NCBI RefSeq assembly: GCF_000371785.1
Contig: NZ_AQUI01000002.1
Coordinates: forward strand, 1,529,276 to 1,593,275
Direction: 5' to 3'
Source of the DNA: Actinopolyspora halophila DSM 43834
GTDB taxonomy: Bacteria > Actinomycetota > Actinomycetes > Mycobacteriales > Pseudonocardiaceae
Length of the DNA stretch: 64,000 nt
Shown: piece by piece, positions 1-64,000 of the stretch
Numbering within the stretch: the first letter of the stretch is position 1
How the letters are laid out: each line of letters starts with the position of its first letter
Made by a program: the position numbers and the translations under genes
Notes under the pieces: generated by a model
The model's input: the letters and a program-made list of their open reading frames with translations, nothing else
Databases searched by the model: none
Told to the model about the DNA's origin: nothing

Positions 1-2329
1 CGTCGCTGACCACGGCCGAACCGGCCGCCGAGTCGAGAAACCCGATGACCCCCTGTGGGCCGAACCGCTGCCGGATCGTCGGCAGCGAGTCGAACTCGAC
101 GATGTAGCCGAGGGCGTCGCCGACGGCTCCGCCCAGCAGCGAACCGACCAACCCACCCGAGGTGGAACGCCCGTTCCGGGACTGCCCGGGCTCGTCCTGC
201 ACGGACTCGGCGTCCTGCACGGACTCGGCGTCCTCCACGGACTCGGCGTCCTCCACGGACTCGGCGTCCTCCACCGGGGTGGCCTGCTCCGCGGCTCCTT
301 CCGGGGGCTCCGACTCCGCCCAGCTCTCCGCAGGCTCCTCCGTGGTTTCCGGCTCCTCCGCGGTTTCCGAATCCTGCGGGGCGACCGGGTCCGCCGCGAA
401 GACCTCGGGGGCCGGGAAGGCGGGACCGAACTCCAGGGTGGTTACATCGTTCTCGCCCGGGTAGCGTCGGGTCCACTGCTCGTCCTGGGGAGGGGTCCCC
501 CCGAACTCGAGCAGCGCGTCCTTGCCCAGGTTCGTGACCGTCTCACGAGCGTGCAGGTCCCGTAACCACACTCCGGGCAGCGCCGAGCTTCCGTACACGG
601 CGCCGGCGAGGGCTCCGCAGATCGCTCCGGTCGAGTCGCTGTCCCCGGAATGATTGACCGCGAGCAGTACCGCACCGGCCAGGCTGTCGGTGCTCAGCAC
701 CGCGCAGACGGCGATGGACAGGGCCTCTGGAGCCGACCAACCCGCCCCGAGCACGTCCTTGAGGCGCTCGGGACTCGGTTTCCCGTGCTCGGACAGGCTC
801 ACGGCGGAGGCCAGTGCCTGTTCCGTGGTGGAATCGGGAACGTGCTCGGCGAGGATCGAGCGGGCCTCGCTCAGGGCCTCGGAGAGCTGCTCCCCGTCCA
901 GCAACCGACGCAGCAGCGCGGCGAACACTCCCGCGGGCAGGTAGCCGCCGGGGGAGCCGTGGGTCAGCGCGGCGCACCCCGCGGCCAGTTCGAACACCTC
1001 GCGCGGATCGGTCGACCACAGCGCGGCCGGGATCGCACGCAACACACCACCGTGCGCCTCGGAGCGCTGCAGCGGGGCGCCGATGCGGCCCGGGGTCCCC
1101 GCGGAGACGAACTCGCGCAGGGCGCTTATGTTGCTGCTGGCCGGTGAACGCACCGAGAAGAGCTCGGGGAGCTCGACCAGCCAGCCGTCCGGCTCGGGAT
1201 GGGTCTCCGCGAAAGGACCCGCCGCGCGCTGCCAGGAGTACCCCTGGGTGTGCAGCCAACGTTGCAGTCCCAACTGGACGGAGGACAACGGCGTGGTGGC
1301 GGCGCCCGAGCGGACCGCGACGTGTCCGCGGATCATCCCCTCGAGGGCGAACAGGGTCAGCTGAACGTCGTCGGTGAACTCTCCGGCATGCTCCCCGCCG
1401 CGGTCGTAGTCGGTTATGCCGTCCGCGCCGTAGCGGCTCCTGATCTGCTCGACCGGGTAGAACTCGACGGGCGCTCCCAGCGCGTCTCCGGCCGCCGCGG
1501 CCAGCAGGCTCCCGAGAAAACGGTCCCCGAACGGCTCCGTGCCGACCGGTTCGTGCTCGGCGGACTCCGCGGGCGTCGGCTCTGCCTCCGGCGTGCTCTC
1601 CTCGGAGATCCGCACCGGCGCGGCTTCGGTGGACGCTCCGTTCCCGGAGTGCCCGGCGGACCGCTCGACGTTCTCGAGGCCGGCCCGCGCCGTGACGGAG
1701 GTGACCTCGGCGGGAGTGCCGCCGACCGGGGCAGCGGGGGCGTCGTTGATCTCCACGGGAAGACCGGCGGCCCGGATCAGGTCCTCACAGGGGACACGGA
1801 CCTTGGTAGAACTGGCGGGGTTCACCTGGAGGTCGACACCGACCGGGCGCATTCCAGCGAGGGAACGCCCGGTCATGCGTTGCCAGCTGGTCCAGTTCTG
1901 CGGCAACTGCGCTTCCGAGGTGAAGACTTGGAGCTGCTTGCGCCCTGAGTGGTGTTCGAGGGTGAACAGGCCGTCGCCCTGCGGCTGTGCGAACAGGATG
2001 AGCTCGGCCTCCAGCAGCGCTCCCAGCAGCGTCTGCCCCGGCGCGTAACCGGTGCTCGTGAGTTGCAGGGCCCGTTCCACGTCGTTGGCCGGAGCGGGTA
2101 GCCGCAGTGCCACGGGGGAGGGGCGGTAGTTCGGGTTCGGTGAGAACTCCTCCGTGAGCTGACCACGTTCGTCCACGCGGAATCCCCCTATGAAACCCCA
2201 AGGTGGTACCTCCGCGTTGGGGTCGGTGAAGATCGGATCCACCACGTACAGCCAGCTGTTCGGCTGTTGCGCTGCCTGTTCCCGCATCGCGGGCGTAATA
2301 GCCGGTCGGCTCGGCTGCTGACTGCTCAT
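1..2329 (-). CDS. SseB-like protein with tandem ADP-ribosylglycohydrolase domains (3' end outside window)
   Basis: The frame is open from an ATG at 2329 to the left edge, giving 776 visible residues. Residues 1 to about 190 look like an SseB-type domain: an early WLYVVDP/WGFIGGFRVD/PNPNYRPSP pattern, then a VFTSEAQLP stretch and a VNPASS motif. An acidic Pro/Glu linker follows. The first ADP-ribosylglycohydrolase fold starts near residue 275 (SLLAAAAGDALGAPVEF). It keeps the metal-ligand signatures FTDD (about residue 320) and NHSGDSDSTGAI (about residue 563), so it is probably active in removing ADP-ribose from a protein or small molecule. A second low-complexity linker holds DAESVE repeats, and a second domain begins near residue 725 (GSLLGGAVGDALGYIVEF); the window ends at its VSD, where the TDD motif is expected. 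Domain calls are from motifs and the substrate is unknown. GGGGGAG abuts the chosen start. Confidence 0.85.
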   Translation of the reverse strand, partial: MSSQQPSRPAITPAMREQAAQQPNSWLYVVDPIFTDPNAEVPPWGFIGGFRVDERGQLTEEFSPNPNYRPSPVALRLPAPANDVERALQLTSTGYAPGQTLLGALLEAELILFAQPQGDGLFTLEHHSGRKQLQVFTSEAQLPQNWTSWQRMTGRSLAGMRPVGVDLQVNPASSTKVRVPCEDLIRAAGLPVEINDAPAAPVGGTPAEVTSVTARAGLENVERSAGHSGNGASTEAAPVRISEESTPEAEPTPAESAEHEPVGTEPFGDRFLGSLLAAAAGDALGAPVEFYPVEQIRSRYGADGITDYDRGGEHAGEFTDDVQLTLFALEGMIRGHVAVRSGAATTPLSSVQLGLQRWLHTQGYSWQRAAGPFAETHPEPDGWLVELPELFSVRSPASSNISALREFVSAGTPGRIGAPLQRSEAHGGVLRAIPAALWSTDPREVFELAAGCAALTHGSPGGYLPAGVFAALLRRLLDGEQLSEALSEARSILAEHVPDSTTEQALASAVSLSEHGKPSPERLKDVLGAGWSAPEALSIAVCAVLSTDSLAGAVLLAVNHSGDSDSTGAICGALAGAVYGSSALPGVWLRDLHARETVTNLGKDALLEFGGTPPQDEQWTRRYPGENDVTTLEFGPAFPAPEVFAADPVAPQDSETAEEPETTEEPAESWAESEPPEGAAEQATPVEDAESVEDAESVEDAESVQDAESVQDEPGQSRNGRSTSGGLVGSLLGGAVGDALGYIVEFDSLPTIRQRFGPQGVIGFLDSAAGSAVVSD
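194..265. repeat. Four 18-bp tandem repeats inside a coding linker
   Basis: The unit GTCCTGCACGGACTCGGC is repeated four times head to tail, with one G/C substitution in the last two copies and a partial fifth copy to about 274. On the minus strand it encodes the hexapeptide DAESVE/DAESVQ between the two ADP-ribosylglycohydrolase domains. The unit keeps the reading frame, so copy number can vary without breaking the protein. Confidence 0.95.
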
Positions 2330-3170
2330 CTCCCCCGCTGCTTCCCGTGTCAAGTTCGTCGGTGTGCCCCAGGGATTCCCGCTACCTGTCGGAGACGATC
2401 TCCCGTGGAACGCGCCCGATCGGGCGTGACGATCGGACGCGACTGGACAAGCGATCGGTTCCGTGCGTCACTGCACGACCGTTACTGTCTCATGACCTTT
2501 TGGAATGAAGATCGGTATATCCTGTTTACCAAACGTGGAAATAGGGGGCGTCTGCTGTCCTGCGGACCCCGCGCCTCGGGAACCGATGACCCGACGGCGA
2601 CCGGAGTGTCGGGGGTAACTTCCGTGCCGCCGCCGGACGGACGCCCCGAGGGCGCCCCACGAGCATGGCGGGGAATCCGGTCCCGGTGGGGTGAGTTGAC
2701 CCGAATTACGCCGAAAGGTTCATGGCAGGACTGCGTCCGGTCCTGATGCGCTCGTGCGACTGCGGTATTTCTTCGGCGCAGGCGGCGCCGAAACGACCAC
2801 GCCTGCCAGGCCGAGGGCCCGCGAGGGGCTCCGCCGAGCGGCCACCTGCGCGAACCGAGTCAACCCAGTCCTGCTGATCTCCCGCTTCGGTCGTGGTGGA
2901 GCCGCTTCGACGCGGGGGAGCCTTCCGAGGCGCCACGGGGCACGAGGGGGTCGCGTCGTCCAGCACGGAGCGTGTGTGCGCTGTGCCCGGGAGAACGGTT
3001 TTCCGGACTTTCGCCGTCTCCGCGCGCGTGGAGCGGTCCACGCTACTACTTTGAAGCGCGGGGATCATTCACTCGCAAATCGATGCGTTCGACGACGCAA
3101 CTTTCGCGTTCTTCTCGCGTCCCCCGGAGTAGCGGAAACGCAACACTGCGATGCAAGGAAGGTGGACGTT
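2330..3170. other. Long intergenic region between divergent genes
   Basis: No reading frame here shows a recognisable protein. The stretch around 2490-2545 is clearly AT-richer than its surroundings (GGAATGAAGATCGGTATA and TTTACCAAACGTGGAAATAG) and is the likeliest place for promoters of the divergent flanking genes. CGATCGG-type words recur between 2405 and 2460. The rest looks like unconstrained GC-rich spacer. Confidence 0.4.
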
Positions 3171-4115
3171 GTGCGTATGCGTAAGACTTTCGCTGTAGCG
3201 GCCGCGGCTTTGACCTTTTTCGGCGGTGTGGGAACGGCTGCCGCCGTGAACACATCCGAGGATTCCGAAACGAATCCGTCCGGTGTCGGTTCCGAGCGGA
3301 ACGGCTTGTTCACCAGTGTCACGGGAAAGTTGGTCCGGAGTGAATCGGGATATTCCATAACGGGGGAGAGCAGCGGTGATCGGTACCTGCTGTCCTCCGA
3401 ATCCGGAATTGTGCGTCCCTACGTCGGCAAACGGGTCAAGGTCACGGGCAGCACCCCGGGTGGCCCTGGTGGCGGCGCGGACCGGTTGGCCGTTCGGACG
3501 GTGGAGCCGGTCGCTCGTGGTGAGCAGACCCCCGAACGTGGGACCACGGAACTGCGATTCCGGGTGAGCACCGACGGGAACGTTCCCGACGGGATGACGT
3601 TCTACGGTTTGTTCGGCAAGCCCGGCCCCGATCCCCACGGCGAGGTCGCGGGCATCGAGGAACTCGGCGCGATCGCGCTGAACGATTTCGACGGTGACGG
3701 GGTCTACACCGCCCCGCTCGGGATGAAGCGGGACAGCCGGGTCGTGGCCCGCGTCGCCGTGGGCAGCACCGCCACGGGGCCGCGCGAGGTGATCCATCCG
3801 CAGAGCATCGTGCAACGGGACAACACGGTCGTGCTGGACGAGGACACCACGGTCTCGACGGACTACCGGGCAGTTCGCCCCTGCGGCGACGTCTCGTTCA
3901 CTCCCGACTCGGACCACGGAGCCTTCGGGATACGGGCGACCGGGGTCGACTGCGGGATCGCCCGCCAGGTAGCGGCCGACGCGGAGGGCGACCTGGGGGA
4001 CAACTATCGCAGTCACGAGTTCACCTGCCTGGCCGACGAATCCGACAGTGAGCTCGGCGGCTACGACTACACCTGCAGGCACGGAGTGCGGAAGGTTACT
4101 TTCGCGGCCTCCTGA
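3171..4115 (+). CDS. Secreted protein of unknown function
   Basis: A GTG at 3171 (an in-frame ATG lies at 3177) follows GGAAGGTGG. The N-terminus MRKTFAVAAAALTFFGG...TAAAV is a typical Sec signal peptide, with cleavage likely after the Ala-rich segment. The mature part has a small beta-rich segment (VTGKLVRSESGYSITGES), then a PDGMTFYGLFG module, and a C-terminal half with four cysteines spaced C..VDCGIARQVA..FTC..YTC. Pairs of disulfides of this kind recur in small secreted actinobacterial proteins. About 314 residues. I do not recognise a named family. It stands alone and ends at a strong hairpin; a longer upstream start is unlikely because it would bury the signal peptide. Confidence 0.8.
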   Translation: MRMRKTFAVAAAALTFFGGVGTAAAVNTSEDSETNPSGVGSERNGLFTSVTGKLVRSESGYSITGESSGDRYLLSSESGIVRPYVGKRVKVTGSTPGGPGGGADRLAVRTVEPVARGEQTPERGTTELRFRVSTDGNVPDGMTFYGLFGKPGPDPHGEVAGIEELGAIALNDFDGDGVYTAPLGMKRDSRVVARVAVGSTATGPREVIHPQSIVQRDNTVVLDEDTTVSTDYRAVRPCGDVSFTPDSDHGAFGIRATGVDCGIARQVAADAEGDLGDNYRSHEFTCLADESDSELGGYDYTCRHGVRKVTFAAS

Positions 4116-4175
4116 GCCGTGCCCCACTCCGCCGGGCGGCAGGTCGCTCCCGCCCGGCGGAGTGTCCGGCACGGC
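4116..4175 (+). terminator. Strong stem-loop terminator after the secreted protein
   Basis: Immediately after the stop, CACTCCGCCGGGCGG (4125-4139) pairs perfectly with CCGCCCGGCGGAGTG (4150-4164). The helix is extended by GCCGTGCC (4116-4123) with GGCACGGC (4168-4175). No T-run follows, as is usual in high-GC actinomycetes. Confidence 0.8.
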
Positions 4176-4300
4176 CGGGGTCGGTCCGTGCCCCAGGAGA
4201 AAACTGTGGGTGCACGTTCGGGTACTCCCCGAGTCTGTCCTATGCGGATCGAAGATAGCGTGGGAGGGTCACTCGGGGTCGGAATTCGGAGAAAACCCAC

Positions 4301-5095
4301 ATGTCGGAAGAACGAGTCGATTCCGGAGGACGGCCTCGGCGGAGTAAGGGGGTGGATTCCCGCCTGCGCCGCCTCCACGCGCTGGACTCGGTGCTGTGCG
4401 GGGCCTCGTGGCTGTCGGTGATCGAACCGGAGGTGGAGGCGCTGGGAGAGCTGGTGGGAACCGGTGCGGTGTGCTTCGACATCGGCGCGGCGTACGGGAT
4501 GTACAGCTTTCCGCTGGCTCGTCTCGTCGGCCCCGCGGGCGAGGTTCACTCCTTCGAGCCTCAGCGCAAGCCGTACCGGATTCTCGCGGCAGGAGCGAGG
4601 CTGGCCGGGATGCGCAACATGCGCGTCGACCGCGCCGCGTTGGGAAAACACCCCGGAACGCGCGTCCTCGCCGTCCCCACCCGGTTCGGATTCCCGGTCC
4701 ACGGACACGCGCACGTGGTTGACGACGTACGCGTTCCGGAATCGGACGGTCTTTTCCGGGGAAAGCGTTCAGTTTCGAGTGAAACGTTCTCGGTGGACCG
4801 GATACGACGCACGCGCGGACTGGACCGGATCGATTTCATGAAAATCGATGTCGAGGGGTACGAGTCCTCGGTGCTGGAGGGGGCGGAGGAAACTCTGGAG
4901 AAATGTCGCCCGAAAATGTTGATGGAGATCGAGCAGCGCCATCTCACGCGGTACGGGACCGAGCCGGAGAAAATCACCGGATGGCTGCACGACCTGGGAT
5001 ACCGTGCCCATGTGCGGCACGGCGGAAAATGGGAACCCGTGGAACGGGTGACCGAGTGGAAACGGAACTACCTCTTCACGGCGCGGACGACGTGA
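4301..5095 (+). CDS. FkbM family SAM-dependent methyltransferase
   Basis: 264 residues. SAM-binding motif I is CFDIGAAYGMY (residues 58-68), followed by the acidic loop EVHSFEP and the FkbM signature FMKIDVEGYESSVLEGA near residues 180-197. The C-terminal EIEQRHL segment also matches the family. Members O-methylate sugars, polyketides or other natural products; the acceptor cannot be inferred, since no glycosyltransferase or biosynthetic gene is adjacent. An SD-like GGAG lies 9 nt before the ATG. The gene is monocistronic and convergent with the sulfur operon. Confidence 0.88.
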   Translation: MSEERVDSGGRPRRSKGVDSRLRRLHALDSVLCGASWLSVIEPEVEALGELVGTGAVCFDIGAAYGMYSFPLARLVGPAGEVHSFEPQRKPYRILAAGARLAGMRNMRVDRAALGKHPGTRVLAVPTRFGFPVHGHAHVVDDVRVPESDGLFRGKRSVSSETFSVDRIRRTRGLDRIDFMKIDVEGYESSVLEGAEETLEKCRPKMLMEIEQRHLTRYGTEPEKITGWLHDLGYRAHVRHGGKWEPVERVTEWKRNYLFTARTT

Positions 5096-5212
5096 GTTCC
5101 GGCGTGTGACGCATCGTGACGGTGCTCCCGTGGCGCGGTTGCCCGAGCAGTCGGCACCGTCGCGAGAGGACCCGCACAACAACCACCCGCACCAGGGGAC
5201 GGCGAACACCGG

Positions 5213-5977
5213 TCAGCCGGCGCGGGACAACCGCGGCCGTTCCAGGAGCGCCCCCAGCGCGGACTCGTACCTGCGCAGCACGAGATCGGCGATCCCGTGG
5301 TCGGCGCCCATGGTCTCGGCCAGCAGCGGAGCGGAGGTGCTCTCCCGTGCGCGTTCGAGCACGCGGTCGGGAAGCCGCCCCGGGGCGAGGAACCACGAGC
5401 CGACGGCGAAACGTCGTGCGCCCGCGGCGCGCAGTCGCTCCACGGCCGTGGGGACGTCGGGTTCGGCGGCCGCGGCGAAGGCCGCCACCACTCCGGCCCA
5501 CGAAGTGCCGCGCCGCCACGTCCCGGCCACATCGGCGACGAGTTCGTTCGCCGGAGGATGGGCGGAACCGGCGCCTGCGAGGACGACACCGAGCTCCTCG
5601 TCGTCCGGGTCGGCGCCTGCCTGCAACAACCGGCGCCAAGCCGCCCCGCGCAGCCGCGGATCGGGTCCGAGCACGCCGGCCGTTCGGACCCGAAGCAGCG
5701 GGTTCCGCTCCTGCGCTTCGGCCACGGCGGTGGGGATGTCCACACTCGCGTGATAGGCGTGGCCGAGCAGCAACGGGACCACGACCGCACTGCTGTGACC
5801 GTCGGAGTGCACGGCATCGAGCACGTCGCCGAGAGCGGGGGCGGACAGGTCGAGGAAAGCCGTGCGCACATCCAGCTCGGGGCGCACGGAGCGGACCACG
5901 TCCAGCAGCCCCCGAATGGTGGCTGCCGAACGCGGGTCACGACTGCCGTGCGCCACCGCGACCAGCGGAGCGTTCAT
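5213..5977 (-). CDS. Sirohydrochlorin chelatase (CbiX/SirB-like)
   Basis: 254 residues. The N-terminal motif VAVAHGSRD places the metal-binding His at residue 10, and the internal GHAYHASVDIP (His73/His76) completes a CbiX-type site in this two-lobed protein. The expected reaction is Fe2+ insertion into sirohydrochlorin to make siroheme, the cofactor of the sulfite reductase encoded at the head of the same operon. It begins 15 bp after cysN and is the last gene before the convergent FkbM gene. Cobalt chelation for B12 is possible in the family, but the context favours siroheme. Confidence 0.88.
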   Translation of the reverse strand: MNAPLVAVAHGSRDPRSAATIRGLLDVVRSVRPELDVRTAFLDLSAPALGDVLDAVHSDGHSSAVVVPLLLGHAYHASVDIPTAVAEAQERNPLLRVRTAGVLGPDPRLRGAAWRRLLQAGADPDDEELGVVLAGAGSAHPPANELVADVAGTWRRGTSWAGVVAAFAAAAEPDVPTAVERLRAAGARRFAVGSWFLAPGRLPDRVLERARESTSAPLLAETMGADHGIADLVLRRYESALGALLERPRLSRAG

Positions 5978-5992
5978 CCCGGTCTCCAGGAA

Positions 5993-7348
5993 TCAGTCGG
6001 CTGCGGCCGCGGCCAACGGAGCCAGGGGGACACCTACGAGGCCGGCGGCGAGTGTCGATCCGTCGGAGGGATCGAGCACGATGAACGATCCCGTGCGCTT
6101 GCTGTTCGCGTACTCGTCCACCGGAAGCGACTCCGAGGTCCGGAAGCGGACCTTGCCGATCTCGTTGAGCTCCAACTGCTCCGGGGCTCCCACCCCGGAC
6201 AGCTCCTGCTCGTCGAACCGGGTGACCAGCTCCGTGACCTTGGCCTGGACGGTCCGTGCTCCGTGCTTGATCAGCACCCGAGCACGCGGCGCGAGCGGTT
6301 TCTCGGCCAGCCAGCAGACCGTGGCCTCGATCTCGTCGGTGACCCGGGGTTGGCCCGCGGCGGAGACGATGACGTCGCCGCGCGCGATGTCCACATCGTC
6401 CTCCAGCAGGACCGTCACCGAACGGCCCGCGGCGGCGCTGGGAGCCGAGCCGTCAGGTGTGTCCACCTTGACCACCCTGCTGTGTGCTCCACCGGGAAGT
6501 ACGGCGACCTCCTCCCCCTCCGAGACGACCCCTGCCGCCACCTGTCCCGCGTAACCGCGGTAGTCCGGGTGCTCGGCGGTGCGCGGACGGATGACGTACT
6601 GCACCGGAAGCCGGAAGGGGGCGTCGTGCGGGTCGGGTGCGACGGGAACGGTCTCCAGGTGCTCCAGCAGCGCTGGGCCCGTGTACCAGGGAGTGCGTTC
6701 GGAGCGCTCCACCACGTTGTCGCCGTGCAGCGCCGAGACCGGAACGGTGACCACGTGGTCGTCGGAGTAGCCGAGCGCCCTGGCGTGCTCGGCGAACTCG
6801 GCCGCGATCGAAGTGTGCACCGACTCGTCGAAATCGACCATGTCGATCTTGTTGACCGCGAGCACCAGCCTGGGAACCCCCAGCAGGGCGAGGACGGCCG
6901 CGTGCCTGCGGGTCTGCTCCAGCACCCCCTTGCGGGCGTCGACGAGCAGCACCGCCAGCTGAGCGGTGGAGGCCCCCGTCACGGTGTTCCTCGTGTACTG
7001 CACGTGTCCGGGGGTGTCGGCGAGCACGAAGGTGCGCTTGGGCGTGGCGAAGTAGCGGTAGGCGACATCGATGGTGATGCCCTGCTCCCGCTCCGCGCGC
7101 AATCCGTCCACGAGCAGCGACAGGTCCGGCTGGCTCAACCCGCGGTCGGCGCTGGCCCGGTGCACGGCCTCGAGCTGGTCGGCCAGCACCGACTTCGTGT
7201 CGTGCAGCAGGCGGCCGACCAGGGTGCTCTTGCCGTCGTCCACGGAGCCCGCGGTGGCGAGCCGCAGCAGATCGGTGTGCACCGGGAGAGCGACCTCGGT
7301 GCCGCTGTCCGGGGCGAATCGCGTGAGGGTCTCGGTCTCGTCGGTCAT
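5993..7348 (-). CDS. cysN: Sulfate adenylyltransferase subunit 1 (GTPase)
   Basis: 451 residues. An EF-Tu-like GTPase with P-loop AGSVDDGKST (residues 33-42), G3 DTPGHVQYTRN and G4 NKIDMVD. It couples GTP hydrolysis to adenylation of sulfate by CysD, making APS. There is no C-terminal APS-kinase (CysC) extension, which agrees with the APS-specific reductase upstream. The ATG overlaps the cysD stop (ATGA), so the subunits are translationally coupled. Confidence 0.96.
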   Translation of the reverse strand: MTDETETLTRFAPDSGTEVALPVHTDLLRLATAGSVDDGKSTLVGRLLHDTKSVLADQLEAVHRASADRGLSQPDLSLLVDGLRAEREQGITIDVAYRYFATPKRTFVLADTPGHVQYTRNTVTGASTAQLAVLLVDARKGVLEQTRRHAAVLALLGVPRLVLAVNKIDMVDFDESVHTSIAAEFAEHARALGYSDDHVVTVPVSALHGDNVVERSERTPWYTGPALLEHLETVPVAPDPHDAPFRLPVQYVIRPRTAEHPDYRGYAGQVAAGVVSEGEEVAVLPGGAHSRVVKVDTPDGSAPSAAAGRSVTVLLEDDVDIARGDVIVSAAGQPRVTDEIEATVCWLAEKPLAPRARVLIKHGARTVQAKVTELVTRFDEQELSGVGAPEQLELNEIGKVRFRTSESLPVDEYANSKRTGSFIVLDPSDGSTLAAGLVGVPLAPLAAAAAD

Positions 7349-8310
7349 CAGAAGTAGCCCTCCCGCTTACGGTCCTCCATGGCGGCCTCGGACATCCTGT
7401 CGTCGGCCCTCGTCGCTCCGCGCTCGGTCAGATGGCTCGCGGCGACCTCGGCGATCACGTCGTCCACCGTGTAGGCCTCGGACTCCACCGCTCCGGTGCA
7501 CGAGCCGTCGCCGACGGTGCGGTAGCGAACCGTCTTCTCGACGACCTGTTCGTCCGCGCCCGGCCCACCCCAGGGTCCCGAGGTCAACCACATGCCGTCC
7601 CGGTCGAAGACCTCCCTGCGGTGGGCGTAGTAGAGCTCGGCGAGTTCGATCTTCTCGCGCTGGATGTAGCGCCACACGTCCAGCTCGGTCCAGTTGGACA
7701 GCGGGAACACGCGCATGTGTTCCCCGGCACGGTGCTTGCCGTTGTAGAGGTTCCACAACTCGGGGCGCTGCCTGCGCGGGTCCCACTGGCCGAAGGAGTC
7801 GCGCAGGCTGAACACGCGCTCCTTGGCGCGGGCCCGTTCCTCGTCCCGGCGTCCGCCACCGAACACGGCGTCGAACCGGTTCTGCTCGATGGCCTCGAGC
7901 AACGGCTGGGTCTGCAGCGGGTTGCGGGTGCCGTCCGGACGTTCGCTGAGCCTGCCGTCGTCGATCCAGTCCTGCACCCTCTCCACGACCAGCCGCAGGT
8001 CGTGCCTGCTCACGAGGTCGTCGCGAAACTGCAGGACCTCCTCGAAGTTGTGGCCGGTGTCCACGTGCAGCAACGGGAACGGCACGGGTGCGGGCCGGAA
8101 GGCCTTCAGCGCCAGGTGCAACAGCACCGTGGAGTCCTTGCCTCCGGAGAACAGGATCACCGGGCGGTCGAACTCCCCGGCAACCTCCCGGAAGATGTGA
8201 ATCGCCTCGGACTCCAGCGCATCGAGGTTGTCCACTTGTGGCGGAGCCTCGGCTATCGCCGGATCTTCCGGCAGGTCGAGATTCTGATCCATGATCGCTT
8301 CCGTCGTCAT
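7348..8310 (-). CDS. cysD: Sulfate adenylyltransferase subunit 2
   Basis: 320 residues. The ATP-pyrophosphatase PP-loop is LFSGGKDSTVLLHL (SGGKDS at residues 55-60), followed by LLHVDTGHNFEEV and the RREEV/GGGRRDEERARAKER segment typical of CysD. It catalyses ATP plus sulfate to APS together with CysN. It lies 114 bp downstream of cysH in the same minus-strand operon. Confidence 0.96.
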   Translation of the reverse strand: MTTEAIMDQNLDLPEDPAIAEAPPQVDNLDALESEAIHIFREVAGEFDRPVILFSGGKDSTVLLHLALKAFRPAPVPFPLLHVDTGHNFEEVLQFRDDLVSRHDLRLVVERVQDWIDDGRLSERPDGTRNPLQTQPLLEAIEQNRFDAVFGGGRRDEERARAKERVFSLRDSFGQWDPRRQRPELWNLYNGKHRAGEHMRVFPLSNWTELDVWRYIQREKIELAELYYAHRREVFDRDGMWLTSGPWGGPGADEQVVEKTVRYRTVGDGSCTGAVESEAYTVDDVIAEVAASHLTERGATRADDRMSEAAMEDRKREGYF

Positions 8311-8424
8311 CAGCGTGCCCTTACACAGTTATCAGTTCACCCCAGCGAGGGATGTCACGGTGCCGGTGGCACCGCAGGCCCGGTCACGGCAGTACCGCAC
8401 CGCGCCATTGCCGCGTTCGTGGGC

Positions 8425-9150
8425 TCAGGCGTGCAGCCCGCACTCCGTCTTCGAGGACCCGGACCAGCGGCCACTGCGCGGATGCTCACCGGCCCCGGGC
8501 TTGGCCGTGCACGGTTGGCACCCGATCGAGGGGTAACCGGCTGGCACCAACGGGTTCACCAGCACGTTGTGCTCGGCTATGTAATTGTCCATGTCCTCGT
8601 CCGTCCAGGCCGCAAGCGGATTCACCTTCACCAGGTTGTTCCGCTCGTCCCAGGTGATCAGCGGAGCGTCCGCTCGGGTGGGCGAATCGACCCGCCGCAA
8701 CCCCGTGATCCACGCCTCGTAGCGGGCGAGGGTGTTCTGCAGCGGAAGAACCTTGCGCAGGTGGCAGCACCGTCCGGGATCCCGCTCGTACAGGCGAGCT
8801 CCCTCGGAGGCGTCCTGCTGCTCCACGGTTTGCTCGGGCATCGCGTCGATGATGTTGACGTCGTACATCTGCGCGACCGCATCCCTGGTGCCGAGGGTCT
8901 CGGCGAAGTGGTAGCCGGTCTCCAGGAAGAGGACGTCCACACCGGGATGGATCTTCGAGACCAGGTCCACGAGCGAGGCGTCCTGCATGTTGGAAGCGAC
9001 GATCAGGTTGTCGCCGAAGGTCCGTGAGGCCCAGGAGAGCACCTCCCCGGCGCTCGCTTCGGACAGCTGCTCACGGCCCTGTTCCACGAGAGCTCCAAGC
9101 TCTTCGTCGCCACGCCGAACGCCGATGTCGGGGGTGCTCTCCGCGGTCAT
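8425..9150 (-). CDS. cysH: Assimilatory APS reductase ([4Fe-4S] type)
   Basis: 241 residues from the ATG at 9150, chosen because GGAGG lies 9 nt upstream and it overlaps the previous stop (ATGA). The catalytic motif KTECGLH (Cys237) is present at the C-terminus. The extra pairs Cys128-Cys129 and Cys211-x2-Cys214 are the [4Fe-4S] ligands that distinguish APS reductases from the PAPS-specific enterobacterial enzyme. It reduces adenylylsulfate to sulfite with thioredoxin. No cysC is in the operon, consistent with direct use of APS. Confidence 0.94.
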   Translation of the reverse strand: MTAESTPDIGVRRGDEELGALVEQGREQLSEASAGEVLSWASRTFGDNLIVASNMQDASLVDLVSKIHPGVDVLFLETGYHFAETLGTRDAVAQMYDVNIIDAMPEQTVEQQDASEGARLYERDPGRCCHLRKVLPLQNTLARYEAWITGLRRVDSPTRADAPLITWDERNNLVKVNPLAAWTDEDMDNYIAEHNVLVNPLVPAGYPSIGCQPCTAKPGAGEHPRSGRWSGSSKTECGLHA

Positions 9151-9338
9151 GGTTGCTCGTCCTCCTCGGTCAGCGCCAATCCTGCGAGTCTTACCGTGAA
9201 CACACGGCGGCACGCCTGGCATTTCCACGCGCCGGCAGGTTCAGCCTGCGGCGTGAGTTCCTCATCGCCGCAGTACGGGCAGTAGAACGGAACGGCCCTG
9301 CCTTCGGGTCCGGAGTCCGTCGAATGTCCCCCGTTCAC
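9147..9338 (-). CDS. Zinc-ribbon microprotein of the sulfite reductase operon
   Basis: 63 residues with two CxxC pairs (YCPYCGDE near residue 20 and WKCQACRRVF near residue 39), so a zinc ribbon or rubredoxin-like knuckle is expected. It overlaps both neighbours by 4 bp, the sir stop at its start and cysH at its end. It is therefore made in step with sulfite reductase and APS reductase. Its role is unknown; electron transfer or assembly of the sulfite reductase are possibilities suggested only by position. Confidence 0.85.
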   Translation of the reverse strand: MNGGHSTDSGPEGRAVPFYCPYCGDEELTPQAEPAGAWKCQACRRVFTVRLAGLALTEEDEQP

Positions 9339-11047
9339 GTTAGCGCCTCATCACTCACGCGGTTGGCCCACTCGGCAAAAGTCTCGTCGGAGGAGCGTTG
9401 TTCGAGGTAGCGACGCACCAAACGCTCCACATAATCGCCCACCTCGGCGGAGGTCACCTTGTGGCCCCGGATCTTGCGGCCGAAGCCGGCGTCCCGGCCG
9501 AGTCCTCCGCCCAGGTGCACTTGGAACCCCTCGACCTGGTTGCCCTCGTCGTCCCGGACGAGCTGCCCCTTGAGGCCGATGTCGGACACCTGGGTGCGCG
9601 CGCAGGCGTTCGGGCAACCGTTCAGATTGACCGTCACGGGCTTTTCGATGTCGCCCTGCACGTCCTTCAACCTGCGTTCCAGGTCCTCGACCAGATCCGT
9701 GGCGCGGTTCTTCGTCTCGACGATGGCCAGCTTGCAGAACTCGATCCCGGTGCAGGCCATGACGCTACGGCGCCAGGAGGAGGGACGCGCGTGCAGTCCG
9801 AGCTGATCCAGCTCGGAGACGAGACTCTCGACCTCGGGGCCCGGGACGTCGAGCACGATCAGGTTCTGCTCCACGGTGGTGCGTATCCGACGCGAGCCCA
9901 CCCGTTCGGCGGCCTCGGCCACCTCGATGAGCTTGGAGCCGCTCACACGGCCTGCCACCGAGGTCACGCCCACGTAGTAGTTGCCGTCCACCTGCTCGTG
10001 AACCCCCACGTGGTCGCGCGCGCCCTCCGGGATCGGGGGAGCGGGGCCGTCGAGGAGCTCACGGCCGAGGTACTCGTTCTCCAGCACCTCGCGGAACTTC
10101 TCCGCGCCCCAGTCGGCGACCAGGAACTTCATCCTGGCCCTGTTGCGCAGCCGCCGATAACCGTAGTCCCGGAATATCTGCACCACGGCGTTCCAGACCT
10201 CGGGCACGTCCTCGAGCGGAATCCAGGTGCCCAGGCGCACGGCGAGCTTGGGGTTGGTGGACAGCCCCCCACCGACCCAGAGGTCGAAGCCGGCCCCGTG
10301 CTCCGGGTGGTGCGCTCCGATGAACGAGACGTCGTTCGTCTCGTGCACCACGTCCTGGCGCGGGGAGCCGGAGATGGCCGTCTTGAACTTCCTGGGGAGG
10401 TTGGACAGCGACTCGTCGCCGATGTAGCGGTGGGTTATCTCACGGACGGCGGGCGTGCCGTCGACGACCTCGTCGGCCGCGATCCCGGCCACGGGGGACC
10501 CGAGGATCACGCGCGGGCAGTCGCCGCACGCCTCGGTGGTGTAGAGCCCGACGGACTCCAGCTCCCGCCAGATGTCGGGCATGTCCTCCACGCGGATCCA
10601 GTGCAGCTGGACGTTCTGCCGGTCGGTGACGTCGGCGGTGTCGCGTGCGTAGGTCCGCGAGATCTCACCGATGACCCGCAGCTGCTCGGTGGTGAGCGCC
10701 CCGCCGTCCACGCGGATCCGCAGCATGAAGTAGGAGTCGTCCAGCTGCTCCGGCTCTATGGTGCCGGTTCGGGCGCCCGGAATGCCGGGGGCCCGCTGGG
10801 TGTAGAGCCCCCACCAGCGAAAACGGCCGCGCAGGTCGGAGGGGTCGATGGAGTCGAAACCACGCAGCGCGTAGATGTTCTCGATGCGGCTGCGCACGTT
10901 GAGCGGGTTGTCGTCCTTCTTGGACTGTTCGTTGCCGTTGAGTGGTTCGCGGTACCCGAGCGCCCACTGTCCTTCGGCGCCGCCCTTGCCCTTGCGGGCG
11001 GGGGAACGGCGTTTCGGCTGGCTCGGTGCTTCCGTCGGGGGGACCAT
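9335..11047 (-). CDS. sir: Ferredoxin-dependent sulfite reductase (SirA/NirA family)
   Basis: 570 residues with the two-repeat siroheme sulfite/nitrite reductase architecture. The coupled siroheme/[4Fe-4S] site is formed by MACTGIEFCKLA (C-x5-C) and NGCPNACAR (C-x3-C). Tyr82 (WWGLYTQR) and Cys174 (TEACGDCPR) align, at a constant offset of 13, with the Tyr69-Cys161 pair that is covalently linked in the M. tuberculosis sulfite reductase. Sulfite rather than nitrite is therefore the likely substrate. It catalyses six-electron reduction to sulfide. GGAGG sits 8 nt before the ATG. It is the first enzyme gene of the sulfur operon. Confidence 0.95.
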   Translation of the reverse strand: MVPPTEAPSQPKRRSPARKGKGGAEGQWALGYREPLNGNEQSKKDDNPLNVRSRIENIYALRGFDSIDPSDLRGRFRWWGLYTQRAPGIPGARTGTIEPEQLDDSYFMLRIRVDGGALTTEQLRVIGEISRTYARDTADVTDRQNVQLHWIRVEDMPDIWRELESVGLYTTEACGDCPRVILGSPVAGIAADEVVDGTPAVREITHRYIGDESLSNLPRKFKTAISGSPRQDVVHETNDVSFIGAHHPEHGAGFDLWVGGGLSTNPKLAVRLGTWIPLEDVPEVWNAVVQIFRDYGYRRLRNRARMKFLVADWGAEKFREVLENEYLGRELLDGPAPPIPEGARDHVGVHEQVDGNYYVGVTSVAGRVSGSKLIEVAEAAERVGSRRIRTTVEQNLIVLDVPGPEVESLVSELDQLGLHARPSSWRRSVMACTGIEFCKLAIVETKNRATDLVEDLERRLKDVQGDIEKPVTVNLNGCPNACARTQVSDIGLKGQLVRDDEGNQVEGFQVHLGGGLGRDAGFGRKIRGHKVTSAEVGDYVERLVRRYLEQRSSDETFAEWANRVSDEALT

Positions 11048-11115
11048 TCGGCCGACCTCCGGGATGACGTGGCGTTACTACGCCGCGAGGAGACTGTCTC
11101 GGGAAAGCTTGCTCA

Positions 11116-11143
11116 CGGTTCGAAAAGAGCGATTTCCGAACCG
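11116..11143 (-). promoter_or_regulatory. Stem-loop between leader peptide and sir
   Basis: CGGTTCG (11116-11122) and CGAACCG (11137-11143) are perfect inverted repeats in the 121-nt space between the leader-peptide stop and the sir start. No T-run follows on the transcript, so if it controls expression it may do so by Rho-dependent or translational attenuation. Functional assignment is inference. Confidence 0.4.
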
Positions 11144-11168
11144 GGCGTCGTGAAAACGCGGCGACGGA

Positions 11169-11261
11169 CTAACCGGCGTTACGGCACAGCGCGCTCGACA
11201 CCCGCCGCAGATCCAAGTAGCGCCGGGCGACCAGCAGCAGCTCGGTGGGGGGCGCGTCCAT
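11169..11261 (-). CDS. Leader peptide of the sulfate-assimilation operon
   Basis: A 30-residue ORF starting MDAPPTELLLVARRYLDL and ending RRVSSALCRNAG. The RRYLDLRRVSSALCR core is the signature of actinobacterial leader peptides found ahead of sulfur-metabolism genes (x-R-R-x-x-D-L-x-R-V-x-S-A-x-C-R). It carries a single near-terminal Cys codon. It lies directly upstream of sir on the same strand. A cysteine-supply sensor acting through ribosome stalling is the expected role, by analogy with cysteine-responsive attenuation in mycobacteria; the mechanism here is inferred. Confidence 0.85.
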   Translation of the reverse strand: MDAPPTELLLVARRYLDLRRVSSALCRNAG

Positions 11262-11395
11262 ACTCGTCAGCCTGCCAGGAGCTCACCGGGTGGTCCAGCG
11301 TCATCCGCATGTTGGGACGCTGTGACCGGCGTTACCCGGCGGTTCCAGGGGTTCGGGATCCGGTCCGGACGTCGGTCACTGGGACACTGGGTGAC

Positions 11396-12622
11396 GTGAC
11401 CGCACAACCACTGACCGGTGAGACCCCTCCCGCGGACGGGAGTTTGCCCGAAGGGGCGTTGGAAGGCGTGGGAAAGCGTCCGTTCGGGGTTTACGTGCAC
11501 GTGCCGTTCTGCGCCACCCGGTGCGGCTACTGCGACTTCAACACCTACACCGCCGACGAACTGGACGGCGGCGGCAGCCTCGGAGGGTGGCTGGAAGCGC
11601 TCAAACGGGAACTCCGGCTCGGCGCCCGCGTGCTCGGTGGCCCGGAACAGGCCCCCAGGGCGGAGACGGTGTTCGTCGGAGGGGGGACTCCCTCCCTGCT
11701 CGGGGGAACCGGGCTGGCCGAGGTGCTGGACGCGGTGCGTGACTCGTTCGGCTTGGCCGCGGACGCCGAGGTGACCACGGAGGCCAATCCGGAGTCCACA
11801 TCGCCCGAGTTGTTCGACACGATCAGGCGGGCGGGCTACACCAGGGTTTCGCTGGGCATGCAGTCGGCGGCCGAACACGTGCTGCGCGTGCTGGACCGCA
11901 GGCACACCCCGGGGCGGGCCGTGGCCGCGGCGGACGAGGCGCGCGCCGCCGGATTCGAGCACGTCAGCCTGGATCTGATCTACGGCACTCCTGGGGAGAG
12001 CACGCAGGACCTGCGCACGACGCTCGATGCCGTGCTGAGCGCCGGGGTCGATCACGTGTCGGCCTATTCGCTGATCGTCGAGGAGGGCACGGCGCTGGCC
12101 CGGCGGGTCCGGCGCGGCGAGCTTCCCGTGCCGGACGAGGACGTCCTCGCGGAGAAGTACGAACTGATCGACAGCGTGTTGAGCGGTTCGGGACTGCGGT
12201 GGTACGAGGTCTCGAACTGGGCCTCCGCCGAAAAGGCGCGTTGCAGGCACAACATCGGTTACTGGAGCGGTGGTGACTGGTGGGGTGCGGGGCCGGGCGC
12301 GCACAGCCACGTCGGCGGGGTCCGCTGGTGGAACCTCAAGTTCCCCGCGCGCTACGCCGCGACCCTGGCCTCCGGAAACTCCCCCGCCGCCGGCAGGGAG
12401 GTGTTGACCGAGGAGGACCGCCGCATCGAGCGCGTGATGCTGGAGCTGCGCCTGGACGGCGGGCTCCCCGTCGAGGTGCTCGACCGAGCAGGACTCGACG
12501 AGGCGCGGCAGGCCGTGGAGGACGGACTGCTCCGGGGCGAGCAACTGCGGGCGGGCCGCTGTGTGCTCACCGACAGGGGGAGGTTGCTCGCGGACGGGGT
12601 CGTGCGGCGTTTGATCGGTTGA
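11396..12622 (+). CDS. hemW: Radical SAM heme chaperone HemW (HemN-like)
   Basis: 408 residues from a GTG at 11396. The radical-SAM cluster motif is CATRCGYCDFN (Cys39, Cys43, Cys46), followed by GGGTPSLL, TEANPES and the HemN C-terminal domain starting around LDGGLPVEVL. The protein lacks the extra N-terminal residues of true anaerobic coproporphyrinogen oxidase, and is shorter. The heme-chaperone assignment is therefore more likely than HemN. Older annotations call such proteins oxygen-independent coproporphyrinogen III oxidase. Confidence 0.9.
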   Translation: MTAQPLTGETPPADGSLPEGALEGVGKRPFGVYVHVPFCATRCGYCDFNTYTADELDGGGSLGGWLEALKRELRLGARVLGGPEQAPRAETVFVGGGTPSLLGGTGLAEVLDAVRDSFGLAADAEVTTEANPESTSPELFDTIRRAGYTRVSLGMQSAAEHVLRVLDRRHTPGRAVAAADEARAAGFEHVSLDLIYGTPGESTQDLRTTLDAVLSAGVDHVSAYSLIVEEGTALARRVRRGELPVPDEDVLAEKYELIDSVLSGSGLRWYEVSNWASAEKARCRHNIGYWSGGDWWGAGPGAHSHVGGVRWWNLKFPARYAATLASGNSPAAGREVLTEEDRRIERVMLELRLDGGLPVEVLDRAGLDEARQAVEDGLLRGEQLRAGRCVLTDRGRLLADGVVRRLIG

Positions 12623-12924
12623 TCGCTCCGGTGGAACGCGCCGGTGGAATGCGGAGGGGCTGATCCCTCGTTGCCGTGGCGGTGCGGGAACGCTCGGTGT
12701 CGAGTGCCCGCTCCGAAGTCGGGACGCCCCGCAGGCACGTGGTTCCGCGGGGTCCTTCGGCGGGGGCGCCGGAACGGTCCGGATGTAGAAAACGACGCCC
12801 CTCGCCTCTCGGCTGGGAGGGCGAAACACCGTAAACTCGAGCAACGGACGGCAGGCACGACCCGTGCGTGCCGAGTCGGACGTGTCCGCCGGAGCGGGAC
12901 GCGCCGGACGAGGAGGTGACGCTG
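12623..12924. other. Intergenic region upstream of hrcA
   Basis: No gene is apparent. A small inverted repeat (GGCACG...CGTGCC around 12853-12872) precedes hrcA, and ACACCGTAAACTCG near 12826-12838 contains a -10-like TAAACT. I did not find a CIRCE element (TTAGCACTC-N9-GAGTGCTAA) here. Confidence 0.35.
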
Positions 12925-13947
12925 GTGAACGCGGACGAGCGCCGTTTCGAGGTGCTACGCGCGATCGTTGCCGATTACGTGTCCACCAACGAGCCGGTCG
13001 GTTCCAAGACGCTCGTCGAACAGCACGACCTCGGTGTGTCCAGTGCCACTGTACGCAACGACATGGCCGTTCTCGAGGAAGAGGGGCTGATCGCGCAGCC
13101 GCACACGAGCGCGGGTCGGATCCCCACCGATCAGGGGTACCGCACCTTCGTCGATCGGATCCACGAGATAAAGCCGCTGACTTCCCCGGAGCGTAGGGCC
13201 ATCCACGCCTTCCTCGGGGGTGCGCTGGATCTCGACGACGTGATGAGGCGCAGCGTACGTCTGTTGGCGCAGCTCACCCAACAGGTCGCCGTGGTGCAGT
13301 ACCCGACGCTGACCCAGTCGACGGTGCGCCACGTGGAAGTGGTGACCATCACTTCGGCGCGGCTGATGCTGGTGCTGATCACGGACACGGGTCGGGTCGA
13401 TCAGCGTATGGTCGACCTCGGGGACGTCATCGGCGAGGAGGACGTCACCCGGCTGCGTACCGTGCTCAATTCCGCGATGGCCGGCAAGCGGCTGGCCGAC
13501 GCCTCCGCTTCGGTCGCCGAACTTCCGGAACAGGCGCCTCCCGAGTTACGTGAGACCATGACGAGGGTCTGCGGTGTGCTCATCGAAACCCTGGTCGAGC
13601 ACCCCGATGAGCGGATGGTCCTCGGAGGGACCCCGAACCTGACCCGCAACGTCGCGGACTTCCCCGGTTCGTTGCGGCAGGTGCTCGAAGCTCTCGAGGA
13701 ACAGGTGGTCGTGCTGCGCCTGTTGGCGGCGGCCCGCGATTCGGAGGGTGTGACGGTCCGGATCGGTATGGAGAACGAGGCCGAGGAGATGCAGACCACC
13801 TCGGTCGTTTCCACCGGTTACGGTTTGCATGGGACGGTACTGGGGGGCATGGGCGTGGTCGGCCCCACCCGGATGGACTATCCGGGAACGATGGCAGCGG
13901 TTCGTGCCGTTGCGTCCTACGTGGGAGAGATCCTGGCGGGACGGTGA
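12925..13947 (+). CDS. hrcA: Heat-inducible transcription repressor HrcA
   Basis: 340 residues from GTG 12925, with AGGAGG 8 nt upstream. The N-terminal winged helix is [26 protein letters not shown]...[30 protein letters not shown], which is diagnostic. A GAF-like dimerisation domain and the C-terminal [21 protein letters not shown] follow. It represses chaperone genes through CIRCE operators elsewhere in the genome; none is visible in this window. It sits 88 bp upstream of dnaJ2, the standard actinobacterial arrangement. Confidence 0.96.
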
Positions 13948-14035
13948 CGTCCGCGTGGCAGGCATGTCGAGCGGCACCCATCCCTCGGAATCTTCGGCAT
14001 GTACCCGCTAGACGAGCAGAGGAAGAACGCACAAG

Positions 14036-15214
14036 GTGGCCAAGGACTACTACGGGATCCTCGGGGTATCCAAGGACGCGACCCAGGATCAGATCAAGCG
14101 GGCTTACCGCAAGCTTGCGCGGGAACTGCACCCTGATGTCAACAAGGAGGACGGTGCCCAGGAGCGCTTCCGGGAGGTGAGCACCGCCTACGAGGTCCTT
14201 TCGGATCCCCAGAAGCGTCAGATGGTCGATCTGGGCGGCGATCCGATGGACAGCGGCGGCGGTGGCGCGGGAGGACGCGCCGGTGGCGACCCGTTCGCCG
14301 GTTTCGGCGGCCTCGGCGACATCATGGACGCGTTCTTCGGCGGTGGCTCCGGAGGCGGCGCGGGCCGAGGTCCGCGCAGCCGTGTCCAGCAGGGGTCCGA
14401 CGCGCTGTTGCGGTTGGAGCTGACGCTGGAGGACTGCGCACAGGGTGTGAACCGCGATGTCACGGTCGACACCGCTGTCGTGTGCGACACCTGTCAGGGT
14501 GGTGGTTCGAGTGCGGGAACCGCTCCCTCCACCTGCGACACCTGCGAGGGACGTGGCGAGATCCAGTCCGTGCAGCGTTCCTTCCTGGGCCAGGTCATGA
14601 CCTCGCGTCCCTGCCCGGTGTGTCGCGGGCTCGGTGAGGTCATCACCGATCCGTGCCAGCAGTGCAGCGGGGACGGGCGAGTGCGCTCCAGGCGCACGAT
14701 CACGGTCAAGATCCCCGGCGGTGTCGGTGACGGCATGCGGGTCCGACTCGCCGGAGAGGGCGAGGTCGGTCCGGGTGGCGGCCCGGCGGGCGATCTCTTC
14801 GTCGAGGTCGAGGAACTGCCGCACGAGCGGTTCGTGCGGGACGGTGCGGACCTGCACTGCGATGTCCAGGTGCCGATGACCGCAGCCGCGCTGGGCACCG
14901 TGGTCAACATCGAGACACTCGACGACCAGGAGGAACTGACCGTCGAGCCGGGAACCCAGGCCGGTACCGAGTACGTGCTCAGCGGCCAGGGGCTGCCGAA
15001 ACTGCGTTCGAACGGACGGATCAGCGGTCACGGTGACCTGCACGTGCACTTGGACGTGGTCGTTCCCACCAAGCTGGACGACACCCAGGCGGACCTGTTG
15101 CGCCAGTTGGCATCGGAGCGGGACGAGGAACAGCCCGAACCCACTGTCAGCGCGAACGGCAACGGACACCGCAGCGGGATCTTCTCGCGGTTCCGCGGGT
15201 TCGGCCACCGCTGA
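14036..15214 (+). CDS. dnaJ: Molecular chaperone DnaJ (DnaJ2 type)
   Basis: 392 residues from GTG 14036. J domain at residues 3-68 with HPD at 32-34, Gly-rich linker (about 77-117), then four zinc repeats [24 protein letters not shown] and CQQCSGDG, and the C-terminal substrate-binding barrels. It stimulates DnaK ATPase and delivers substrates. No dnaK or grpE is adjacent, so this is the second, HrcA-linked copy type found in actinobacteria. Confidence 0.96.
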
Positions 15215-15229
15215 GACAGCCGAGACACG

Positions 15230-15253
15230 GGCGGCCCGCACGTGCGGGCCGCC
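15230..15253 (+). terminator. 24-bp perfect palindrome terminator after dnaJ
   Basis: GGCGGCCCGCAC (15230-15241) is followed at once by its reverse complement GTGCGGGCCGCC, 16 bp after the dnaJ stop. It would fold as a 10-bp stem with an ACGT loop. No T-run follows. Confidence 0.75.
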
Positions 15254-15435
15254 GTTCGGGCTGACGGTCCGCCCCGACGTGTCCACGTTCCGACGGGATC
15301 ACGTCGGGTCGGCCTCCATCCACGTTTCCCGGCGCCTCGGCCTCGAAGCACACCACCTACGCAGTCGGCACCGCGGGGACAGGAGCTCCCGATCAAGGGG
15401 CACCGTCCAACGCGAATGCTCTGAGCCTGGGAAAC

Positions 15436-15567
15436 CGGCACCGCCGGGGGTTCTCAGTCACGGGTCTCGCGAGGAGAGCCTCGACGTTGTGTAGGTCGCT
15501 ACCCGATGTCGAGGATCCCGCAGCGAGCCCCCGACTGAGGTTCCCCCACGGAACCACCCGAGCCAAC
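15436..15567 (-). repeat. Intergenic structured repeat, copy A
   Basis: Copy A of a dispersed element; given on the minus strand because the other copies read on the plus strand. Read in that sense it has GGGGAACCTCAGTC...GGGCTCGC, an inner stem CCTCGAC/GTCGAGG around the loop ATCGGGTAG...CACAAC, then TCCTCGCGAG and GACTGAGAACCCCC. The outer arms pair as CTCAGTC/GACTGAG, GGG/CCC and CTCGC/GCGAG. It occupies the dnaJ-rsmE gap. Confidence 0.85.
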
Positions 15568-15599
15568 CGATCCCCGAACTTCCAATCCAGTGAGTTTCG

Positions 15600-16340
15600 A
15601 TGCCATCTACTCTGCCGGTCTTCTCGGTCGACGAGTTGCCCGAAGGGGCGCACACCCGGCTGGACGGTCCGGAGGGCAAGCACGCCGCCACCGTGCGCCG
15701 GATGCGTTTCGGGGCCCGGTTGATGCTGTCGGACGGGCGGGGAGGACTCGCCGAGTGCCGGGTCGTGGAGGCGAGCAGGGACGCTCTCGAGCTGGAGGTG
15801 CTGGACCGGCAGCGGGTCCCCGAGCCGGAGTTGCGGGTGCGACTGGTGCAGGCACTGGTCAAGGGCGATCGCGGTGAGCTGGCCGTGGAGCTGGCGACCG
15901 AGGCCGGAGTGGACTCGATCACGCCGTGGCGGGCCGAGCGCTGCGTGGCCAAGTGGGACGACGGTCCCCGTGGGGCGAAGGCGCTCGAACGCTGGCGCAA
16001 TTCCGCGCGGCAGGCGGCGAAGCAGGCGCGCAGGGCCTGGACCCCCGTGGTCGAGGAGCCCGCGGGCACCTCCGCCGTGGCTGAGTCGTTGTCCGAGTGC
16101 GCGGCCGCTGTGGTGCTGCACGAGTCGGGAGAGCTCACGCTGCCGGAGGTCCCCTTGCCGGGCCGGGGTCGGCTGACCGTGGTCGTCGGTCCCGAGGGCG
16201 GGATCACGGACGGCGAACTGGACGCTCTGGTCACCGCCGGGGCCAGGCCGGTCCGGCTGGGCCCCGAGGTGCTGCGGGCCTCGACGGCGGGAACCGTGGC
16301 GCTGGGAGCGCTGGGGGCCCTGACCGAGCGTTGGCGATGA
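15600..16340 (+). CDS. rsmE: 16S rRNA (uracil1498-N3)-methyltransferase
   Basis: 246 residues. N-terminal PUA-like domain (KHAATVRRMRFGARLML), then a SPOUT knot with ALVKGDRGELAVELATEAGVDSITPW, SARQAAKQARRAWTP and VVVGPEGGITDGEL, ending LGPEVLRASTAGTVALGAL, all signature RsmE elements. It methylates U1498 of 16S rRNA. The position after dnaJ2 matches other actinobacteria. Confidence 0.95.
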   Translation: MPSTLPVFSVDELPEGAHTRLDGPEGKHAATVRRMRFGARLMLSDGRGGLAECRVVEASRDALELEVLDRQRVPEPELRVRLVQALVKGDRGELAVELATEAGVDSITPWRAERCVAKWDDGPRGAKALERWRNSARQAAKQARRAWTPVVEEPAGTSAVAESLSECAAAVVLHESGELTLPEVPLPGRGRLTVVVGPEGGITDGELDALVTAGARPVRLGPEVLRASTAGTVALGALGALTERWR

Positions 16341-16433
16341 CGGCTCGGGCGGGGTGTCTCCGCTCGTCCCGGTGTGGAGTCCCGTGCGGGGCGCTCCGCC
16401 GCCGGTGATCCGTTCGTGGATAGTCTGTTCGGT

Positions 16434-16793
16434 ATGACCGAAGGCGAGTCCTCACTGTTCGAACGCATGATGTCCGGCGAGATTCCCGCCGAGTTCGTGC
16501 ATCACGACGAGCGCACGATCGCGATCAGGGACATCAATCCCCAGGCCCCCGTTCACGTGCTGGTGGTCCCCCGGAAGCGCTACCGCAACGCGGCGGAGTT
16601 GGCGGAGGACGACCCGGAGCTGCTGGCCGAACTGTTCCGCGTGGCCAAGAACATCGCCGAGCGCGAAGGCGTCGCGGAGTCGGGATACCGACTGCTGTTC
16701 AACACCAACGAGGACGCGGGGCAGACGGTCTTCCACGTGCACCTGCACCTTTTGGGCGGGCGGCAGCTCGGAGCGCTGGCCCAACAGGTCTGA
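16434..16793 (+). CDS. HIT family (histidine triad) nucleotide-binding protein
   Basis: 119 residues from ATG 16434. The triad HVHLHLLGG (His101, His103, His105) and the preceding HVLVVPRKRY, plus NTNEDAGQTVFHVHLHLLGGR, identify an HINT-type purine phosphoramidase. A 20-codon upstream extension without family similarity was discarded. Confidence 0.92.
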   Translation: MTEGESSLFERMMSGEIPAEFVHHDERTIAIRDINPQAPVHVLVVPRKRYRNAAELAEDDPELLAELFRVAKNIAEREGVAESGYRLLFNTNEDAGQTVFHVHLHLLGGRQLGALAQQV

Positions 16794-16795
16794 AA

Positions 16796-16945
16796 GGATC
16801 GGCGGCTCGGTCTGCTTGGCGGATCATTCGAGGGAACCTCAGGCGGGGGCTCGCTGCTCCGATCCTCGACATCGAGTAGGCACCACGCCACGTCGGGGCC
16901 GTCCTCGCGAGGGCACCACGGGAGAACCCGCGGCGGTGCCGGTGG
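16796..16945 (+). repeat. Intergenic structured repeat, copy B
   Basis: Begins AGGATCGGCGGCTCGG, then CTGCTTGGCGG, GGGAACCTCAGG, GGGCTCGCTGC, TCCTCGACATCGAGTAG, GTCGGGGCCGTCCTCGCGAG and GAGAACCCGCGG. The terminal GGG-AAC-CTC faces GAG-AA-CCC, and the inner stem is CCTCGAC/GTCGGGG with one G-T pair. It fills the convergent gap between the HIT gene and the MBL gene. Confidence 0.85.
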
Positions 16946-17028
16946 CTCGGGTGGGTGAGGGCGACTTCGCCGCCCTCCGGACGACCGGCCCGGGCCCGCA
17001 ACAGGGCTGCCTCACGTGACCGGGCGCT

Positions 17029-17856
17029 TCATCCGAGGTGGTCGTACTCCCCGCTGGTCCAGGCGACGTGGCGTCGGGCGGAGCGCCGCACGGCTTCCTT
17101 GGCGCCGCCGAGCACCGCGTCGCCGCCCAGCCCGCGGAGGTGGTCGAACTCGTACGGTTCCAGCCGCCGCACGATGCGTTCCACCAGGCCGGGCGACAGC
17201 GGGATCCTGTTCGGGTAGCTGCGCATGAACGTGACCCACCCCTGGGCGGCCACCCCCGCGATCGTGTCCCCGGTGAGCAGCAGCCCGGCCCCTCCCGCTC
17301 CGTCCGCCACGTGCGCCACGGCCGAACCCGGGAAGTGCCCACCGACCTCGACGAGGGTCACCCCGGGCAGTACCCGTTCCGCGCCCTCCCACTCGCGGAT
17401 GACCGGGTCCTCGCGACGCACCCACTCCCGGTCGGCGGAGTGCACCAGAACCGGGGCGTTCCCGAAGCGGTGACTCAAGCTGACCTGCGCGCAGTACATG
17501 TGCGGGTGGCTGGCCACGATGACCGAGACCCCGCCCAGCTCGGTGATCCTGTCCACCAGGGGGCGGTCGATGTGGTTCGGTGGATCCCACAGCAGGTTGC
17601 CCTCAGCCGTCCGCACCAGGTGGGTCCAGTGCGGGATCCCGAACCCCGGTTCGCGACCGAGGCGGTGGAGACCGGGTTCGAGCTGTTCGTGCAGCAGCTC
17701 GTGACCGTCGGCGGCGAGTTCGTCCGGTGTCGTCCAGGACTGGCCGGTCGCGGGCACGTACTGTCTTTCGTCGGCGCAGATCGCGCACGTGGTGCTCGGG
17801 GGATCGGCGGTGTCGGGGTGTTCGACTCCGCAGGTCGCGCAGATCCAGACGGTCAT
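17029..17856 (-). CDS. Rubredoxin-like zinc ribbon fused to MBL-fold hydrolase
   Basis: 275 residues. The N-terminus carries a knuckle pair (ICATCGVEHP, Cys6/Cys9; TTCAICADE, Cys24/Cys27). A metallo-beta-lactamase fold follows: EGNLLWDPP, ASHPHMYCAQ, GHFPGS and LLTGDTI. The usual HxHxDH is reduced to HPH with no Asp-His, so the second metal site is altered; other ligands (His of GHFPGS and Asp of TGD) remain. Function unknown; perhaps a thiol or ester hydrolase or a mononuclear enzyme. Monocistronic. Confidence 0.82.
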   Translation of the reverse strand: MTVWICATCGVEHPDTADPPSTTCAICADERQYVPATGQSWTTPDELAADGHELLHEQLEPGLHRLGREPGFGIPHWTHLVRTAEGNLLWDPPNHIDRPLVDRITELGGVSVIVASHPHMYCAQVSLSHRFGNAPVLVHSADREWVRREDPVIREWEGAERVLPGVTLVEVGGHFPGSAVAHVADGAGGAGLLLTGDTIAGVAAQGWVTFMRSYPNRIPLSPGLVERIVRRLEPYEFDHLRGLGGDAVLGGAKEAVRRSARRHVAWTSGEYDHLG

Positions 17857-18042
17857 GAAGGCACTCCAGGGTTCGAAGTGGGCTTGAAGTCGAGCCGGTA
17901 CGCCGCCAGCCGTTCACGGGGTACCCGCCCCTTCGGGGCGCTACCGGCGAGAAGCAATCGAGTTGTCGGTTGCTCTACCATCGGAGTGGAAGGAATCCAG
18001 TACCGAACCGCGCCAGAGCGCAGAAAGCAGGCCGGTAACAGC

Positions 18043-19116
18043 GTGGCCGGAATCGCAGCGGACGGGGCCGCGGCCCAACCCGGACAGCAGCCGCCCCAGA
18101 CCCAGCAGACCCAGTCGACCCGTACCGTGCCGGACACGGCGGTCTTGGCCCTGCTCGGTTCCAAGGACGAGAATCTGCGGACGGTCGAGGAAGTCCTCGA
18201 AGCGGACGTGCACGTGCGGGGCAACGAGGTGACGCTCACCGGTGGCTCCGCCGAGGTCGCCTTCGCGGAGCGTGTGTTCGACGAGCTGATCGAGCTGGTC
18301 TCCAAGGGCAATCAGCTCACTCCGGACATCGTGCGCCGCAGCGTGGCCATGCTCACGGGGGACAACGGCGACTCCCCCGCCGACGTGTTGGCCATGGACG
18401 TGCTGTCCCGCCGGGGACGCAGCATCCGTCCGAAGACAGCCAATCAGAAGCGCTACGTCGACGCCATCGACGACAACACCGTGGTGTTCGGTATCGGACC
18501 CGCGGGCACGGGAAAGACCTACCTGGCCATGGCCAAGGCCGTACGGGCCCTGCAGGCCAAGGAGGTCAGCCGGATCGTCCTCATCCGCCCCGCTGTCGAG
18601 GCGGGTGAGCGGCTCGGTTACCTGCCGGGGAGTCTCTACGAGAAGATCGACCCGTATCTGCGCCCGCTCTACGACGCGCTCTACGAGATGGTCGACCCCG
18701 AGTCGATCCCACGGCTCACCCAGGCGGGCACCATCGAGATCGCTCCGCTGGCTTACATGCGCGGGCGTACGCTCAATGACGCCTTCATCATCCTGGACGA
18801 GGCGCAGAACACCACGCCGGAGCAGATGAAGATGTTCCTCACCCGGCTGGGGTTCGGCTCGCAGATCGTGGTCACCGGCGACGTGACCCAGATCGACCTC
18901 CCGGGCGGTCAGCGCAGCGGCCTGAAAGTGGTGCGCGAGATCCTGGAGGGCATCGACGACGTGTACTTCTGCACGCTGGACAGCCAGGACGTGGTGCGGC
19001 ACCGCCTGGTCGGTGAGATCGTCAACGCCTACGACCGCTGGCAGGCACTCCAGGAGGGCGGCGATAACACTCAGTCGACGGAACGACCCGAGGGGCGGGC
19101 ACGGAAACAGACATGA
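18043..19116 (+). CDS. phoH: PhoH-like NTPase
   Basis: 357 residues from GTG 18043; a GTG further upstream is possible. Walker A is GPAGTGKT (residues 152-159), Walker B is FIILDEAQN, and GDVTQIDLP is the PhoH sensor. An N-terminal KH-like segment ([13 protein letters not shown]) precedes. The family is a ribosome/RNA-linked ATPase and is almost always encoded upstream of ybeY, as here with a 4-bp overlap. The precise activity is not established. Confidence 0.9.
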
Positions 19117-19673
19117 GCATCGAGATCGCTAACGAGTCCGCTGTCGGCGTTCCGGAGACGACCATCGTTTCCGTGGCACGTTTCACACTGGACCAGATGG
19201 GGGTCAGCAGGTTGGCGGAGCTGTCCATCGTCCTGGTGGAGCTCGACGTCATGGCCGATCTGCACGAACGTTGGATGGACCTTTCCGGGCCCACCGACGT
19301 GATGGCGTTCCCCATGGAGGAGCACGAGGCACCGCGTTCGCCGGAGTCCACCGACTCCGGGCCGGGGGTGCTGGGCGACATCGTGCTCTGCCCCGAGTTC
19401 GCCAGGGACCAGGCGCGCAACGCGGGTCACAGGATGGAGGACGAGCTCTACCTGCTGACGGTGCACGGGGTTCTGCACCTGCTCGGCTACGACCACGCCG
19501 AGCCGGAGGAGGAGCGCGAGATGTTCGGGCTGCAGAACCGGTTGCTGGGGGAGTTCCGCGAGGCCAAGACGGAGGCGGACCGCGCCGCGCAGCAGCGTGA
19601 CGCCGATTCCAGGGTGCTCGGTGTGGTCGGACTCGACGAACCGGCCGACTCCGGTGACGACGCCGAGAGGTAA
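19113..19673 (+). CDS. ybeY: Endoribonuclease YbeY (rRNA maturation)
   Basis: 186 residues, with zinc motif [11 protein letters not shown] (His118, His122, His128) and the upstream TDVMAFPM. It is a single-strand RNase involved in 16S rRNA 3' maturation and ribosome quality control. A C-terminal tail of about 40 residues exceeds the usual family length. Its ATG overlaps the phoH stop, and its TAA overlaps the next ATG by one base. Confidence 0.95.
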
Positions 19674-21013
19674 TGGGTGTAACGCTGTTGTTCTCCGGAA
19701 GCGCGGTGCTGATCGGGTGGGCCGTGTTGCTGGTGCTGGCCGCGGGACTGTTCGCGGCCGCTGACGCGGCCATAGGCACGGTTTCCCGAGCCAGGGTCGA
19801 CGAGCTGTTCCGCCAGGGGCGTAGCGGAGCGCGCCAGCTCGGTCGGGTGCTGGACGATCGTCCCCGGCACGTCAACCTGCTGCTGCTGTTGCGGCTGACC
19901 TGCGAACTCACGGCCACGGTGCTGGTTACCGCGGTGGTGCTCGGCGCGGACCTCCCGTCCGGCTGGGCGGTGCTGCTGGCCGTGCTGATCATGGTGGTGG
20001 TCTCGTACGTGCTGGTGGGGGTGGGGCCGCGCACCATCGGGCGGCAGCATCCCTACGGGGTCGGCCTCGCCGTGGCCGGCCCGGTGGCGCTGTTGGCCCG
20101 GGTGCTCAATCCGCTGACGAGGTTGTTGATCTTCGTCGGTAACGTGATCACACCGGGGCGGGGCTTCCGGGAGGGCCCGTTCTCCTCGGAGGCGGAACTC
20201 CGCGAGCTGGTCGATCTCGCCGGTGAGCGCGGGGTCGTCGCCGCGGGCGAACGCGAGATGATCCACTCCGTATTCGAGCTCGGGGACACCACGGCCCGCG
20301 AGGTGATGGTTCCGCGAACCGAGATGATCTGGATAGAGCGGTCCAAGTCGGCGCGGCAGGCACTCACGCTCGGGCTCCGCTCGGGGTTCTCCCGCATCCC
20401 CGTGATCGGGGAGAGCGTCGACGACATCGTGGGTGTGGTCACGCTCAAGGAGTCGGCCAGTGTCGTGGCCGAGCGGGACGCCGCGGAGCAGCGTCCGGAG
20501 CCGCGCGTCTCCGAGCTGATGCGCGAGGCGAGTTTCGTCCCCGATTCCAAGCGGCTGGACGAGCTGCTCAAGGAGATGCAGCTCTCGCGGAGCCACATGG
20601 CCATAGCGGTGGACGAGTACGGCGGCACGGCCGGACTGCTGACCATCGAGGACATCATCGAGGAGATCGTGGGGGAGATCACCGACGAGTCGGACCGGGA
20701 GGAGCACCGGCCGGTCGAGTGGCTCGACGAGGAGCGGGTCCGGGTCAGCTCGCGACTTCCGGTGGCCGATCTGGCCGCGTTGTTCGACGTGGAGCTGGAC
20801 GACTCTGAGGTCGAGACCGTCGGTGGTCTGCTGGCCCACAGCCTCGGGCGGGTGCCGTTGCCGGGAGCCGAGGCCGAGATGTCCGGTTTGCGACTGCGCG
20901 CCGAGGGTGGCAAGGATCACCGTGGTCGGATTCGGATCAACGCGCTGTTGGTCCGCAGGACCGGTGAGTCGAGCGCGCAGGACGACGAGGAAAGGAACAG
21001 GCAGCATGGGTGA
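19673..21013 (+). CDS. Hemolysin/CorC family membrane protein (DUF21-CBS-CorC)
   Basis: 446 residues. The N-terminal DUF21 domain has about three to four membrane segments (residues 5-25, 60-110 and 128-150). A paired CBS module follows ([12 protein letters not shown]...[20 protein letters not shown]), then a CorC_HlyC domain ([18 protein letters not shown]). Members are linked to Mg2+/Co2+ efflux or homeostasis. It is coupled to ybeY and overlaps the next gene by 8 bp. Confidence 0.93.
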
Positions 21014-21371
21014 ACGCACCGAGGCAGCCCCCGAGGAGCTGGACTCCGAGGACGCCAAGATCGTGACACTCGCCCGGTCGGCGCGGGCGCGTGTCGGAGT
21101 CGCTGAGGGGGCCGCCGTGCGGGACACCGACGGCAGGACCTACACGGGGTGCACCGTCGAGCTGAGCGCCTTGCGGTTGAGTGCGTTGCAGGCCGCCGTG
21201 GCGGCTGCGGTGTCGAGCGGGGCGGAGTCGCTCGAGGCCGCCGCCGTGGTCACCGGGGCGGAGGAACTCGACGAGGATTCGGTGGCGGCTGTGCGTGCCC
21301 TGGAGAAGGGGGCGCCGGTGTTCCGGGCCGGAGGTGACGGCCGGACTGTCGAGGTCTCGCGCGGGGACTGA
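21006..21371 (+). CDS. Cytidine-deaminase-like protein lacking zinc ligands
   Basis: 121 residues from ATG 21006. The fold pattern ([36 protein letters not shown]...) resembles the N-terminal half of cytidine deaminase. The catalytic HAE/CAE and PCxxC motifs are absent, so it is probably not a deaminase. Proteins of this type sit between the CBS protein and era in mycobacteria, as here. The role is unknown. Confidence 0.75.
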
Positions 21372-21387
21372 TCACCCGCGGTGTTCG

Positions 21388-21421
21388 CCGGGAGCCGGGT
21401 GACCGGGCTCACCGCTCCCGG
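21388..21421. terminator. Bidirectional terminator between convergent genes
   Basis: CCGGGAGC (21388-21395) pairs with GCTCCCGG (21414-21421), with an inner GTGA/TCAC helix. It lies in the 66-bp gap between the cdd-like stop and the marR stop. Confidence 0.7.
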
Positions 21422-21437
21422 TTCTTCCGGGGAGTGT

Positions 21438-21938
21438 TCACTCCCATTTCGTGAGTCCCGCGTCGTAGGGCGAGGCGCGGGGCGGGGGTTCGTCCCCGGC
21501 CTCGGTGAACGCCTGCAAGGCCTGCACCAGACCCGCACGGTCTTCGTGGGGGATGCGCTCGACTATGGCCGCGATCTCGCTGCGGCGGTAGTCCGTCACC
21601 CGATCCACCAGGTCACGCCCCGCCGAGGTGAGCCCCACCGTCACTTCCCTGCGCGAATCCGGGTTGCTCTTCCGTTCCGCCCACCCTGCCGTGACGAGCC
21701 TGTCCACCGTCCGGGTCGCCGTGGACGGGTTCACCCCGAGCATCTCGGCCAGCGAGACCAGTTTGAGCGGTCCGCGCGATCCCAGCGCGACCAGCAGCCG
21801 GAACTGGGGGAGCGTGATCGGCCCGGCGACCGCGGCGACCGATCTCGCCGAGATTCCCACCAGCAACCGCGAAGCGGTCAGTACCGCCTCGGTGATCGCG
21901 TCCACTTCATCACCATTGGGCGGTTCCGGATTGCTCAT
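21438..21938 (-). CDS. MarR family transcriptional regulator
   Basis: 166 residues from ATG 21938. The winged helix is LPQFRLLVALGSRGPLKLVSLAEMLGVNPSTATRTVDRLVTAGWAERK, followed by the REVTVGLTSAGRDLVD wing. It is divergent from the ClC gene, with only about 50 bp between the start codons. A palindrome in that gap is a natural operator, so it most likely controls the ClC gene and itself. Confidence 0.92.
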   Translation of the reverse strand: MSNPEPPNGDEVDAITEAVLTASRLLVGISARSVAAVAGPITLPQFRLLVALGSRGPLKLVSLAEMLGVNPSTATRTVDRLVTAGWAERKSNPDSRREVTVGLTSAGRDLVDRVTDYRRSEIAAIVERIPHEDRAGLVQALQAFTEAGDEPPPRASPYDAGLTKWE

Positions 21939-21953
21939 GTCGCCATTTTCACA

Positions 21954-21987
21954 TTGACGTGCACAGGGCAAGAGTTGCATTATGCAA
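21954..21987 (+). promoter_or_regulatory. ClC promoter overlapped by a MarR-type operator
   Basis: TTGACG (21954-21959) and CATTAT (21978-21983), 18 bp apart, form a good promoter reading toward the ClC gene. TTGCAT-T-ATGCAA (21975-21987) is a perfect inverted repeat covering the -10 box. Transcription would start at about 21990, at or next to the ATG at 21993, which predicts a leaderless mRNA. All inferred from sequence. Confidence 0.6.
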
Positions 21988-21992
21988 TGGTG

Positions 21993-23768
21993 ATGGCGGA
22001 AGCCGGAAAACGATCGATGACCCTTACTGGACCGGTACGTGGGCAGATCGGAACCTGGCTCCGCGAACGCGGTAGCGGCCTCATGGCTCTCGCCCTGCTG
22101 ATCGGAGTCGGCTCCGGGCTCGGAGCTATCGCGTTTCGGTGGCTGATCACGTCCGCGACCGAGCTGCTGACCGGACGGCCCGAGTACACGACTGCTCCCG
22201 GGGCCGCCCACGCATGGCTGCCCGGTCTCGGCGTCTGGTTCCTCGTCCTCGCCCCCGCCGTGGCGGGACTGCTCTACGGCCCTCTGGTGTACTGGCTGGC
22301 CCCCGAGGCGAAGGGTCACGGTGTACCCGAGGTCATGTACGCCGTCTCCGAGCGCGGAGGGCGCATCCAACCACAGGTCAGCCTGGTGAAGGCCCTGGCG
22401 TCCGCGCTGTGCATCGGAGGCGGTGGCTCCGTCGGCAGGGAGGGGCCGATCGTGCAGATCGGTTCGGCCCTCGGCTCGACGGTCGGGCACCGGTTCAAAC
22501 TCACCGAGCGGCGGATGCGCGTGCTGGTGGCCTGCGGCGCGGCAGGCGGCATAGCGGCCACTTTCAACGCCCCGATGGCAGGCCCCTTCTTCGCGATGGA
22601 ACTGATCCTGCGCGACTTCGCCGTGGAGTCCTTCGGCGCGGTCGTGCTCTCCAGCGTCACGGCCAGCGTCATCGGCCGGGCGGTCATGGGCAACGAGGCC
22701 TTTCTGACACTGCCCGACTTCCACCTGCAGAACCCCGGCGAGTTCCTGCTGTTCGCCCTGCTGGGCGTGCTGATCGGAGTGGCCGGGCTGCTCTTCAGCA
22801 AGGTGCTCTACGGGGTGGAGGACCTCTGCGACCGTCTCTGGCGCGGCCCGGAATGGTTGCGTCCCGGAGTGGGCGGCCTGCTGCTCGGGCTGCTTCTCCT
22901 GGTGCTTCCGCAGATGTACGGGGTGGGCTATCCCGTACTGGGCAACGCCATTCACGGCAACTACGCGATCTGGTTCCTGATCGTCCTCCTGTTCGGCAAG
23001 ATGCTGGCCACCAGCCTGACCATCGGCATCGGGGGATCCGGGGGAGTTTTCGCTCCGGCGCTGTTCGTCGGCGGTATGGGCGGGACCGCGTTCGGCATGG
23101 TCGTCCACGGTCTGCTTCCCGGCATCGCCGGTTCCCCCGGGGCTTACGGACTGATCGGCATGGGGGCCGCCTTCGCCGGGTCCGCACGGGCCCCGATAAC
23201 GGCCGTGATCATCCTGTTCGAGCTGACCGGACAGTACTCGATCATCCTGCCGCTGATGCTGGCCGTGGTGGTGGCGACACTGCTGAGCAGGACTCTGAGC
23301 AAGGACACCATCTACACGGCCAAGCTGTCCCGGCGCGGCATCGACCTCGACGCGCGACAGCGTCGCGGGCGGTTGCCGGACCGCACGGTGGCCGATGTCA
23401 TGGAGACGCTGCCGGACAAGCTGACCACGAGCACCAAGCTCTCCGACGCGGCCCAACGGCTGGCCCAGAGCGTCGACTCGGTGCTTCCCGTCGTGGACGG
23501 GAACGGGCGCTACCGGGGGTGTGTCACGGCCGGTGCCGTCGCCGAGGTGCTGGGCGACGGCACCGTGGACAACGGTGAAGTCGGGAAGCTGCTGGAGGTC
23601 CCCCCGGAGATATCCTCCGAGAACAAGCTCGTCGACGCCCTCGACTCGCTGGTCTCCGTGGAGGTCTCGGCAGCCCCGGTGCTCGACGAGCGGGGGACCG
23701 AGCCCGTCGGTTGGATCAGTCACCGAACCCTGTTGAGCTGCATGGGGACCACCGCCAACACGCGCTGA
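21993..23768 (+). CDS. ClC-type chloride channel/antiporter with CBS domains
   Basis: 591 residues from ATG 21993 (ATG 21987 and 22017 are alternatives). The ClC filter motifs are KGHGVPEV, GREGP (gating Glu150), and GGSGGVFAPALFVGG, with about ten hydrophobic segments. The C-terminal 135 residues form two CBS motifs (VADVMETLPDKL..., VSAAPVLDERGTEPVGWISH). The gating glutamate suggests a Cl-/H+ antiporter. Expression is probably repressed by the divergent MarR protein. Confidence 0.92.
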   Translation: MAEAGKRSMTLTGPVRGQIGTWLRERGSGLMALALLIGVGSGLGAIAFRWLITSATELLTGRPEYTTAPGAAHAWLPGLGVWFLVLAPAVAGLLYGPLVYWLAPEAKGHGVPEVMYAVSERGGRIQPQVSLVKALASALCIGGGGSVGREGPIVQIGSALGSTVGHRFKLTERRMRVLVACGAAGGIAATFNAPMAGPFFAMELILRDFAVESFGAVVLSSVTASVIGRAVMGNEAFLTLPDFHLQNPGEFLLFALLGVLIGVAGLLFSKVLYGVEDLCDRLWRGPEWLRPGVGGLLLGLLLLVLPQMYGVGYPVLGNAIHGNYAIWFLIVLLFGKMLATSLTIGIGGSGGVFAPALFVGGMGGTAFGMVVHGLLPGIAGSPGAYGLIGMGAAFAGSARAPITAVIILFELTGQYSIILPLMLAVVVATLLSRTLSKDTIYTAKLSRRGIDLDARQRRGRLPDRTVADVMETLPDKLTTSTKLSDAAQRLAQSVDSVLPVVDGNGRYRGCVTAGAVAEVLGDGTVDNGEVGKLLEVPPEISSENKLVDALDSLVSVEVSAAPVLDERGTEPVGWISHRTLLSCMGTTANTR

Positions 23769-23792
23769 CGACCCTGCGGCGACAATGGAGCC

Positions 23793-24701
23793 GTGACCAG
23801 CTCAAGTGAAACACATCGATCCGGGTTCGCCTGCTTCGTCGGGCGGCCGAACGCAGGCAAGTCGACGTTGACCAACGCCCTCGTCGGCACCAAGGTGGCG
23901 ATCACCTCCAGCAAGCCGCAGACCACCCGGCACGCCATCCGCGGAATCGTGCACCGCTCGGACGGGCAGTTGGTCGTCGTGGACACCCCCGGGTTGCACC
24001 GGCCGCGGACCCTGCTCGGGGAACGGCTCAACGACCTGGTGCACTCCACCTGGTCCGAGGTCGACGTCATCGGTTTCTGCGTCCCGGCCGATCAGAAGAT
24101 CGGTCCCGGTGACCGGCACATCGCGCAGGAACTGGCCAAGGTGACCAAGCACACTCCCGTCATCGGGGTCGTGACCAAGACCGATCTGGTCGCCAAGCAC
24201 CGCGTGGCCGAACAGCTGGTGGCGATGCAGGAGCTCATGGACTTCACCGAGATAGTCCCGGTCTCCTCGGTGGACCACTTCCAGATGGATGTGCTCTCCG
24301 AGATACTGGTGCGCCAGGTCCCGGAGGGGCCGCAGCTGTACCCGGAGGGTGAGATCACCGACGAGCCGGAGGAATCGCTGATCTCCGAGCTCGTGCGCGA
24401 GGCCGCGCTGGAGGGGGTGCGCGACGAGTTGCCGCACTCCCTGGCCGTGGCCATCGACGAGATGTCCCCGCGGGAGGGCTACGACAACCTGGTGGACATC
24501 TACGTCTCCCTGTACGTGGAGCGGTCCAGCCAGAAAGCGATCGTGATCGGCAAGAGCGGGGAGCGGCTCAAGGAGGTGGGGGAGCGTGCCCGCAGGCAGA
24601 TCCAGGCGCTGCTCGGCAGCAAGATCTATCTGGACCTGCAGGTCAAGGTGGCCAAGGAATGGCAGCGGGATCCCAAGCAGCTGCGCAAGCTCGGGTTCTG
24701 A
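23793..24701 (+). CDS. era: GTPase Era
   Basis: 302 residues from GTG 23793. G1 is GRPNAGKST (residues 17-25), G3 is VDTPG, and G4 is TKTD (Thr for the usual Asn, as seen in some actinobacterial Era). The C-terminal KH domain has IVIGKSGERLKEVGERARRQI and ends with the conserved KVAKEWQRDP segment. It binds the 16S rRNA 3' end in 30S assembly. In mycobacteria it directly follows the cdd-like gene; here MarR/ClC is interposed. Confidence 0.96.
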   Translation: MTSSSETHRSGFACFVGRPNAGKSTLTNALVGTKVAITSSKPQTTRHAIRGIVHRSDGQLVVVDTPGLHRPRTLLGERLNDLVHSTWSEVDVIGFCVPADQKIGPGDRHIAQELAKVTKHTPVIGVVTKTDLVAKHRVAEQLVAMQELMDFTEIVPVSSVDHFQMDVLSEILVRQVPEGPQLYPEGEITDEPEESLISELVREAALEGVRDELPHSLAVAIDEMSPREGYDNLVDIYVSLYVERSSQKAIVIGKSGERLKEVGERARRQIQALLGSKIYLDLQVKVAKEWQRDPKQLRKLGF

Positions 24702-24735
24702 ATCCCGGTGGACGGCCGTGTCCCCGGAGCCTTTC

Positions 24736-24776
24736 CGTGGAAGGTGTCCGACGTCGTCGACGGAGCACCCTCCACG
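24736..24776. terminator. Stem-loop between convergent era and DUF4190 genes
   Basis: CGTGGAAGGTG (24736-24746) pairs with CACCCTCCACG (24766-24776) with one mismatch, and TCCG pairs with CGGA inside. A second hairpin, CGGCCG-GGATCA-CGGCCG, follows near 24811-24830. Confidence 0.65.
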
Positions 24777-24835
24777 TGTTCGGTAGCTCGCGTCGAGCGG
24801 AGCTTCGGCCGGGATCACGGCCGGAACACGGTCCG

Positions 24836-25288
24836 TCACATCGTCGTGTAGGTGCTCCCCGCCATGAACGGCAGGCTGAGGCCGATCACCAGCAGGGTGA
24901 TCCCCAGGAGGAGCAGTCCCAGCACGCAGTAGCCGATCACGATTCCCGCCATCGCCATGCCGTCCCCGCGGGTGCCGTCGCGGCGGATCTGCCCCTTGGA
25001 CACGTGACCGAAGATCACACCGAGCAGTGCGAGCAGACTGCCCAGTCCCCAGAAGCAGACGGTGAGAACGGACACCAACGAGACCACCATGGAGGCGATC
25101 GCCAGTCCGTTGTTGGGGGGCTGCAACCCGCCGTAGCCGATGTAGAAGTTCTGGTTGGACGGGTACTGCTGTCCGGGTTGGTAACCGGGGTACTGCAAAC
25201 CACCGCCGTACGAGGACTGCGGCGGCTGCGGGAAACCGCCGCTGTTCGACGGTGGGTTGTGTGGTCCCGATCCGTACGGGTTGGTCAT
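24836..25288 (-). CDS. DUF4190-type small membrane protein
   Basis: 150 residues from ATG 25288, with AAGGAG 7 nt upstream. The first 60 residues are Pro/Gly/Gln/Tyr-rich cytoplasmic sequence. NGLAIASMVVSLVSVLTVCFWGLGSLLALLGVIFGHVS is the first membrane pair and the DUF4190 signature. A second hydrophobic stretch, AMAGIVIGYCVLGLLLLGI, follows. Function unknown. Confidence 0.85.
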   Translation of the reverse strand: MTNPYGSGPHNPPSNSGGFPQPPQSSYGGGLQYPGYQPGQQYPSNQNFYIGYGGLQPPNNGLAIASMVVSLVSVLTVCFWGLGSLLALLGVIFGHVSKGQIRRDGTRGDGMAMAGIVIGYCVLGLLLLGITLLVIGLSLPFMAGSTYTTM

Positions 25289-25383
25289 CAAACTCTCCTT
25301 CGACTTCGCCGCGCAGATCCAATCACGACGGAATCCTCGCGGTGTGGCGTCCCGGGAAATCAACCTTTGGGTAGGATCACACC

Positions 25384-25899
25384 GTGATGGCCCTGTGCCG
25401 ACCGGCGCGGTGGTTTCGTCGTGGTGATTCGACGAACACCGGCATCGGCGCGGTTCCTGCCCGCTCGGACGCTCGGAGGTCGGTGGTGCGCGGCGTGCTC
25501 GTTCGCCCTCTGCTTCGACTGCCGCGCACGTTGCTGGCCGCCGCCGGTCTGGTGGCCGCAGGTTCGCTGCTGGTGATCTCGCCGTTCGACTTCCCCTGTG
25601 CTTTCGCCGCGGCGGGGCTGGACGGACCGATGTGCGGGGGAACCCGCATGCTCGAGGCGTTGTTGGCGGGCGACCTCCCCCGCGCGTTGGGCTTCAACGC
25701 GTTCGCCGCCGTCGTCTTCCTCCCGCTGGTCGCCGCGCTGCTGATCGCCTGCGCGCGCTACGAGCTGGGGCGCGGTCGGAGCCTCTGGCCCTCGGGCACG
25801 CGCGGGGTCGTGTGCGCCCACCTGCTGGGGGGAGGGTTGGTGCTGTGGACGGTGCTGCGCAACCTGCCGGTGGAACCGTTCACGGTGCTGGCGACCTGA
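25384..25899 (+). CDS. DUF2752 membrane protein
   Basis: 171 residues. It has three to four hydrophobic segments, and the DUF2752 pattern PFDFPCAFAAAGLDGPMCGGTRMLEALLAGDLPRALGFNAFA with the paired cysteines. The first 40 residues are Arg-rich, and a later start (for example a GTG near 25485) is possible. TAGGAT a few bases upstream of 25384 could be a -10 box, implying little or no leader. Function unknown. Confidence 0.8.
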   Translation: MMALCRPARWFRRGDSTNTGIGAVPARSDARRSVVRGVLVRPLLRLPRTLLAAAGLVAAGSLLVISPFDFPCAFAAAGLDGPMCGGTRMLEALLAGDLPRALGFNAFAAVVFLPLVAALLIACARYELGRGRSLWPSGTRGVVCAHLLGGGLVLWTVLRNLPVEPFTVLAT

Positions 25900-25928
25900 T
25901 TGGATTTTTCTGTTCGGACTGCCGTGGG

Positions 25929-26040
25929 TGGTTGCTTGGCGGAACCTCTCGCGTCGCTCTCGCTCCGGGTACCCGACATCGGGTAGTGCTCTGCACAACG
26001 TCGGGCCGTCCTCGCGAGAGCGACGCGAGAGAACCCGCGG
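25929..26040 (+). repeat. Intergenic structured repeat, copy C
   Basis: The clearest copy. CTCTCGCGTCGCTCTCGC (25946-25963) pairs perfectly, 18 of 18, with GCGAGAGCGACGCGAGAG (26014-26031). Inside, CCCGAC/GTCGGG flanks ATCGGGTAG...CACAAC. The arm sequence differs from copies A, B and D, but complementarity is preserved. It lies between the DUF2752 gene and recO. Confidence 0.9.
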
Positions 26041-26155
26041 ACGCTCGCCCTGACAACGTGGTTGTTACGACGCTTTCGCGCCGAAGCACCACACCGGATC
26101 TCAACACGACGGGAAAGCATTCAGTGAGGAAACCGATTGATGGGATGATGGGGCC

Positions 26156-27049
26156 GTGAGCCTGTATCGCGATGTCGGTGTCGTGCTGAGGGTGGGCAAA
26201 CTGGGTGAGGCCGACCGGATCATCACTCTGCTGACCCGTCGTTACGGCAAGGTGCGGGCGGTGGCGAAAGGGGTCCGCCGCACGAGTTCCAGGTTCGGAG
26301 CTCGACTCGAGCCGTTCGCGCACGTGGATGTGCAACTGCACACCGGAAGAACCCTCGACGTGGTCACCCAGGTTCAGACCCTGGACGCCTTCGGTGCGGG
26401 CATCGTCGGTGACTACCGGCGCTACACGACCGCCTGCGCCGTGCTGGAGACGGTGGACCGGATCGTGGCCGAGGAGGGGGAGCCGGTGCTGCGCATGTAC
26501 CTGCTCGTCGTCGGGGCCCTGCGCGCGCTGGCCGGTGGTCACAGGGACGCCTCCCTGGTGCTGGACTCCTTCGTGCTGCGGGCGATGGCCTTCGCGGGAT
26601 GGTCCCCCGCCCTCGGGGAGTGCGCCCGTTGCGGCCTCGCCGGTCCCCACGTCGCTTTCAGCGTCCACGTCGGCGGGACGGTCTGCCCCGAGTGCCGCCC
26701 GGCGGGGGCCGCCAGGCCGGCAGCGGCCACGCTCGCCCTGCTGCGGGCCTTGCTCGACGGTGACTGGGACGTGGCCGAGGCCTCCGAGGAGACGGTGCGC
26801 CGGGAGGGCAGCGGTCTGGTCGCGGCGCATCTGCAGTGGCACCTGGAACGCCAGCTGCGCTCGCTGCCGTTGGTGGAGCGCGATTCGGCCGAACGGGGCG
26901 GGGACGAACGAGCGTCCGCGGCGGACGAGCAGCTGGAGGACACCTCCGTCCTTCCGGAGAAGCGGGTCCCCGAGCTGATCCGTGAACGGGCGAGCGGTGT
27001 GGGGGCGGCCGCGGAACCGGGTCCGAGCGGCCCGCCGGAACGACCGTGA
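26156..27049 (+). CDS. recO: DNA repair protein RecO
   Basis: 297 residues. The N-terminal OB-fold starts MSLYRDVGVVLRVGKLGEADRIITLLTRRYG and is followed by KGVRRTSSRFGARLEPF. The zinc knuckle CARCG...CPEC is present. Its role is RecFOR-mediated RecA loading and annealing. The C-terminus is extended by an acidic, disordered tail beyond residue 235. It overlaps the GNAT gene by 4 bp. Confidence 0.95.
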   Translation: MSLYRDVGVVLRVGKLGEADRIITLLTRRYGKVRAVAKGVRRTSSRFGARLEPFAHVDVQLHTGRTLDVVTQVQTLDAFGAGIVGDYRRYTTACAVLETVDRIVAEEGEPVLRMYLLVVGALRALAGGHRDASLVLDSFVLRAMAFAGWSPALGECARCGLAGPHVAFSVHVGGTVCPECRPAGAARPAAATLALLRALLDGDWDVAEASEETVRREGSGLVAAHLQWHLERQLRSLPLVERDSAERGGDERASAADEQLEDTSVLPEKRVPELIRERASGVGAAAEPGPSGPPERP

Positions 27050-27672
27050 TCACCCGGGGGTTCCGCTCCGGGGACGAGGTGGACGTACGACGGATCTGCG
27101 TGGCCACCGGGGACGCCGGTGAGCACTCGCGCAACATCCTGCGGGACCCGGAGCTGATGGCGCACGTGTTCGCCTCGCCGTATCTGGCCCTGCATCCGGA
27201 ACTGTGCTTCGTCGCGGAGAGCTCCGGGCAAACGCTCGGCTACGTGGTCGCCGCGCTGGACTCCGTGGAGTTCTACCACCGCTGGGAGCGGGAGTTCGCA
27301 CCCCGCTTCGCGCGCAGCCATCCCGCCCCGCCGCTCGGCGGCGGGCGGGGTGAGGCCGAGCGAGTGGATGACGCGGACGGGCAGCTACGCGTGCTGCTGC
27401 ACCGGCCCCGGACCATGTTGCTGCCCGACACCGACGTCTACCCCTCGCACCTGCACATCAACGTGCTGTCCGGAGCTCGACGCATGGGGGTGGGGAAAGC
27501 CCTGCTGCGGGTGCTCTTCGACACCCTGGCCGCGGCGGGTTCGCCCGGGGTGCAGCTCGGAGTGCGCGCGACGAACGCTTCCGCGCACGCCTTCTACCGT
27601 GCGGTGGGCATGACCAGGTTGCCGTTGGACGAGGGGCCCGCGATCCGTTTCGGATGCCCGCTGGGCCGGTGA
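27046..27672 (+). CDS. GNAT family N-acetyltransferase
   Basis: 208 residues from a GTG overlapping the recO stop. The acetyl-CoA loop is [52 protein letters not shown], typical GNAT motif A plus B. The N-terminus ([13 protein letters not shown]...[15 protein letters not shown]) resembles acetyltransferases of the NAG-like/OGA group. The substrate is unknown. Confidence 0.85.
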
Positions 27673-27742
27673 GCGGTGGGCGTCCGCGAGAATGGGAACC
27701 GGCCCGGAATCGAATCGGCTGTTGATCGCGAAGGGGAGCTCA

Positions 27743-28588
27743 ATGCTGCGACGCCGTGGGCGGGGTAGGGACGCTTCGGACGTACGAGCGCCCGATCCCC
27801 ATTCTTCCGGTGCGGAACCACCCGCGTTGCCCCCGGAACTGGTGCCCAACCACGTCGCCGTCGTCATGGACGGAAACGGCAGGTGGGCCAACGAACGTGG
27901 TCTCCCCCGCATCGAGGGGCACAAGCAGGGGGAGGCCGTTGTGCTCGAACTGGCCCGCGGCGCCATCGAACTGGGTGTGCAGTGGCTCTCGCTGTACGCT
28001 TTCTCCACGGAGAACTGGAAACGCAGCCCCGAGGAGGTCAAGTTCCTCATGGGGTTCAACCGCGACGTGATCCGTCGTCGGGTGGACGAGCTCGACGAAC
28101 TGGGCGTGCGGGTTCGGTGGTCCGGACGCAGGCCCAAGCTGTGGCGCAGCGTGGTCGACGAACTGCGGTCGGCCGAGGAAAGGACCGCGAACAACAAGGT
28201 CATGAACCTGACGATGTGCGTCAACTACGGAGGTCGTGCCGAGGTGGGCGACTCCGCGCGTGAGATCGCCAGGCTGGCCGCGGCGGGAAAGATAAACCCG
28301 GAGAAGGTGGACCAGCGCACGGTCGCCCGGCACCTGTACCAACCCCAGATGCCCGATGTGGACCTGTTCATCCGGCCGTCCGGTGAGCGGCGCACCTCCA
28401 ACTTCATGCTCTGGCAGTCCGCCTACGCGGAGATGGTCTTCCAGGACACGTTGTTCCCCGATGTGGACCGCAGACACCTGTGGGACGCCTGCGCGTCCTA
28501 CGCGCGTCGCGACCGCAGGTTCGGGGGCGCCGTCGACAGGGCGGAACATGGTTCTGGCACGGACGATTCCGGACAGGGGAGCGAGTGA
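27743..28588 (+). CDS. uppS: Isoprenyl (undecaprenyl/decaprenyl) diphosphate synthase
   Basis: 281 residues from ATG 27743 with AAGGGGAG upstream. Catalytic motif [11 protein letters not shown] (Asp43), then [14 protein letters not shown] and [15 protein letters not shown]. It makes the long-chain cis-polyprenyl diphosphate lipid carrier for the cell wall. The stop overlaps the next ATG by one base. Confidence 0.95.
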
Positions 28589-29049
28589 TGACCGGGGAAG
28601 CGGCGAGCACGGCCGACCTGCTGACGGCGGCGAAGCGTGCGCTGGAGACCTATTACGAGGTGCGGGTCGACGACGACGGCGCGCTGACCTTCCTGCACTC
28701 CGAGGTGCCCTGCGCCGTGCAGGCGATGCAGCTCGCGGACGGGTTGACGGTGCTGAGCCTGACCTGCGTCGTGGCGTGGGACCTTCCGGTGGACGGGAGC
28801 ATCTCCAGGTGGGCGGCCGAACGTGCCGGCGAGGGCATGTTCGGGACTCTCGGGGTGGTGCGCACTGCCGGGGGGATGGATCTGACGCTGCGCTACGCCT
28901 TCCCGGCCGACGGGCTCACGGGGACTCCGCTGACCACCCTGTTGATGCTGATCGTTTCCACCGCTTCGCAGCTGCGCGGTGAGTTCGGCCAGGAAATCGA
29001 GAGGGGAGTCGGGGACCGGACCGCGGGAGGACCCGCCGAGGAGTCCTGA
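28588..29049 (+). CDS. YbjN-like (type III chaperone fold) protein
   Basis: 153 residues. The alternating beta pattern (YYEVRVDDDGALTFLHSEVPCAVQAMQLADGLTVLSLTCVVAWDLP...LRYAFPADGLTGTPL) fits the YbjN/T3SS-chaperone-like fold. Function unknown; translationally coupled to uppS. Confidence 0.7.
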   Translation: MTGEAASTADLLTAAKRALETYYEVRVDDDGALTFLHSEVPCAVQAMQLADGLTVLSLTCVVAWDLPVDGSISRWAAERAGEGMFGTLGVVRTAGGMDLTLRYAFPADGLTGTPLTTLLMLIVSTASQLRGEFGQEIERGVGDRTAGGPAEES

Positions 29050-29136
29050 CCACTCGGGCAACCCGTCCCCGGAGCCGCACGGCGCCGGAGGACGGGTCCC
29101 GTGCGGTGGAATCGACACCGGCCGGTTCCGAGCGTT

Positions 29137-29180
29137 CGCGGAGGCGCGGGCGCTCGGGGGCGAGCGCCCGCGCCTCCGCG
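29137..29180. terminator. Perfect 20-bp stem, GGGG-loop bidirectional terminator
   Basis: CGCGGAGGCGCGGGCGCTCG (29137-29156), loop GGGG, and an exact reverse complement at 29161-29180. It lies between the convergent YbjN-like gene and zur and would stop transcription from either side. Confidence 0.85.
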
Positions 29181-29253
29181 GTCGGCGCGCCTCGATCTCC
29201 GGTGATCCCGAGGCGTGTGCCGAACCGGGAGGACCACTTCCGGACGCACTGCT

Positions 29254-29673
29254 TCAGCCGCCGCGGCAGTCCGCGCACGTCCCGATGATCTCCACGGTGT
29301 GGTGCACCTCGGAGAAGCCGTGCTCGTTCGCGATGCGTTCGGCCCAGTCCTCCACCGGAGGATCGGCCACCTCGACTGTCCTGCCGCAGTGCCTGCAGAC
29401 CAGGTGATGGTGATGGTGATCGGAGCACTTGCGGTAGACCGACTCCCCGGAGTCGCTGCGGAGAACGTCGACCTCCCCGGCCTCGGCGAGCGACTGCAGG
29501 GTCCGGTAGACGGTGGTCAGACCGATGCCCTCGCCCCGGTGCCGCAGCTGATCGTACAGCTCCTGCGCGGAGCGGAAGTCGTCGATCTCGTTGAGCAGCC
29601 GCGATACCGCCGCTCGCTGTTTGGTGGCCCGCAGGCCCGGAATCGCGGCCGCGGGACGCTCGCTGGAGGTCAC
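29254..29673 (-). CDS. zur: Zinc uptake regulator (Fur family, Zur/FurB)
   Basis: 139 residues. Winged helix ATKQRAAVSRLLNEIDDFRSAQELYDQLRHRGEGIGLTTVYRTLQ, a His-rich regulatory site KCSDHHHHHLVCRHCG, and a C-terminal TCADC pair for structural zinc. It is the second gene after an ArsR/SmtB-type regulator, the arrangement of the mycobacterial smtB-zur operon, which supports Zur over Fur. Confidence 0.93.
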   Translation of the reverse strand: MTSSERPAAAIPGLRATKQRAAVSRLLNEIDDFRSAQELYDQLRHRGEGIGLTTVYRTLQSLAEAGEVDVLRSDSGESVYRKCSDHHHHHLVCRHCGRTVEVADPPVEDWAERIANEHGFSEVHHTVEIIGTCADCRGG

Positions 29674-29699
29674 GCTGTCTCCGTCTCCTGTCGGTTTTT

Positions 29700-30104
29700 T
29701 CAGGGAGTGTGTGCCGTGTCGTCGACAGCCCCGGGATCGCGCGAATCCTCTTCCGCGTGCGCCACGGCGTCCACGACGATGTGCGCCAGGTGGTCGTCCA
29801 CCAGCCGGTAGACCACCTCACGCCCGTTCCGGCTGCCGTGTACGACCCCCGCAGCCTTCAGCACCCGAAGGTGTTGGCTGATCAACGGCTGCGTCACGCC
29901 GAGGGCGTCCACCAGGTCGTGGACACAACGTTCCGCGACACGCAGCTGCAGCACGATCGCGATTCGCACCGGGGCGGCCAGGGCCCTCAGCAGGCTCCCG
30001 GCCTCGGAGAGGACGGCCGGATCGGCGGGAGGCGCCGGTGCGGGGGCGGTTCGTTCGCTGGAGTGCCCGTCGTCGCTGTTCATGAGGGGGTCTGGGGGCG
30101 TGGC
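29700..30104 (-). CDS. smtB: ArsR/SmtB family zinc-sensing repressor
   Basis: 134 residues from ATG 30104 (ATG 30083 is possible). The helix-turn-helix is VHDLVDALGVTQPLISQHLRVLKAAGVVHGSRNGREVVYRLVDD. The alpha-5 zinc site is intact: DDHLAHIVVDAVAHAEE fits D-x-H-x10-H-x2-E. It lies 26 bp upstream of zur on the same strand, so zinc excess and deficiency regulators are co-transcribed. Confidence 0.9.
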   Translation of the reverse strand, partial: ATPPDPLMNSDDGHSSERTAPAPAPPADPAVLSEAGSLLRALAAPVRIAIVLQLRVAERCVHDLVDALGVTQPLISQHLRVLKAAGVVHGSRNGREVVYRLVDDHLAHIVVDAVAHAEEDSRDPGAVDDTAHTP

Positions 30105-30449
30105 CATGCGGTGATCATCCACTTGGTCCCGACGGCGCACAAAATCCGCCGTCGGACGAGGGGCATCCTTTCGGCGATTCGTCGTGGTTCGGTGTCGACG
30201 GTCACCATTCTACGGGCGGGGGAACCGGGCCGGACCGCACGTGGAACCGGTCCTCCGGAACGGCTGAACCACGGGTGACGAGCCGGTGGCCGGTACGAAT
30301 CGGGTGGGGCGAGCCGAGCCGTGGGCCAGCTGGGTACGCTGGGATACTCACCTGCGAGAATCCTTATCAGCTCGGTCGGAACGCCGTCCTCGGTTTCCGG
30401 GGAAGCGCCGACCGGAGCCCGAGTAACCAGCGACAAGCGTGGAGTGAAG
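30105..30449. other. Divergent intergenic region smtB / glyS
   Basis: The region must carry both divergent promoters. I could not pick out a convincing SmtB or Zur palindrome. I also found no T-box features before glyS (no conserved antiterminator bulge or terminator). Confidence 0.35.
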
Positions 30450-31835
30450 GTGCCCACCGACCAGATCGAAACGATCGTGAACCTGTGCAAGCGCCGTGGT
30501 TTCGTCTACCCGAGCGGCGAGATTTACGGCGGTACCCGGTCGGCATGGGACTACGGGCCGCTCGGGGTGGAGCTCAAGGACAACATCAAGCGTCAGTGGT
30601 GGCGCAGTATCGTCCAGGGGCGTGACGACGTCGTCGGCTTGGACTCCTCGGTGATCCTGCCGAGGCAGGTCTGGGAGGCCTCCGGCCACGTCCAGGAGTT
30701 CGTCGACCCGTTGGTCGAGTGTACGGCCTGTCACCACAGGCACCGCTCCGACCAGCTCGCCGAGGACTACGCGGCACGCACCGGAAAGGACGTCGACGAG
30801 AACGACCTCTCCGACGTTCCTTGCCCGAACTGCGGCAACCGTGGTCAGTTCACCGAACCGAGGATGTTCAACGGGTTGCTCAAGACCTTCCTCGGGCCGG
30901 TGGATTCGGAGGAAGGGCTGCACTACCTGCGTCCGGAGACGGCCCAGGGGATCTTCGTCAACTTCCTGAACGTGATGACCACCGCGCGGAAGAAGCCCCC
31001 GTTCGGTATCGGCCAGGTGGGCAAGTCCTTCCGCAACGAGGTCACGCCGGGCAACTTCATCTTCCGCACCCGCGAGTTCGAGCAGATGGAGATGGAGTTC
31101 TTCGTGGAGCCGGGCGAGGACGAGTCCTGGCACGAGTACTGGATCTCCGAGCGGAGCGAGTGGTACACCGATCTCGGGATCAACCCGGACAATCTGCGGC
31201 ACTACGAGCACCCGAAGGAAAAGCTCTCGCACTACTCGAAGCGGACCGTGGACATCGAGTACCGGTTCGGCTTCAGCGGCAGTGAGTGGGGCGAACTGGA
31301 GGGCGTCGCCAACAGGACCGACTTCGACCTCACCACGCACTCCAATCACTCCGGCGTGGATCTCTCGTACTTCGATCAGACGAGCAACTCCCGCTACCGC
31401 CCGTACGTGATCGAGCCCGCCGCCGGGCTGGGCCGTCCGCTGATGGCGTTCCTGATCGACGCCTACCGGGAGGACGAGGCCCCGAACGCCAAGGGCGGAG
31501 TGGACAAGCGCGTCGTGCTCAAGCTGGACCGCAGGCTGGCCCCGATCAAGGTCGCGGTGCTTCCGCTGTCCCGCAATTCCGATCTGTCGCCGAAGGCTCG
31601 CGACGTGGCGGCCACGTTGCGGCGCAACTGGAACATCGACTTCGACGACGCGGGAGCGATCGGACGTCGGTACCGCAGGCACGACGAGATCGGCACCCCG
31701 TTCTGCGTGACCGTGGACTTCGACTCGCTGTCCGATCACGCCGTGACCGTCCGCGAGCGGGACACGATGGAGCAGGAGCGCGTGTCCATCGACAAGCTGG
31801 AGAGCTATCTGGCGGCCCGGTTGGTCGGCTGCTGA
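30450..31835 (+). CDS. glyS: Glycyl-tRNA synthetase (dimeric, class II)
   Basis: 461 residues from GTG 30450, with GGAG 5 nt upstream. This start gives the usual actinobacterial length. Class II motifs include [43 protein letters not shown] and the C-terminal anticodon-binding domain starting [13 protein letters not shown]. It has a zinc-binding insert CTACHHRH...CPNCG. Alpha2-type enzyme charging tRNA-Gly. Confidence 0.96.
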
Positions 31836-31880
31836 ACGGGTGCCCGTCGGGCGGTTCGGTGGATCTGCAACGATACGGGT

Positions 31881-32537
31881 GTGACCGCTCCCCCCGATTC
31901 CACGCGGACTCCGGGTCGCCGGTGGGTGGCCTCCTGGATACGTAGAGCCTTTTTCGGTGCGCTGATGGTCGCTCTGCTGGTGTTCGGCGGGACGACGCTC
32001 CGGGTCTGGCAGGTCGCCCAGGTCGACCAGTGGGGCCAGGCCGACATGATCGTGGTGCTGGGGGCCGCGCAGTACAACGGGGATCCATCGCCCGTGCTGC
32101 GCGCACGGCTCGAGCACGCGCTGGGTCTCTACCAGCAGGGGCGCGCGGATCACGTCGTCACCGTGGGCGGTGGCCAGGCCGGGGACAATTACACGGAGGC
32201 CGAGGCCAGCCGTATGTGGTTGGTCGAGCAGGGGGTTCCCGCCGAGGCCGTCACGAAGCTCGAGGTGGGCAACGACACGCTGCGCAGCATCCGTGCGGTC
32301 TCCGGGGTGGCGGAGCAGCGCTCGTGGGACTCGGCCATCATCGTCAGCGACCCGTGGCATTCCTGGCGTTCGCGTTCCATGGCCGAGGACCAGGGGATCC
32401 GGACGATGGTTTCGCCCACCCGCAGCGGTCCCACCGGTGAGGTGCGCACCCACTACATCCTGCGGGAGGCGGCCGCGGTGCTTTACTACCGCCTGACCCA
32501 CGCCTCGGCCGAGATCGCCGGTCACGGTCTGGGGTGA
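31881..32537 (+). CDS. DUF218 (SanA/YdcF-like) membrane-anchored protein
   Basis: 218 residues from a GTG. It has one N-terminal transmembrane anchor (RAFFGALMVALLVFGGTTL) and then the DUF218 core: DMIVVLGAAQYNGDPSPVLRARLEHAL, VTVGGGQAGDNYTEAEA and IIVSDPWHSWRSRSM. Relatives take part in cell-envelope barrier function (SanA, ElyC); the exact reaction is unknown. Confidence 0.88.
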   Translation: MTAPPDSTRTPGRRWVASWIRRAFFGALMVALLVFGGTTLRVWQVAQVDQWGQADMIVVLGAAQYNGDPSPVLRARLEHALGLYQQGRADHVVTVGGGQAGDNYTEAEASRMWLVEQGVPAEAVTKLEVGNDTLRSIRAVSGVAEQRSWDSAIIVSDPWHSWRSRSMAEDQGIRTMVSPTRSGPTGEVRTHYILREAAAVLYYRLTHASAEIAGHGLG

Positions 32538-32601
32538 CACCGACCTCCGACTCCTGAGGATCGGCGGCGCGGTGGTCGGAGTCTTCCGTAAGCTGGGGGC
32601 G

Positions 32602-33897
32602 ATGCCCCTGGGTGACACTCCCGGCTACACCGGGCACGACCGGCAGCGACCGATCGACGAGCCTCCGAAGGAGGCCGAGTCGACCTATGGGCTCGCACCG
32701 TCGTCCCGCTCGCCCTTCGCGCGCGACCGGGCCAGAGTGCTGCACTCGGCTGCACTGCGTCGTCTCGCGGGGAAAACACAGGTGCTCGGTCCGGAGGAGG
32801 GAGACGTCCCCCGGACGAGGCTGACTCATTCCCTGGAGGTCGCCCAGATCGGACGCGGCATCGCGGTCGAGCTCGGCGCCGATCCCGATGTGGTCGACAC
32901 GGCCGGGCTCGCTCACGACATCGGTCATCCCCCGTTCGGTCACAACGGGGAGCAGGCTCTCGCCGCGCTGGCGACCGACTGCGGTGGTTTCGAGGGCAAC
33001 GCGCAGACTCTGCGGATACTCACCCGTCTCGAGCCCAAGTCGGTCGACCCCGCCGGTGTGGGGGGCGGTCTGAATCTGACCAGGGCCTGTCTGGACGCGG
33101 CGACGAAGTATCCGTGGTCCGTGCCGCGGGATGGGGACGGGAAGTTCGGCGTCTACGAGTCGGATCTGAGCGTCTTCGAGTGGTTGCGCAGCGGGGCTCC
33201 GGGCGAGCGGCGGTGTCTGGAGGCGCAGATCATGGACTGGGCCGATGACGTCGCCTACTCGGTGCACGATCTGGAGGACGGGGTGCACGGAGGGCGGATA
33301 GCACCGCGGGCCCTGCTGGACCCCGAGGAGCGCGGCGAGATCGTGCGGATCGCGTCCAAGCGTTTCCGGCAGCGGCCGTCGCTGGACACGGGGTTGCTGG
33401 AGTCCTCGGTCGCCGAGTTGCTCACCATGCCCGCCCTGAGGGACGTTCTCGACTACGACGGTTCGACGCGTGCTCAGGTCGCGCTCAAGCGACTGACCAG
33501 TGAGCTCGTGGGGCGGTTCGCCAGCGCTGCGGTGCGGGAAACGCGACTCGCCTTCGGCCGGGAGGATTTGACCAGGTACGGGGCGGAGCTGGTCGTCCCC
33601 GACGAGGTGGCGGCCGAGGTGGCCGTGCTCAAGGCGATGGCGCTGCGCTACGTGATGAGCGATTCGGAGCGACTACGTCTTCAGCAGCGACAGCGCGGGA
33701 TGCTGACCGGATTGGTGCGTGCCCTGGTGGATGCGGCTCCGGACTCGTTGGACCCGACGGCGCGGGCCGCGTGGTCCTCCGCCGCGGACGATGCCGCGCG
33801 GTTGCGTGCCGTACTGGACCAGGTCGCCTCGTTCACGGACGCGCAGGCCGTGTCCTGGCATGAGCAGTGGGTAACCAAAGACGACGATTTCTTGTGA
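32602..33897 (+). CDS. dgt: Deoxyguanosine triphosphate triphosphohydrolase-like protein
   Basis: 431 residues from ATG 32602 (GTG 32572 is an alternative). HD-domain metal ligands are RLTHSLEV (His76), GLAHDIGHPPFGHNGE (His105-Asp106) and MDWADDVAYSVHDLEDG. It hydrolyses dNTPs to nucleoside and tripolyphosphate. It lies upstream of dnaG as in mycobacteria, though here a serpin and a sigma factor intervene. Confidence 0.93.
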   Translation: MPLGDTPGYTGHDRQRPIDEPPKEAESTYGLAPSSRSPFARDRARVLHSAALRRLAGKTQVLGPEEGDVPRTRLTHSLEVAQIGRGIAVELGADPDVVDTAGLAHDIGHPPFGHNGEQALAALATDCGGFEGNAQTLRILTRLEPKSVDPAGVGGGLNLTRACLDAATKYPWSVPRDGDGKFGVYESDLSVFEWLRSGAPGERRCLEAQIMDWADDVAYSVHDLEDGVHGGRIAPRALLDPEERGEIVRIASKRFRQRPSLDTGLLESSVAELLTMPALRDVLDYDGSTRAQVALKRLTSELVGRFASAAVRETRLAFGREDLTRYGAELVVPDEVAAEVAVLKAMALRYVMSDSERLRLQQRQRGMLTGLVRALVDAAPDSLDPTARAAWSSAADDAARLRAVLDQVASFTDAQAVSWHEQWVTKDDDFL

Positions 33898-34026
33898 CCT
33901 ATGTCAGACCGGGCAGCGTTTTTCGGTTTTTGTGCGGCATTCTGACACGCAGCGTGATTTTCGCTGGTCATGATTCACCTTTTCGTGTTAGCAGTGCGGC
34001 TTTCCGAAGGCCGCGAGGAGACCCCG

Positions 34027-34233
34027 ATGTTCGACGAAGCTAATCGGCACCACATTCAGAAGGTCGTCGTCGACGGAGAGCCCTACATCAACTCCGACGA
34101 CCTCGCCGACTGGGTGAAGGACCTGCGGTGGCAGGACCCGGCCGCCGAGCAGGCGGCGGGCTACATCGCCCAGGAACTGCGCCTGATGGGGTTGGCCGAC
34201 ATCGACGAGGAATCGCTGTCCGAGAACTCGTGA
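34027..34233 (+). CDS. Small acidic protein of unknown function
   Basis: 68 residues from ATG 34027, with GAGGAG 7 nt upstream. Sequence features are YINSDDLADWVKDLRWQD and an acidic C-terminus (ADIDEESLSENS). No membrane segment, no metal motif. Codon use and a good ribosome-binding site support a real gene; I do not recognise the family. Confidence 0.65.
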   Translation: MFDEANRHHIQKVVVDGEPYINSDDLADWVKDLRWQDPAAEQAAGYIAQELRLMGLADIDEESLSENS

Positions 34234-34363
34234 CCGGATCCCGCCCGGCCCGGACTCCCGGTCCGCCGGGGAGCAGGTAGGAGGCGGGGCACCGGTCCTT
34301 CGATCATCGCCTCGGGAGCGCGAACCTGGCACACTCGCCCGGGACCGGAGCGAAACGGTTCCC

Positions 34364-35494
34364 GTGGTGGATCCCCGTGGTGGATCGGAGCGTTGCGACA
34401 TCGTGGACGCACAACTCGAATTCCCCCTGCGCCTGCATCGGAGGCTCGCGCCGAACACGGGGGAGAACTTCTGCTGGTCCCCCTACTCCGTGGTGAGCAC
34501 CCTCGGGTTGCTCGCCTCCGCCGCGCGCGGCAACACCCGCGCGGAGATGGCGCACGCCCTGCGCGCCGAGCCGGACGAGGACCTCACCGAACGACTGGAG
34601 GAACTGGCGGGGCGGACCGTCACTCCCACGGACGAAGTCGATTTCGCGGTGGCCAACCGGCTGTGGGCGGACGAACGACTCCCGCTGCGGGAGGAGTACC
34701 GGCGCCGGATCTCCGACCTGCCGGGGAGCGAGGTGCGCACCACCGCGTTTCGCGAGGCCCCCGAGCGGGCGCGGCAGGCGATCAACACCGATGTCGCGGA
34801 GGTCACGCGGGGCTTGATCCCCGAGCTGGTCGAGGCAGGAACGATCGACTCGGACACGGTCGCGGCCCTGGTCAACGCGCTTTATCTGAAAACCCCCTGG
34901 AACAAGGCGTTCGAGGAAGGTGACACCGGCCCGAAACCGTTCCACGGGCCCGCGGGGACCGGGCCGGTGCCCACCATGCGCGTGAACGGCCTGCTGGGAT
35001 ACGCCCGTCAGGACGGTTGGCAGGTGGTGCGGTTGCAGGCGCGGGGCGCGGTGGAGGCGCTCGTGCTGCTGCCCGACGAGGAGTTGGACAGGGCCGAACC
35101 CGCGCTCGATCACGCGCGGCTGCGCCGCCTGGTCGATGCCCCCGAACCGAACCAGGTGGAGCTGCTGCTGCCGAAGTTCGAGGTGACGGGCTCGGCCGAG
35201 CTCAACGACCCGCTCGCCGCTCTCGGAATGCGCGAGGCGTTCACCCCGGCGGCCGACTTCACCGAGCTGACGGACGAGCCCCTCCGGATCTCCACCGCGT
35301 TGCACGAGGCCGTGCTGCGGGTGGACGAGCACGGTCTGGAGGGGGCGGCGGCCACGGCGGCGATGATGCGCCTGACAGCTTTGACGGAGGAGCCGGAGCC
35401 GATCCGGGTGGAGGTGGATCGCCCGTTCTGGTTCCTGGTCCGGCACGCCGACAGCGGGGTCGTCTACTTCCTGTCCAGGGTCGTCGCCCCGTGA
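34364..35494 (+). CDS. Serpin family protease inhibitor
   Basis: 376 residues (GTG 34403 is an alternative start). Serpin landmarks are FCWSPYSVVSTLGLLASAARGNTRAEM, ALVNALYLKTPWNKAFEEGDT, LLPKFEVTGSAELNDPLAALGMREAF and the C-terminal DRPFWFLVRHADSGVVYFLSRVV. The reactive-centre loop hinge EGAAATAAM (about 326-334) is Ala-rich, as in inhibitory serpins. The scissile bond probably lies around Met-Arg-Leu-Thr (334-338), but the loop is a few residues longer than usual and P1 is uncertain. No signal peptide is visible, so it is probably cytosolic. Confidence 0.93.
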   Translation: MVDPRGGSERCDIVDAQLEFPLRLHRRLAPNTGENFCWSPYSVVSTLGLLASAARGNTRAEMAHALRAEPDEDLTERLEELAGRTVTPTDEVDFAVANRLWADERLPLREEYRRRISDLPGSEVRTTAFREAPERARQAINTDVAEVTRGLIPELVEAGTIDSDTVAALVNALYLKTPWNKAFEEGDTGPKPFHGPAGTGPVPTMRVNGLLGYARQDGWQVVRLQARGAVEALVLLPDEELDRAEPALDHARLRRLVDAPEPNQVELLLPKFEVTGSAELNDPLAALGMREAFTPAADFTELTDEPLRISTALHEAVLRVDEHGLEGAAATAAMMRLTALTEEPEPIRVEVDRPFWFLVRHADSGVVYFLSRVVAP

Positions 35495-35509
35495 GAAGGT
35501 CGGCGGCTC

Positions 35510-35640
35510 TCTTTTGAGGATCGGCGGTGCCGGTTGCTCGGGGGCTCGCTGCTCCGATCCTCGACATCGGGTAGGCACCTGCACAACGTCGAGGTTGTCC
35601 TCGCGAGACCCTCGACTGAGAACCCGCGGTCGGTTGGGTT
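35510..35640 (+). repeat. Intergenic structured repeat, copy D
   Basis: Begins TTTTGAGGATCGGCGGTGCC, then GGTTGCTCGGGGGCTCGC, CCTCGACATCGGGTAGG, CACAACGTCGAGG, TCCTCGCGAGACC and GACTGAGAACCCGCGG. The inner stem CCTCGAC/GTCGAGG is perfect. Part of the left outer arm (the GGAACCTC block) is missing relative to copies A-C. It sits between the convergent serpin and sigma-factor genes. Confidence 0.85.
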
Positions 35641-35690
35641 GCGTAGGCTCGAAGCGCTTGGACTGGACGGTGTCCTTCTGCCGGGAGTTC

Positions 35691-36620
35691 TCAGAGCGGT
35701 ACACGCCGGAGCTTGTCGGGATTGACGATGTCGTGAATCTCGGCAGCACGGCCGTCCCGTACCGCGAAGCCGACCACGCGCCGTGCCACGGCACGTTCGG
35801 AAGGGGTGCCCTCGGGGGACCCCGGCAGCAGCAGCCCCGGGTCGCCGTTGACGAGAACCGAACGCGTGTTCGCCAGGGTGGAGGGCGCGTACTTGCGCAT
35901 CAGGCCGAGCAGGAAGCGCGCCACTCGTTCCCTGCCGCTGACCGGGCGCAGCGCGGTGCGTGCCTTGCCGTCGCTGTCGCCGTAGACGCTTGCCCGCGGG
36001 TGCAGTGCGCGGGCGACGGCCCACTGGTCCTCGGCCGAGAGCCCCGCGAGCAGCGCCCGGATCACCTCGTGCTGCTGCGGAGCGGGCACCCGCCCTGGGG
36101 GATCGGCCTGTTGGACGGTGTGTCTGGCGCGGGTCGCGTTGCGCCGTGCCGTGTCCACGGAGCACCCGAGCATTCCGGCGATCTCGTCGAAGCCGGTCCC
36201 GAACACGTCGTGCAGCACCAGCGCCGTTCGGCGTTCCGGGGTGAGTTGCTGGACCAACCGGAGCGCGGCCATGCGCACGTCCTGGGCGCTTGCCACGACC
36301 CCGAGGGAGGCCGTGGTTTCCGGACGGCCGTGCTCGAGCACGATGGGCTCGGGAAGCCAGGGCCCGACGTAGTGCTTCCTGCGGACGGAGGCGGTGCGGG
36401 CCCGTTCGACGGCCAGTTCCCCCGCGGTTCGGTTCAACCAGGACCCCAGGTCGTCGATCCCGGCACGTTCGGCTCCGTCGAGTCCGGTCAACCGCAGCCA
36501 GGTCTCCCGCACCACGTCCTCGGAGTCCGCGATGCTTCCGGTGAGTCGGTAGGCCAGCCCGGTCAGCCGCGTACGCCGGCCGTCGAATTCCGTAGCGAGA
36601 ACCTCTTCCGCGGATCGCAC
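35691..36620 (-). CDS. ECF41 (SigJ-type) RNA polymerase sigma factor with SnoaL-like C-terminus
   Basis: 309 residues from GTG 36620. Sigma-2 is FDGRRTRLTGLAYRLTGSIADSEDVVRETWLRL, followed by the WLPEPIV linker. Sigma-4 is LTPERRTALVLHDVFGTGFDEIAGMLGCSVDTARRNATRAR. A C-terminal SnoaL/NTF2-like domain carries the ECF41 marks NGDPG and DGRAAEIHDIVNPDKL. In ECF41 factors this domain acts as an in-cis anti-sigma switch. The usual neighbour (carboxymuconolactone decarboxylase, oxidoreductase or epimerase) is not adjacent. Confidence 0.92.
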   Translation of the reverse strand: MRSAEEVLATEFDGRRTRLTGLAYRLTGSIADSEDVVRETWLRLTGLDGAERAGIDDLGSWLNRTAGELAVERARTASVRRKHYVGPWLPEPIVLEHGRPETTASLGVVASAQDVRMAALRLVQQLTPERRTALVLHDVFGTGFDEIAGMLGCSVDTARRNATRARHTVQQADPPGRVPAPQQHEVIRALLAGLSAEDQWAVARALHPRASVYGDSDGKARTALRPVSGRERVARFLLGLMRKYAPSTLANTRSVLVNGDPGLLLPGSPEGTPSERAVARRVVGFAVRDGRAAEIHDIVNPDKLRRVPL

Positions 36621-36824
36621 ACTGCGATTGTGCCCGAACAACCCCGTTGTGCCCGGTTGAGTGCCTCGGTCGGGTGGTTTTCGTGCCCACTCGTCCACAG
36701 GAGTTCTCCAGGCGAGGGGACGTCGGCACGGCCGCCGTCGCACCGGCGGGTTCTCAGGAGGCGAGTGGGAAATCACCGGGACCGTGTGCTCGGTCGGCGG
36801 GTGCGGGCCATCTAGACTGGTCGC

Positions 36825-38729
36825 GTGGCGGGACGAATCCGGGAAAGCGACATCGCCGAAGTCCGCGAACGCAACCGGATCGACGACGTGGTCGGTGAGT
36901 ACGTCGCGTTGCGTCGCGCCGGTGGCGGGGCTCTGAAGGGACTGTGCCCCTTCCACGACGAGAAGACCCCCTCGCTGAACGTGCGCCCCAACCACGGGAC
37001 TTTCCACTGCTTCGGCTGTGGTGAGGGCGGGGACGTCATCGCCTTCCTGATGAAGACCGAGCACCTCGGCTTCGTCGAGTCCGTGGAGCGGCTGGCGGAT
37101 CAGAGCGGCGTGCGGCTGCGCTACGAGGGCGGAGAGCCCACGAACAGTCGTGAGCCGGGAACCAGGAGCAGGTTGGTCGAGGCGAACCGGCTCGCGGCCG
37201 AGTTCTACGCCGAACAGCTGCGCTCCAACGAGGCACGGCAGGCGAGGGAGTTCCTGACGGCGCGCGGTTTCGACGAATCGGCCGCGACGAAGTTCGGATG
37301 CGGTTTCGCGCCCAGCGGCTGGGACCGACTGACCAAGCATCTGCTGAACAAGGGCTTCGAGCTGGAGGAGCTCTACAAGGCGGGACTGTCGCGGGAAGGC
37401 AGGCGCGGACCGATCGACCGGTTCCACCGGCGGCTGCTGTGGCCGCTCAAGGACCTCGGGGGCGATGTGGTCGGTTTCGGCGCTCGGCGCGTCTTCGACG
37501 AGGACCCGATCGAGGCGAAGTACGTCAACACTCCCGCGACGCCGATCTTCAACAAGTCCCAGGTGCTGTTCGGAGTCGATCTGGCCAAGCGCGAGATCGC
37601 CAAGCGCCACCAGGCCGTGGTGGTCGAGGGCTACACCGACGTGATGGCTATGCACCTCGCGGGCGTCCCCACCGCCGTGGCCTCCTGCGGGACCGCTTTC
37701 GGTGACGAGCACCTCGGGGTGCTGCGCAGGCTGATGATGGACGACGACACCTTCAGGGGCGAGGTCATCTACACCTTCGACGGGGACGAGGCCGGGCAGA
37801 ACGCCGCGCTGAAGGCCTTCGACGGGGAGCAGCAGTTCGCCGCGCAGACCTATGTGGCGATCACCCCGGACGGAAGCGATCCCTGCGAGCTGAGGCAGCG
37901 GAAGGGGGAAGGTGCCGTCCGTGATCTGGTGGCCCGGCGGCGCCCGCTGTTCGAGTTCGCCGTCCGGAGCCTGCTGGACGGGTACGATCTCGACTCGGTG
38001 GACGGAAGGGTTGCCGCCCTGCGCCGGACGGTACCGCTGGTCGCGCGGATCAAGGACCACGCGAGTCGGGACGGCTACGCCGTGCAACTCGCCCACTGGA
38101 GCGGCTGGAACGACGAGAACCAGGTTGTTCGGCGGGTGCAGGAGTCGGCCGGGGAACCGGTCGAGGACGGGCCGCGACGCAGGCGCGACCGGCGCGCGGC
38201 GGAACAGCGGAACAACTCCGCGGGGCAGGACACGCTCCCGGGGCGTCCGTCCAGGGACGATCCGCGTTGGACCCAGCGGGAGGCGCTGAAGGCGGCTCTG
38301 CAGGCTCCGGGGTTGGCGGGGCCGGTCTACGACTCCTTGCCCGAGGAAGCTTTCACCGAGCCGGTTTACAGGGCACTGCACGAGGCCCTGTTGAAGGCCG
38401 GTGGTACGCAGGCGGGGCTTTCGGGCGCCGCACTGGTGGACGCCGTCCGCGCGCAGTGCTCCGACGAGACGAGCACCCGGTTGCTGTCGCAGCTGGCGGT
38501 CGAGACGCCGGACACCAAGTCCGAGCAGGACCACCGCTACGTCAGCGGTGTGCTCGCCAGGGTGCGTGAGCGACTGGTCGCGCGTCAGATCGACGACATC
38601 AAGTCGCGGGTGCAGCGGATCTCGCCGATCGAGGATCCCGAGGAGTACCACGCGCTGTTCGGTGATCTGGTCGCGCTGGAGCACTACCACAAGTCGCTCC
38701 TGCAACAGGCTGTGGAAGGTGTGGCATGA
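36825..38729 (+). CDS. dnaG: DNA primase
   Basis: 634 residues from GTG 36825. CHC2 zinc finger CPFHDEKTPSLNVRPNHGTFHCFGC (Cys41, His44, Cys62, Cys65), RNA polymerase core with Toprim motifs VVEGYTDVMAMHLAG and FDGDEAGQNAALKAF, and a C-terminal helicase-binding domain. It synthesises primers for the replisome. It overlaps the next gene by 4 bp. Confidence 0.97.
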   Translation: MAGRIRESDIAEVRERNRIDDVVGEYVALRRAGGGALKGLCPFHDEKTPSLNVRPNHGTFHCFGCGEGGDVIAFLMKTEHLGFVESVERLADQSGVRLRYEGGEPTNSREPGTRSRLVEANRLAAEFYAEQLRSNEARQAREFLTARGFDESAATKFGCGFAPSGWDRLTKHLLNKGFELEELYKAGLSREGRRGPIDRFHRRLLWPLKDLGGDVVGFGARRVFDEDPIEAKYVNTPATPIFNKSQVLFGVDLAKREIAKRHQAVVVEGYTDVMAMHLAGVPTAVASCGTAFGDEHLGVLRRLMMDDDTFRGEVIYTFDGDEAGQNAALKAFDGEQQFAAQTYVAITPDGSDPCELRQRKGEGAVRDLVARRRPLFEFAVRSLLDGYDLDSVDGRVAALRRTVPLVARIKDHASRDGYAVQLAHWSGWNDENQVVRRVQESAGEPVEDGPRRRRDRRAAEQRNNSAGQDTLPGRPSRDDPRWTQREALKAALQAPGLAGPVYDSLPEEAFTEPVYRALHEALLKAGGTQAGLSGAALVDAVRAQCSDETSTRLLSQLAVETPDTKSEQDHRYVSGVLARVRERLVARQIDDIKSRVQRISPIEDPEEYHALFGDLVALEHYHKSLLQQAVEGVA

Positions 38730-39271
38730 TCTCCTGGCTCAGGCGCGTGCTCGCGCGGTTCGGCGGCGGTGTCGCGCTGCCGGAGGGGTTCGACGGTGCG
38801 CTGGACGCGGAGGAGCGGGTGCTGGCCTCGGCCGTGTCCGCGGAGGGGGCGCTGGTCGCCACGGACCGCGGTCTGTGGGTGCCCGGCGGCTCCGGGACGC
38901 GCAGGATCGGTTGGCACCTGTTGAACAGGGCCGTCTGGCGTGACGGGGTGCTGGCGCTGACCGAGGCGGGGGAGTACCGCAGGGTCGACGGGGCGGTGTT
39001 GCTGCGTGATCTGCCCCGACGTCGTTTCCGGTTGCACGAGTCCGGCAGGCTGCCCGATGTGGTGCACGCGCGGGTGACCGGTTCGATCGAATCCACCCAG
39101 TACCGCGAGCTGTCGGTGGGCGGGGCCCGTTTCGTGCGGCGCAAGGTCCCCGGACTCGACGGCACGGTGTTGCAGGTTCGGCCCGACCGGGACACCGACG
39201 AGGACGCGTTGGCCGAGTACGCCCGTGAGGTCGCCCGTCGGCTGGAGCGGGACGAACGTGGAGCCGGATAA
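38726..39271 (+). CDS. Conserved actinobacterial protein downstream of dnaG
   Basis: 181 residues. The sequence alternates short strands (VLASAVSAEGALVATDRGLWVPG, RRIGWHLLNRAVWRDGVLALTEAGEYRRVDG), which resembles a bacterial PH-like domain, and ends in a charged helix. It is coupled to dnaG (ATGA), a position shared by small uncharacterised proteins in other actinobacteria. Function unknown. Confidence 0.75.
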   Translation: MISWLRRVLARFGGGVALPEGFDGALDAEERVLASAVSAEGALVATDRGLWVPGGSGTRRIGWHLLNRAVWRDGVLALTEAGEYRRVDGAVLLRDLPRRRFRLHESGRLPDVVHARVTGSIESTQYRELSVGGARFVRRKVPGLDGTVLQVRPDRDTDEDALAEYAREVARRLERDERGAG

Positions 39272-39305
39272 CCCGAAAGCCTTTCGGGTGAAGGATTCCC
39301 CGGGT

Positions 39306-39327
39306 ACAGTACGGTTGTACTGTTTTT
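39306..39327 (+). terminator. Stem-loop with T-run before tam
   Basis: ACAGTAC-GGTT-GTACTGT (39306-39323) followed by TTTT is a classic intrinsic terminator for the dnaG operon. As the arms are AT-balanced and lie 25 bp from the next start, an operator role is also possible. Confidence 0.6.
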
Positions 39328-39347
39328 GTTCGGGGGAGTGATCCGCC

Positions 39348-40121
39348 GTGTGGGATCCGGAGACCTATCTCGCCTTTTCCGACCAGCGGGAGCGTCCCGC
39401 CCGGGACTTGCTGGCCAGGATGAACCACCCGGCTCCGGGTAGCGTGGTTGACCTGGGGTGCGGGGTGGGCAACCTCGCCCCGCTGTTGACGCGGCGGTGG
39501 CCCGCGGCGCGCCTGGAGGCGCTGGACTCCTCTCCGGAGATGGTGCGCGCGGCTGTGGCGGGCGGGGTGCAGGCCCAGGTGCGGGACGTGCGGGACTGGG
39601 TGCCCGGGGCGGACACCGACGTGGTGGTCTGCAACGCGGTGCTGCAGTGGGTTCCCGATCACGTCGAACTGGTTCGCGGGTGGCTGGACGCGCTGCCGGG
39701 CGGGGCGGTGTTCGGGATGCAGCTACCCGGGAACTTCCACGCGCCCGCGCACCGGGCCGTCTACGAACTGGCCTCGCGGGCGGAGTGGGGCGAGGAGACT
39801 GGGGCCGCGCTCCGGAACGCGCTCCGGGATCCGGACAGGGTGGTCACCCCCCTGGAGTACGCGCGGGCCCTGTCCGGGCCGAACGTGCTGGTCGACACGT
39901 GGGAGAGCACCTACGTGCACCGGTTGCACGGTCGCGATCCGGTGCTGAACTGGCTGCGGGGAACCGCTTTGCGTCCCGTCCGCGCCCTGCTGGACGACCG
40001 GAGCTGGGAACGCTTCCTGGAGGAGCTGGCGCCGATGCTGCGGAGTGCGTACCCGGAGGAGGCGGACGGTTCCACGTGGTTCCCGTTCCGTCGGGTGTTC
40101 GCAGTGGCGTGGCGTGAGTAG
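39348..40121 (+). CDS. tam: Trans-aconitate 2-methyltransferase (Tam-like)
   Basis: 257 residues from GTG 39348. SAM motif VVDLGCGVGNLAPLLTRRWP and LEALDSSPEMV. The Tam-specific features are N-terminal MWDPETYLAFSDQRERPARDLL, NAVLQWVPDH, FGMQLPGNFHAPAH and C-terminal WFPFRRVFAVAWR. It methylates trans-aconitate formed from cis-aconitate, relieving aconitase inhibition. Confidence 0.9.
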   Translation: MWDPETYLAFSDQRERPARDLLARMNHPAPGSVVDLGCGVGNLAPLLTRRWPAARLEALDSSPEMVRAAVAGGVQAQVRDVRDWVPGADTDVVVCNAVLQWVPDHVELVRGWLDALPGGAVFGMQLPGNFHAPAHRAVYELASRAEWGEETGAALRNALRDPDRVVTPLEYARALSGPNVLVDTWESTYVHRLHGRDPVLNWLRGTALRPVRALLDDRSWERFLEELAPMLRSAYPEEADGSTWFPFRRVFAVAWRE

Positions 40122-40307
40122 CGGGTGTCCGTTCGATGAGCCCGCTCCCGCCCGCGGGGGCCCGTGCCGTCGAGCGAACCGGACCGCCAAGTCCTCTACA
40201 TGGTATGACCAGGGGTTTTCTTCAAAGGGGAGGGGGGTGTTCGCGGGCTTTGCGGGGTGCGCTACAGTAGATGTTGTCAGCGCGAGGCGCTGGGAAGAAC
40301 AGAACAT

Positions 40308-40379
<72 letters not shown>

Positions 40380-40382
40380 CGC

Positions 40383-40410
40383 AAGCCCGGGTCAGGTACC
40401 CGGGCTTTTT
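40383..40410 (+). terminator. Intrinsic terminator of tRNA-Asn
   Basis: AAGCCCGGGT (40383-40392), loop CAGGT, ACCCGGGCTT (40398-40407), then a T-run. It lies 3 nt after the tRNA. Confidence 0.92.
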
Positions 40411-40975
40411 GCTGTTCGAGGGCGGTGCCCCCGTGGTCGCTGTCGCGGTGTCGAACGTGGCCCTGGTGGGCGACATCGAACCGTGACGTGTAGCACCGTG
40501 CTGCTCCGGCGGACTCGTCCCGCCGGTCGGGGTGGGTCCACCGGGGACCGTGGGTGATTCGGTCCACTGTGGCGGGGTCGAGGCGTGCACTCTGGTGCCT
40601 CGTTCGCGAGGTGTGGGAAGTGCTGCCCGAAGTGTTGCGGGACGGCGACCGGATCCGCGAAGCGCGGAGACCGAGGCACCGTAGCGGACGCACGACACTC
40701 CAACTATCCCCCGATCGGTCGTATTGGTGTCGGAAAGGTCAGTCTCGGGTAACGATCCGTGGTCCATTGACGATCTTGTGGGTGTAGTTGAAATGTTGCC
40801 CGGGAGATCTGTGCAGCGCACAGCTTGATCGCGCTTTCGGGGGCGGGCCGGCCCCTGGAGTAAGCTCGTATTCGCGATCGATTCGTTGCCGTTGATGCAC
40901 AACGCGGCTTCCGTCGCTCTTCGTCCCCGGAACGACGGAAAAGTACAGGGGATCGCAGAGAACGGGGGAGATATC
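40411..40975. other. Intergenic region, no recognisable gene
   Basis: No frame shows a plausible protein. TTGACG near 40768 and a small GC hairpin (GGGGC...GCCCC near 40840-40857) are the only signals that could relate to the promoter of the following small membrane gene; neither is convincing. Confidence 0.35.
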
Positions 40976-41188
40976 ATGTCCGCACCTGGTATCGACAGGA
41001 GCCCTCGGCAGTTTTCGTTGCCCGACATCTCGTCGGTGACCCAGCTGCCCAAACCATTGAAGGCGTTGGTCTACCTGGCCATGCTGGCGTTGTTGACGGT
41101 GGCCGGTGTCGGAGCGCTGCTGGCGACGGTCGTGATCATTGGCCAGTTGACCGGTTCGTTCGACATCGCGATGTTCATCGGTCGTTGA
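40976..41188 (+). CDS. Small single-span membrane protein
   Basis: 70 residues from ATG 40976, preceded by GGGGGAG. An N-terminal polar part (RQFSLPDISSVTQLPKPLKAL) leads into one hydrophobic helix, VYLAMLALLTVAGVGALLATVVII. The gene is isolated and ends at a strong intrinsic terminator, so it is likely expressed on its own. Function unknown. Confidence 0.75.
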   Translation: MSAPGIDRSPRQFSLPDISSVTQLPKPLKALVYLAMLALLTVAGVGALLATVVIIGQLTGSFDIAMFIGR

Positions 41189-41212
41189 TGACACGCCGGA
41201 TTCGATACCCGA

Positions 41213-41245
41213 GATCGACGCACCCGGCGGTGCGTCGATCTTTTT
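41213..41245 (+). terminator. Intrinsic terminator
   Basis: GATCGACGCACC (41213-41224), loop CGGC, GGTGCGTCGATC (41229-41240), then TTTTT. A perfect 12-bp stem 25 bp after the small membrane gene. Confidence 0.95.
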
Positions 41246-41320
41246 CGGGTCCGGTATCGTGGAAGCGACCCCGGTGCCGCGCAACGGGTAGTACCCGATA
41301 CGATCAGTTCGATCGGTCCA

Positions 41321-41395
41321 GGGGCGGTAGCTCAGCAGGTCAGAGCAGCGAACTCATAATTCGTCTTGTCGTGGGTTCAAGTCCCACCCGTCCCA
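41321..41395 (+). tRNA. tRNA with CAT anticodon (tRNA-Met, elongator likely)
   Basis: Acceptor GGGGCGG (41321-41327) pairs with CCGTCCC (41388-41394) with one G-T. Anticodon loop CTCATAA (CAT), T-arm GTGGG-TTCAAGT-CCCAC. The first acceptor pair is Watson-Crick, which argues against initiator tRNA. tRNA-Ile2 (lysidine-modified CAT) cannot be excluded from sequence alone. Confidence 0.92.
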
Positions 41396-41800
41396 CCGAA
41401 ACAGCAGGACAGCGCAGGTGTGGGGACACCGGACCAAGATCGTCCCCACACTTCTACCACAGGAATCCCCTCGTTCGAGCGCGGTGAGCGACGAGACCCC
41501 CGCGGGGGTGCGCGGGGTTGTTGTCGCGTGAGCGTCGATGTCGGTGCCGAGTGAGCGATGCGGCCCTCCGCGGATCTCGGCCTCCCCGGTTGCTGCCGAG
41601 CGCGCAGTGCGCCGCTTTTCGCGGGTGGTGCCTCCCGTCCCGCCGAGCCTGGTGCGGAGTGGACGGACGAACCACACCTTGTGAATATTTTTCTAATTTT
41701 GGTTCTGTTTCGTTCCGAAGTGCCGCTGCTCGGGTGATTGGTTCAGCGAGAAAAGCTTCCGCGAAAGAAAAAAGGCCGGTGTGGTCATCTCGGGGAGACC
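41396..41800. other. Intergenic region with an AT-rich block
   Basis: No recognised gene. Positions 41678-41710 (TGTGAATATTTTTCTAATTT and following) and 41745-41775 (AGCGAGAAAAGCTTCC, AAAGAAAAAAGG) are markedly AT-richer than the rest of the window. They probably contain the promoter of the downstream small-gene locus, or mark DNA of different origin inserted after the tRNA. Confidence 0.45.
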
Positions 41801-41899
41801 GTGGAACAGTTGATCAATGTGCTGTTCCGGAGTGGCGAGCTCATCGGCGTAGTGGTTTCGCGGCTCTTGCGGTCGGATCCGATTCCCGTGAGCTCGTAA
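41801..41899 (+). CDS. Possible 32-residue amphipathic peptide
   Basis: GTG at 41801 is preceded by GGGGAG at good spacing. The peptide reads VEQLINVLFRSGELIGVVVS then RLLRSDPIPVSS and stops TAA. It could form an amphipathic or membrane-lying helix. Short length makes chance occurrence possible. It is the first ORF after the AT-rich block and is followed by two further small genes on the same strand. Confidence 0.4.
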   Translation: MEQLINVLFRSGELIGVVVSRLLRSDPIPVSS

Positions 41900-42083
41900 C
41901 CTGGGAGGAAGTGCGCGGCGATCTCCGTGGAGAAGCCGGGAGACGCCCCCGTTCTTCGGGTGCGATCCACAATGCTGTATCGATTCAAAGGGGGTCGAAC
42001 CCGATTCACGGGATCGACTGCCGCCAGCGCGCCTTCCGAGGGAAGGGAGGTGGTGTGCCGGCGATCGAATGGGAGCGACACCG

Positions 42084-42479
42084 ATGCACGATTTCGACGA
42101 GTGGCACCGGCTCGGTAAACATTGGCACGCCTATGTCGAACAGCGTGTGGGGAACGTGCCGTCCACACGCGCGGACCGGTTGCGTCGGCCCCCGGACCAC
42201 GTGTTGTCCAGCCCGCGTGCCGTGGCCGAATGGCTGTATCGGATGAAGCGCGTGTACCTGCCCGCCGAACCGGTGAAACTGCTCGGTGCCGGTGCGGGAT
42301 GGGGGACGGTCGGTGACGACCGCCATCTCGAGCGGGACCTGTTCGAGGACGAGCTGGTGGCCTCGTACGGCGACAGCATCTATCTCTCGTTCGCCTGTGA
42401 GCACGACCGGTTGGATCTCTGGGTTGAGGCGGTTACGACCGAGGACTGCTCGGAGGTGCTGCACCAGGAACAGGAGTAA
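42084..42479 (+). CDS. Hypothetical protein, coupled to zinc microprotein
   Basis: 131 residues from ATG 42084, with GGGAG 7 nt upstream. Features: MHDFDEWHRLGKHWHAYVE (Trp/His-rich start), AVAEWLYRMKRVYLPAEPVK, and an acidic strand-rich second half (DSIYLSFACEHDRLDLWVEAV). No membrane span and no family I recognise. Its TAA overlaps the ATG of the next ORF (TAATG), implying joint translation. Confidence 0.7.
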   Translation: MHDFDEWHRLGKHWHAYVEQRVGNVPSTRADRLRRPPDHVLSSPRAVAEWLYRMKRVYLPAEPVKLLGAGAGWGTVGDDRHLERDLFEDELVASYGDSIYLSFACEHDRLDLWVEAVTTEDCSEVLHQEQE

Positions 42480-42562
42480 TGCCGTCGATGTGCCCGAAAT
42501 GTGGTGGCCCGACGATTCCCCCGCAGGGGGACGGCCCACCGAAGTGTCCCAAGTGCGGGTGA
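42479..42562 (+). CDS. 27-residue double-CxxC zinc-ribbon microprotein
   Basis: Starts at the overlapping TAATG (a second ATG is at 42488). It contains MCPKCGGPTIPP and PPKCPKCG, two CxxC knuckles separated by 14 residues, enough for a minimal zinc ribbon. The regular cysteine spacing and stop-start overlap argue for a real gene. Role unknown; it may bind or stabilise the product of the upstream gene. Confidence 0.6.
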   Translation: MPSMCPKCGGPTIPPQGDGPPKCPKCG

Positions 42563-42735
42563 CGCGTTACCACGCGGGAGACCCACGGCGGCGACGGTTC
42601 CCGAGCGGGGACCCGCCGAACGGTAACCGCGGAGCAGACCACACGTCGCTTTCCGCGGTTACCGCGTGAAAGGGGCCACGCCCCCGAATCGGTCGGCTCC
42701 GGGGCCCGGGGACCCGGAATCCGCAGAACGGCGGG

Positions 42736-43911
42736 TCAGACCGCGGCCAGTCCCACGTAGTTCTCGGCGAGGGTCGTGGCCGCAGCGTCCGAGGAGCACA
42801 GGTAGTCGAACTGGGAGCGTTGCAACCGCCGGTCGTAGGCGGAGTCCGGTCCGTCGAAGCGGTGCGTCATCGAAGTCATCCACCAGGAGAAGTGCTGTAC
42901 CCGCCACACGCGACGCAGGCACTCCTGGGAGTAGGTGTCCAGCCCCGTGGTGCTGCCGTTGTGGTAGCGGTCGGTGAGCGCGCGTGCCAGCCGGTCCACA
43001 TCGGCCACGGCGAGATTGAGTCCCTTCGCTCCGGTGGGGGGAACGATGTGTGCCGAATCCCCGGCCAGGAACAGTCTGCCGTAACTCATCGGTTCGGTGA
43101 CGAAGCTGCGCAGCGCCGTGATGTTCTTGTCGACCACGGGACCTTCGCGCAGTTTCCAGTCCGGGGTGCCCAACCTGGTCTGCAGCTCTTCCCAGATTCG
43201 TTCGTCCGGCCACTGCTCGATCGGGTCCCGCGGATCGCACTGCAGATACAGTCTGCTCAATTCGGAGGAACGGAGACTGTGCAAGGCGAACCCGTTGGGG
43301 TGGTTCGAATAGATCAATTCCTCGCTGGACGGTGGCACTTCGGCGAGTATTCCGAGCCAGCCGAACGGGTAAACTCGTTCATAGGTGGTGCGGACCGATT
43401 CGGGAACCGTGTTCCGGCACACTCCGTGGAAACCGTCGCAACCGGCCACGTAGTCGCAGTGCAGTTCCCGCGTGCTGCCGTCGGAAGTGAAACGCACGAC
43501 CGGTTGTTCGGTGTCGATCCCGTCGACGGAGACGTCCGAGACCTCGTAGTACACCCGACCGCCGTCCCTTTCCCGGCGGTCCGCGAGGTCCTTGACCACC
43601 TCCTGCTGGCCGTAAACGGTGATGGTACGGCCACCTGTGAGCTCGCTGAGCGGGATGCGCAGGCGTTCCCCGTCGAACTGCACGTTCACACCGTGATGCG
43701 GATGCCCCTGCTTCTCCAGGCGCTCGGCCACATCTGCGTCCCGCAGCACGTCGACGGTGCCCTGCTCGAGCACCCCCGCCCGCACTCGTTGCTGCACGTA
43801 CTCGCGACCACGGCGTTCGAGTACGACGGAATCGATTCCCTGCAGATGCAGCAACTGGGACAGCAGCATGCCCGCCGGTCCCGCTCCCACGATCGCGACC
43901 TGGGTGCGCAT
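42736..43911 (-). CDS. pobA: 4-Hydroxybenzoate 3-monooxygenase
   Basis: 391 residues. FAD-binding GAGPAGMLLSQLL (residues 9-21), RRGREYVQQRVRAGVLEQGTVDVL, the DG motif AGCDGFHGVCRNTVP and GDSAHIVPPTGAKGLNLAVAD. These match PobA along the whole length. It hydroxylates 4-hydroxybenzoate to protocatechuate with NAD(P)H and O2. No pca genes or regulator are adjacent; inverted repeats upstream suggest control by a regulator encoded elsewhere. Confidence 0.95.
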   Translation of the reverse strand: MRTQVAIVGAGPAGMLLSQLLHLQGIDSVVLERRGREYVQQRVRAGVLEQGTVDVLRDADVAERLEKQGHPHHGVNVQFDGERLRIPLSELTGGRTITVYGQQEVVKDLADRRERDGGRVYYEVSDVSVDGIDTEQPVVRFTSDGSTRELHCDYVAGCDGFHGVCRNTVPESVRTTYERVYPFGWLGILAEVPPSSEELIYSNHPNGFALHSLRSSELSRLYLQCDPRDPIEQWPDERIWEELQTRLGTPDWKLREGPVVDKNITALRSFVTEPMSYGRLFLAGDSAHIVPPTGAKGLNLAVADVDRLARALTDRYHNGSTTGLDTYSQECLRRVWRVQHFSWWMTSMTHRFDGPDSAYDRRLQRSQFDYLCSSDAAATTLAENYVGLAAV

Positions 43912-44367
43912 TCCATCCTCCCCTCTTCGGATGCGGCCGATTCAGCCTCTCAGTCCCGAATGCGAATTCAGCCACAAAGCTTCCACTCAGTGGAAGCCGG
44001 CGGGCGGTTAATGTGGAAGCGTTTCGTGTTCGAGAGGAAACCTCGAGTGTTCGAATCGCCGTGTGCGGCACGACCGTGCGCTGATCGGAGAATTACCGTG
44101 CGGCGGGCTGTTCACGCGGACGGCATTTCGCGTGGTGCGGAGGTCTTTCAGGGTTTTCCCGTTCGGAGCGGGCAGCGGTGTCGAGCGGGTGCGAATTGTG
44201 GTGTCGTGTCTTTTTCCGCCCCGGAGGGGCGAAAACGGTTCCGATGTCGTGTTGGTCGTCGTGGCGGGGTCCGTACGCGGAAAGCCCCGTATCCGCCGGG
44301 GACGGTTCGGATACGGGGCCTGTCCGAGCAAGGAGCCCGGAGGGGCGACTGCTGCTTTCCCGCGGTT
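43912..44367. other. Intergenic region upstream of pobA
   Basis: 456 bp without a recognisable gene, holding the pobA promoter region. The sequence near 43979-44020 contains the repeated motif described separately. The remainder, up to the LLM oxidoreductase stop, is GC-rich spacer. Confidence 0.4.
43979..44020. promoter_or_regulatory. Candidate pobA operator (GTGGAAGC repeats)
   Basis: GCTTCCAC-TCA-GTGGAAGC (43979-43997) is a perfect 8-bp inverted repeat, and a third GTGGAAGC half-site lies at 44013-44020, 23 bp from the previous half-site. About 70-110 bp upstream of the pobA start. Two or three half-sites of this kind are typical of IclR/PobR-type control, which is an inference. Confidence 0.55.
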
Positions 44368-45192
44368 TCAGAGGGCCTTCCGGGCCAGTTCGGAGAACTG
44401 GTCGAGGTGACGCAGCGTCGAGTCCCTGTCGACGGTGGGCAGGTAGAACAGCACGCGGTCCACTCCGGCACGTGCGTACTCCTCGACGGAGGAGGCGTCG
44501 TCGCCCGCCGCGTACAGCGACACCGGCACACGCCACCCCGCCCGGTCACGCATCCGCGCGATGTTTCCGGCCAGGTCCTCGGTTCCGGCTCGCGGCAGCC
44601 ACCCGCCGCCGTACTCGGCGACACGCTCCACCGAGCGCTCGCTCTCACCGCCGACGTAGATCGGTGGATGCGGCTGCTGCACCGGCTTCGGCCAGCAGTA
44701 CGAGGCCTCGATGTCCACGTGGTCGCCGTGGAACTCGGCCACCTCCTCGGTCCACAGCGACCTGATGGCCCTGATGCGCTCGTCCATGAGGGCGCCGCGG
44801 TGACCCGGCTCGGTGCCGTGATTGCGCATCTCCTCGCGGTTCCAGCCCGCGCCGACACCGAGGATCGCCCTGCCCCCCGAGACGCGGTCCAGGCTCGCGA
44901 CCTCCTTGGCGGTGATGATCGGATCCCGCTGGATCATCAGCGCGATCCCCGTCGCCACGAGCAGGTGGTCGGTGGCCACGGCCGCCGCCGTCAGACTCAC
45001 GAAGGGATCCAGCGTCCGGTAGTAGTGCCGCGGCAGATCGGTGCCGCCGGGATAGGGGGTCTCCCTGCTGCTGGGGATGTGCGTGTGCTCGGCGAGAAAC
45101 ATCGCGTCGAAGCCGCGCTGCTCGGCGGCGACGCCCAGCTCGGCCGGGTCGATTCCCTCGTCGGTGACGAACGTGGAGATACCGAATTTCAT
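44368..45192 (-). CDS. LLM class F420-dependent oxidoreductase
   Basis: 274 residues from ATG 45192. Luciferase-like (beta/alpha)8 signature: MKFGISTFVTDEGIDPAELGVAAEQRGFDAMFLAEHTHIP, LGVGAGWNREEMRNHG, PPIYVGGESERSVERVAEYGGGW. The TIGR03619-like subgroup in actinobacteria uses coenzyme F420; FMN use cannot be excluded. The substrate is unknown. Confidence 0.88.
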   Translation of the reverse strand: MKFGISTFVTDEGIDPAELGVAAEQRGFDAMFLAEHTHIPSSRETPYPGGTDLPRHYYRTLDPFVSLTAAAVATDHLLVATGIALMIQRDPIITAKEVASLDRVSGGRAILGVGAGWNREEMRNHGTEPGHRGALMDERIRAIRSLWTEEVAEFHGDHVDIEASYCWPKPVQQPHPPIYVGGESERSVERVAEYGGGWLPRAGTEDLAGNIARMRDRAGWRVPVSLYAAGDDASSVEEYARAGVDRVLFYLPTVDRDSTLRHLDQFSELARKAL

Positions 45193-45655
45193 GGGTGCTC
45201 GGCGCCGCGGTCGGCGCCTCCCTCCTAACGAGTCTTTCGTTTTCCGGGACGTGGTCGGGTGCTGCCCGGGACGGGGCCGTGGACGGAAACACGGTGGATG
45301 TCTCCACACGGGAGACGACCGTGTCCACGGTCCGGAATACCCGATACGGCGGTTCACCATGCGTTGTCGAAGTTTTTCTCGCGGGGTGTCGTAGGTGTCC
45401 GGTCGGCACCACGACAGGCCGGTACCGGGGACAACGGTGATTCGTCGGGACTATTCCCGTACCGGGTAAGATCACGGTTCCATTCCGGGATGTCGCCGGT
45501 TCGACCCGTCGACGTGCCGACGCGCTGTGACACGGGTCGGCCGAACGCGACGTGCCGCCGTCGGAAAAGCGATGGGCGCGTCGGTGCCGTTTCGGAGTGT
45601 GCCGGTCGAGACGTTGCTGCCCCGGCAGGCGTAGTCGGACGACGGACTGACGGAC
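45193..45655. other. Divergent intergenic region LLM oxidoreductase / ECF sigma
   Basis: 463 bp with no gene I can support. It includes AGGAGGGAGG near 45220 on the minus strand, too far from the oxidoreductase start to be its SD, and several imperfect inverted repeats around 45280-45340 (TGTCTCCACACGGGAGACGA). A sigma-factor autoregulatory promoter is expected here but I cannot point to it. Confidence 0.35.
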
Positions 45656-46147
45656 ATGGATGAGCTGACGGCCGAACTCGTAGAGCTTTACCACGAGCAC
45701 TACCGCGAACTGCTGCGGATGGCTCTGCTGCTCGTCGACGACAGGTCCGCGGCCGAGGACGTGGTCCAGGACGCGTTCACGCGCGTGTTCGACTCGAGGG
45801 CCCGCTTGCGCGACCGGGAGAAGGCCTTGGCCTACCTGAGACAGACCGTGCTCAACAGGGCACGGTCACTGCTGCGCAGACGGCAGGTCTCCAAGCGTTA
45901 TCGGCACCGGCTGGTACAGCGTGAACCCGCACCCGACGAGAGCGTCCGAGGGGTGGACCGGACCGTTCTTGCCGAGGCGATCGCCCGGTTGCCCCGACGT
46001 CAGCGCGAGGCCGTGGTGCTGCGTTACTACGCCGACTTCAGCGAGGCTTACACGGCGGAGATGATGAAGGTGACTCCGGGGGCCGTGAAGGCCTACTGCT
46101 CGCGCGGAGTCGCGCGGTTGTCGAGTTTGCTGAGGGAGCGTGTGTGA
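45656..46147 (+). CDS. ECF sigma factor, SigE-like family
   Basis: 163 residues. Sigma-2 is LYHEHYRELLRMALLLVDDRSAAEDVVQDAFTRVF, sigma-4 is LPRRQREAVVLRYYADFSEAYTAEMMKVTPGAVKAYCSRGVARL. The EMMKVTPGAVKAYCSRG recognition helix is typical of the streptomycete SigE-type family. It is coupled (GTGA overlap) to a membrane protein that is a natural anti-sigma candidate. Confidence 0.92.
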   Translation: MDELTAELVELYHEHYRELLRMALLLVDDRSAAEDVVQDAFTRVFDSRARLRDREKALAYLRQTVLNRARSLLRRRQVSKRYRHRLVQREPAPDESVRGVDRTVLAEAIARLPRRQREAVVLRYYADFSEAYTAEMMKVTPGAVKAYCSRGVARLSSLLRERV

Positions 46148-47187
46148 AGGAACGAGACACCGCCCCTGATGAGAGTTCGGAAGAGCTCCTGTTGCGTGCG
46201 GGCATGAACGCCCTCGTCGAGGACGTCGAACCGGAACGGGACTCGTTGGCCGTGTTGCTCTCCCGGCGGCGCCGTCGGTCGGTTTTCCGGTCGGCGGTCG
46301 TCCTAACCGGGGCTGCCGTGGCGACGACGGCCGTGCTGCTGTTCGTGCTGGTGGTTCCGAGCGGCACGAGAACGGCGGGTACCGATCCGATGGGGCTCAC
46401 CCCGGACAGCTATGTCACTCAGTTGAGTGATGGAGTGCTCGCTTCGGTCTCGATCGAATCGGACCGGGTGCTTCGGCGACTCGGAAGGCTCGACGGTGCC
46501 GTCACCGAGATCGCCACCGACCGCGAGCGGGTCTACGCGGCCCCCGCCGACGGGGGAGTCGTGGTCGCCACTCCCGAGGGGACGATTCGTCCGCTGGAAC
46601 GACTCGACGGGGGAACCACCGTGGACGCGCTGGCCGCGTCCGAGGGCCGGGTCGCGGTGGCCAGTGGCAATCGCGTGCTCGTGCTCTCGGAACAGGGGGT
46701 GCGCCGACTCGCGCTGCCCGCGGACCGGATAGTGCGGGACGTGGCCGTCGGTGCTTCTGGGCGACTCGCGCTGGCCGTGGCGCGGCGCGGAGCGGAAGGC
46801 ACCACCGAGCTGCGGCTGGCCGAGGTCGAGGACGGTACGACACGTCCGGTCGACGTTCCCGGAGCCTCCTGCGCTCCGCTGCGGGTGGCGTGGACCTCGA
46901 CGGGACTCGCCGTCCTGCGGCGCGTTTCCTGCACCGGAAGCGGGGACGTGCGGGTCACCACGCTGGATCCGAGCAGTGGTGCCACGATCGGAGGTGGGGT
47001 GCGTTTCGATCCGGAAGTCGCACCGGATGCGGTGGATCGGCTGCGGATGACCAGTGACTCGGCCGATCGGTTGCTGGTGTCGACTCCCGGACGACGCAAC
47101 CGGTTGGTGGCGGGCGGCGGGGTCCGCTCCCTGTCCGCGGTGTGTACGCCGGAGGAGGGCTGTCCCCGGATCGCCGCCGCCATGTGA
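46144..47187 (+). CDS. Membrane protein with extracytoplasmic beta-repeats, probable anti-sigma partner
   Basis: 347 residues from GTG 46144. A cytoplasmic N-terminus of about 48 residues (RAGMNALVEDVEPERDSLAVLLSRRRRR) leads to one transmembrane helix (AVVLTGAAVATTAVLLFVLVV). A 270-residue outer part of short strand repeats (VAVASGNRVLVLSEQGVRRLALPADRIVRDVAVG) suggests a beta-propeller. Overlap with the sigma gene and topology suggest it tethers or senses for that sigma factor; no HxxxCxxC zinc anti-sigma motif is present. Confidence 0.75.
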   Translation: MKERDTAPDESSEELLLRAGMNALVEDVEPERDSLAVLLSRRRRRSVFRSAVVLTGAAVATTAVLLFVLVVPSGTRTAGTDPMGLTPDSYVTQLSDGVLASVSIESDRVLRRLGRLDGAVTEIATDRERVYAAPADGGVVVATPEGTIRPLERLDGGTTVDALAASEGRVAVASGNRVLVLSEQGVRRLALPADRIVRDVAVGASGRLALAVARRGAEGTTELRLAEVEDGTTRPVDVPGASCAPLRVAWTSTGLAVLRRVSCTGSGDVRVTTLDPSSGATIGGGVRFDPEVAPDAVDRLRMTSDSADRLLVSTPGRRNRLVAGGGVRSLSAVCTPEEGCPRIAAAM

Positions 47188-47368
47188 TCCGCTGTCCGCC
47201 GCTACCGGTGCGCGCTTCCAGCAGGCGGTCGTCGCCGGGGCGGTCGGAACGTGGCAGCCACCGAACGTGTTCGGGACACGCCGCTGATCGGGCAATGGAC
47301 CCGTGAGCGTTCCTCCGGTGAAGATCATCGTGGTACAGCGATTCCCGATCGGCGGAGGGGTGCTTCAC

Positions 47369-48052
47369 GTGCGCGCGCATTGGTGGGAGGTTCTCAGGCT
47401 GTGTCGTGTGGCGGGGCAGCGTCCGTACTGGCAGCACGCGGCGGCCTTCGTCGTCTCCGTGTGGACCCTGTGGTGGATAGGTGGGCAGTTCCTGATTCCG
47501 GAAACCGCTCCCTCCGCCTTGGAGATCTGGACGAGTTTGCTCGAACGCGCGGGGCTGCCCGATGTCTCCTGGAGCGACCGGGTCGTGCGGGCCTGGGGAC
47601 AGGCCGGGAGCATGCTGGCCGTTTTCGGCGGGTTGTTCTGGGCGGCCACCACGGAGCGCGGACAGACTCCGGCGTTGATCGGCTGGGTGGCGGTGATGCT
47701 CGCCTCCCAGTACCTCGGTTATCAGTCCGCCGTGATCACGGCTCTGCTCGCCATGGTCGGGTTCGTGCTCGTGCTCTGGGTGGTGTCCCTGGCCAACGGT
47801 CGGTTCGTGGACAGGTACCCCAGGTTGTTGCCCGCCGATGTCTTCCGCGCGGGAGTCACCGCTGCAACGCTTTCGGCCGTTGTTCCGCTGTACGCTCCGT
47901 CGATCGTGCTGTTCAGGCTGTTCCGCCCCTATTTCACCCGTGCACCGCGGATGCTGTCCGCGGTGCACGGTGGTGGGAGACAACCCGCCGTGGGCGGCTG
48001 GAGCAGGGTGACGAGGGATCCCGCGGAAGCCGAGATGGACGAGCCCGCGTAG
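47369..48052 (+). CDS. Multi-span membrane protein of unknown function
   Basis: 227 residues from GTG 47369, with GGCGGAGGGG 8 nt upstream; an in-frame GTG at 47303 lacks such a site. Five hydrophobic segments: AAAFVVSVWTLWWIGGQFLI, GSMLAVFGGLFWAA, LIGWVAVMLASQYLGY, ALLAMVGFVLVLWVV and ATLSAVVPLYAPSIVLFRLF. No family recognised. It may belong with the sigma/anti-sigma pair upstream. Confidence 0.7.
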   Translation: MRAHWWEVLRLCRVAGQRPYWQHAAAFVVSVWTLWWIGGQFLIPETAPSALEIWTSLLERAGLPDVSWSDRVVRAWGQAGSMLAVFGGLFWAATTERGQTPALIGWVAVMLASQYLGYQSAVITALLAMVGFVLVLWVVSLANGRFVDRYPRLLPADVFRAGVTAATLSAVVPLYAPSIVLFRLFRPYFTRAPRMLSAVHGGGRQPAVGGWSRVTRDPAEAEMDEPA

Positions 48053-48479
48053 CGTTGAGTGGGCGGCACCGCGCCACCGCGCGGAGTTCTCGACCGTCGG
48101 AGCCCGCGGCGCGTCCACCTTGCTCCGTGGTCGCTACGGGATGGAAAACCTCGGGGCGACACGCACCGGACATGTCACCTTTCGTGTGTTGTTGGTTGGC
48201 GGGGAACGTTGTGCGGTCCGTCCTTTGTGGTTTGTTCGAGGAACGGCCTTCCCGCGGCTGCGGGCGTTCCGAACTGCTGTTTTCCGGTAGCCGGATGGCG
48301 GCCCCCGGAGGTGCGATCCGGGCGGTTCGGTCCAAAACAATCCTTTGAGGACAGTTTTTCGTCCGCTCGCGCCGGGAGAAGGGCGTGCGGAAGCACGCTT
48401 GTTGTGATCGACTGGGTGTGACGAACTTCGCTTCGAGGTCGTGGTGAGACGTCCCTCGTGGCACAGGCGGAGGTCCACA
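48053..48479. other. Intergenic region before DUF3145 gene
   Basis: No gene supported. GCGCGGAGTTCTCGACCGTCGG at 48078-48099 loosely resembles an arm of the intergenic repeat but is too short to call. AACAATCCTTTGAGGACAGT near 48337-48356 is AT-richer and may lie in the promoter. Confidence 0.35.
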
Positions 48480-48983
48480 GTGAGCACGTCCGAGCTTACG
48501 AGCGGTGTGGTCTACATCCACTCCGCACCCGGCGCGGCCTGTCCGCACGTCGAACGGGCGATCGCGGACGTGCTGGACACCCGCTGCGCGCTGCGCTGGA
48601 CAGCCCAGCCCGCCGCCCCGGGGCAACTGCGAGCCGAGTACGTCTGGTCGGGCGCACCGGGAACGGGAGCCCGACTGGCCGCGGCACTGCTGGCGTGGCC
48701 GGTACTTCGGTTCGAGATCACCGAGGACCCCAGCGCGGGCGTCGACGGGGAGCGATTCAGCCACGTCCCGGACCTCGGGCTGTGGCGGGCCCGGACCGGG
48801 GCCAACGGCGACATCGTGGTGGGGGAGGACCAGCTACGAACCCTCGTCGCGGAGTGCCGGGACGCCGAATCCTTCCGGCACCGGGCCACGGAACTGTTGG
48901 GCAGTTCGTGGGACGAGGCGCTGGAACCCTTCCGGAGCTCCGGGGAAGGTCCCCCGGTCGAACGGCTGCACAGCGTCGGTTGA
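48480..48983 (+). CDS. DUF3145 protein
   Basis: 167 residues from GTG 48480, with GGAGG 7 nt upstream. DUF3145 pattern: VVYIHSAPGAACPHVERAIADVL, LRAEYVWSGAPGTGARLAAAL, LRFEITEDPSAGVDGERFSHVPDLGLWRA, DEALEPFRS. The family is restricted to actinobacteria and is usually encoded beside the fab genes. The function is unknown, but the neighbourhood implies a link to fatty-acid synthesis. Confidence 0.9.
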   Translation: MSTSELTSGVVYIHSAPGAACPHVERAIADVLDTRCALRWTAQPAAPGQLRAEYVWSGAPGTGARLAAALLAWPVLRFEITEDPSAGVDGERFSHVPDLGLWRARTGANGDIVVGEDQLRTLVAECRDAESFRHRATELLGSSWDEALEPFRSSGEGPPVERLHSVG

Positions 48984-49176
48984 CGGGTCCGCGGGAGCTG
49001 CCACCCGACGCGGTCGGTTTCCCGGCGGCGGGTGGCGGACCTTTCTGTCAGCATCCGTGCATCGGCGTTCTCCCGGGCACGGAAACCGTGCGGGGTGAGC
49101 GTCTTCCGCAGGCGGGCGTTTCGGCAGGCCCGCACTGGCGGTGACGGGCGGTGCAGCATTCGGACGGGTGATACCC

Positions 49177-49587
49177 ATGAGTACGAAACTTTTTCTGAAC
49201 CTGCCGGTGAAGGACTTGAGCAGATCGGTCGGCTTCTTCGAGCGGCTCGGCTTCTCGTTCGACCCGAACTTCACCGACGAGTCGGCCACCTGCATGATCG
49301 TCGGCGACGGCATCTTCGTGATGTTGCTGACCGAACCCTTCTTCGCGACCTTCGCGCGCAAGAGTGTGGCCGACGCGAACAGCACGACCGAGGTCATCAC
49401 CTGTCTGGGCTTGGAAAGCAGGCAACGGGTGGACGAACTCGTGGACGAGGCGTTCGCGGCCGGAGCCGGAACGGCCAACGAGGCCATGGACGAGGGGTTC
49501 ATGTACCTGCGCAGCTTCCAGGACCTCGACGGCCATGTCTGGGAGGTCGCGTGGATGGATCCCGAGCAGGTGGTTCCGGGAGGATGA
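49177..49587 (+). CDS. VOC family (glyoxalase/bleomycin resistance-like) protein
   Basis: 136 residues from ATG 49177. Starts STKLFLNLPVKDLSRSVGFFERLGFSFDPNF, then TCMIVGDGIFVMLLTEPFF and YLRSFQDLDGHVWEVAWMDP, the typical paired beta-alpha-beta-beta-beta halves of a single-chain VOC module. Substrate unknown. Confidence 0.88.
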   Translation: MSTKLFLNLPVKDLSRSVGFFERLGFSFDPNFTDESATCMIVGDGIFVMLLTEPFFATFARKSVADANSTTEVITCLGLESRQRVDELVDEAFAAGAGTANEAMDEGFMYLRSFQDLDGHVWEVAWMDPEQVVPGG

Positions 49588-49661
49588 GCAAGTGTGCGGT
49601 GGTTCCCCGCTCCACGGCGGGGAACCACCGGAGCAAGGTCCCCGGCCCCGGTGCCCGCCGC

Positions 49662-50363
49662 TCACCAGGACGTTTCAGGCTTCGTTCCCCCGACGACTCC
49701 GGTGAGCTTTCCGTCCCGGATCGAGACGTGCCGGTCAACCCGGTCCAGGTGCTCGGTGTCGTGCGTGACCATGGCGGTGGCCACCTCGTACCGCCTGGTG
49801 ACATCGGCCAGCAGCTCCACGACGTTCGTCCCGCTGACGTGATCCAGCGCAGCCGTCGGTTCGTCGACCAGCAGCACCTCCGGTCGGGACATCAGAGCGC
49901 GGGCTATGTTGACCCGCTGCCGCTCTCCCCCCGAGAGCCGGTGCGGTCTCCGGTGTTGCTTGCCCGCCAGCCCCACCGCGGCCAGCAGTTGTTCGGCCGC
50001 GTCCCGCGTCTTTCGCGGGGGCTGCCCGCGCATGTGCTGGGTGACCTGCAACTGCTCGGTGGCCGTCAGTGATCCGATCAGGTTCGGCTGTTGGAAGACG
50101 ACCCCGATCCGCTCCAGGCGCAGTCGGGTCGCGGCGGAACGGGAGAGCCGCGTTATGTCGGTGTCCCCGACGATTACCGAGCCCGTGGTCGGAGACAGCA
50201 GTCCGGCGGCCACGGCGAGCAGGCTCGACTTGCCGGATCCGGAGGGGCCGGTCACCGCCAGCAGTTCACCCGGCCACACCTCCAGGGAGACGTCGTCCAG
50301 TGCGGTCGTGCTCAGGTCCCCGTCCGGATAGGCCAGGTTGATCTCGTTCACGGTCAGGCTCAT
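49662..50363 (-). CDS. ABC transporter ATP-binding protein (MacB/LolD-like)
   Basis: 233 residues. Walker A GPSGSGKSS, Q-loop VVFQQPNLI, signature RLSGGERQR, Walker B VLLVDEPTAALD, H-loop MVTHD. The family partners FtsX-type permeases. It is coupled to the permease upstream (4-bp overlap). Probably exports a lipid, peptide or antibiotic, or acts in stress response together with the adjacent two-component system. Confidence 0.93.
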   Translation of the reverse strand: MSLTVNEINLAYPDGDLSTTALDDVSLEVWPGELLAVTGPSGSGKSSLLAVAAGLLSPTTGSVIVGDTDITRLSRSAATRLRLERIGVVFQQPNLIGSLTATEQLQVTQHMRGQPPRKTRDAAEQLLAAVGLAGKQHRRPHRLSGGERQRVNIARALMSRPEVLLVDEPTAALDHVSGTNVVELLADVTRRYEVATAMVTHDTEHLDRVDRHVSIRDGKLTGVVGGTKPETSW

Positions 50364-51448
50364 CGGCCGGCTCCCAACGCTGTGAGCGGGTCCACGGAGG
50401 TGATCCGCCGTACCGCCAGCGCGGCACCGACCGTGCCGAGCAGGATCATCGCCAGTACGGGCAGCAACGTGGTGGAAAGGGTCAGGTTGAACGGCACGGT
50501 TCCCGAGGCGAGCATGCCCAGGGCGACTCCGGCCACGCCTCCGGAGCCCGCGCCGAGCAGCAGCACGATCAGCGACTGGGCGAGCGCGTCGCGCAGCAGG
50601 TAGCCGGTCGAGCCGCCGAGTGCTTTCAGTACGGCTACGTCCCCGCTGCGCTGGATGGTCCAGACCGTGATGAAGGCTCCCACCACGAGTGCCGAGATCG
50701 CGTAGAGCAGCCCCTGCATCATCAGCAGCGAGCCGTTCTCCGAGGAGAACGAGCCGATAGCCGTCAAGCTGTCATCGACGGTGGCGGAGACGGTGTGCGT
50801 GGCGGAGTCCACCGCGGGCAGGTCGGCGTCTTCGTTCGCGTTCACCGCGAGCACGGTGCCCAACGGTGCCCGCGTTTCCGCCGTCCGGTCGGGGCGGAGC
50901 TCGTGCCAGGTGTCCAGCGTGGTCCAAACCACCGGGGTGTGACTGTAGAAGGCGTCCGCGGTGACGTGTTCGACCGTGAGTTCGCCTGCCCCGGTCGACA
51001 CGTGGTCCCCGGCGGAGAGGTCCCGTTCCGCGGCGAGGGAGCGGCTCAGCACGACCCCGCCCGCGGAAATCGTTTCGGGGGCGGCCGGTGCGCCGGGCGG
51101 GGCTCCGAAGACGGTCGCCGCGGCCTCTCCACCGTCCGGAGTGCCCAACCGGGTCGTGCTGATCCCGAGCGGGGTGACATCGTCAACTCCCCGCGCGTTG
51201 CTCCAGGTCGTGCGCTGTCGCTCGGTCACGGAGCTCTCCGCGAAGGACTTCTCGGGCCGTTCCGAGCCCGTTCCGCCGAACACCAGGTGCGTGGCCGGAA
51301 GGTCCTTGATCGCCGAGGTGGATCGATCGGCCAGTCCCGAGGTCAGCCCGGAAAGCAGCACGATCAACAGGGTCATCAGCAGGACGACCGACCCCATCAG
51401 GGCGAAGCGTCCCTTGGCGAAGCGGATGTCTCGGATGGCGACGAACAC
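50360..51448 (-). CDS. ABC transporter permease (FtsX/MacB family)
   Basis: 362 residues. N-terminal helix FALMGSVVLLMTLLIVLLSGLTSG, a large extracytoplasmic domain (about 40-240), then three helices (LLYAISALVVGAFITVWTI, ALAQSLIVLLLGAGSGGVAGVALGML, LLPVLAMILLGTVGAALAV), the FtsX fold. It is divergent from the histidine kinase, with a palindrome in the gap. Confidence 0.92.
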   Translation of the reverse strand: MFVAIRDIRFAKGRFALMGSVVLLMTLLIVLLSGLTSGLADRSTSAIKDLPATHLVFGGTGSERPEKSFAESSVTERQRTTWSNARGVDDVTPLGISTTRLGTPDGGEAAATVFGAPPGAPAAPETISAGGVVLSRSLAAERDLSAGDHVSTGAGELTVEHVTADAFYSHTPVVWTTLDTWHELRPDRTAETRAPLGTVLAVNANEDADLPAVDSATHTVSATVDDSLTAIGSFSSENGSLLMMQGLLYAISALVVGAFITVWTIQRSGDVAVLKALGGSTGYLLRDALAQSLIVLLLGAGSGGVAGVALGMLASGTVPFNLTLSTTLLPVLAMILLGTVGAALAVRRITSVDPLTALGAGR

Positions 51449-51559
51449 GGATCACTTCTCTCCTCGTGCTGTGGATTACCGTTCCACGATCGCCCGAGGA
51501 GCCGGCATCGCCATCGCGCCGGAGTGCGAGATTCGCGTGCCGTGAGGTTGAACCGCGAG

Positions 51560-51575
51560 TCAATCGAACGATTGA
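51560..51575. promoter_or_regulatory. Palindrome between ABC permease and histidine kinase genes
   Basis: TCAATCG-AA-CGATTGA is a perfect inverted repeat in the 176-bp divergent gap. It is a good candidate binding site for the response regulator encoded downstream, allowing it to control both the exporter and its own operon. Confidence 0.5.
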
Positions 51576-51624
51576 TGCGTGAGACGCGTCCCTCCGTGGA
51601 ACCTGGTGGTGAGTACCCGGGGGT

Positions 51625-52893
51625 GTGACGTCACCGGGACGCTGTTCGGAGACCCAGTCCGCCCGCGCGGGAGGTAGCACGCTGTTGACCGGACACGATC
51701 CAGCGGAGTCGATGGTGCTGCGGGGCCTGAGAGCGGCCCTGCACGCTGGGTTCTACTTGCTGCTCGGAATTGCCGCCACACGGTTGTTCGAGACGCACGA
51801 CGCCGGGACGCGGACTGTTGTGGCCCTGTGCGGTGCGGTGCTGCTGGCCGTGCTCTACGCGGCGGGGGCGTTGCCCCCGCACCGGACGTATCCCCGGTGG
51901 GGTGCTCTGCTCTGGTTGGCGAGCGTGACGGTGCTGTGGGCGCTGCTGCTGGCGGCCAGCCCGGATTTCTCCTGGGTTGCCTTCCCGCTGTTCTTCCTGC
52001 ATCTTCACCTGTTGCGGTGGACGCACGCGGTGGTGGCCGTCGCCGTCGTCACCGGACTGGTGATCTCCACGCAGCTGCTTCACGCGGACGGTTTCAGCGT
52101 GGCCATGGTGCTCGGACCGAGCCTGGGGGCAGTGTTCGCCGTGGTCGTGGCCTGGGGATACGCGGCCATCCACGCGGAGAGCCAACAGCGTCGCGATCTC
52201 ATCGCGGATCTGCGCGAGACCCGGGTCCAGCTGGCCAACTCGCAGCACGAGGCCGGAGTGGCGGCCGAGCGCGAGCGGCTGGCCCGGGAGATCCACGACA
52301 CGATCGCCCAGGGGCTGTCCAGCGTGGTGCTGCTGCTGCGCGCCGCGGAGTCCGTTCTCCCCGAGGAGGAGGGGACGGCGCGTTCCCGGATCGCCGAAGC
52401 ACGGTACACCGCTTCGGAGAACCTGGAGGAGGCACGTGGGTTCGTCCGTGAACTCAGGCCACCGGCCCTGCACGATGCCGGGCTCGCCGAAGCGCTGAGC
52501 AGGCTGTGCGAACGAACCGAGCGGGAGTCCGGTCTGCGCTGTGGTTTCAGGCTGGACGGCACGCCGGTTCCGCTGCCAGCCGAATACGAGGTGGCGTTGT
52601 TGCGGGCGGCCCAGGCCAGCCTGTCCAACGTCGTTCGGCACGCGCGGGCCGACACGGCGATGGTGACCCTGGGATACCTGGCGACACGGGTGACCGTGGA
52701 CGTATACGACGACGGGGTGGGATTCGACCCGGACACCCTCGGGAAGTCGCGCGCGGACGGCACCGGTTTCGGGATGCCCGCGTTGCGGGAACGGATCACC
52801 CTGCTCGGCGGTGAACTGGACGTGGAGAGCTCCGAGGGGGAGGGCACCGTGGTCGCGGTGAGACTGCCTCTCGATGAGGAGGTGGACCGGTGA
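51625..52893 (+). CDS. Sensor histidine kinase (NarL-type, HisKA_3)
   Basis: 422 residues from GTG 51625; a TTG at 51685 with GGAGG upstream is a plausible shorter start. Five or so membrane helices occupy residues 38-180. The dimerisation box AREIHDTIAQGLSSVVLLLRAAE carries phospho-acceptor His224. The ATPase has SNVVRHARADTAMV, DDGVGFDP and GTGFGMPALRERI. It overlaps the response regulator gene by 4 bp. Confidence 0.93.
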   Translation: MTSPGRCSETQSARAGGSTLLTGHDPAESMVLRGLRAALHAGFYLLLGIAATRLFETHDAGTRTVVALCGAVLLAVLYAAGALPPHRTYPRWGALLWLASVTVLWALLLAASPDFSWVAFPLFFLHLHLLRWTHAVVAVAVVTGLVISTQLLHADGFSVAMVLGPSLGAVFAVVVAWGYAAIHAESQQRRDLIADLRETRVQLANSQHEAGVAAERERLAREIHDTIAQGLSSVVLLLRAAESVLPEEEGTARSRIAEARYTASENLEEARGFVRELRPPALHDAGLAEALSRLCERTERESGLRCGFRLDGTPVPLPAEYEVALLRAAQASLSNVVRHARADTAMVTLGYLATRVTVDVYDDGVGFDPDTLGKSRADGTGFGMPALRERITLLGGELDVESSEGEGTVVAVRLPLDEEVDR

Positions 52894-53525
52894 GCGACCC
52901 CCTGCGCCTGCTGCTCGTCGACGATCACCCCGTGGTGCGCCGGGGGCTCCGTGCCATGTTCGAGGACCGGTCCGACATGCTGGTCGTGGACGAGGCCTCC
53001 GACGGACGGGCCGCGCTGGACATCCTGCGGAACACGGTCGTGCAAGTGGTGCTGATGGACCTGCGGATGAAGTCCGGGATGGACGGTGTCACCGCGACGA
53101 GGGAGATCACCGCGCTGTCCGAGCCACCTGCCGTGCTGGTGCTGACGGTCTACGACACCGATGCGGACATCCTCGCCGCCGTGGAGGCCGGGGCGACCGG
53201 TTACATGCTCAAGGACTCCCCGCCGGAGCAGCTCTGCGAGGCGGTCAGATCGGCGGCACTGGGGGAAACGGCGCTCGGGCCCGACGTCGCGGCTCGTCTG
53301 TTCGACCGGTTGCGCGCTCCCACCGAAGCGCTGAGCCCGCGCGAGGCGGAGATTCTGCGGTTGCTCTCGCAGGGGTTGTCCAATCGGGCGCTGTCGCGGG
53401 AGCTGTTCATCAGCGAGGCCACGGTCAAGACGCACCTGGTGCACATTTTCGACAAACTGGGGGTGGACAACCGCACGGCCGCGATCAGCACCGCCCTGCA
53501 GCGGGGGATCATCCGCACCGAGTGA
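52890..53525 (+). CDS. LuxR-type response regulator
   Basis: 211 residues from GTG 52890. Receiver: LLLVDDHPVVRRGL, phospho-Asp57 (VVLMDLRM) and the Lys of MLKDSPPEQL. C-terminal GerE helix-turn-helix LSPREAEILRLLSQGLSNRALSRELFISEATVKTHLVHIFDKLGV. It is the cognate partner of the upstream kinase and probably controls the divergent ABC exporter. Confidence 0.95.
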   Translation: MSDPLRLLLVDDHPVVRRGLRAMFEDRSDMLVVDEASDGRAALDILRNTVVQVVLMDLRMKSGMDGVTATREITALSEPPAVLVLTVYDTDADILAAVEAGATGYMLKDSPPEQLCEAVRSAALGETALGPDVAARLFDRLRAPTEALSPREAEILRLLSQGLSNRALSRELFISEATVKTHLVHIFDKLGVDNRTAAISTALQRGIIRTE

Positions 53526-53562
53526 CTCCTGTTGAGGTTTTCCGCCCTCGACGGGGCGCTCA

Positions 53563-53612
53563 CTCGGCGGAACCTCCCGCGATCTCGTGAGCGGTACCCG
53601 ACATCGAGTTCG
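53563..53612 (+). repeat. Intergenic structured repeat, truncated copy E
   Basis: Only the left half is present: CACTCGGCGGAACCTCCCGC, ATCTCGTGAGC and GGTACCCGACATCGAGTT match copies B and C. The right arm (GAGAACCC) is missing, so the outer stem cannot form. Another fragment resembling the extreme left end occurs near 54278-54312 (GGACCGGGCGGTTCC, TTGCTCGGGTGG). Confidence 0.6.
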
Positions 53613-53669
53613 GCGAACGGGGAGATCCGTCCCGTCGGACTCCGGAGGGGCGTATGGCACGCTCGTCAC

Positions 53670-54269
53670 GTGCCACCGAAAACCGGGTTCCGTCGTTGGG
53701 TCCGACCCCTCTGGGTCGTTGCCCTCACCGCCGTGGTTTTGCTGTCCGCGGTTGGGGTCGGGCTGTGGGCGCGCACGTTCTACGGGAATCCCACCGCCTC
53801 CCACGACCGGGTTCCGGAGATTCCGTCGTTTCCGAACTCCGCACAGGACGCTCCCGGCTCGCAACGAGTGTCGCTCGAGAAGGGGGCGCGGAGTCATCCG
53901 GACAGCGGTGCGGTGCGGGACCTGCTGCAGCAGCACTTCGACGCCATCAACCAGCGCAATTACCAGCAGTGGCGCACCACCGTCGTGCGCGCCAAGAGGC
54001 TCAACCAGCCCTACGACCAGTGGATCGACGAGTACGGAACCACCAAGGACGGAACGGTCACCGTGCACCGGATCGTTCGTGGTCCGGAAGGGACGCTTCG
54101 CCTGATCATGTCCCTGGTCAGCACCCAGAGCAAGGAGGACGCTCCGGACGAGATGCCGCTGACCTGTCTGCGCTGGCGCGTGGTGTACCGGGTCGTACCC
54201 GAGGACGGGGAGCTGAAACTCGGGCAGGGGCTGCCGGACAGCTCGCTGACCAACCGCTGTGAAAACTGA
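53670..54269 (+). CDS. Membrane-anchored protein, NTF2-like lumenal domain possible
   Basis: 199 residues from GTG 53670. N-terminal transmembrane helix VRPLWVVALTAVVLLSAVGVGLWA, an unstructured linker, then DLLQQHFDAINQRNYQQWRTTVVRAKRLNQPYDQWIDEY, which resembles the start of an NTF2/Mce-accessory-like fold. A Cys pair (LTCLRW and NRCEN) may form a disulfide. Function unknown. Start uncertain; no clear SD. Confidence 0.75.
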   Translation: MPPKTGFRRWVRPLWVVALTAVVLLSAVGVGLWARTFYGNPTASHDRVPEIPSFPNSAQDAPGSQRVSLEKGARSHPDSGAVRDLLQQHFDAINQRNYQQWRTTVVRAKRLNQPYDQWIDEYGTTKDGTVTVHRIVRGPEGTLRLIMSLVSTQSKEDAPDEMPLTCLRWRVVYRVVPEDGELKLGQGLPDSSLTNRCEN

Positions 54270-54434
54270 TCGAAGTCAAGGACCGGGCGGTTCCGATTGC
54301 TCGGGTGGTCGCGAGCGGCTTCGCCGTTCAACCGACGGGCGGACCGACCGAACGCTCGTCCAATCCGCGCGAGCACCAACGAACCGTCGGCGGAAAGGTC
54401 GGCCCGCGGTCGGGCCACAGTCGGTCCGCAGCCG

Positions 54435-54462
54435 GGCCGGGGCCGTCGTCGGGGCCCCGGCC
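54435..54462. terminator. Stem-loop between convergent genes
   Basis: GGCCGGGGCC (54435-54444) pairs perfectly with GGCCCCGGCC (54453-54462) across an 8-nt loop, 19 bp from the accD stop. Confidence 0.65.
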
Positions 54463-54480
54463 GCGCGATACCTTCCGCTG

Positions 54481-55917
54481 TTACAGCGGGATGTTTCCGT
54501 GGTCACCGCGCTTGTCCGGCACGGAGTCCAACGCCCGCGCGATCCGCTCGCGGGTGCTCGACGGGTCGATGACCTCGTCGACGACCCCGATCGAACGGGC
54601 CCGGTCGACGCCTCCGGCCACCCGCTGGTGCTCCTCGGCCAGTCGATCCTGCAGAGCCTCGCGCTCCTCCTCCGGAGCGGCGGCGATCTCCTTGCGGTGC
54701 AGAATTCCCACGGCGGCGCGAGCTCCCATGACGGCCAGCTCGGCCTCCGGCCAGGCGAAGACCGCGCTGGCACCGAGCGAGCGGGCGTTCATGGCTATGT
54801 AGGCTCCGCCGTAGGACTTGCGGGTGACGAGGGTGACGCGGGGGACCACGGCTTCCCCGAAGGCGTGGAGCAGTTTCGCGCCGCGGCGGACCACGCCGCC
54901 CCACTCCTGGTCCACGCCGGGTAGATAGCCCGGAACATCGACCAGCACCACGAGGGGGATGCCGAAGGCGTCGCACATCCGCACGAACCGGGCGGCCTTC
55001 TCGGCGGACAGCGAGTCCAGACAACCGCCCTTGCGGATCGGGTTGTTGGCCAGCACTCCCACGGTCCTGCCGCCGAGCCTGCCCAGCCCGGTGACCATGT
55101 TCGGGGCCCACTTGGCCTGGAGCTCCTCGAAGACGGCCGTCCCGGCCTCATCGGTGTCCAGAATCCCCCGGACCACGGGTTTCACCTCGTAGGCACGTCG
55201 CGCCGTCTCGGGAAGCAGCGCACGCAGGTCCTGCCGGTCACCCGTGGTCTCGTGGTCGAACTCGCCCTGGGCGGCCATCAGTCCGGTCACCCGGCGGGCA
55301 CGCAGGTAGGCGTCCGGCTCGTCGGAGGCGACCACGTGCACCACACCGGACTTGGAGCCGTGCGCCTCGGCGCCGCCGAGGCCTTCCTGGTCGATCTCCT
55401 CCCCGGTCACGCTGCGCACCACGTCGGGGCCGGTGATGAACACCCTGCCCGCGGGAGCCATGACGACCACGTCGGTCAATGCCGGGCCGTAAGCGGCTCC
55501 GCCCGCGGCCGGCCCGAGCACCACCGATATCTGGGGCACTCGACCGGAGGCCCGGATCATCGCCGCGAACACCTGGCCGACGGCGTCCAGGGCCTGGACC
55601 CCTTCGGGAAGCCGTGCACCACCCGAGTGCCACACCCCGAGCACCGGGCAGCCCTCCTCCAGCGCGGTGTCGATGGCTCCCACGATGCGCGAGCACCCCT
55701 CGGACCCCATGGCGCCGCCCTTCACCGTTCCGTCGGTGCAGTAGGCGATCACGGGGGAACCGTCGATCCGACCGCGCACGGTCAGCACGCCGCTGCTGTC
55801 CCGCTCGTACAGCGGGACCGGTGAGTCGGCGTCCAGCAGCTGGGAAAGCCGCAGCTCGGGATCGCGAGGGTCCCAGTCGATTCCCGAGGTCTCTTGGTGG
55901 GAGGCAAGCGCTGTCAC
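54481..55917 (-). CDS. accD: Acyl-CoA carboxylase beta (carboxyltransferase) subunit
   Basis: 478 residues from GTG 55917, with GGAG 5 nt upstream. Both crotonase-like halves are present: VWHSGGARLPEGVQALDAVGQVFAAMI, GPAAGGAAYGPALTDVV, then GLGRLGGRTVGVLANNP, DVPGYLPGVDQEW and RKSYGGAYIAMNAR. Position at the end of the fab cluster points to the malonyl-CoA-forming enzyme (AccD6-type); the biotinylated alpha subunit must be elsewhere. Confidence 0.92.
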   Translation of the reverse strand: MTALASHQETSGIDWDPRDPELRLSQLLDADSPVPLYERDSSGVLTVRGRIDGSPVIAYCTDGTVKGGAMGSEGCSRIVGAIDTALEEGCPVLGVWHSGGARLPEGVQALDAVGQVFAAMIRASGRVPQISVVLGPAAGGAAYGPALTDVVVMAPAGRVFITGPDVVRSVTGEEIDQEGLGGAEAHGSKSGVVHVVASDEPDAYLRARRVTGLMAAQGEFDHETTGDRQDLRALLPETARRAYEVKPVVRGILDTDEAGTAVFEELQAKWAPNMVTGLGRLGGRTVGVLANNPIRKGGCLDSLSAEKAARFVRMCDAFGIPLVVLVDVPGYLPGVDQEWGGVVRRGAKLLHAFGEAVVPRVTLVTRKSYGGAYIAMNARSLGASAVFAWPEAELAVMGARAAVGILHRKEIAAAPEEEREALQDRLAEEHQRVAGGVDRARSIGVVDEVIDPSSTRERIARALDSVPDKRGDHGNIPL

Positions 55918-56035
55918 GGGTGCTCCGATGCTGACTGACGATGAGTGATGTCGGTTGCTCGTCGGTAGGGAGTGCGGATTCCGCCCGTGGTGGTGACGGA
56001 ACCCGCACACCGGCGTTTCCGGTCCCCGGCCGTGC

Positions 56036-57283
56036 TCACGCCCGGGTGAAGGCCAGTGCGACGTTGTGGCCGCCGAAGCCGAAGGAGTCGTTGACCGCAG
56101 CGTTCAGCGTCTTCTTCCTCGGCTCGCCCGCGACGACCTCGAGCTCGACCTTCGGATCGGGGTTGTCCAGGTTCCGCGTGGCCGGAATCACCCCGTTGTA
56201 CAGCGAAAGCACCGTGGCGATGCTCTCCACTGCGCCGGCTCCGCCGACGATGTGCCCCAGCGCCCCCTTGGGAGCCGTGAGCAGCACGTGATCCCCGAGC
56301 GCCTTGCGGATGGCCGTGGCCTCTCCCACGTCCCCCACCACCGTGGCGGTGGCGTGCGCGTTGACGTGCTCGATGTCCGTGGTGGACAGCTCCGCCGTTC
56401 CTATGGCCGTGTTGATCGCGTTGATCTGCCCGAGACCATCCGGGTGGGAACCGGTTATGTGATAGGCGTCGGCGGTGATGCCCGCCCCGGCGAGCCGGGC
56501 GTAGACCCTGGCTCCCCTGGCCGCGGCGTGCTCGGCGCTTTCCAGCACCAGCACGCCCGAGCCCTCGCCCATCACGAAGCCGTCCCGGTCGGTGTCGAAC
56601 GGCCGCGAGGCACCCTCGGGGTCGTCGTTGCGGGTGCTCAACGTGCGCGACTGCGAGAACCCGGCCACGGTGATCGGCCGGATGCAGGCCTCGGCCCCAC
56701 CGGCGACCACGACGTCGGCACGACCCGCACGGATCATGTCGAGCGCGTTGGCCAGCCCCTCGGCTCCCGACGCGCAGGCCGATGCGGGCGTGTGCACACC
56801 GGCCCTGGCCTTGAGCTCGAGGCTCACGTGCGCGGCCGGGCCGTTGGGCATCAGCATCGGCACCGTCAGCGGGGAAACCTTGCGCAGGCCCTGCGACTTC
56901 AGGATCTCGTGCTGGTCGAGCAGTGTGCTGGGGCCACCCACTCCGGTGCCGATGGAGACCCCGAGTCGGTCGGGGTCGACCGGCTGGTTCTCCTCGTCCG
57001 GCAGTTCGAACCCGGCATCCGACCACGCCTGCCGCGCGGCGATGAGCGCGACCTGCTCACAGCGATCCATGCGCCGCAGGCGTACCCGGGGGAGCACCTC
57101 GGAGGGTTCCACAGCGAGCGGTGCCGCGATCTTGGCGGGCAGCTCGTAGGTGTCGACCCAGTCCTCGGCGATCGTGCGGCCGCCGCTGGCACCGTTCAAC
57201 AAACCGTCCCAGGTGGACGCGACGTCCCCGCCGAGCGGAGTCGTCGCGCCCATCCCGGTGATCACAACGTCCTTGGTCGTCAT
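56036..57283 (-). CDS. fabF: Beta-ketoacyl-ACP synthase II
   Basis: 415 residues. Active-site Cys170 in TPASACASGAEG, then VNAHATATVVGD and PKGALGHIVGGAGAVE supply the two histidines, and FGFGGHNVALAF is the C-terminal loop. It elongates acyl-ACP with malonyl-ACP. The ATG overlaps the acpP stop. Confidence 0.96.
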   Translation of the reverse strand: MTTKDVVITGMGATTPLGGDVASTWDGLLNGASGGRTIAEDWVDTYELPAKIAAPLAVEPSEVLPRVRLRRMDRCEQVALIAARQAWSDAGFELPDEENQPVDPDRLGVSIGTGVGGPSTLLDQHEILKSQGLRKVSPLTVPMLMPNGPAAHVSLELKARAGVHTPASACASGAEGLANALDMIRAGRADVVVAGGAEACIRPITVAGFSQSRTLSTRNDDPEGASRPFDTDRDGFVMGEGSGVLVLESAEHAAARGARVYARLAGAGITADAYHITGSHPDGLGQINAINTAIGTAELSTTDIEHVNAHATATVVGDVGEATAIRKALGDHVLLTAPKGALGHIVGGAGAVESIATVLSLYNGVIPATRNLDNPDPKVELEVVAGEPRKKTLNAAVNDSFGFGGHNVALAFTRA

Positions 57284-57519
57284 GCGTTCTTGACGATGTA
57301 GTCCACCGCATCGCCCACGGTCTTGAGGTTGGCCAGTTCGTCATCGGGGATCTTGACCCCGAACTTGTCCTCGGCCTGGACGGCGATCTCCACCATGGAA
57401 AGCGAATCGATGTCCAGGTCGTCGACGAACGACTTGTCGACGGAGACCTCCTCGGCGTCGACACCGGCGACCTCTTCCACGATGGTCGCCAGGCCCTGGG
57501 TGATTTCCTCGTTCGCCAC
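57280..57519 (-). CDS. acpP: Acyl carrier protein
   Basis: 79 residues, acidic four-helix protein. DLDIDSLSMVEIAVQAEDKFGVKIPDDEL contains the phosphopantetheine Ser39. It carries growing acyl chains between FabD, FabH and FabF, whose genes flank it. Confidence 0.97.
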   Translation of the reverse strand: MANEEITQGLATIVEEVAGVDAEEVSVDKSFVDDLDIDSLSMVEIAVQAEDKFGVKIPDDELANLKTVGDAVDYIVKNA

Positions 57520-57589
57520 GTTCGGTCCTTTCTGTTTCGAACAAATAGCTCGGGGCTCCGTGCCGGGAACTACCCCGTGGAGCCGGTGT

Positions 57590-58573
57590 TCACGGACAGA
57601 TGATCACTTGGCCCGCGTAGGACAACCCTGCCCCGAAGCCGACCAGCAGCAGCACGTCACCGCTGTTCACCTCTCCGGACGACCGCATGTGGTCGATCGC
57701 CAGCGGGATGGACGCGGCCGACGTGTTGCCGGAATGCACGATGTCACGGGCGACCACGAGGTCGTCACGGGCTCCCTGGTTCTGCAGTTTCTTGGCGATG
57801 GCCTCGACGATGCGCAGGTTGGCCTGATGGGCGACCAGGACATCCACGTCGGACAGCTGCAGACCGGCCCGCTCCACCGCGCGGGTGGCCACGGGGGCCA
57901 CTTCCGAGGTCGCCCAGCGGAAGACGGTCTGCCCCTCCTGGTAGATGTAGCGGTTCTCCCGCAGGTAGATGGTGTCCACCATGTCGCCGGCGCTACCGAG
58001 CGTGGCCGGTCCGATGGACGGCTGCTCGGCGGGGGAGACCACTGCCGCCCCCGCGCCGTCGGCGAAGATGATGCAGTTCGCCCTGTCCTGCCAGTCGAGC
58101 CATTCCTGGAAGCGCTCCGCCCCGATCACCAGGACGTTGCGCGCCGAACCGGCACGTATGAAGTCCGAGGCGGTGTTCAGGGCGTAGCAGAATCCCGCAC
58201 AGGCCGCGTTGAGGTCGAACGCCCCGGGGGCCTTGATGCCGATCCGGTCGGCCACCTGGGCGGCGGCGTTCGGGATCGGCCCCGGCATCGTGCAGGTGGC
58301 GATGATCACCTGGTCCACATCGGCGGGGGACAGCCCCGCGTCGGCGATCGCCTTGGAGCCGGCCTCGACGGCCATGCTCACCACGGTCTGGTCGTGTTCA
58401 CCGAGCCTGCGGCTGACGATGCCGACACGCTGCTGGATCCACTCGTCGTTGGTGTCCACGGTGCGTGCCAGGTCGTCGTTGGTGACGACCCGGTTGCCCT
58501 GCGCACTACCGAAACCCACGACCCGCGTGGCGTTGGGGCCCTCGGTGAGGCTCAATGTCGACGTCTTGCTCAC
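57590..58573 (-). CDS. fabH: Beta-ketoacyl-ACP synthase III
   Basis: 327 residues from GTG 58573, overlapping the fabD stop (GTGA). Triad: Cys125 in LNAACAGFCYAL, His in LVAHQANLRI and Asn in HSGNTSAASIPLA. It starts chains by condensing an acyl-CoA with malonyl-ACP; in actinomycetes branched starters are common, but specificity cannot be read here. Confidence 0.96.
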   Translation of the reverse strand: MSKTSTLSLTEGPNATRVVGFGSAQGNRVVTNDDLARTVDTNDEWIQQRVGIVSRRLGEHDQTVVSMAVEAGSKAIADAGLSPADVDQVIIATCTMPGPIPNAAAQVADRIGIKAPGAFDLNAACAGFCYALNTASDFIRAGSARNVLVIGAERFQEWLDWQDRANCIIFADGAGAAVVSPAEQPSIGPATLGSAGDMVDTIYLRENRYIYQEGQTVFRWATSEVAPVATRAVERAGLQLSDVDVLVAHQANLRIVEAIAKKLQNQGARDDLVVARDIVHSGNTSAASIPLAIDHMRSSGEVNSGDVLLLVGFGAGLSYAGQVIICP

Positions 58574-59526
58574 GAGTCGTTCTCCGAATCGGTCTGGCCG
58601 TGGGAGGCCAGCGCGTTCGCGGCCTTGTCCAGGTCGGTGGGTGTCTTCACGGCGACCGCCTGGGTGCCCTTGAGTTCCCGGCGGACCATGCCCGACAGGG
58701 TTCCCGCGGGGGGAAGCTCGACCACGGAGGTCACACCGCGTTCGTCGAGCGTGGCCATGCAGGAGTCCCAGCGGACGGGCTGGGTGACCTGCTCGACCAA
58801 CCTGCGCAGTATCTCCGTGCCGTCGGTCAGCGCGGCGCCGTCCGCGTTGGACAGCATCGGGCGCCGTGCGTTCTTCGGGGAGAGCTTGTCCGCGTGGATC
58901 GAGAGGGCCTCCCGCGCGGGGGACATGAACGCCGTGTGGAAGGCGCCCGCGACCGCCAGCGGACGTACCCTGCTGCCCTCGGGCGGCTCGGCGGCGAGTT
59001 TCTCGAGGGCGTCCGCACGGCCCGCCGCCACGATCTGTCCGGCTCCGTTGCGGTTGGCCGGTTGCAGACCGAGCTCGGACAGGCGGGAGAGCACGTCCTC
59101 CGGAGAGCCTCCGAGCACCGCCGACATGCCGGTCGGCTCGAGAGCGCACGCCGCGGCCATTTCCCTGCCACGCACCGCCGCGAGGGACATCGCGTCGGAG
59201 AAACCGAGCACTCCGGCGAGCGCGGCCGCGGCCAGTTCGCCGATGGAGTGACCAGCCACGGGAAGGTCCCGCGGAAGGCTTCCCAGCCGGCTCTCCAGCC
59301 GTTCGGCCGCGAGCAGCGCGTTGGCCACCACCAGGGGTTGGGTTACCGAGGTGTCCTTGATCTCTTCGGCGTCCGCGGTGGTACCGAGCCGGATCAGGTC
59401 GAGACCGGTGATCTCGGACCACTCGGTCAGACGTTGCTCTGTTCCGTCCAGTTCCAGCCACGGTTGGAGCATGCCGGGCGTTTGGGCGCCCTGGCCGGGA
59501 GCTAACAGCGCGATCACACTCAACAC
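58570..59526 (-). CDS. fabD: Malonyl CoA-ACP transacylase
   Basis: 318 residues (ATG 59526; GTG 59517 is an alternative). LLAPGQGAQTPGM, nucleophile Ser94 in VAGHSIGELAAAALAG, and catalytic His in AGAFHTAFMSPA. It transfers malonyl from CoA to ACP. First gene of the fab operon. Confidence 0.96.
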   Translation of the reverse strand: MLSVIALLAPGQGAQTPGMLQPWLELDGTEQRLTEWSEITGLDLIRLGTTADAEEIKDTSVTQPLVVANALLAAERLESRLGSLPRDLPVAGHSIGELAAAALAGVLGFSDAMSLAAVRGREMAAACALEPTGMSAVLGGSPEDVLSRLSELGLQPANRNGAGQIVAAGRADALEKLAAEPPEGSRVRPLAVAGAFHTAFMSPAREALSIHADKLSPKNARRPMLSNADGAALTDGTEILRRLVEQVTQPVRWDSCMATLDERGVTSVVELPPAGTLSGMVRRELKGTQAVAVKTPTDLDKAANALASHGQTDSENDS

Positions 59527-59583
59527 TGAACACGTTCGTACCGGGTGTACGTGATGCCGCCACCAACGAAGTCAGCCCGAAAA

Positions 59584-59604
59584 ATTTGTGGAGACCCTAC
59601 AAAT
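59584..59604. promoter_or_regulatory. Inverted repeat upstream of fabD, candidate FasR operator
   Basis: ATTTGT-GGAGACCCT-ACAAAT, perfect 6-bp arms, sits 58 bp upstream of the fabD start in an AT-rich island. TTTGT/ACAAA half-sites resemble the sites reported for the FasR activator in Streptomyces, from memory, though the spacing differs. The fasR-like gene is the next gene upstream. Confidence 0.5.
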
Positions 59605-59767
59605 CAGGCCTGTGACACAACCGTTATCCAGGCGTGTGCGGTCGTCGACCACGACGAACGGGTGTGAGTCGGGACAACAGTCCGTCCGATTCTCCGCTGC
59701 GTGAGCGAGCCTACACACCTGATGACGAGCGTTCCAAAACTACGCGAGGGCTCGTGTCGCGCGGTCT

Positions 59768-60991
59768 TCACCAGAGTCCGCGCGACTTGGCGAGCCTGCC
59801 CACCCCGAGCGCCACCCGCAACGTGTGCGCTCCACGGGGGTTCGAGGGGGTACGTCCCGTGATCTCCGAGATCCTCCGCAGCCGGTAGCGGACCGTGTTC
59901 GGGTGCACGTACAGCTTGCGCGCACAGCTCTCCAACACGCCACCGACCTCGAGGTAGGTGTCCAGGGTCTCCATGAGAGCTCCTCCCGAATCGGTCAGCG
60001 GGAGCACGATCCCCTCGACCAGCAGCCGCTCTGCCTCCGGATCCCCGGCCAACGCGCGTTCGGGGAGCAGGTCCTCGGACGCCACGGGACGTGGAGCGTC
60101 GGGCCAGGCCACCACCGCGCGCAGTCCCGACATGGCGTCCCCGGCCGAGCGATGCGCCTCGGCCAGGCTGGAAACCGTGGGGCCGACGACGACGGCCCCC
60201 TCCCCGAAGGCCTCCGCGAGCGTGCCGGCGGGATCCCGCACCGCGCGTCCGTCCGAGGCCTCGCCGAACACCACGACCAGCCTGGTCCCCTGCACGCCGA
60301 GCAGCACCGACCTTCCGGCGCGGGCGGCCCTGCTGCGCACTTGGTAGACGATGCTCGGGGGGTCGTCGGAAGGGGCGCTGCCCACGAGCACGGTGGCCTC
60401 CGAAGAGGGCTCCCAGCCGAGCGCGGCCGCGCGGGAGAGCAGGGACTCCTCCGTGTCGCCCCGGACGATTCCGTCGACGACGAGGGCTTCCAGCCGCGCG
60501 TCCCAGGCGCCTCTGGCCTCGGCCGCTGCCGCGTAGGAGGTGGCGGCGGCGAAAGCTATCTCGCGCGTGTAGCGCAGTATCGACTCCGTCAGCAGCACCC
60601 GCTCGGAGTCGTCCTTGGCGAGGTCGGGGAGCTGCTGTTCGAACACGTCGATGGCCGTGCGGACCATTTCGAGCGTCTGGCGCAGGCTCACCCAGCGCGA
60701 GAGGTCCCGCGGGGCCGCGCGGAAGGCTTCGGCGGTGAGCCGGATGGCCTCGGTGGGGTCCTGTAGCCAGGAGACGAAGTTGGAGACCCCGGTCTGGGTG
60801 ACCAGCAGCACGTTGGAACGCTGATCGGCGGGAAGTCTGGAGAACCACGGAAGCCGCTGTTCCATGGCGGTGATGCTCGCGGTGGCCAGGCCACCGGAGG
60901 CGCGTTCCAGTCGTCGTAGGGTGCTGGCCGACAGCTCGGTCCCGGCCGAACCCGAAGTGCCGCTCTCCTCGTCCCCGCCCTGCATGGTCAC
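59768..60991 (-). CDS. fasR: PucR/CdaR-family regulator, FasR-like activator of fatty-acid synthesis
   Basis: 407 residues (GTG 60991 or ATG 60985). A middle GGDEF-like region precedes the PucR C-terminal helix-turn-helix LMETLDTYLEVGGVLESCARKLYVHPNTVRYRLRRISEITGR. Position directly upstream of fabD on the same strand is that of FasR in Streptomyces, which activates the fab operon. The symbol rests on context plus family. Confidence 0.85.
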   Translation of the reverse strand: MTMQGGDEESGTSGSAGTELSASTLRRLERASGGLATASITAMEQRLPWFSRLPADQRSNVLLVTQTGVSNFVSWLQDPTEAIRLTAEAFRAAPRDLSRWVSLRQTLEMVRTAIDVFEQQLPDLAKDDSERVLLTESILRYTREIAFAAATSYAAAAEARGAWDARLEALVVDGIVRGDTEESLLSRAAALGWEPSSEATVLVGSAPSDDPPSIVYQVRSRAARAGRSVLLGVQGTRLVVVFGEASDGRAVRDPAGTLAEAFGEGAVVVGPTVSSLAEAHRSAGDAMSGLRAVVAWPDAPRPVASEDLLPERALAGDPEAERLLVEGIVLPLTDSGGALMETLDTYLEVGGVLESCARKLYVHPNTVRYRLRRISEITGRTPSNPRGAHTLRVALGVGRLAKSRGLW

Positions 60992-61061
60992 CAGGCTCGC
61001 ACGCTCCGGTGAAGCCGGTTGTGGTGGTACGACGGGAGCGCTGTCGGCGTGGAGTCGCGGT

Positions 61062-61334
61062 TCAGCTCCGCGGCTCGTCTCGCTCGTTCTCCACGGCGGA
61101 CCGCGCGGGCTCGTTCGGGTTCCGCGCCGCCTTGCGGTCCCGCACCCGCAGCAGCCTGTTGACGAGGGCGGGTGCCTGCTCGAGTGCCTCCGGATCGTCC
61201 AGCAGACGGTTCAGCCGCTGGTAGTACCTGGTGGCGGATAAGCCGAACCGCTCCTGGACGAGCCGCTCCTTGGTCCCGGAGTGCCGCCACCACTCGTTCT
61301 CGAAGTCGAGGATGGCCCGGTCGGTGTCGTTCAC
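61062..61334 (-). CDS. DUF3263 protein
   Basis: 90 residues from GTG 61334 with GGGAG upstream. NDTDRAILDFENEWWRHSGTKERLVQERFGLSATRYYQRLNRLLDDPEAL is the DUF3263 pattern, a small helix-turn-helix-like actinobacterial protein. The C-terminal 25 residues are charged and disordered. It is commonly found between aceE and the fab region. Function unknown. Confidence 0.88.
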   Translation of the reverse strand: MNDTDRAILDFENEWWRHSGTKERLVQERFGLSATRYYQRLNRLLDDPEALEQAPALVNRLLRVRDRKAARNPNEPARSAVENERDEPRS

Positions 61335-61874
61335 CTGATCTCCCTGGAAGGCGAGACGCGCTGGTCGGTCTCCGCGCCGCGCGTCGCTCGGCCGCCCGCC
61401 GGACGGGCGGGACCGCTCGACACAGAACCGTGCACGGCGTAGATCGGGCCGGACGAGCCCGCTCGGAGCGTGCGAACCGGGCTGTGCGCGGCCTTGGCCG
61501 TGAGGGGAAACCTCCGTCGTCCGGCGAGGCCGTCGGCCCCGGCTCTCGGACTCGCCGAGGAGCTCTTCGGCCGTTTCGCGGCCGGCCGGTCGCTTCGGCG
61601 GTCGTCCCGGTTGTCCGGAAAACCGCTCACCGCGGCGCGGAACCGGGCTCCGGTCCGGAAGTGGACGCGCGGAACCCGAACACTGGGTACCACACCGCGA
61701 GCGGAGGACCACCCTTTCTCGCGCGAACGTGTTCGGTCACACAGCCGGTTCGGGGAGCGGGCCGGTGGCTGCTCGACACGCCCCGCGCCGCCGTGATGTC
61801 GGCGCGGGGCGCCCCGGCCCCTTGCATCCCTTCGCGCGGAGCGCGCCCGCGACGACCGGAACGGGAGATCGCCG
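61335..61874. other. Intergenic region between DUF3263 and aceE
   Basis: 540 bp. No convincing gene; long frames on both strands are Arg/Pro-rich artefacts of high GC. It contains the aceE terminator near its right end and presumably the DUF3263 promoter. Confidence 0.4.
61781..61809 (-). terminator. Stem-loop downstream of aceE
   Basis: CCCCGCGCCG (61781-61790) and CGGCGCGGGG (61800-61809) form a perfect 10-bp stem with a 9-nt loop, 65 bp past the aceE stop. Confidence 0.7.
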
Positions 61875-64000
61875 TCAGGCTTCCCCGGACTCGGAGAGCT
61901 GCGGTCCAGCGGCCTGCGGGTCGGTTATGCGGTACCGCTCGGTCGCTTCGGCGATCCGGGAGTGCTCGATCTCGCCCCGCCGGGCCAGTGCGGCCAGCGT
62001 GGCCACCACCGTCGACTCCGCGTCGACCCGGAAGACCCGTCGTGCGGCGGGCCTGGTGTCGGAGAACCCGAACCCGTCCGTGCCCAGGGTGGTCATGTCC
62101 GTGGGGACCCACGGCCGGATGAGGTCCGGTACGGCGCGCATCCAGTCGCTGACCGCGACCACCGGTCCGGGCTCGTCGCTCAGCACGCGGGTGACGTGCG
62201 ATTGCCGGTCCCGTTCCTCCGTGGAGGTCAGGTTGTCCTGGTCGGCGCGTTCGGCCTCGCGCCGGAGCTCGGTCCAGGAGGTGGCCGACCAGACGTCGGC
62301 GGCCACCCCCCACTCGTCGCGCAGCAACTCCTGGGCACGCAGCGCCTCGGGCATGGTCACCCCCGAGACCAGGATCTGCGCCCGTGGCCCGGAGTCCTGA
62401 TCCGCCCGCCGGTAGCGGTACAGCCCGCGCAGCAGCCCCTCCACGTCGAGACCCTCCGGTTCCGAGGGCTGCTGGTACGGCTCGTTGTAGACGGTGAGGT
62501 AGTAGAAGACGTTCTCGGGGTCCTCGCCGTACATCCTGCGCAGGCCGTCCTTGACGATGTGGGCCAGTTCGAACGCCCAGGCGGGGTCGTAGGAGATCAC
62601 GGCCGGGTTGGTCGCCGCGATCAGCAACGAGTGCCCGTCCGCGTGCTGCAGGCCCTCACCCACGAGCGTGGTGCGGCCCGCCGTGGCCCCGAGCAGGAAA
62701 CCCCGCGTCATCTGGTCTCCCGCCGCCCAGAGCCCGTCCCCGGTGCGCTGGAAGCCGAACATCGAGTAGAAGACGTAGACCGGGATCATGGGCTCGCCGT
62801 GCGTGGCGTAGCTCGTCCCGGCCGCGGTGAACGAGGCCACCGAGCCCGCCTCGTTGATGCCCTCGTGCAGGATCTGCCCCTGGTCGCTCTCCCGGTAGGC
62901 GAGCATCAGCTGGTAGTCCACCGGTGTGTAGTTCTGGCCGGCGGGGTTGTAGATCTTCTGGGACGGGAACATCGAGTCCATCCCGAAGGTGCGGGCCTCG
63001 TCCGGGATGATCGGGACCAGCCGGGGCCCCACCTCGGAGTCCTTGGCGAGCTCCTTCAGCAGGCGGACGAACGCCATGGTCGTGGCGACTTCCTGCTTTC
63101 CGGAGCCCTGCCGCACGACGTCGTAGACCTTGTCGCCGGGAAGCACCAGGGGTTTGGCCCGAGTGCGGCGTTCCGGCAGGTAACCGCCGAGCTTCTCGCG
63201 GCGTTGCCGCAGGTACTGGATCTCGGGGGCCTCCGAGCCGGGGTGGTAGTAGGGCGGGAGGTAGGGGTTCTCGTCCAGCTGGGCGTCCGGGATCGGGATG
63301 CGCAGGCTGTCGCGGAACAGTTTGAGGTCGTCCAGCGCGAGCTTCTTCATCTGGTGGGTGGCGTTGCGGCCCTCGAAGTGCGCCCCGAGCCCGTAGCCCT
63401 TGATGGTCTTGGCCAGGATGACCGTCGGCTGGCCGTGGTGCTCCATCGCGGCCTTGTAGGCGGCGTAGATCTTGCGGTAGTCGTGTCCGCCTCTGCGCAG
63501 CCCCCAGATCTGGTCGTCGGTGTAGTCCTTGACCATGTCCTTGGTGCGCGGGTCCCGTCCGAAGAAGTGCTCGCGCACGAACGCGCCGTCGTTGGCCTTG
63601 TAGGTCTGGTAGTCCCCGTCCGGGGTGCTGTTCATCAGGTTGATCAGCGCGCCGTCCCGGTCCGCGTGCAGCAGCGGGTCCCACTCACGTCCCCAGACGG
63701 TCTTGATTACGTTCCAGCCCGCTCCGCGGAAGAACGCCTCCAGCTCCTGGATGATCTTCCCGTTGCCCCGGACGGGGCCGTCCAGCTGCTGCAGGTTGCA
63801 GTTGATCACGAAAGTGAGGTTGTCCAGTCCCTCGTTCGCGGCCACCTGGAGCATGCCGCGGGACTCCGGCTCGTTCATCTCCCCGTCGCCGAGGAACGCC
63901 CAGACGTGCTGCCTGCTGGTGTCCTTGATCCCCCGGTCCCGCAGGTACCGGTTGAACCGGGCCTGGGCGATCGCGTTCATCGGGGAGAGCCCCATCGAGA
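61875..64000 (-). CDS. aceE: Pyruvate dehydrogenase E1 component, homodimeric type (5' end outside window)
   Basis: The frame is open to the right edge, giving about 708 C-terminal residues of an enzyme usually near 900. The thiamine diphosphate site [17 protein letters not shown] and the following [23 protein letters not shown] are visible, then the transketolase-like central domain ([56 protein letters not shown]). It decarboxylates pyruvate for acetyl-CoA production with AceF and Lpd, and its product feeds the fab genes nearby. The ATG at 63995 is internal, not the start. Confidence 0.97.

Follow-up and report, generated by a model that had tools for sequence, protein, structure and literature searches.

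An ADP-ribosylglycohydrolase array fused to a type VII-associated domain in Actinopolyspora halophila: a candidate toxin-less polyvalent immunity locus

What purpose might be served by a protein that joins an SseB-like domain to a series of ADP-ribosylglycohydrolase (ARG) domains? The question arises at the left edge of the window, the 64,000-nucleotide stretch of the Actinopolyspora halophila DSM 43834 genome analysed here, where gene 1 lies on the minus strand with its ATG at position 2329 and its frame open to position 1. When the flank was read from the genome, the gene was found to pass the window edge by 2,969 nt, and the full protein has 1765 residues. A profile search placed three PF03747 domains in it (593 bits summed over three stretches, cut-off 26.2), and the order is an N-terminal module (N module) followed by ARG modules A, B and C. 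The sequence-only reading had described two glycohydrolases in one chain; there are indeed several, but the count is three. It had also seen a second ARG domain begin at the left edge, and the window does stop inside an SDD motif of module B. Beyond its view lay the third domain of gene 1, which is dead, and a neighbouring gene with two further dead ones (modules D and E), so that genes 1 and 2 jointly hold five ARG domains. The features, with gene calls beyond the window made from open reading frames filtered by third-position GC, are as follows.

Gene 1, 5' 776 codons: window 1..2329, minus strand; the remainder lies left of the window, to G000:C2:1526307.
Gene 1, complete: L009:11308-16605, minus strand, 1765 aa; contig C2 of the A. 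halophila genome (G000).
N module, residues 24-185: window 1775..2260, minus strand; NF033532 and PF07179 matches, AlphaFold pLDDT 83.
ARG module A (PF03747), residues 267-609: window 503..1531, minus strand; full catalytic residue set.
Module A TDD metal-ligand motif, T319 D320 D321: window 1367..1375, minus strand; invariant in 29/29 loci.
Module A TH motif, T456 H457: window 959..964, minus strand; kept in 7/7 Actinopolyspora, lost in 16/22 others.
Module A DSDS metal-ligand motif, D563-S566: window 632..643, minus strand; DSDST in 28/29 loci.
Linker A-B, 113 aa, acidic, Ala/Pro-rich by composition and lengths: window 164..502, minus strand.
In-frame tandem repeat DAESVE inside linker A-B: window 193..274, minus strand; 18-bp unit, 4.6 copies, 98% matches.
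ARG module B start (module B is residues 723-1064): window 1..163, minus strand; ends within SDD, full catalytic set in the genome.
Gene 2: L009:8801-11041, same strand as gene 1 and next to it; 746 aa from the first ATG/GTG/TTG codon.

The five ARG modules differ in their catalytic residues. The binuclear metal site ([TS]DD plus DxD[ST]) and the TH pair are present in A and B and incomplete in C, D and E. The FTDD and GDSDS motifs of the first ARG domain, which had been called complete, are so (residues 318-321 and 562-566), and TH (456-457) and Glu 289 are kept as well. Module B, once the left flank is included, has SDD, GDSDS, TH and Glu, and its catalytic Asp residues are in place. It can be aligned with DraG (PDB 2woe, 3g9d) across the TDD and GDxDT motifs, which read TDDT and GDADTT in the alignment with 2woe. 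In all seven Actinopolyspora the metal ligands, TH and Glu of A and B are retained, and both modules are predicted to be hydrolases. In C, D and E metal aspartates are missing in all loci read, and the TH pair is retained in nearly all. A multi-substrate eraser is still conjectural: no more than two of the five modules could be catalytic. Outside Actinopolyspora the TH histidine of A is often lost and SDE often replaces SDD in B; many Saccharopolyspora show both changes, so catalysis may be fading there.

The SseB-type N terminus that had been proposed for gene 1 is supported by two profiles, PF07179 (Pfam SseB, 24.7 bits, cut-off 21) and NF033532 (NCBIfam, type VII secretion system-associated, 134.5 bits, cut-off 85). 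The SseB name has no secretion meaning by itself: SseB of E. coli (serine sensitivity) and the translocon SseB of Salmonella are different proteins with a common name. The type VII link of gene 1 is drawn from the NF033532 match and the gene context. NF033532 was matched in 150 of 200 sampled genomes of the family Pseudonocardiaceae, and no type VII secretion genes lie near this domain at the gene 1 locus. The top PDB match of the AlphaFold model is TTHA0547 (probability 1.00, E 2.6e-3, TM 0.32 by query length), which is suggestive of a shared fold; Tic22 gave an E of 1.3 at best, and when the N-module sequence was searched against the PDB, a single match resulted, at chance level.

The acidic linker with DAESVE repeats is present as described earlier, but the repeat is species-specific and so no defining part of the protein. 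The linker of A. biskrensis has no DAESVE repeat, although its N module is 99% identical, and among the species read the repeat is specific to A. halophila. It is thus regarded as local linker variation, and a functional signature in the linker was ruled out by its absence from this closest species.

Gene 2 lies outside the window and encodes module D, which is without the first ~45 profile positions, and module E. The structural matches of its AlphaFold model (pLDDT 79) include DraG and ARH3 (best E 2e-8) and also Tri1 and 8za7, the ARH immunity protein of Listeria. Upstream of the listed frame (L009:11042-11190) there is no ATG, GTG or TTG where relatives start, and a CTG stands there; comparison with A. 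biskrensis suggests that this upstream CTG is the true start. The gene 1 and gene 2 frames of A. biskrensis are ~15 bp apart. Gene 2 is followed by an enoyl-CoA hydratase gene. A Barstar-family gene (L009:7401-7835) is a conserved neighbour of the array, separate from it as far as seen, and in other genera it is preceded by a small secreted-looking gene that is perhaps the RNase of the barstar. The locus has no toxin gene, and an Rfam scan of window 1-12000 gave no match. A specialised secretion locus had been expected just beyond the left edge; this can be set aside, because the 20 kb around gene 1 in the A. halophila genome contain no ESX or ART (ADP-ribosyltransferase) gene.

Orthologous loci were defined by searching GTDB genomes with the N module as query, which yielded 28 named loci distributed over Actinopolyspora, Saccharopolyspora, Halosaccharopolyspora and Halopolyspora. 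Gene 1 has three ARG domains in 28/28 and gene 2 has two in 27/28; no gene 2 was found in Halopolyspora algeriensis. Marked variation between related strains is absent, one architecture extending over all 28 species loci apart from the one without gene 2. N modules are 73-99% identical among loci, and in a scan of 299 genomes of the order Mycobacteriales the scores fall from 394 to 157 bits outside the four-genus group. The site is constant in the loci read: apart from some insertions, the array lies between sulfate-assimilation genes with cbiX and the enoyl-CoA hydratase and barstar genes. At L047 in genome G137, gene 1 is divided between two frames of 1012 and 1325 aa, through either a genuine break or an error in the sequence.

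Selection on the modules was estimated by the Nei-Gojobori method between close pairs. The dN/dS values are 0.00-0.14 for N, 0.07-0.35 for A, 0.04-0.32 for B, 0.04-0.44 for C, 0.11-0.77 for D and 0.08-0.41 for E; all are below 1 and mostly 0.0-0.5, and constraint is tightest on the N module. By these sequence comparisons purifying selection predominates in every module, including those with a dead site. Dead module E is 61% identical between genera, compared with 62% for module A, and has invariant runs such as GRTMMRTLIAFAK. Because the dN/dS is low and E is as conserved as A, the dead modules are maintained and not decaying.

An earlier suggestion linked the protein to an ART toxin or to a specialised secretion locus. 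No such gene is present locally, but the link holds through relatives, in which ARG genes stand beside type VII ART or TNT toxin genes. A co-location census covered 90 ARG loci in 28 genomes of the family Pseudonocardiaceae at a radius of 5 kb. A TNT toxin lay within this distance of 7/90 loci (0.35 expected), an ART of 4/90 (0.05 expected) and NF033532 of 19/90 (0.31 expected), the last count including the orthologues of gene 1 itself. The expected counts come from a simple uniform model, and the sampled genomes are related to one another. The census took in four genomes in which the association or a TNT-SseB fusion had first been seen (G006, G012, G025 and G119), and without them there are still four TNT loci and three ART loci. 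At about 80 of the 90 loci neither an ART nor a TNT toxin lies close by.

The individual arrangements are compact, with toxin and ARG genes running in one direction or overlapping. In G006 (L087), genes for YbaB, a WXG-type protein, an 865-aa PF03496 ART protein and a three-ARG protein follow one another on one strand and overlap, and a further ARG is flanked by TNT genes. G017 (L095) has a T7SS_signal-ART gene with an ARG gene 12 bp on and SseB-like genes beyond; in G025 (L089) the order is TNT, ARG-ARG, ARG, ART; and in G012 (L106) the gene of a T7SS_signal protein overlaps an ARG gene. In a further genus (g2), the same genomic site (in G001, flanked by the cys genes and echA-barstar) is occupied by SseB-SseB-ARG, ARG-ARG and single ARG genes. 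An ART gene heads the cluster in one of the two g2 genomes read; its product has 216 aa and matches PF03496 in the C-terminal half of the profile only. A maximum-likelihood tree of 84 ARG domains places module A in a group (97/92) with toxin-adjacent or SseB-fused ARGs, namely those of G017, G006, G025, G012 and G005 and the SseB-SseB-ARG proteins of g2. TNT (NADase) domains were also seen fused directly to an SseB/NF033532-like C terminus (L093:4325-6772, and in G119, G045 and G027).

Elsewhere in the A. halophila genome, a T7SS_signal plus Scabin-like ART toxin gene on contig C1 (L105:6223-8803) overlaps the following NF033532 gene, a standalone paralogue that holds the usual immunity position after the toxin gene. 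This contig is 94.8 kb long and perhaps a plasmid, and WXG-like small genes lie upstream of the toxin gene. The genome contains no PF03496 match and no toxin near any ARG gene; its two TNT proteins are both far from any ARG, and its WXG100 genes lie away from the gene 1 locus. Two other ARG genes were observed. P0003 (L010:6950-11347, G000:C2 ~4.81 Mb; 1465 aa) has two degenerate ARG domains and is situated between rpsL-fusA-tuf and rpoC; it groups in the tree with ARG proteins of the rpsL locus, and TNT, ART and SseB-ARG genes are found at its orthologous sites in Saccharopolyspora and others. At L011:3420-7653 (G000:C2 ~4.82 Mb) a TPR-CHAT gene overlaps a lone ARG gene of canonical type, with TDD and GDTDT intact, and the two may form a CHAT-ARG pair.

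Our leading reading, to which we give an even chance, sees in the gene pair a polyvalent immunity (polyimmunity) array that has no toxin and descends from type VII ART-toxin/ARG loci. Because relatives of the modules adjoin type VII-exported ART or NAD-destroying toxins, the pair would probably be a standing antidote that has lost its toxin. PMC3482391 describes ARG (Imm-ARG) as an immunity protein that acts enzymatically against R-S-E ART toxins; its polyimmunity proteins are fused immunity domains in operons that lack a toxin and turn over fast. Modules A and B share their fold and catalytic set with Imm-ARG, with Tri1 of Tre1/Tri1 (PDB 6dre/6drh) and with Lmo0067 of the Listeria ART-ARH pair (PDB 8za7); all three adjoin exported ART toxins, as do relatives of module A. 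They are single-domain proteins with a toxin partner, whereas the gene pair has five modules, three of them dead, is fused to NF033532 and has no toxin. Gene 1 was rejected as a member of the Tri1 equivalog (123 bits, far below the cut-off of 490) and of the DraG equivalog (TIGR02662; 143.8 bits, cut-off 337); no DraT-like partner was seen near the gene pair. A search of a literature library found no paper on either the Listeria ART-ARH pair or immunity to Scabin-type type VII toxins.

With polyimmunity proteins, as PMC3482391 presents them, the gene pair shares several immunity-type domains per chain and a small operon without a toxin; ARG arrays are absent from the types listed in its section consulted here. 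Polyimmunity loci are described in it as variable, whereas the gene pair is conserved and syntenic and most of its repeats are catalytically dead. We counted in favour the N-A-B-C plus D-E architecture, the A and B residues, the low dN/dS, the toxin co-location, the tree, the g2 site, the C1 toxin pair and the published Imm-ARG and polyimmunity precedents, and against it the missing local toxin, the unusual stability and synteny of the array, the toxin-free state of most ARG loci, the presence of the four discovery genomes in the census and the possible fading of catalysis in many Saccharopolyspora. The polyimmunity frame fits the gene pair best, with two departures, the mostly dead modules and the stable array.

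In such an array the N module would recognise an exported toxin or the target that the toxin modifies, and modules A and B would remove ADP-ribose by hydrolysis from the cell components that carry it. Modules C, D and E, without their metal site, would be folded, under selection and non-hydrolysing, and may bind toxin, target or each other, serving as decoys or as a scaffold on the long acidic linkers. More tentatively, the N module may itself be an immunity domain that binds type VII ART-fold toxins; fusion to ARG would then give a two-mode polyvalent shield, in which the N module and the pseudo-hydrolases capture while A and B erase.

A less likely competitor is a domesticated housekeeping regulator, a fixed core gene freed from toxins that reverses endogenous ADP-ribosylation of protein or DNA in the four genera. 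Vertical inheritance, the fixed position beside sulfate-assimilation genes in the loci read, the strong constraint on the N module and the locus without a toxin all agree with it, but no partner transferase was found nearby, and the tree and the relatives point to toxin loci. A common operon with the cys genes was ruled out, because the genes between them and the array differ between genera.

PMC9503650 links ARG systems, actinobacterial ones included, to an SseB domain with a proposed chaperone role. An anti-phage system of the type predicted there, in which ARG and the SseB chaperone strip ADP-ribose put on host proteins by viral transferases, is improbable here. The ARG-centric systems of its section 3.8 share with the gene pair an actinobacterial ARG plus SseB domain and no adjacent transferase. 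No Nudix/WYL regulator, phosphatase, REase or ARPP-like partner was seen with the gene pair, however, and its ARG array is tandem and fused. Among the neighbours scanned within ~10 kb there is no Nudix or WYL regulator, phosphatase or other accessory gene, and no rhodanese-type phosphatase, REase or Macro/NADAR gene was found among the neighbours of gene 1 scanned; the locus is stable, without rapid variation, and PADLOC gave no match.

A neutral remnant of tandem duplication, with functionless, decaying extra copies, would accord with the loss of metal ligands in three of five modules and the decay of module B in many Saccharopolyspora, but it is disfavoured and very improbable, as frames stay open in the 28 named loci, dN/dS is below 1 in all modules, and dead E is as conserved as active-site A.

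The polyimmunity reading would supply a functional proposal for NF033532 and the large SseB-ARG fusions, which are otherwise bare annotations. It would widen enzymatic immunity to ART toxins so as to include multi-module proteins whose repeats are mostly conserved pseudoenzymes, and may tie the type VII-secreted ART and NADase toxins of soil actinomycetes to specific candidate antidotes.

Follow-up and report, generated by a model that had tools for sequence, protein, structure and literature searches.

Gene order between tRNA-Met and pobA

We analyzed a window of 64,000 nt of Actinopolyspora halophila DSM 43834 (contig NZ_AQUI01000002.1, assembly GCF_000371785.1), which holds a short locus bordered upstream by a tRNA-Met gene and on the right by the converging gene pobA (Table 1). 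Between these borders lie a 131-codon open reading frame (ORF) and a 27-codon ORF, the start of the second sharing the sequence TAATG with the stop of the first. The original prediction had described this arrangement together with the CAT-anticodon tRNA, and all of it was found as claimed. It had also placed an AT-rich drop directly after the tRNA. The drop is there: positions 41678-41775 have 43.9% GC against 68.3% for the whole window, the single lowest value among all 98-nt stretches. Its position had been misjudged, since the low-GC block begins about 280 nt past the tRNA. At the corresponding place, the dip is comparable in one relative (L052, 0.449) and weaker in another (L051, 0.531), whose 131-residue protein is 97% identical to that of the window.

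Table 1. Features of the locus, in window coordinates
Feature	Position	Strand	Basis
tRNA-Met (CAT)	41321..41397	+	ARAGORN and Rfam RF00005; upstream border of the locus
AT-rich block	about 41674..41776	.	GC scan of the window
32-codon ORF	41801..41899	+	Frame present in the window, not conserved
Conserved DNA element, RATRCTGTAYCGAT	41971..41986	+	Found by pattern in 13/13 syntenic loci
131-residue protein, HWHAY family	42084..42479	+	ORF; invariant-residue alignment; no Pfam, NCBIfam or PHROG family
AGGAG Shine-Dalgarno sequence	42472..42476	+	Within the last codons of the 131-residue gene
Zinc-knuckle microprotein (predicted), MCPKCGGPTIPPQGDGPPKCPKCG, 24 residues	42488..42562	+	Conserved start; pN/pS; profile search
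Stem-loop, 13-bp perfect inverted repeat	42621..42664	+	3' of the microprotein; z -4.27 for 42563-42690
4-hydroxybenzoate 3-monooxygenase (pobA)	42736..43911	-	TIGR02360, 556.9 bits (cut-off 538.7)

A third small gene, of 32 codons, had been proposed ahead of the pair. The ORF exists, yet its stop is lost in L051, its frame is shifted in L052, and no copy was found in the remaining ten syntenic loci; we do not regard it as a gene. On balance, the observations made in the original prediction are partly confirmed.

Ahead of the 131-residue gene lies a conserved DNA element. The alignment misregisters this element between two groups of loci, and we hence located it by pattern. The pattern ATRCTGTAYCGATY has a single occurrence in the 5.35-Mb genome. 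The element stands 97-118 nt ahead of the 131-residue gene, and 345-356 nt ahead of the peptide in genomes where that gene has been lost. It may be a promoter or operator; a scan for sigma-70-type promoters found none. A leader ORF starting MLYRF at the element was considered and rejected, its ATG being ATA in 3 of the 13 loci (L053, L054, and L056). Downstream of the microprotein, the stem-loop is likely the end of the transcript.

Elsewhere in the window, positions 34403-35494 (+) encode a full-length serpin (PF00079, 299.7 bits) with a homologue, 56-58% identical, in three relatives (L104, L108, and L109). Serpins are unusual in bacteria.

The predicted zinc-knuckle microprotein

The 27-codon ORF (42479-42562) contains a second ATG, at 42488, beside the first cysteine. 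This start is common to all 13 syntenic loci, whereas L053 lacks the 27-codon start, and L054-L056 have instead a GTG one codon earlier. Because the inner start is conserved and the outer one is not, we prefer a length of 24 residues, and the microprotein of the window is probably of this size. The AGGAG Shine-Dalgarno sequence precedes the conserved ATG by 11 nt, a distance fixed in 13/13 loci.

All 13 genomes compared have the microprotein at this site. Over its frame, pS is 0.639 and pN is 0.080, and the other two frames show the reversed pattern, with pS of 0.09-0.10 and pN of 0.25. These values indicate that the microprotein is coding and under strong purifying selection. A locus with conserved order and a drifting microprotein frame, the outcome named beforehand as contradicting the original prediction, is not what these genomes show; the frame is conserved.

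Two forms of the peptide were distinguished. In the four-cysteine form (A4), CPxCGGPxIPPQ...CPxCG, the predicted ligands C5, C8, C23, and C26 are invariant in the sampled set; in the His form (A3), CPxGGxHxPIPVQ...CxKCG, a histidine replaces one cysteine. Among 390 genomes, a profile of the four-cysteine form matched 18 at E <= 1e-9 and 28 at 0.01, the extra ten being weak or partial, and a profile of the His form matched 29 at E <= 4e-9 and 32 at 0.001. The predicted fold of the microprotein surrounds a single zinc ion coordinated by its four cysteines, as a zinc ribbon reduced to the metal site. Proteins this short are omitted from most annotations. A zinc peptide of 24 residues that is conserved and has a recurring family of partners would be a compact bacterial case of a bare metal site as a gene.

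Closest in kind are C(P)XCG micro-proteins from haloarchaea (HVO_0758, HVO_2753, and others), for several of which deletion mutants with phenotypes are described (PMC6562870). They are described as free-standing proteins, shorter than 70 residues, in which two C(P)XCG motifs are predicted to bind zinc (PMC6562870, PMC11241148, PMC10716476). The microprotein is alike, having 24 or 27 residues and CPKCG twice. Such proteins are reported to occur in bacteria too, at lower ratios, and some of the archaeal ones do not bind zinc (PMC11241148). Unlike the haloarchaeal proteins, the microprotein has only 24-30 residues in its conserved-start forms, one IPxQ loop that is conserved and joins the knuckles, a second form with His for Cys, a recurrent large partner gene, and an actinobacterial host. 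A similar spacing of knuckles is seen in Zn_ribbon_NUD (PF09297, NudC) and Auto_anti-p27 (PF06677), which are domains within larger proteins. Against PF09297, the partner peptide of L086 scores 24.9 bits (gathering cut-off 24.8) and the window peptide 14.6, which leaves the latter outside this family; against PF06677, L126 scores 25.0 (cut-off 24.1).

The HWHAY family and its link to the peptide

Searches of Pfam, NCBIfam, and PHROGs with the 131-residue protein returned only one PHROG hit, at a nonsignificant E of 0.17. Close copies of the gene are found in A. biskrensis (97%) and A. mortivallis (80%), and relatives at E <= 1e-10 in 45 of the 390 genomes of the window's bacterial family. At E <= 1e-5, a profile matched 28 of 397 genomes sampled across the order, all 28 in this same actinobacterial family. 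Nine positions are invariant in a 28-row alignment: H13, W14, H15, R32, P44, W50, D78, G96, and C122. We named this group the HWHAY family and defined its members by HWH near residue 13, the D78, G96, and C122 pattern, and a length of about 115-150 residues, all of which the 131-residue protein has. The protein represents an undescribed family with an invariant HWH motif. The gene is under weaker constraint than the microprotein (pS 0.457, pN 0.205; 7 genomes).

By sequence, the best E in PDB was 0.051 for the HWHAY family and 0.041 for the peptide, neither of them usable. An AlphaFold prediction for the 131-residue protein, from three sequences, had a mean pLDDT of 59, with five models that disagree and no fold or interface visible, and a Foldseek search with it gave nothing usable (best E 0.13). 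In the portion of open-licence PubMed Central text consulted, no description of either the peptide or its HWHAY partner was found.

We then followed the association of the two genes across the family. We fetched 40 of the 51 places with an HWHAY gene together with their flanks (618,858 bases) and ran a loose peptide pattern over them in six frames. The pattern matched 22 of the 40 loci, once each, on the same strand and directly downstream of the HWHAY gene, and it matched nowhere else in these bases; having been designed after viewing some of the loci, it has this absence of other matches as its control. The match starts 12 to 164 nt past the HWHAY stop in 21 of the 22 loci; in the remaining one (L066), the called HWHAY frame extends beyond it. 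The coupled large/small unit proposed for the window is thus supported, the two genes being adjacent in more than half of the fetched HWHAY loci. The other 18 loci have no peptide, among them whole subfamilies (L083-L085, L087, and L089), and for this reason the HWHAY protein can manage without it.

At the level of genomes, all 18 with the four-cysteine form at E <= 1e-9 also have an HWHAY gene. Of the 390 genomes, 31 have both genes, 16 have the peptide alone, 14 have an HWHAY gene alone, and 329 have neither one (P = 2e-23). Across 46 genera, the corresponding counts are 10, 1, 7, and 28 (P = 4e-5). The counts were entered by hand, and both associations are inflated by shared ancestry and by linkage. 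The two genes can also occur together unlinked: G021 and G401 have both, far apart on the chromosome. On an HWHAY tree of 40 rows, the loci with a linked peptide are scattered across deep branches, and seven changes are needed to explain where it occurs, of which well-supported branches force four. This pattern suits an old pairing with repeated losses, without proving it.

A third small cysteine-rich protein (CG...GMPCexCL) lies within about 260 nt ahead of the HWHAY gene in 6 of the 40 loci (L070-L073, L076, and L080); in L082, this protein (4120-4356) lies 1.4 kb ahead. In L075 (7665-8384, minus strand), the HWHAY frame continues into an HTH_31 domain, either a natural fusion or a stop loss, and this run-on hints at a regulatory role. 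DUF397-like genes stand within 8 kb of the HWHAY gene in 4 of the 40 loci and also near two distant HWHAH paralogues in the window's own genome. XRE-DUF397 pairs (Scr1/Scr2 and WhiJ/BldB relatives) are described as small, multi-copy actinobacterial pairs (PMC10364602, PMC6262351, PMC10294661), and in this the window pair is alike. Unlike them, it contains neither an XRE nor a DUF397 protein. At L170 (6516-8955) of the same genome, one distant HWHAH paralogue and a neighboring XRE-DUF397 pair are accompanied by a small protein containing the stretch PWGLRGMR, by an ATP-grasp protein of the MvdD type (PF21068), and by a PCMT methyltransferase (PF01135); the region resembles a graspetide cluster.

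A proposed coupled unit and its rivals

Quite possibly, if somewhat short of probably, the two genes form a unit in which the zinc microprotein serves the HWHAY protein as a small, detachable partner. A single transcript would start near the upstream element, end at the stem-loop, and carry the 131-residue protein followed by the 24-residue microprotein, whose ribosome-binding site would be the one in the last codons of the HWHAY gene. This coupled-unit reading is supported by the linkage in 22 of 40 HWHAY loci, the selection on the microprotein, the co-occurrence of the two genes, also where they are unlinked, the Shine-Dalgarno sequence at fixed spacing, the unique upstream element, and the terminal stem-loop. 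Counting against it are the 18 HWHAY loci with no peptide, five genomes with a His-form peptide and no HWHAY-like gene by profile, the poor structure model, and the promoter scan that gave no sigma-70 match. The microprotein (CPxCGG...IPPQ...CPxCG) would hold one zinc via its four cysteines and bind the HWHAY protein as a zinc subunit, stabilizing or switching it. It could act in trans, and it could outlast its linked copy, since an unlinked HWHAY protein would still need it. The sequences show that the microprotein is coding and under purifying selection, that the genes are linked, that the peptide is retained after loss of its neighbor, and that the two co-occur unlinked; we infer co-transcription, zinc binding, physical contact, and an effect of the complex. 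To this extent, the interpretation offered in the original prediction is partly supported.

The main rival to the coupled pair is a microprotein working by itself: it would be a minimal zinc ribbon that acts on a core protein or RNA, and the HWHAY gene would be a common but dispensable neighbor that lends a ribosome-binding site. We consider this rather unlikely, but the peptide does persist where its neighbor is gone. In six Actinopolyspora genomes (G003, G004, G005, G007, G008, and G009), the site between tRNA-Met and pobA has no 131-residue gene and retains the peptide, 81-85% identical; in one of these loci (L107), no complete tRNA was called, though the tRNA tail is present. Immediately upstream of the peptide, a C-terminal relic of the lost gene is still visible in its final 22 nt. 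Between L106 and L053, 18 of the 22 positions are identical, against at most 14 at 595 other upstream positions in L106; the relic is weaker in the subgroup of L104 and L107-L109 (14 to 17 of 22 against five loci compared). In a tree of a flanking gene, the six peptide-only genomes form one clade (98/98) and the outgroups have the 131-residue gene, so that a single loss explains its absence. The peptide remains under constraint in the six-genome clade (pS 0.363, pN 0.039), a point in favor of its acting alone. The same six genomes, unlike the four with the linked gene, have a divergent HWHAY gene elsewhere, 38-42% identical and with no double-CxxC peptide beside it. Such a gene is left unexplained by a peptide acting alone, as is the peptide in 22 of 40 HWHAY loci. 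The clade is a natural experiment that could separate the function of a subunit from that of a stand-alone protein.

Solitary copies in genus g26 also argue for a peptide acting alone. There the His form stands by itself in 13 loci, each time starting MDECP beside the knuckle and having 29-30 residues. We compared its core with the 27 in-frame upstream codons in each of two length classes (6 loci and 7 loci). The upstream codons are unconstrained (pS 0.106 and pN 0.178 in the 6 loci; pS 0.423 and pN 0.413 in the 7) and the core is constrained (pS 0.237 and pN 0.045; pS 0.361 and pN 0.135). Two sampled members narrowly exceed the Pfam thresholds of zinc ribbons that belong to larger proteins, which points the same way. 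In G390, an HWHAY gene is followed by the peptide beside a thiolase-like gene (named by eye), and the same thiolase-like gene also adjoins several of the solitary copies.

A first search had left 17 peptide-bearing genomes with no HWHAY match. A profile search of these found HWHAY-like sequence in 12: fragments in G377, G380, G391, G392, and G393, a longer sequence in G385, and genes in G395-G400. By this profile, no HWHAY-like gene was found in the His-form genomes G381, G382, G386, G387, and G018 (the last with a weak peptide match). Among 36 other genomes there were 2 matches, one of them (G384) in a genome already known to have the gene.

Extending the coupled unit, autonomous zinc genes of 24-30 codons that start at or next to the first cysteine might encode a detachable metal subunit shared in trans among unlinked HWHAY proteins and moving between chromosomes and AICE-type elements. 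We hold this to be doubtful; if true, the protein of such a gene would be hardly more than a metal site.

The original prediction also raised a toxin-antitoxin or phage-defense module, suggestions for which we found no support; PADLOC had no match for the window protein. With HWHAY as toxin and the zinc peptide as antitoxin, the order of loss would fit, as toxins decay first and antitoxins linger: the large gene is gone in the six Actinopolyspora genomes and fragmented in five others (G377, G380, G391, G392, and G393), where the peptide is kept, and some pairs lie on mobile elements. This reading is nevertheless improbable. The 18 of 40 HWHAY genes with no adjacent peptide would be intolerable for an antitoxin-dependent toxin, Pfam, NCBIfam, and PADLOC assign the 131-residue protein to no known toxin or antitoxin family, and the window pair belongs to the backbone of three genera, unlike an addiction module of patchy occurrence.

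Insertion at the tRNA flank had been suggested as well, and this idea holds for the flank and for related pairs rather than for the window pair itself. In seven genomes, the distance between tRNA-Met and the 131-residue gene ranges between 425 and 4183 nt, and L106 carries the tRNA tail a second time (17/18 nt), 3.1 kb downstream. The 3' flank of tRNA-Met is a variable insertion hotspot in the genus, and the pair lies beyond it. A recent insertion of the window pair was rejected: there is no duplicated tail, and the site is common to 13 genomes. The pair is old backbone, common to the window's genus and two others. Relatives of the pair do travel. Seven of the 22 linked pairs (L070-L074, L076, and L080) have an FtsK-like transfer gene no more than 8 kb away, and two of these loci (L073 and L076) run from the tRNA through an integrase, a small zinc protein, HWHAY, and the peptide to the FtsK-like gene; the FtsK Pfam score in L073 is 22.7, just below the cut-off of 24.

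These pairs with an integrase, an FtsK-like gene, and a tRNA border resemble AICEs, which are described as integrating mostly into the 3' ends of tRNA genes (PMC3218068). An element of this kind may have been the source of the window pair, but no part of one remains. That it is a relic of one once integrated at tRNA-Met, with a 131-residue gene that has no present function, is more improbable still. Unlike an AICE, the 16-kb window locus (L050) has no integrase or transfer gene and only a single tRNA tail, and both genes are under purifying selection. We also rejected an origin from a plasmid or phage: the window protein had no match among 72,556 plasmids or 50,697 phages, and the AICE-borne relative L073 had none in the plasmid and phage collections. 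A chance ORF in place of the microprotein, conceivable given that the frame is very short and that cysteine pairs arise by chance in GC-rich DNA, is practically negligible in the face of its frame-specific selection and strong profile matches.

The flank of tRNA-Asn looks like a hotspot too. In G008, genes are inserted between tRNA-Asn and tRNA-Met (L105, 1303-6833), and by eye they include what may be a toxin-antitoxin pair, along with a small protein that resembles a zinc finger.
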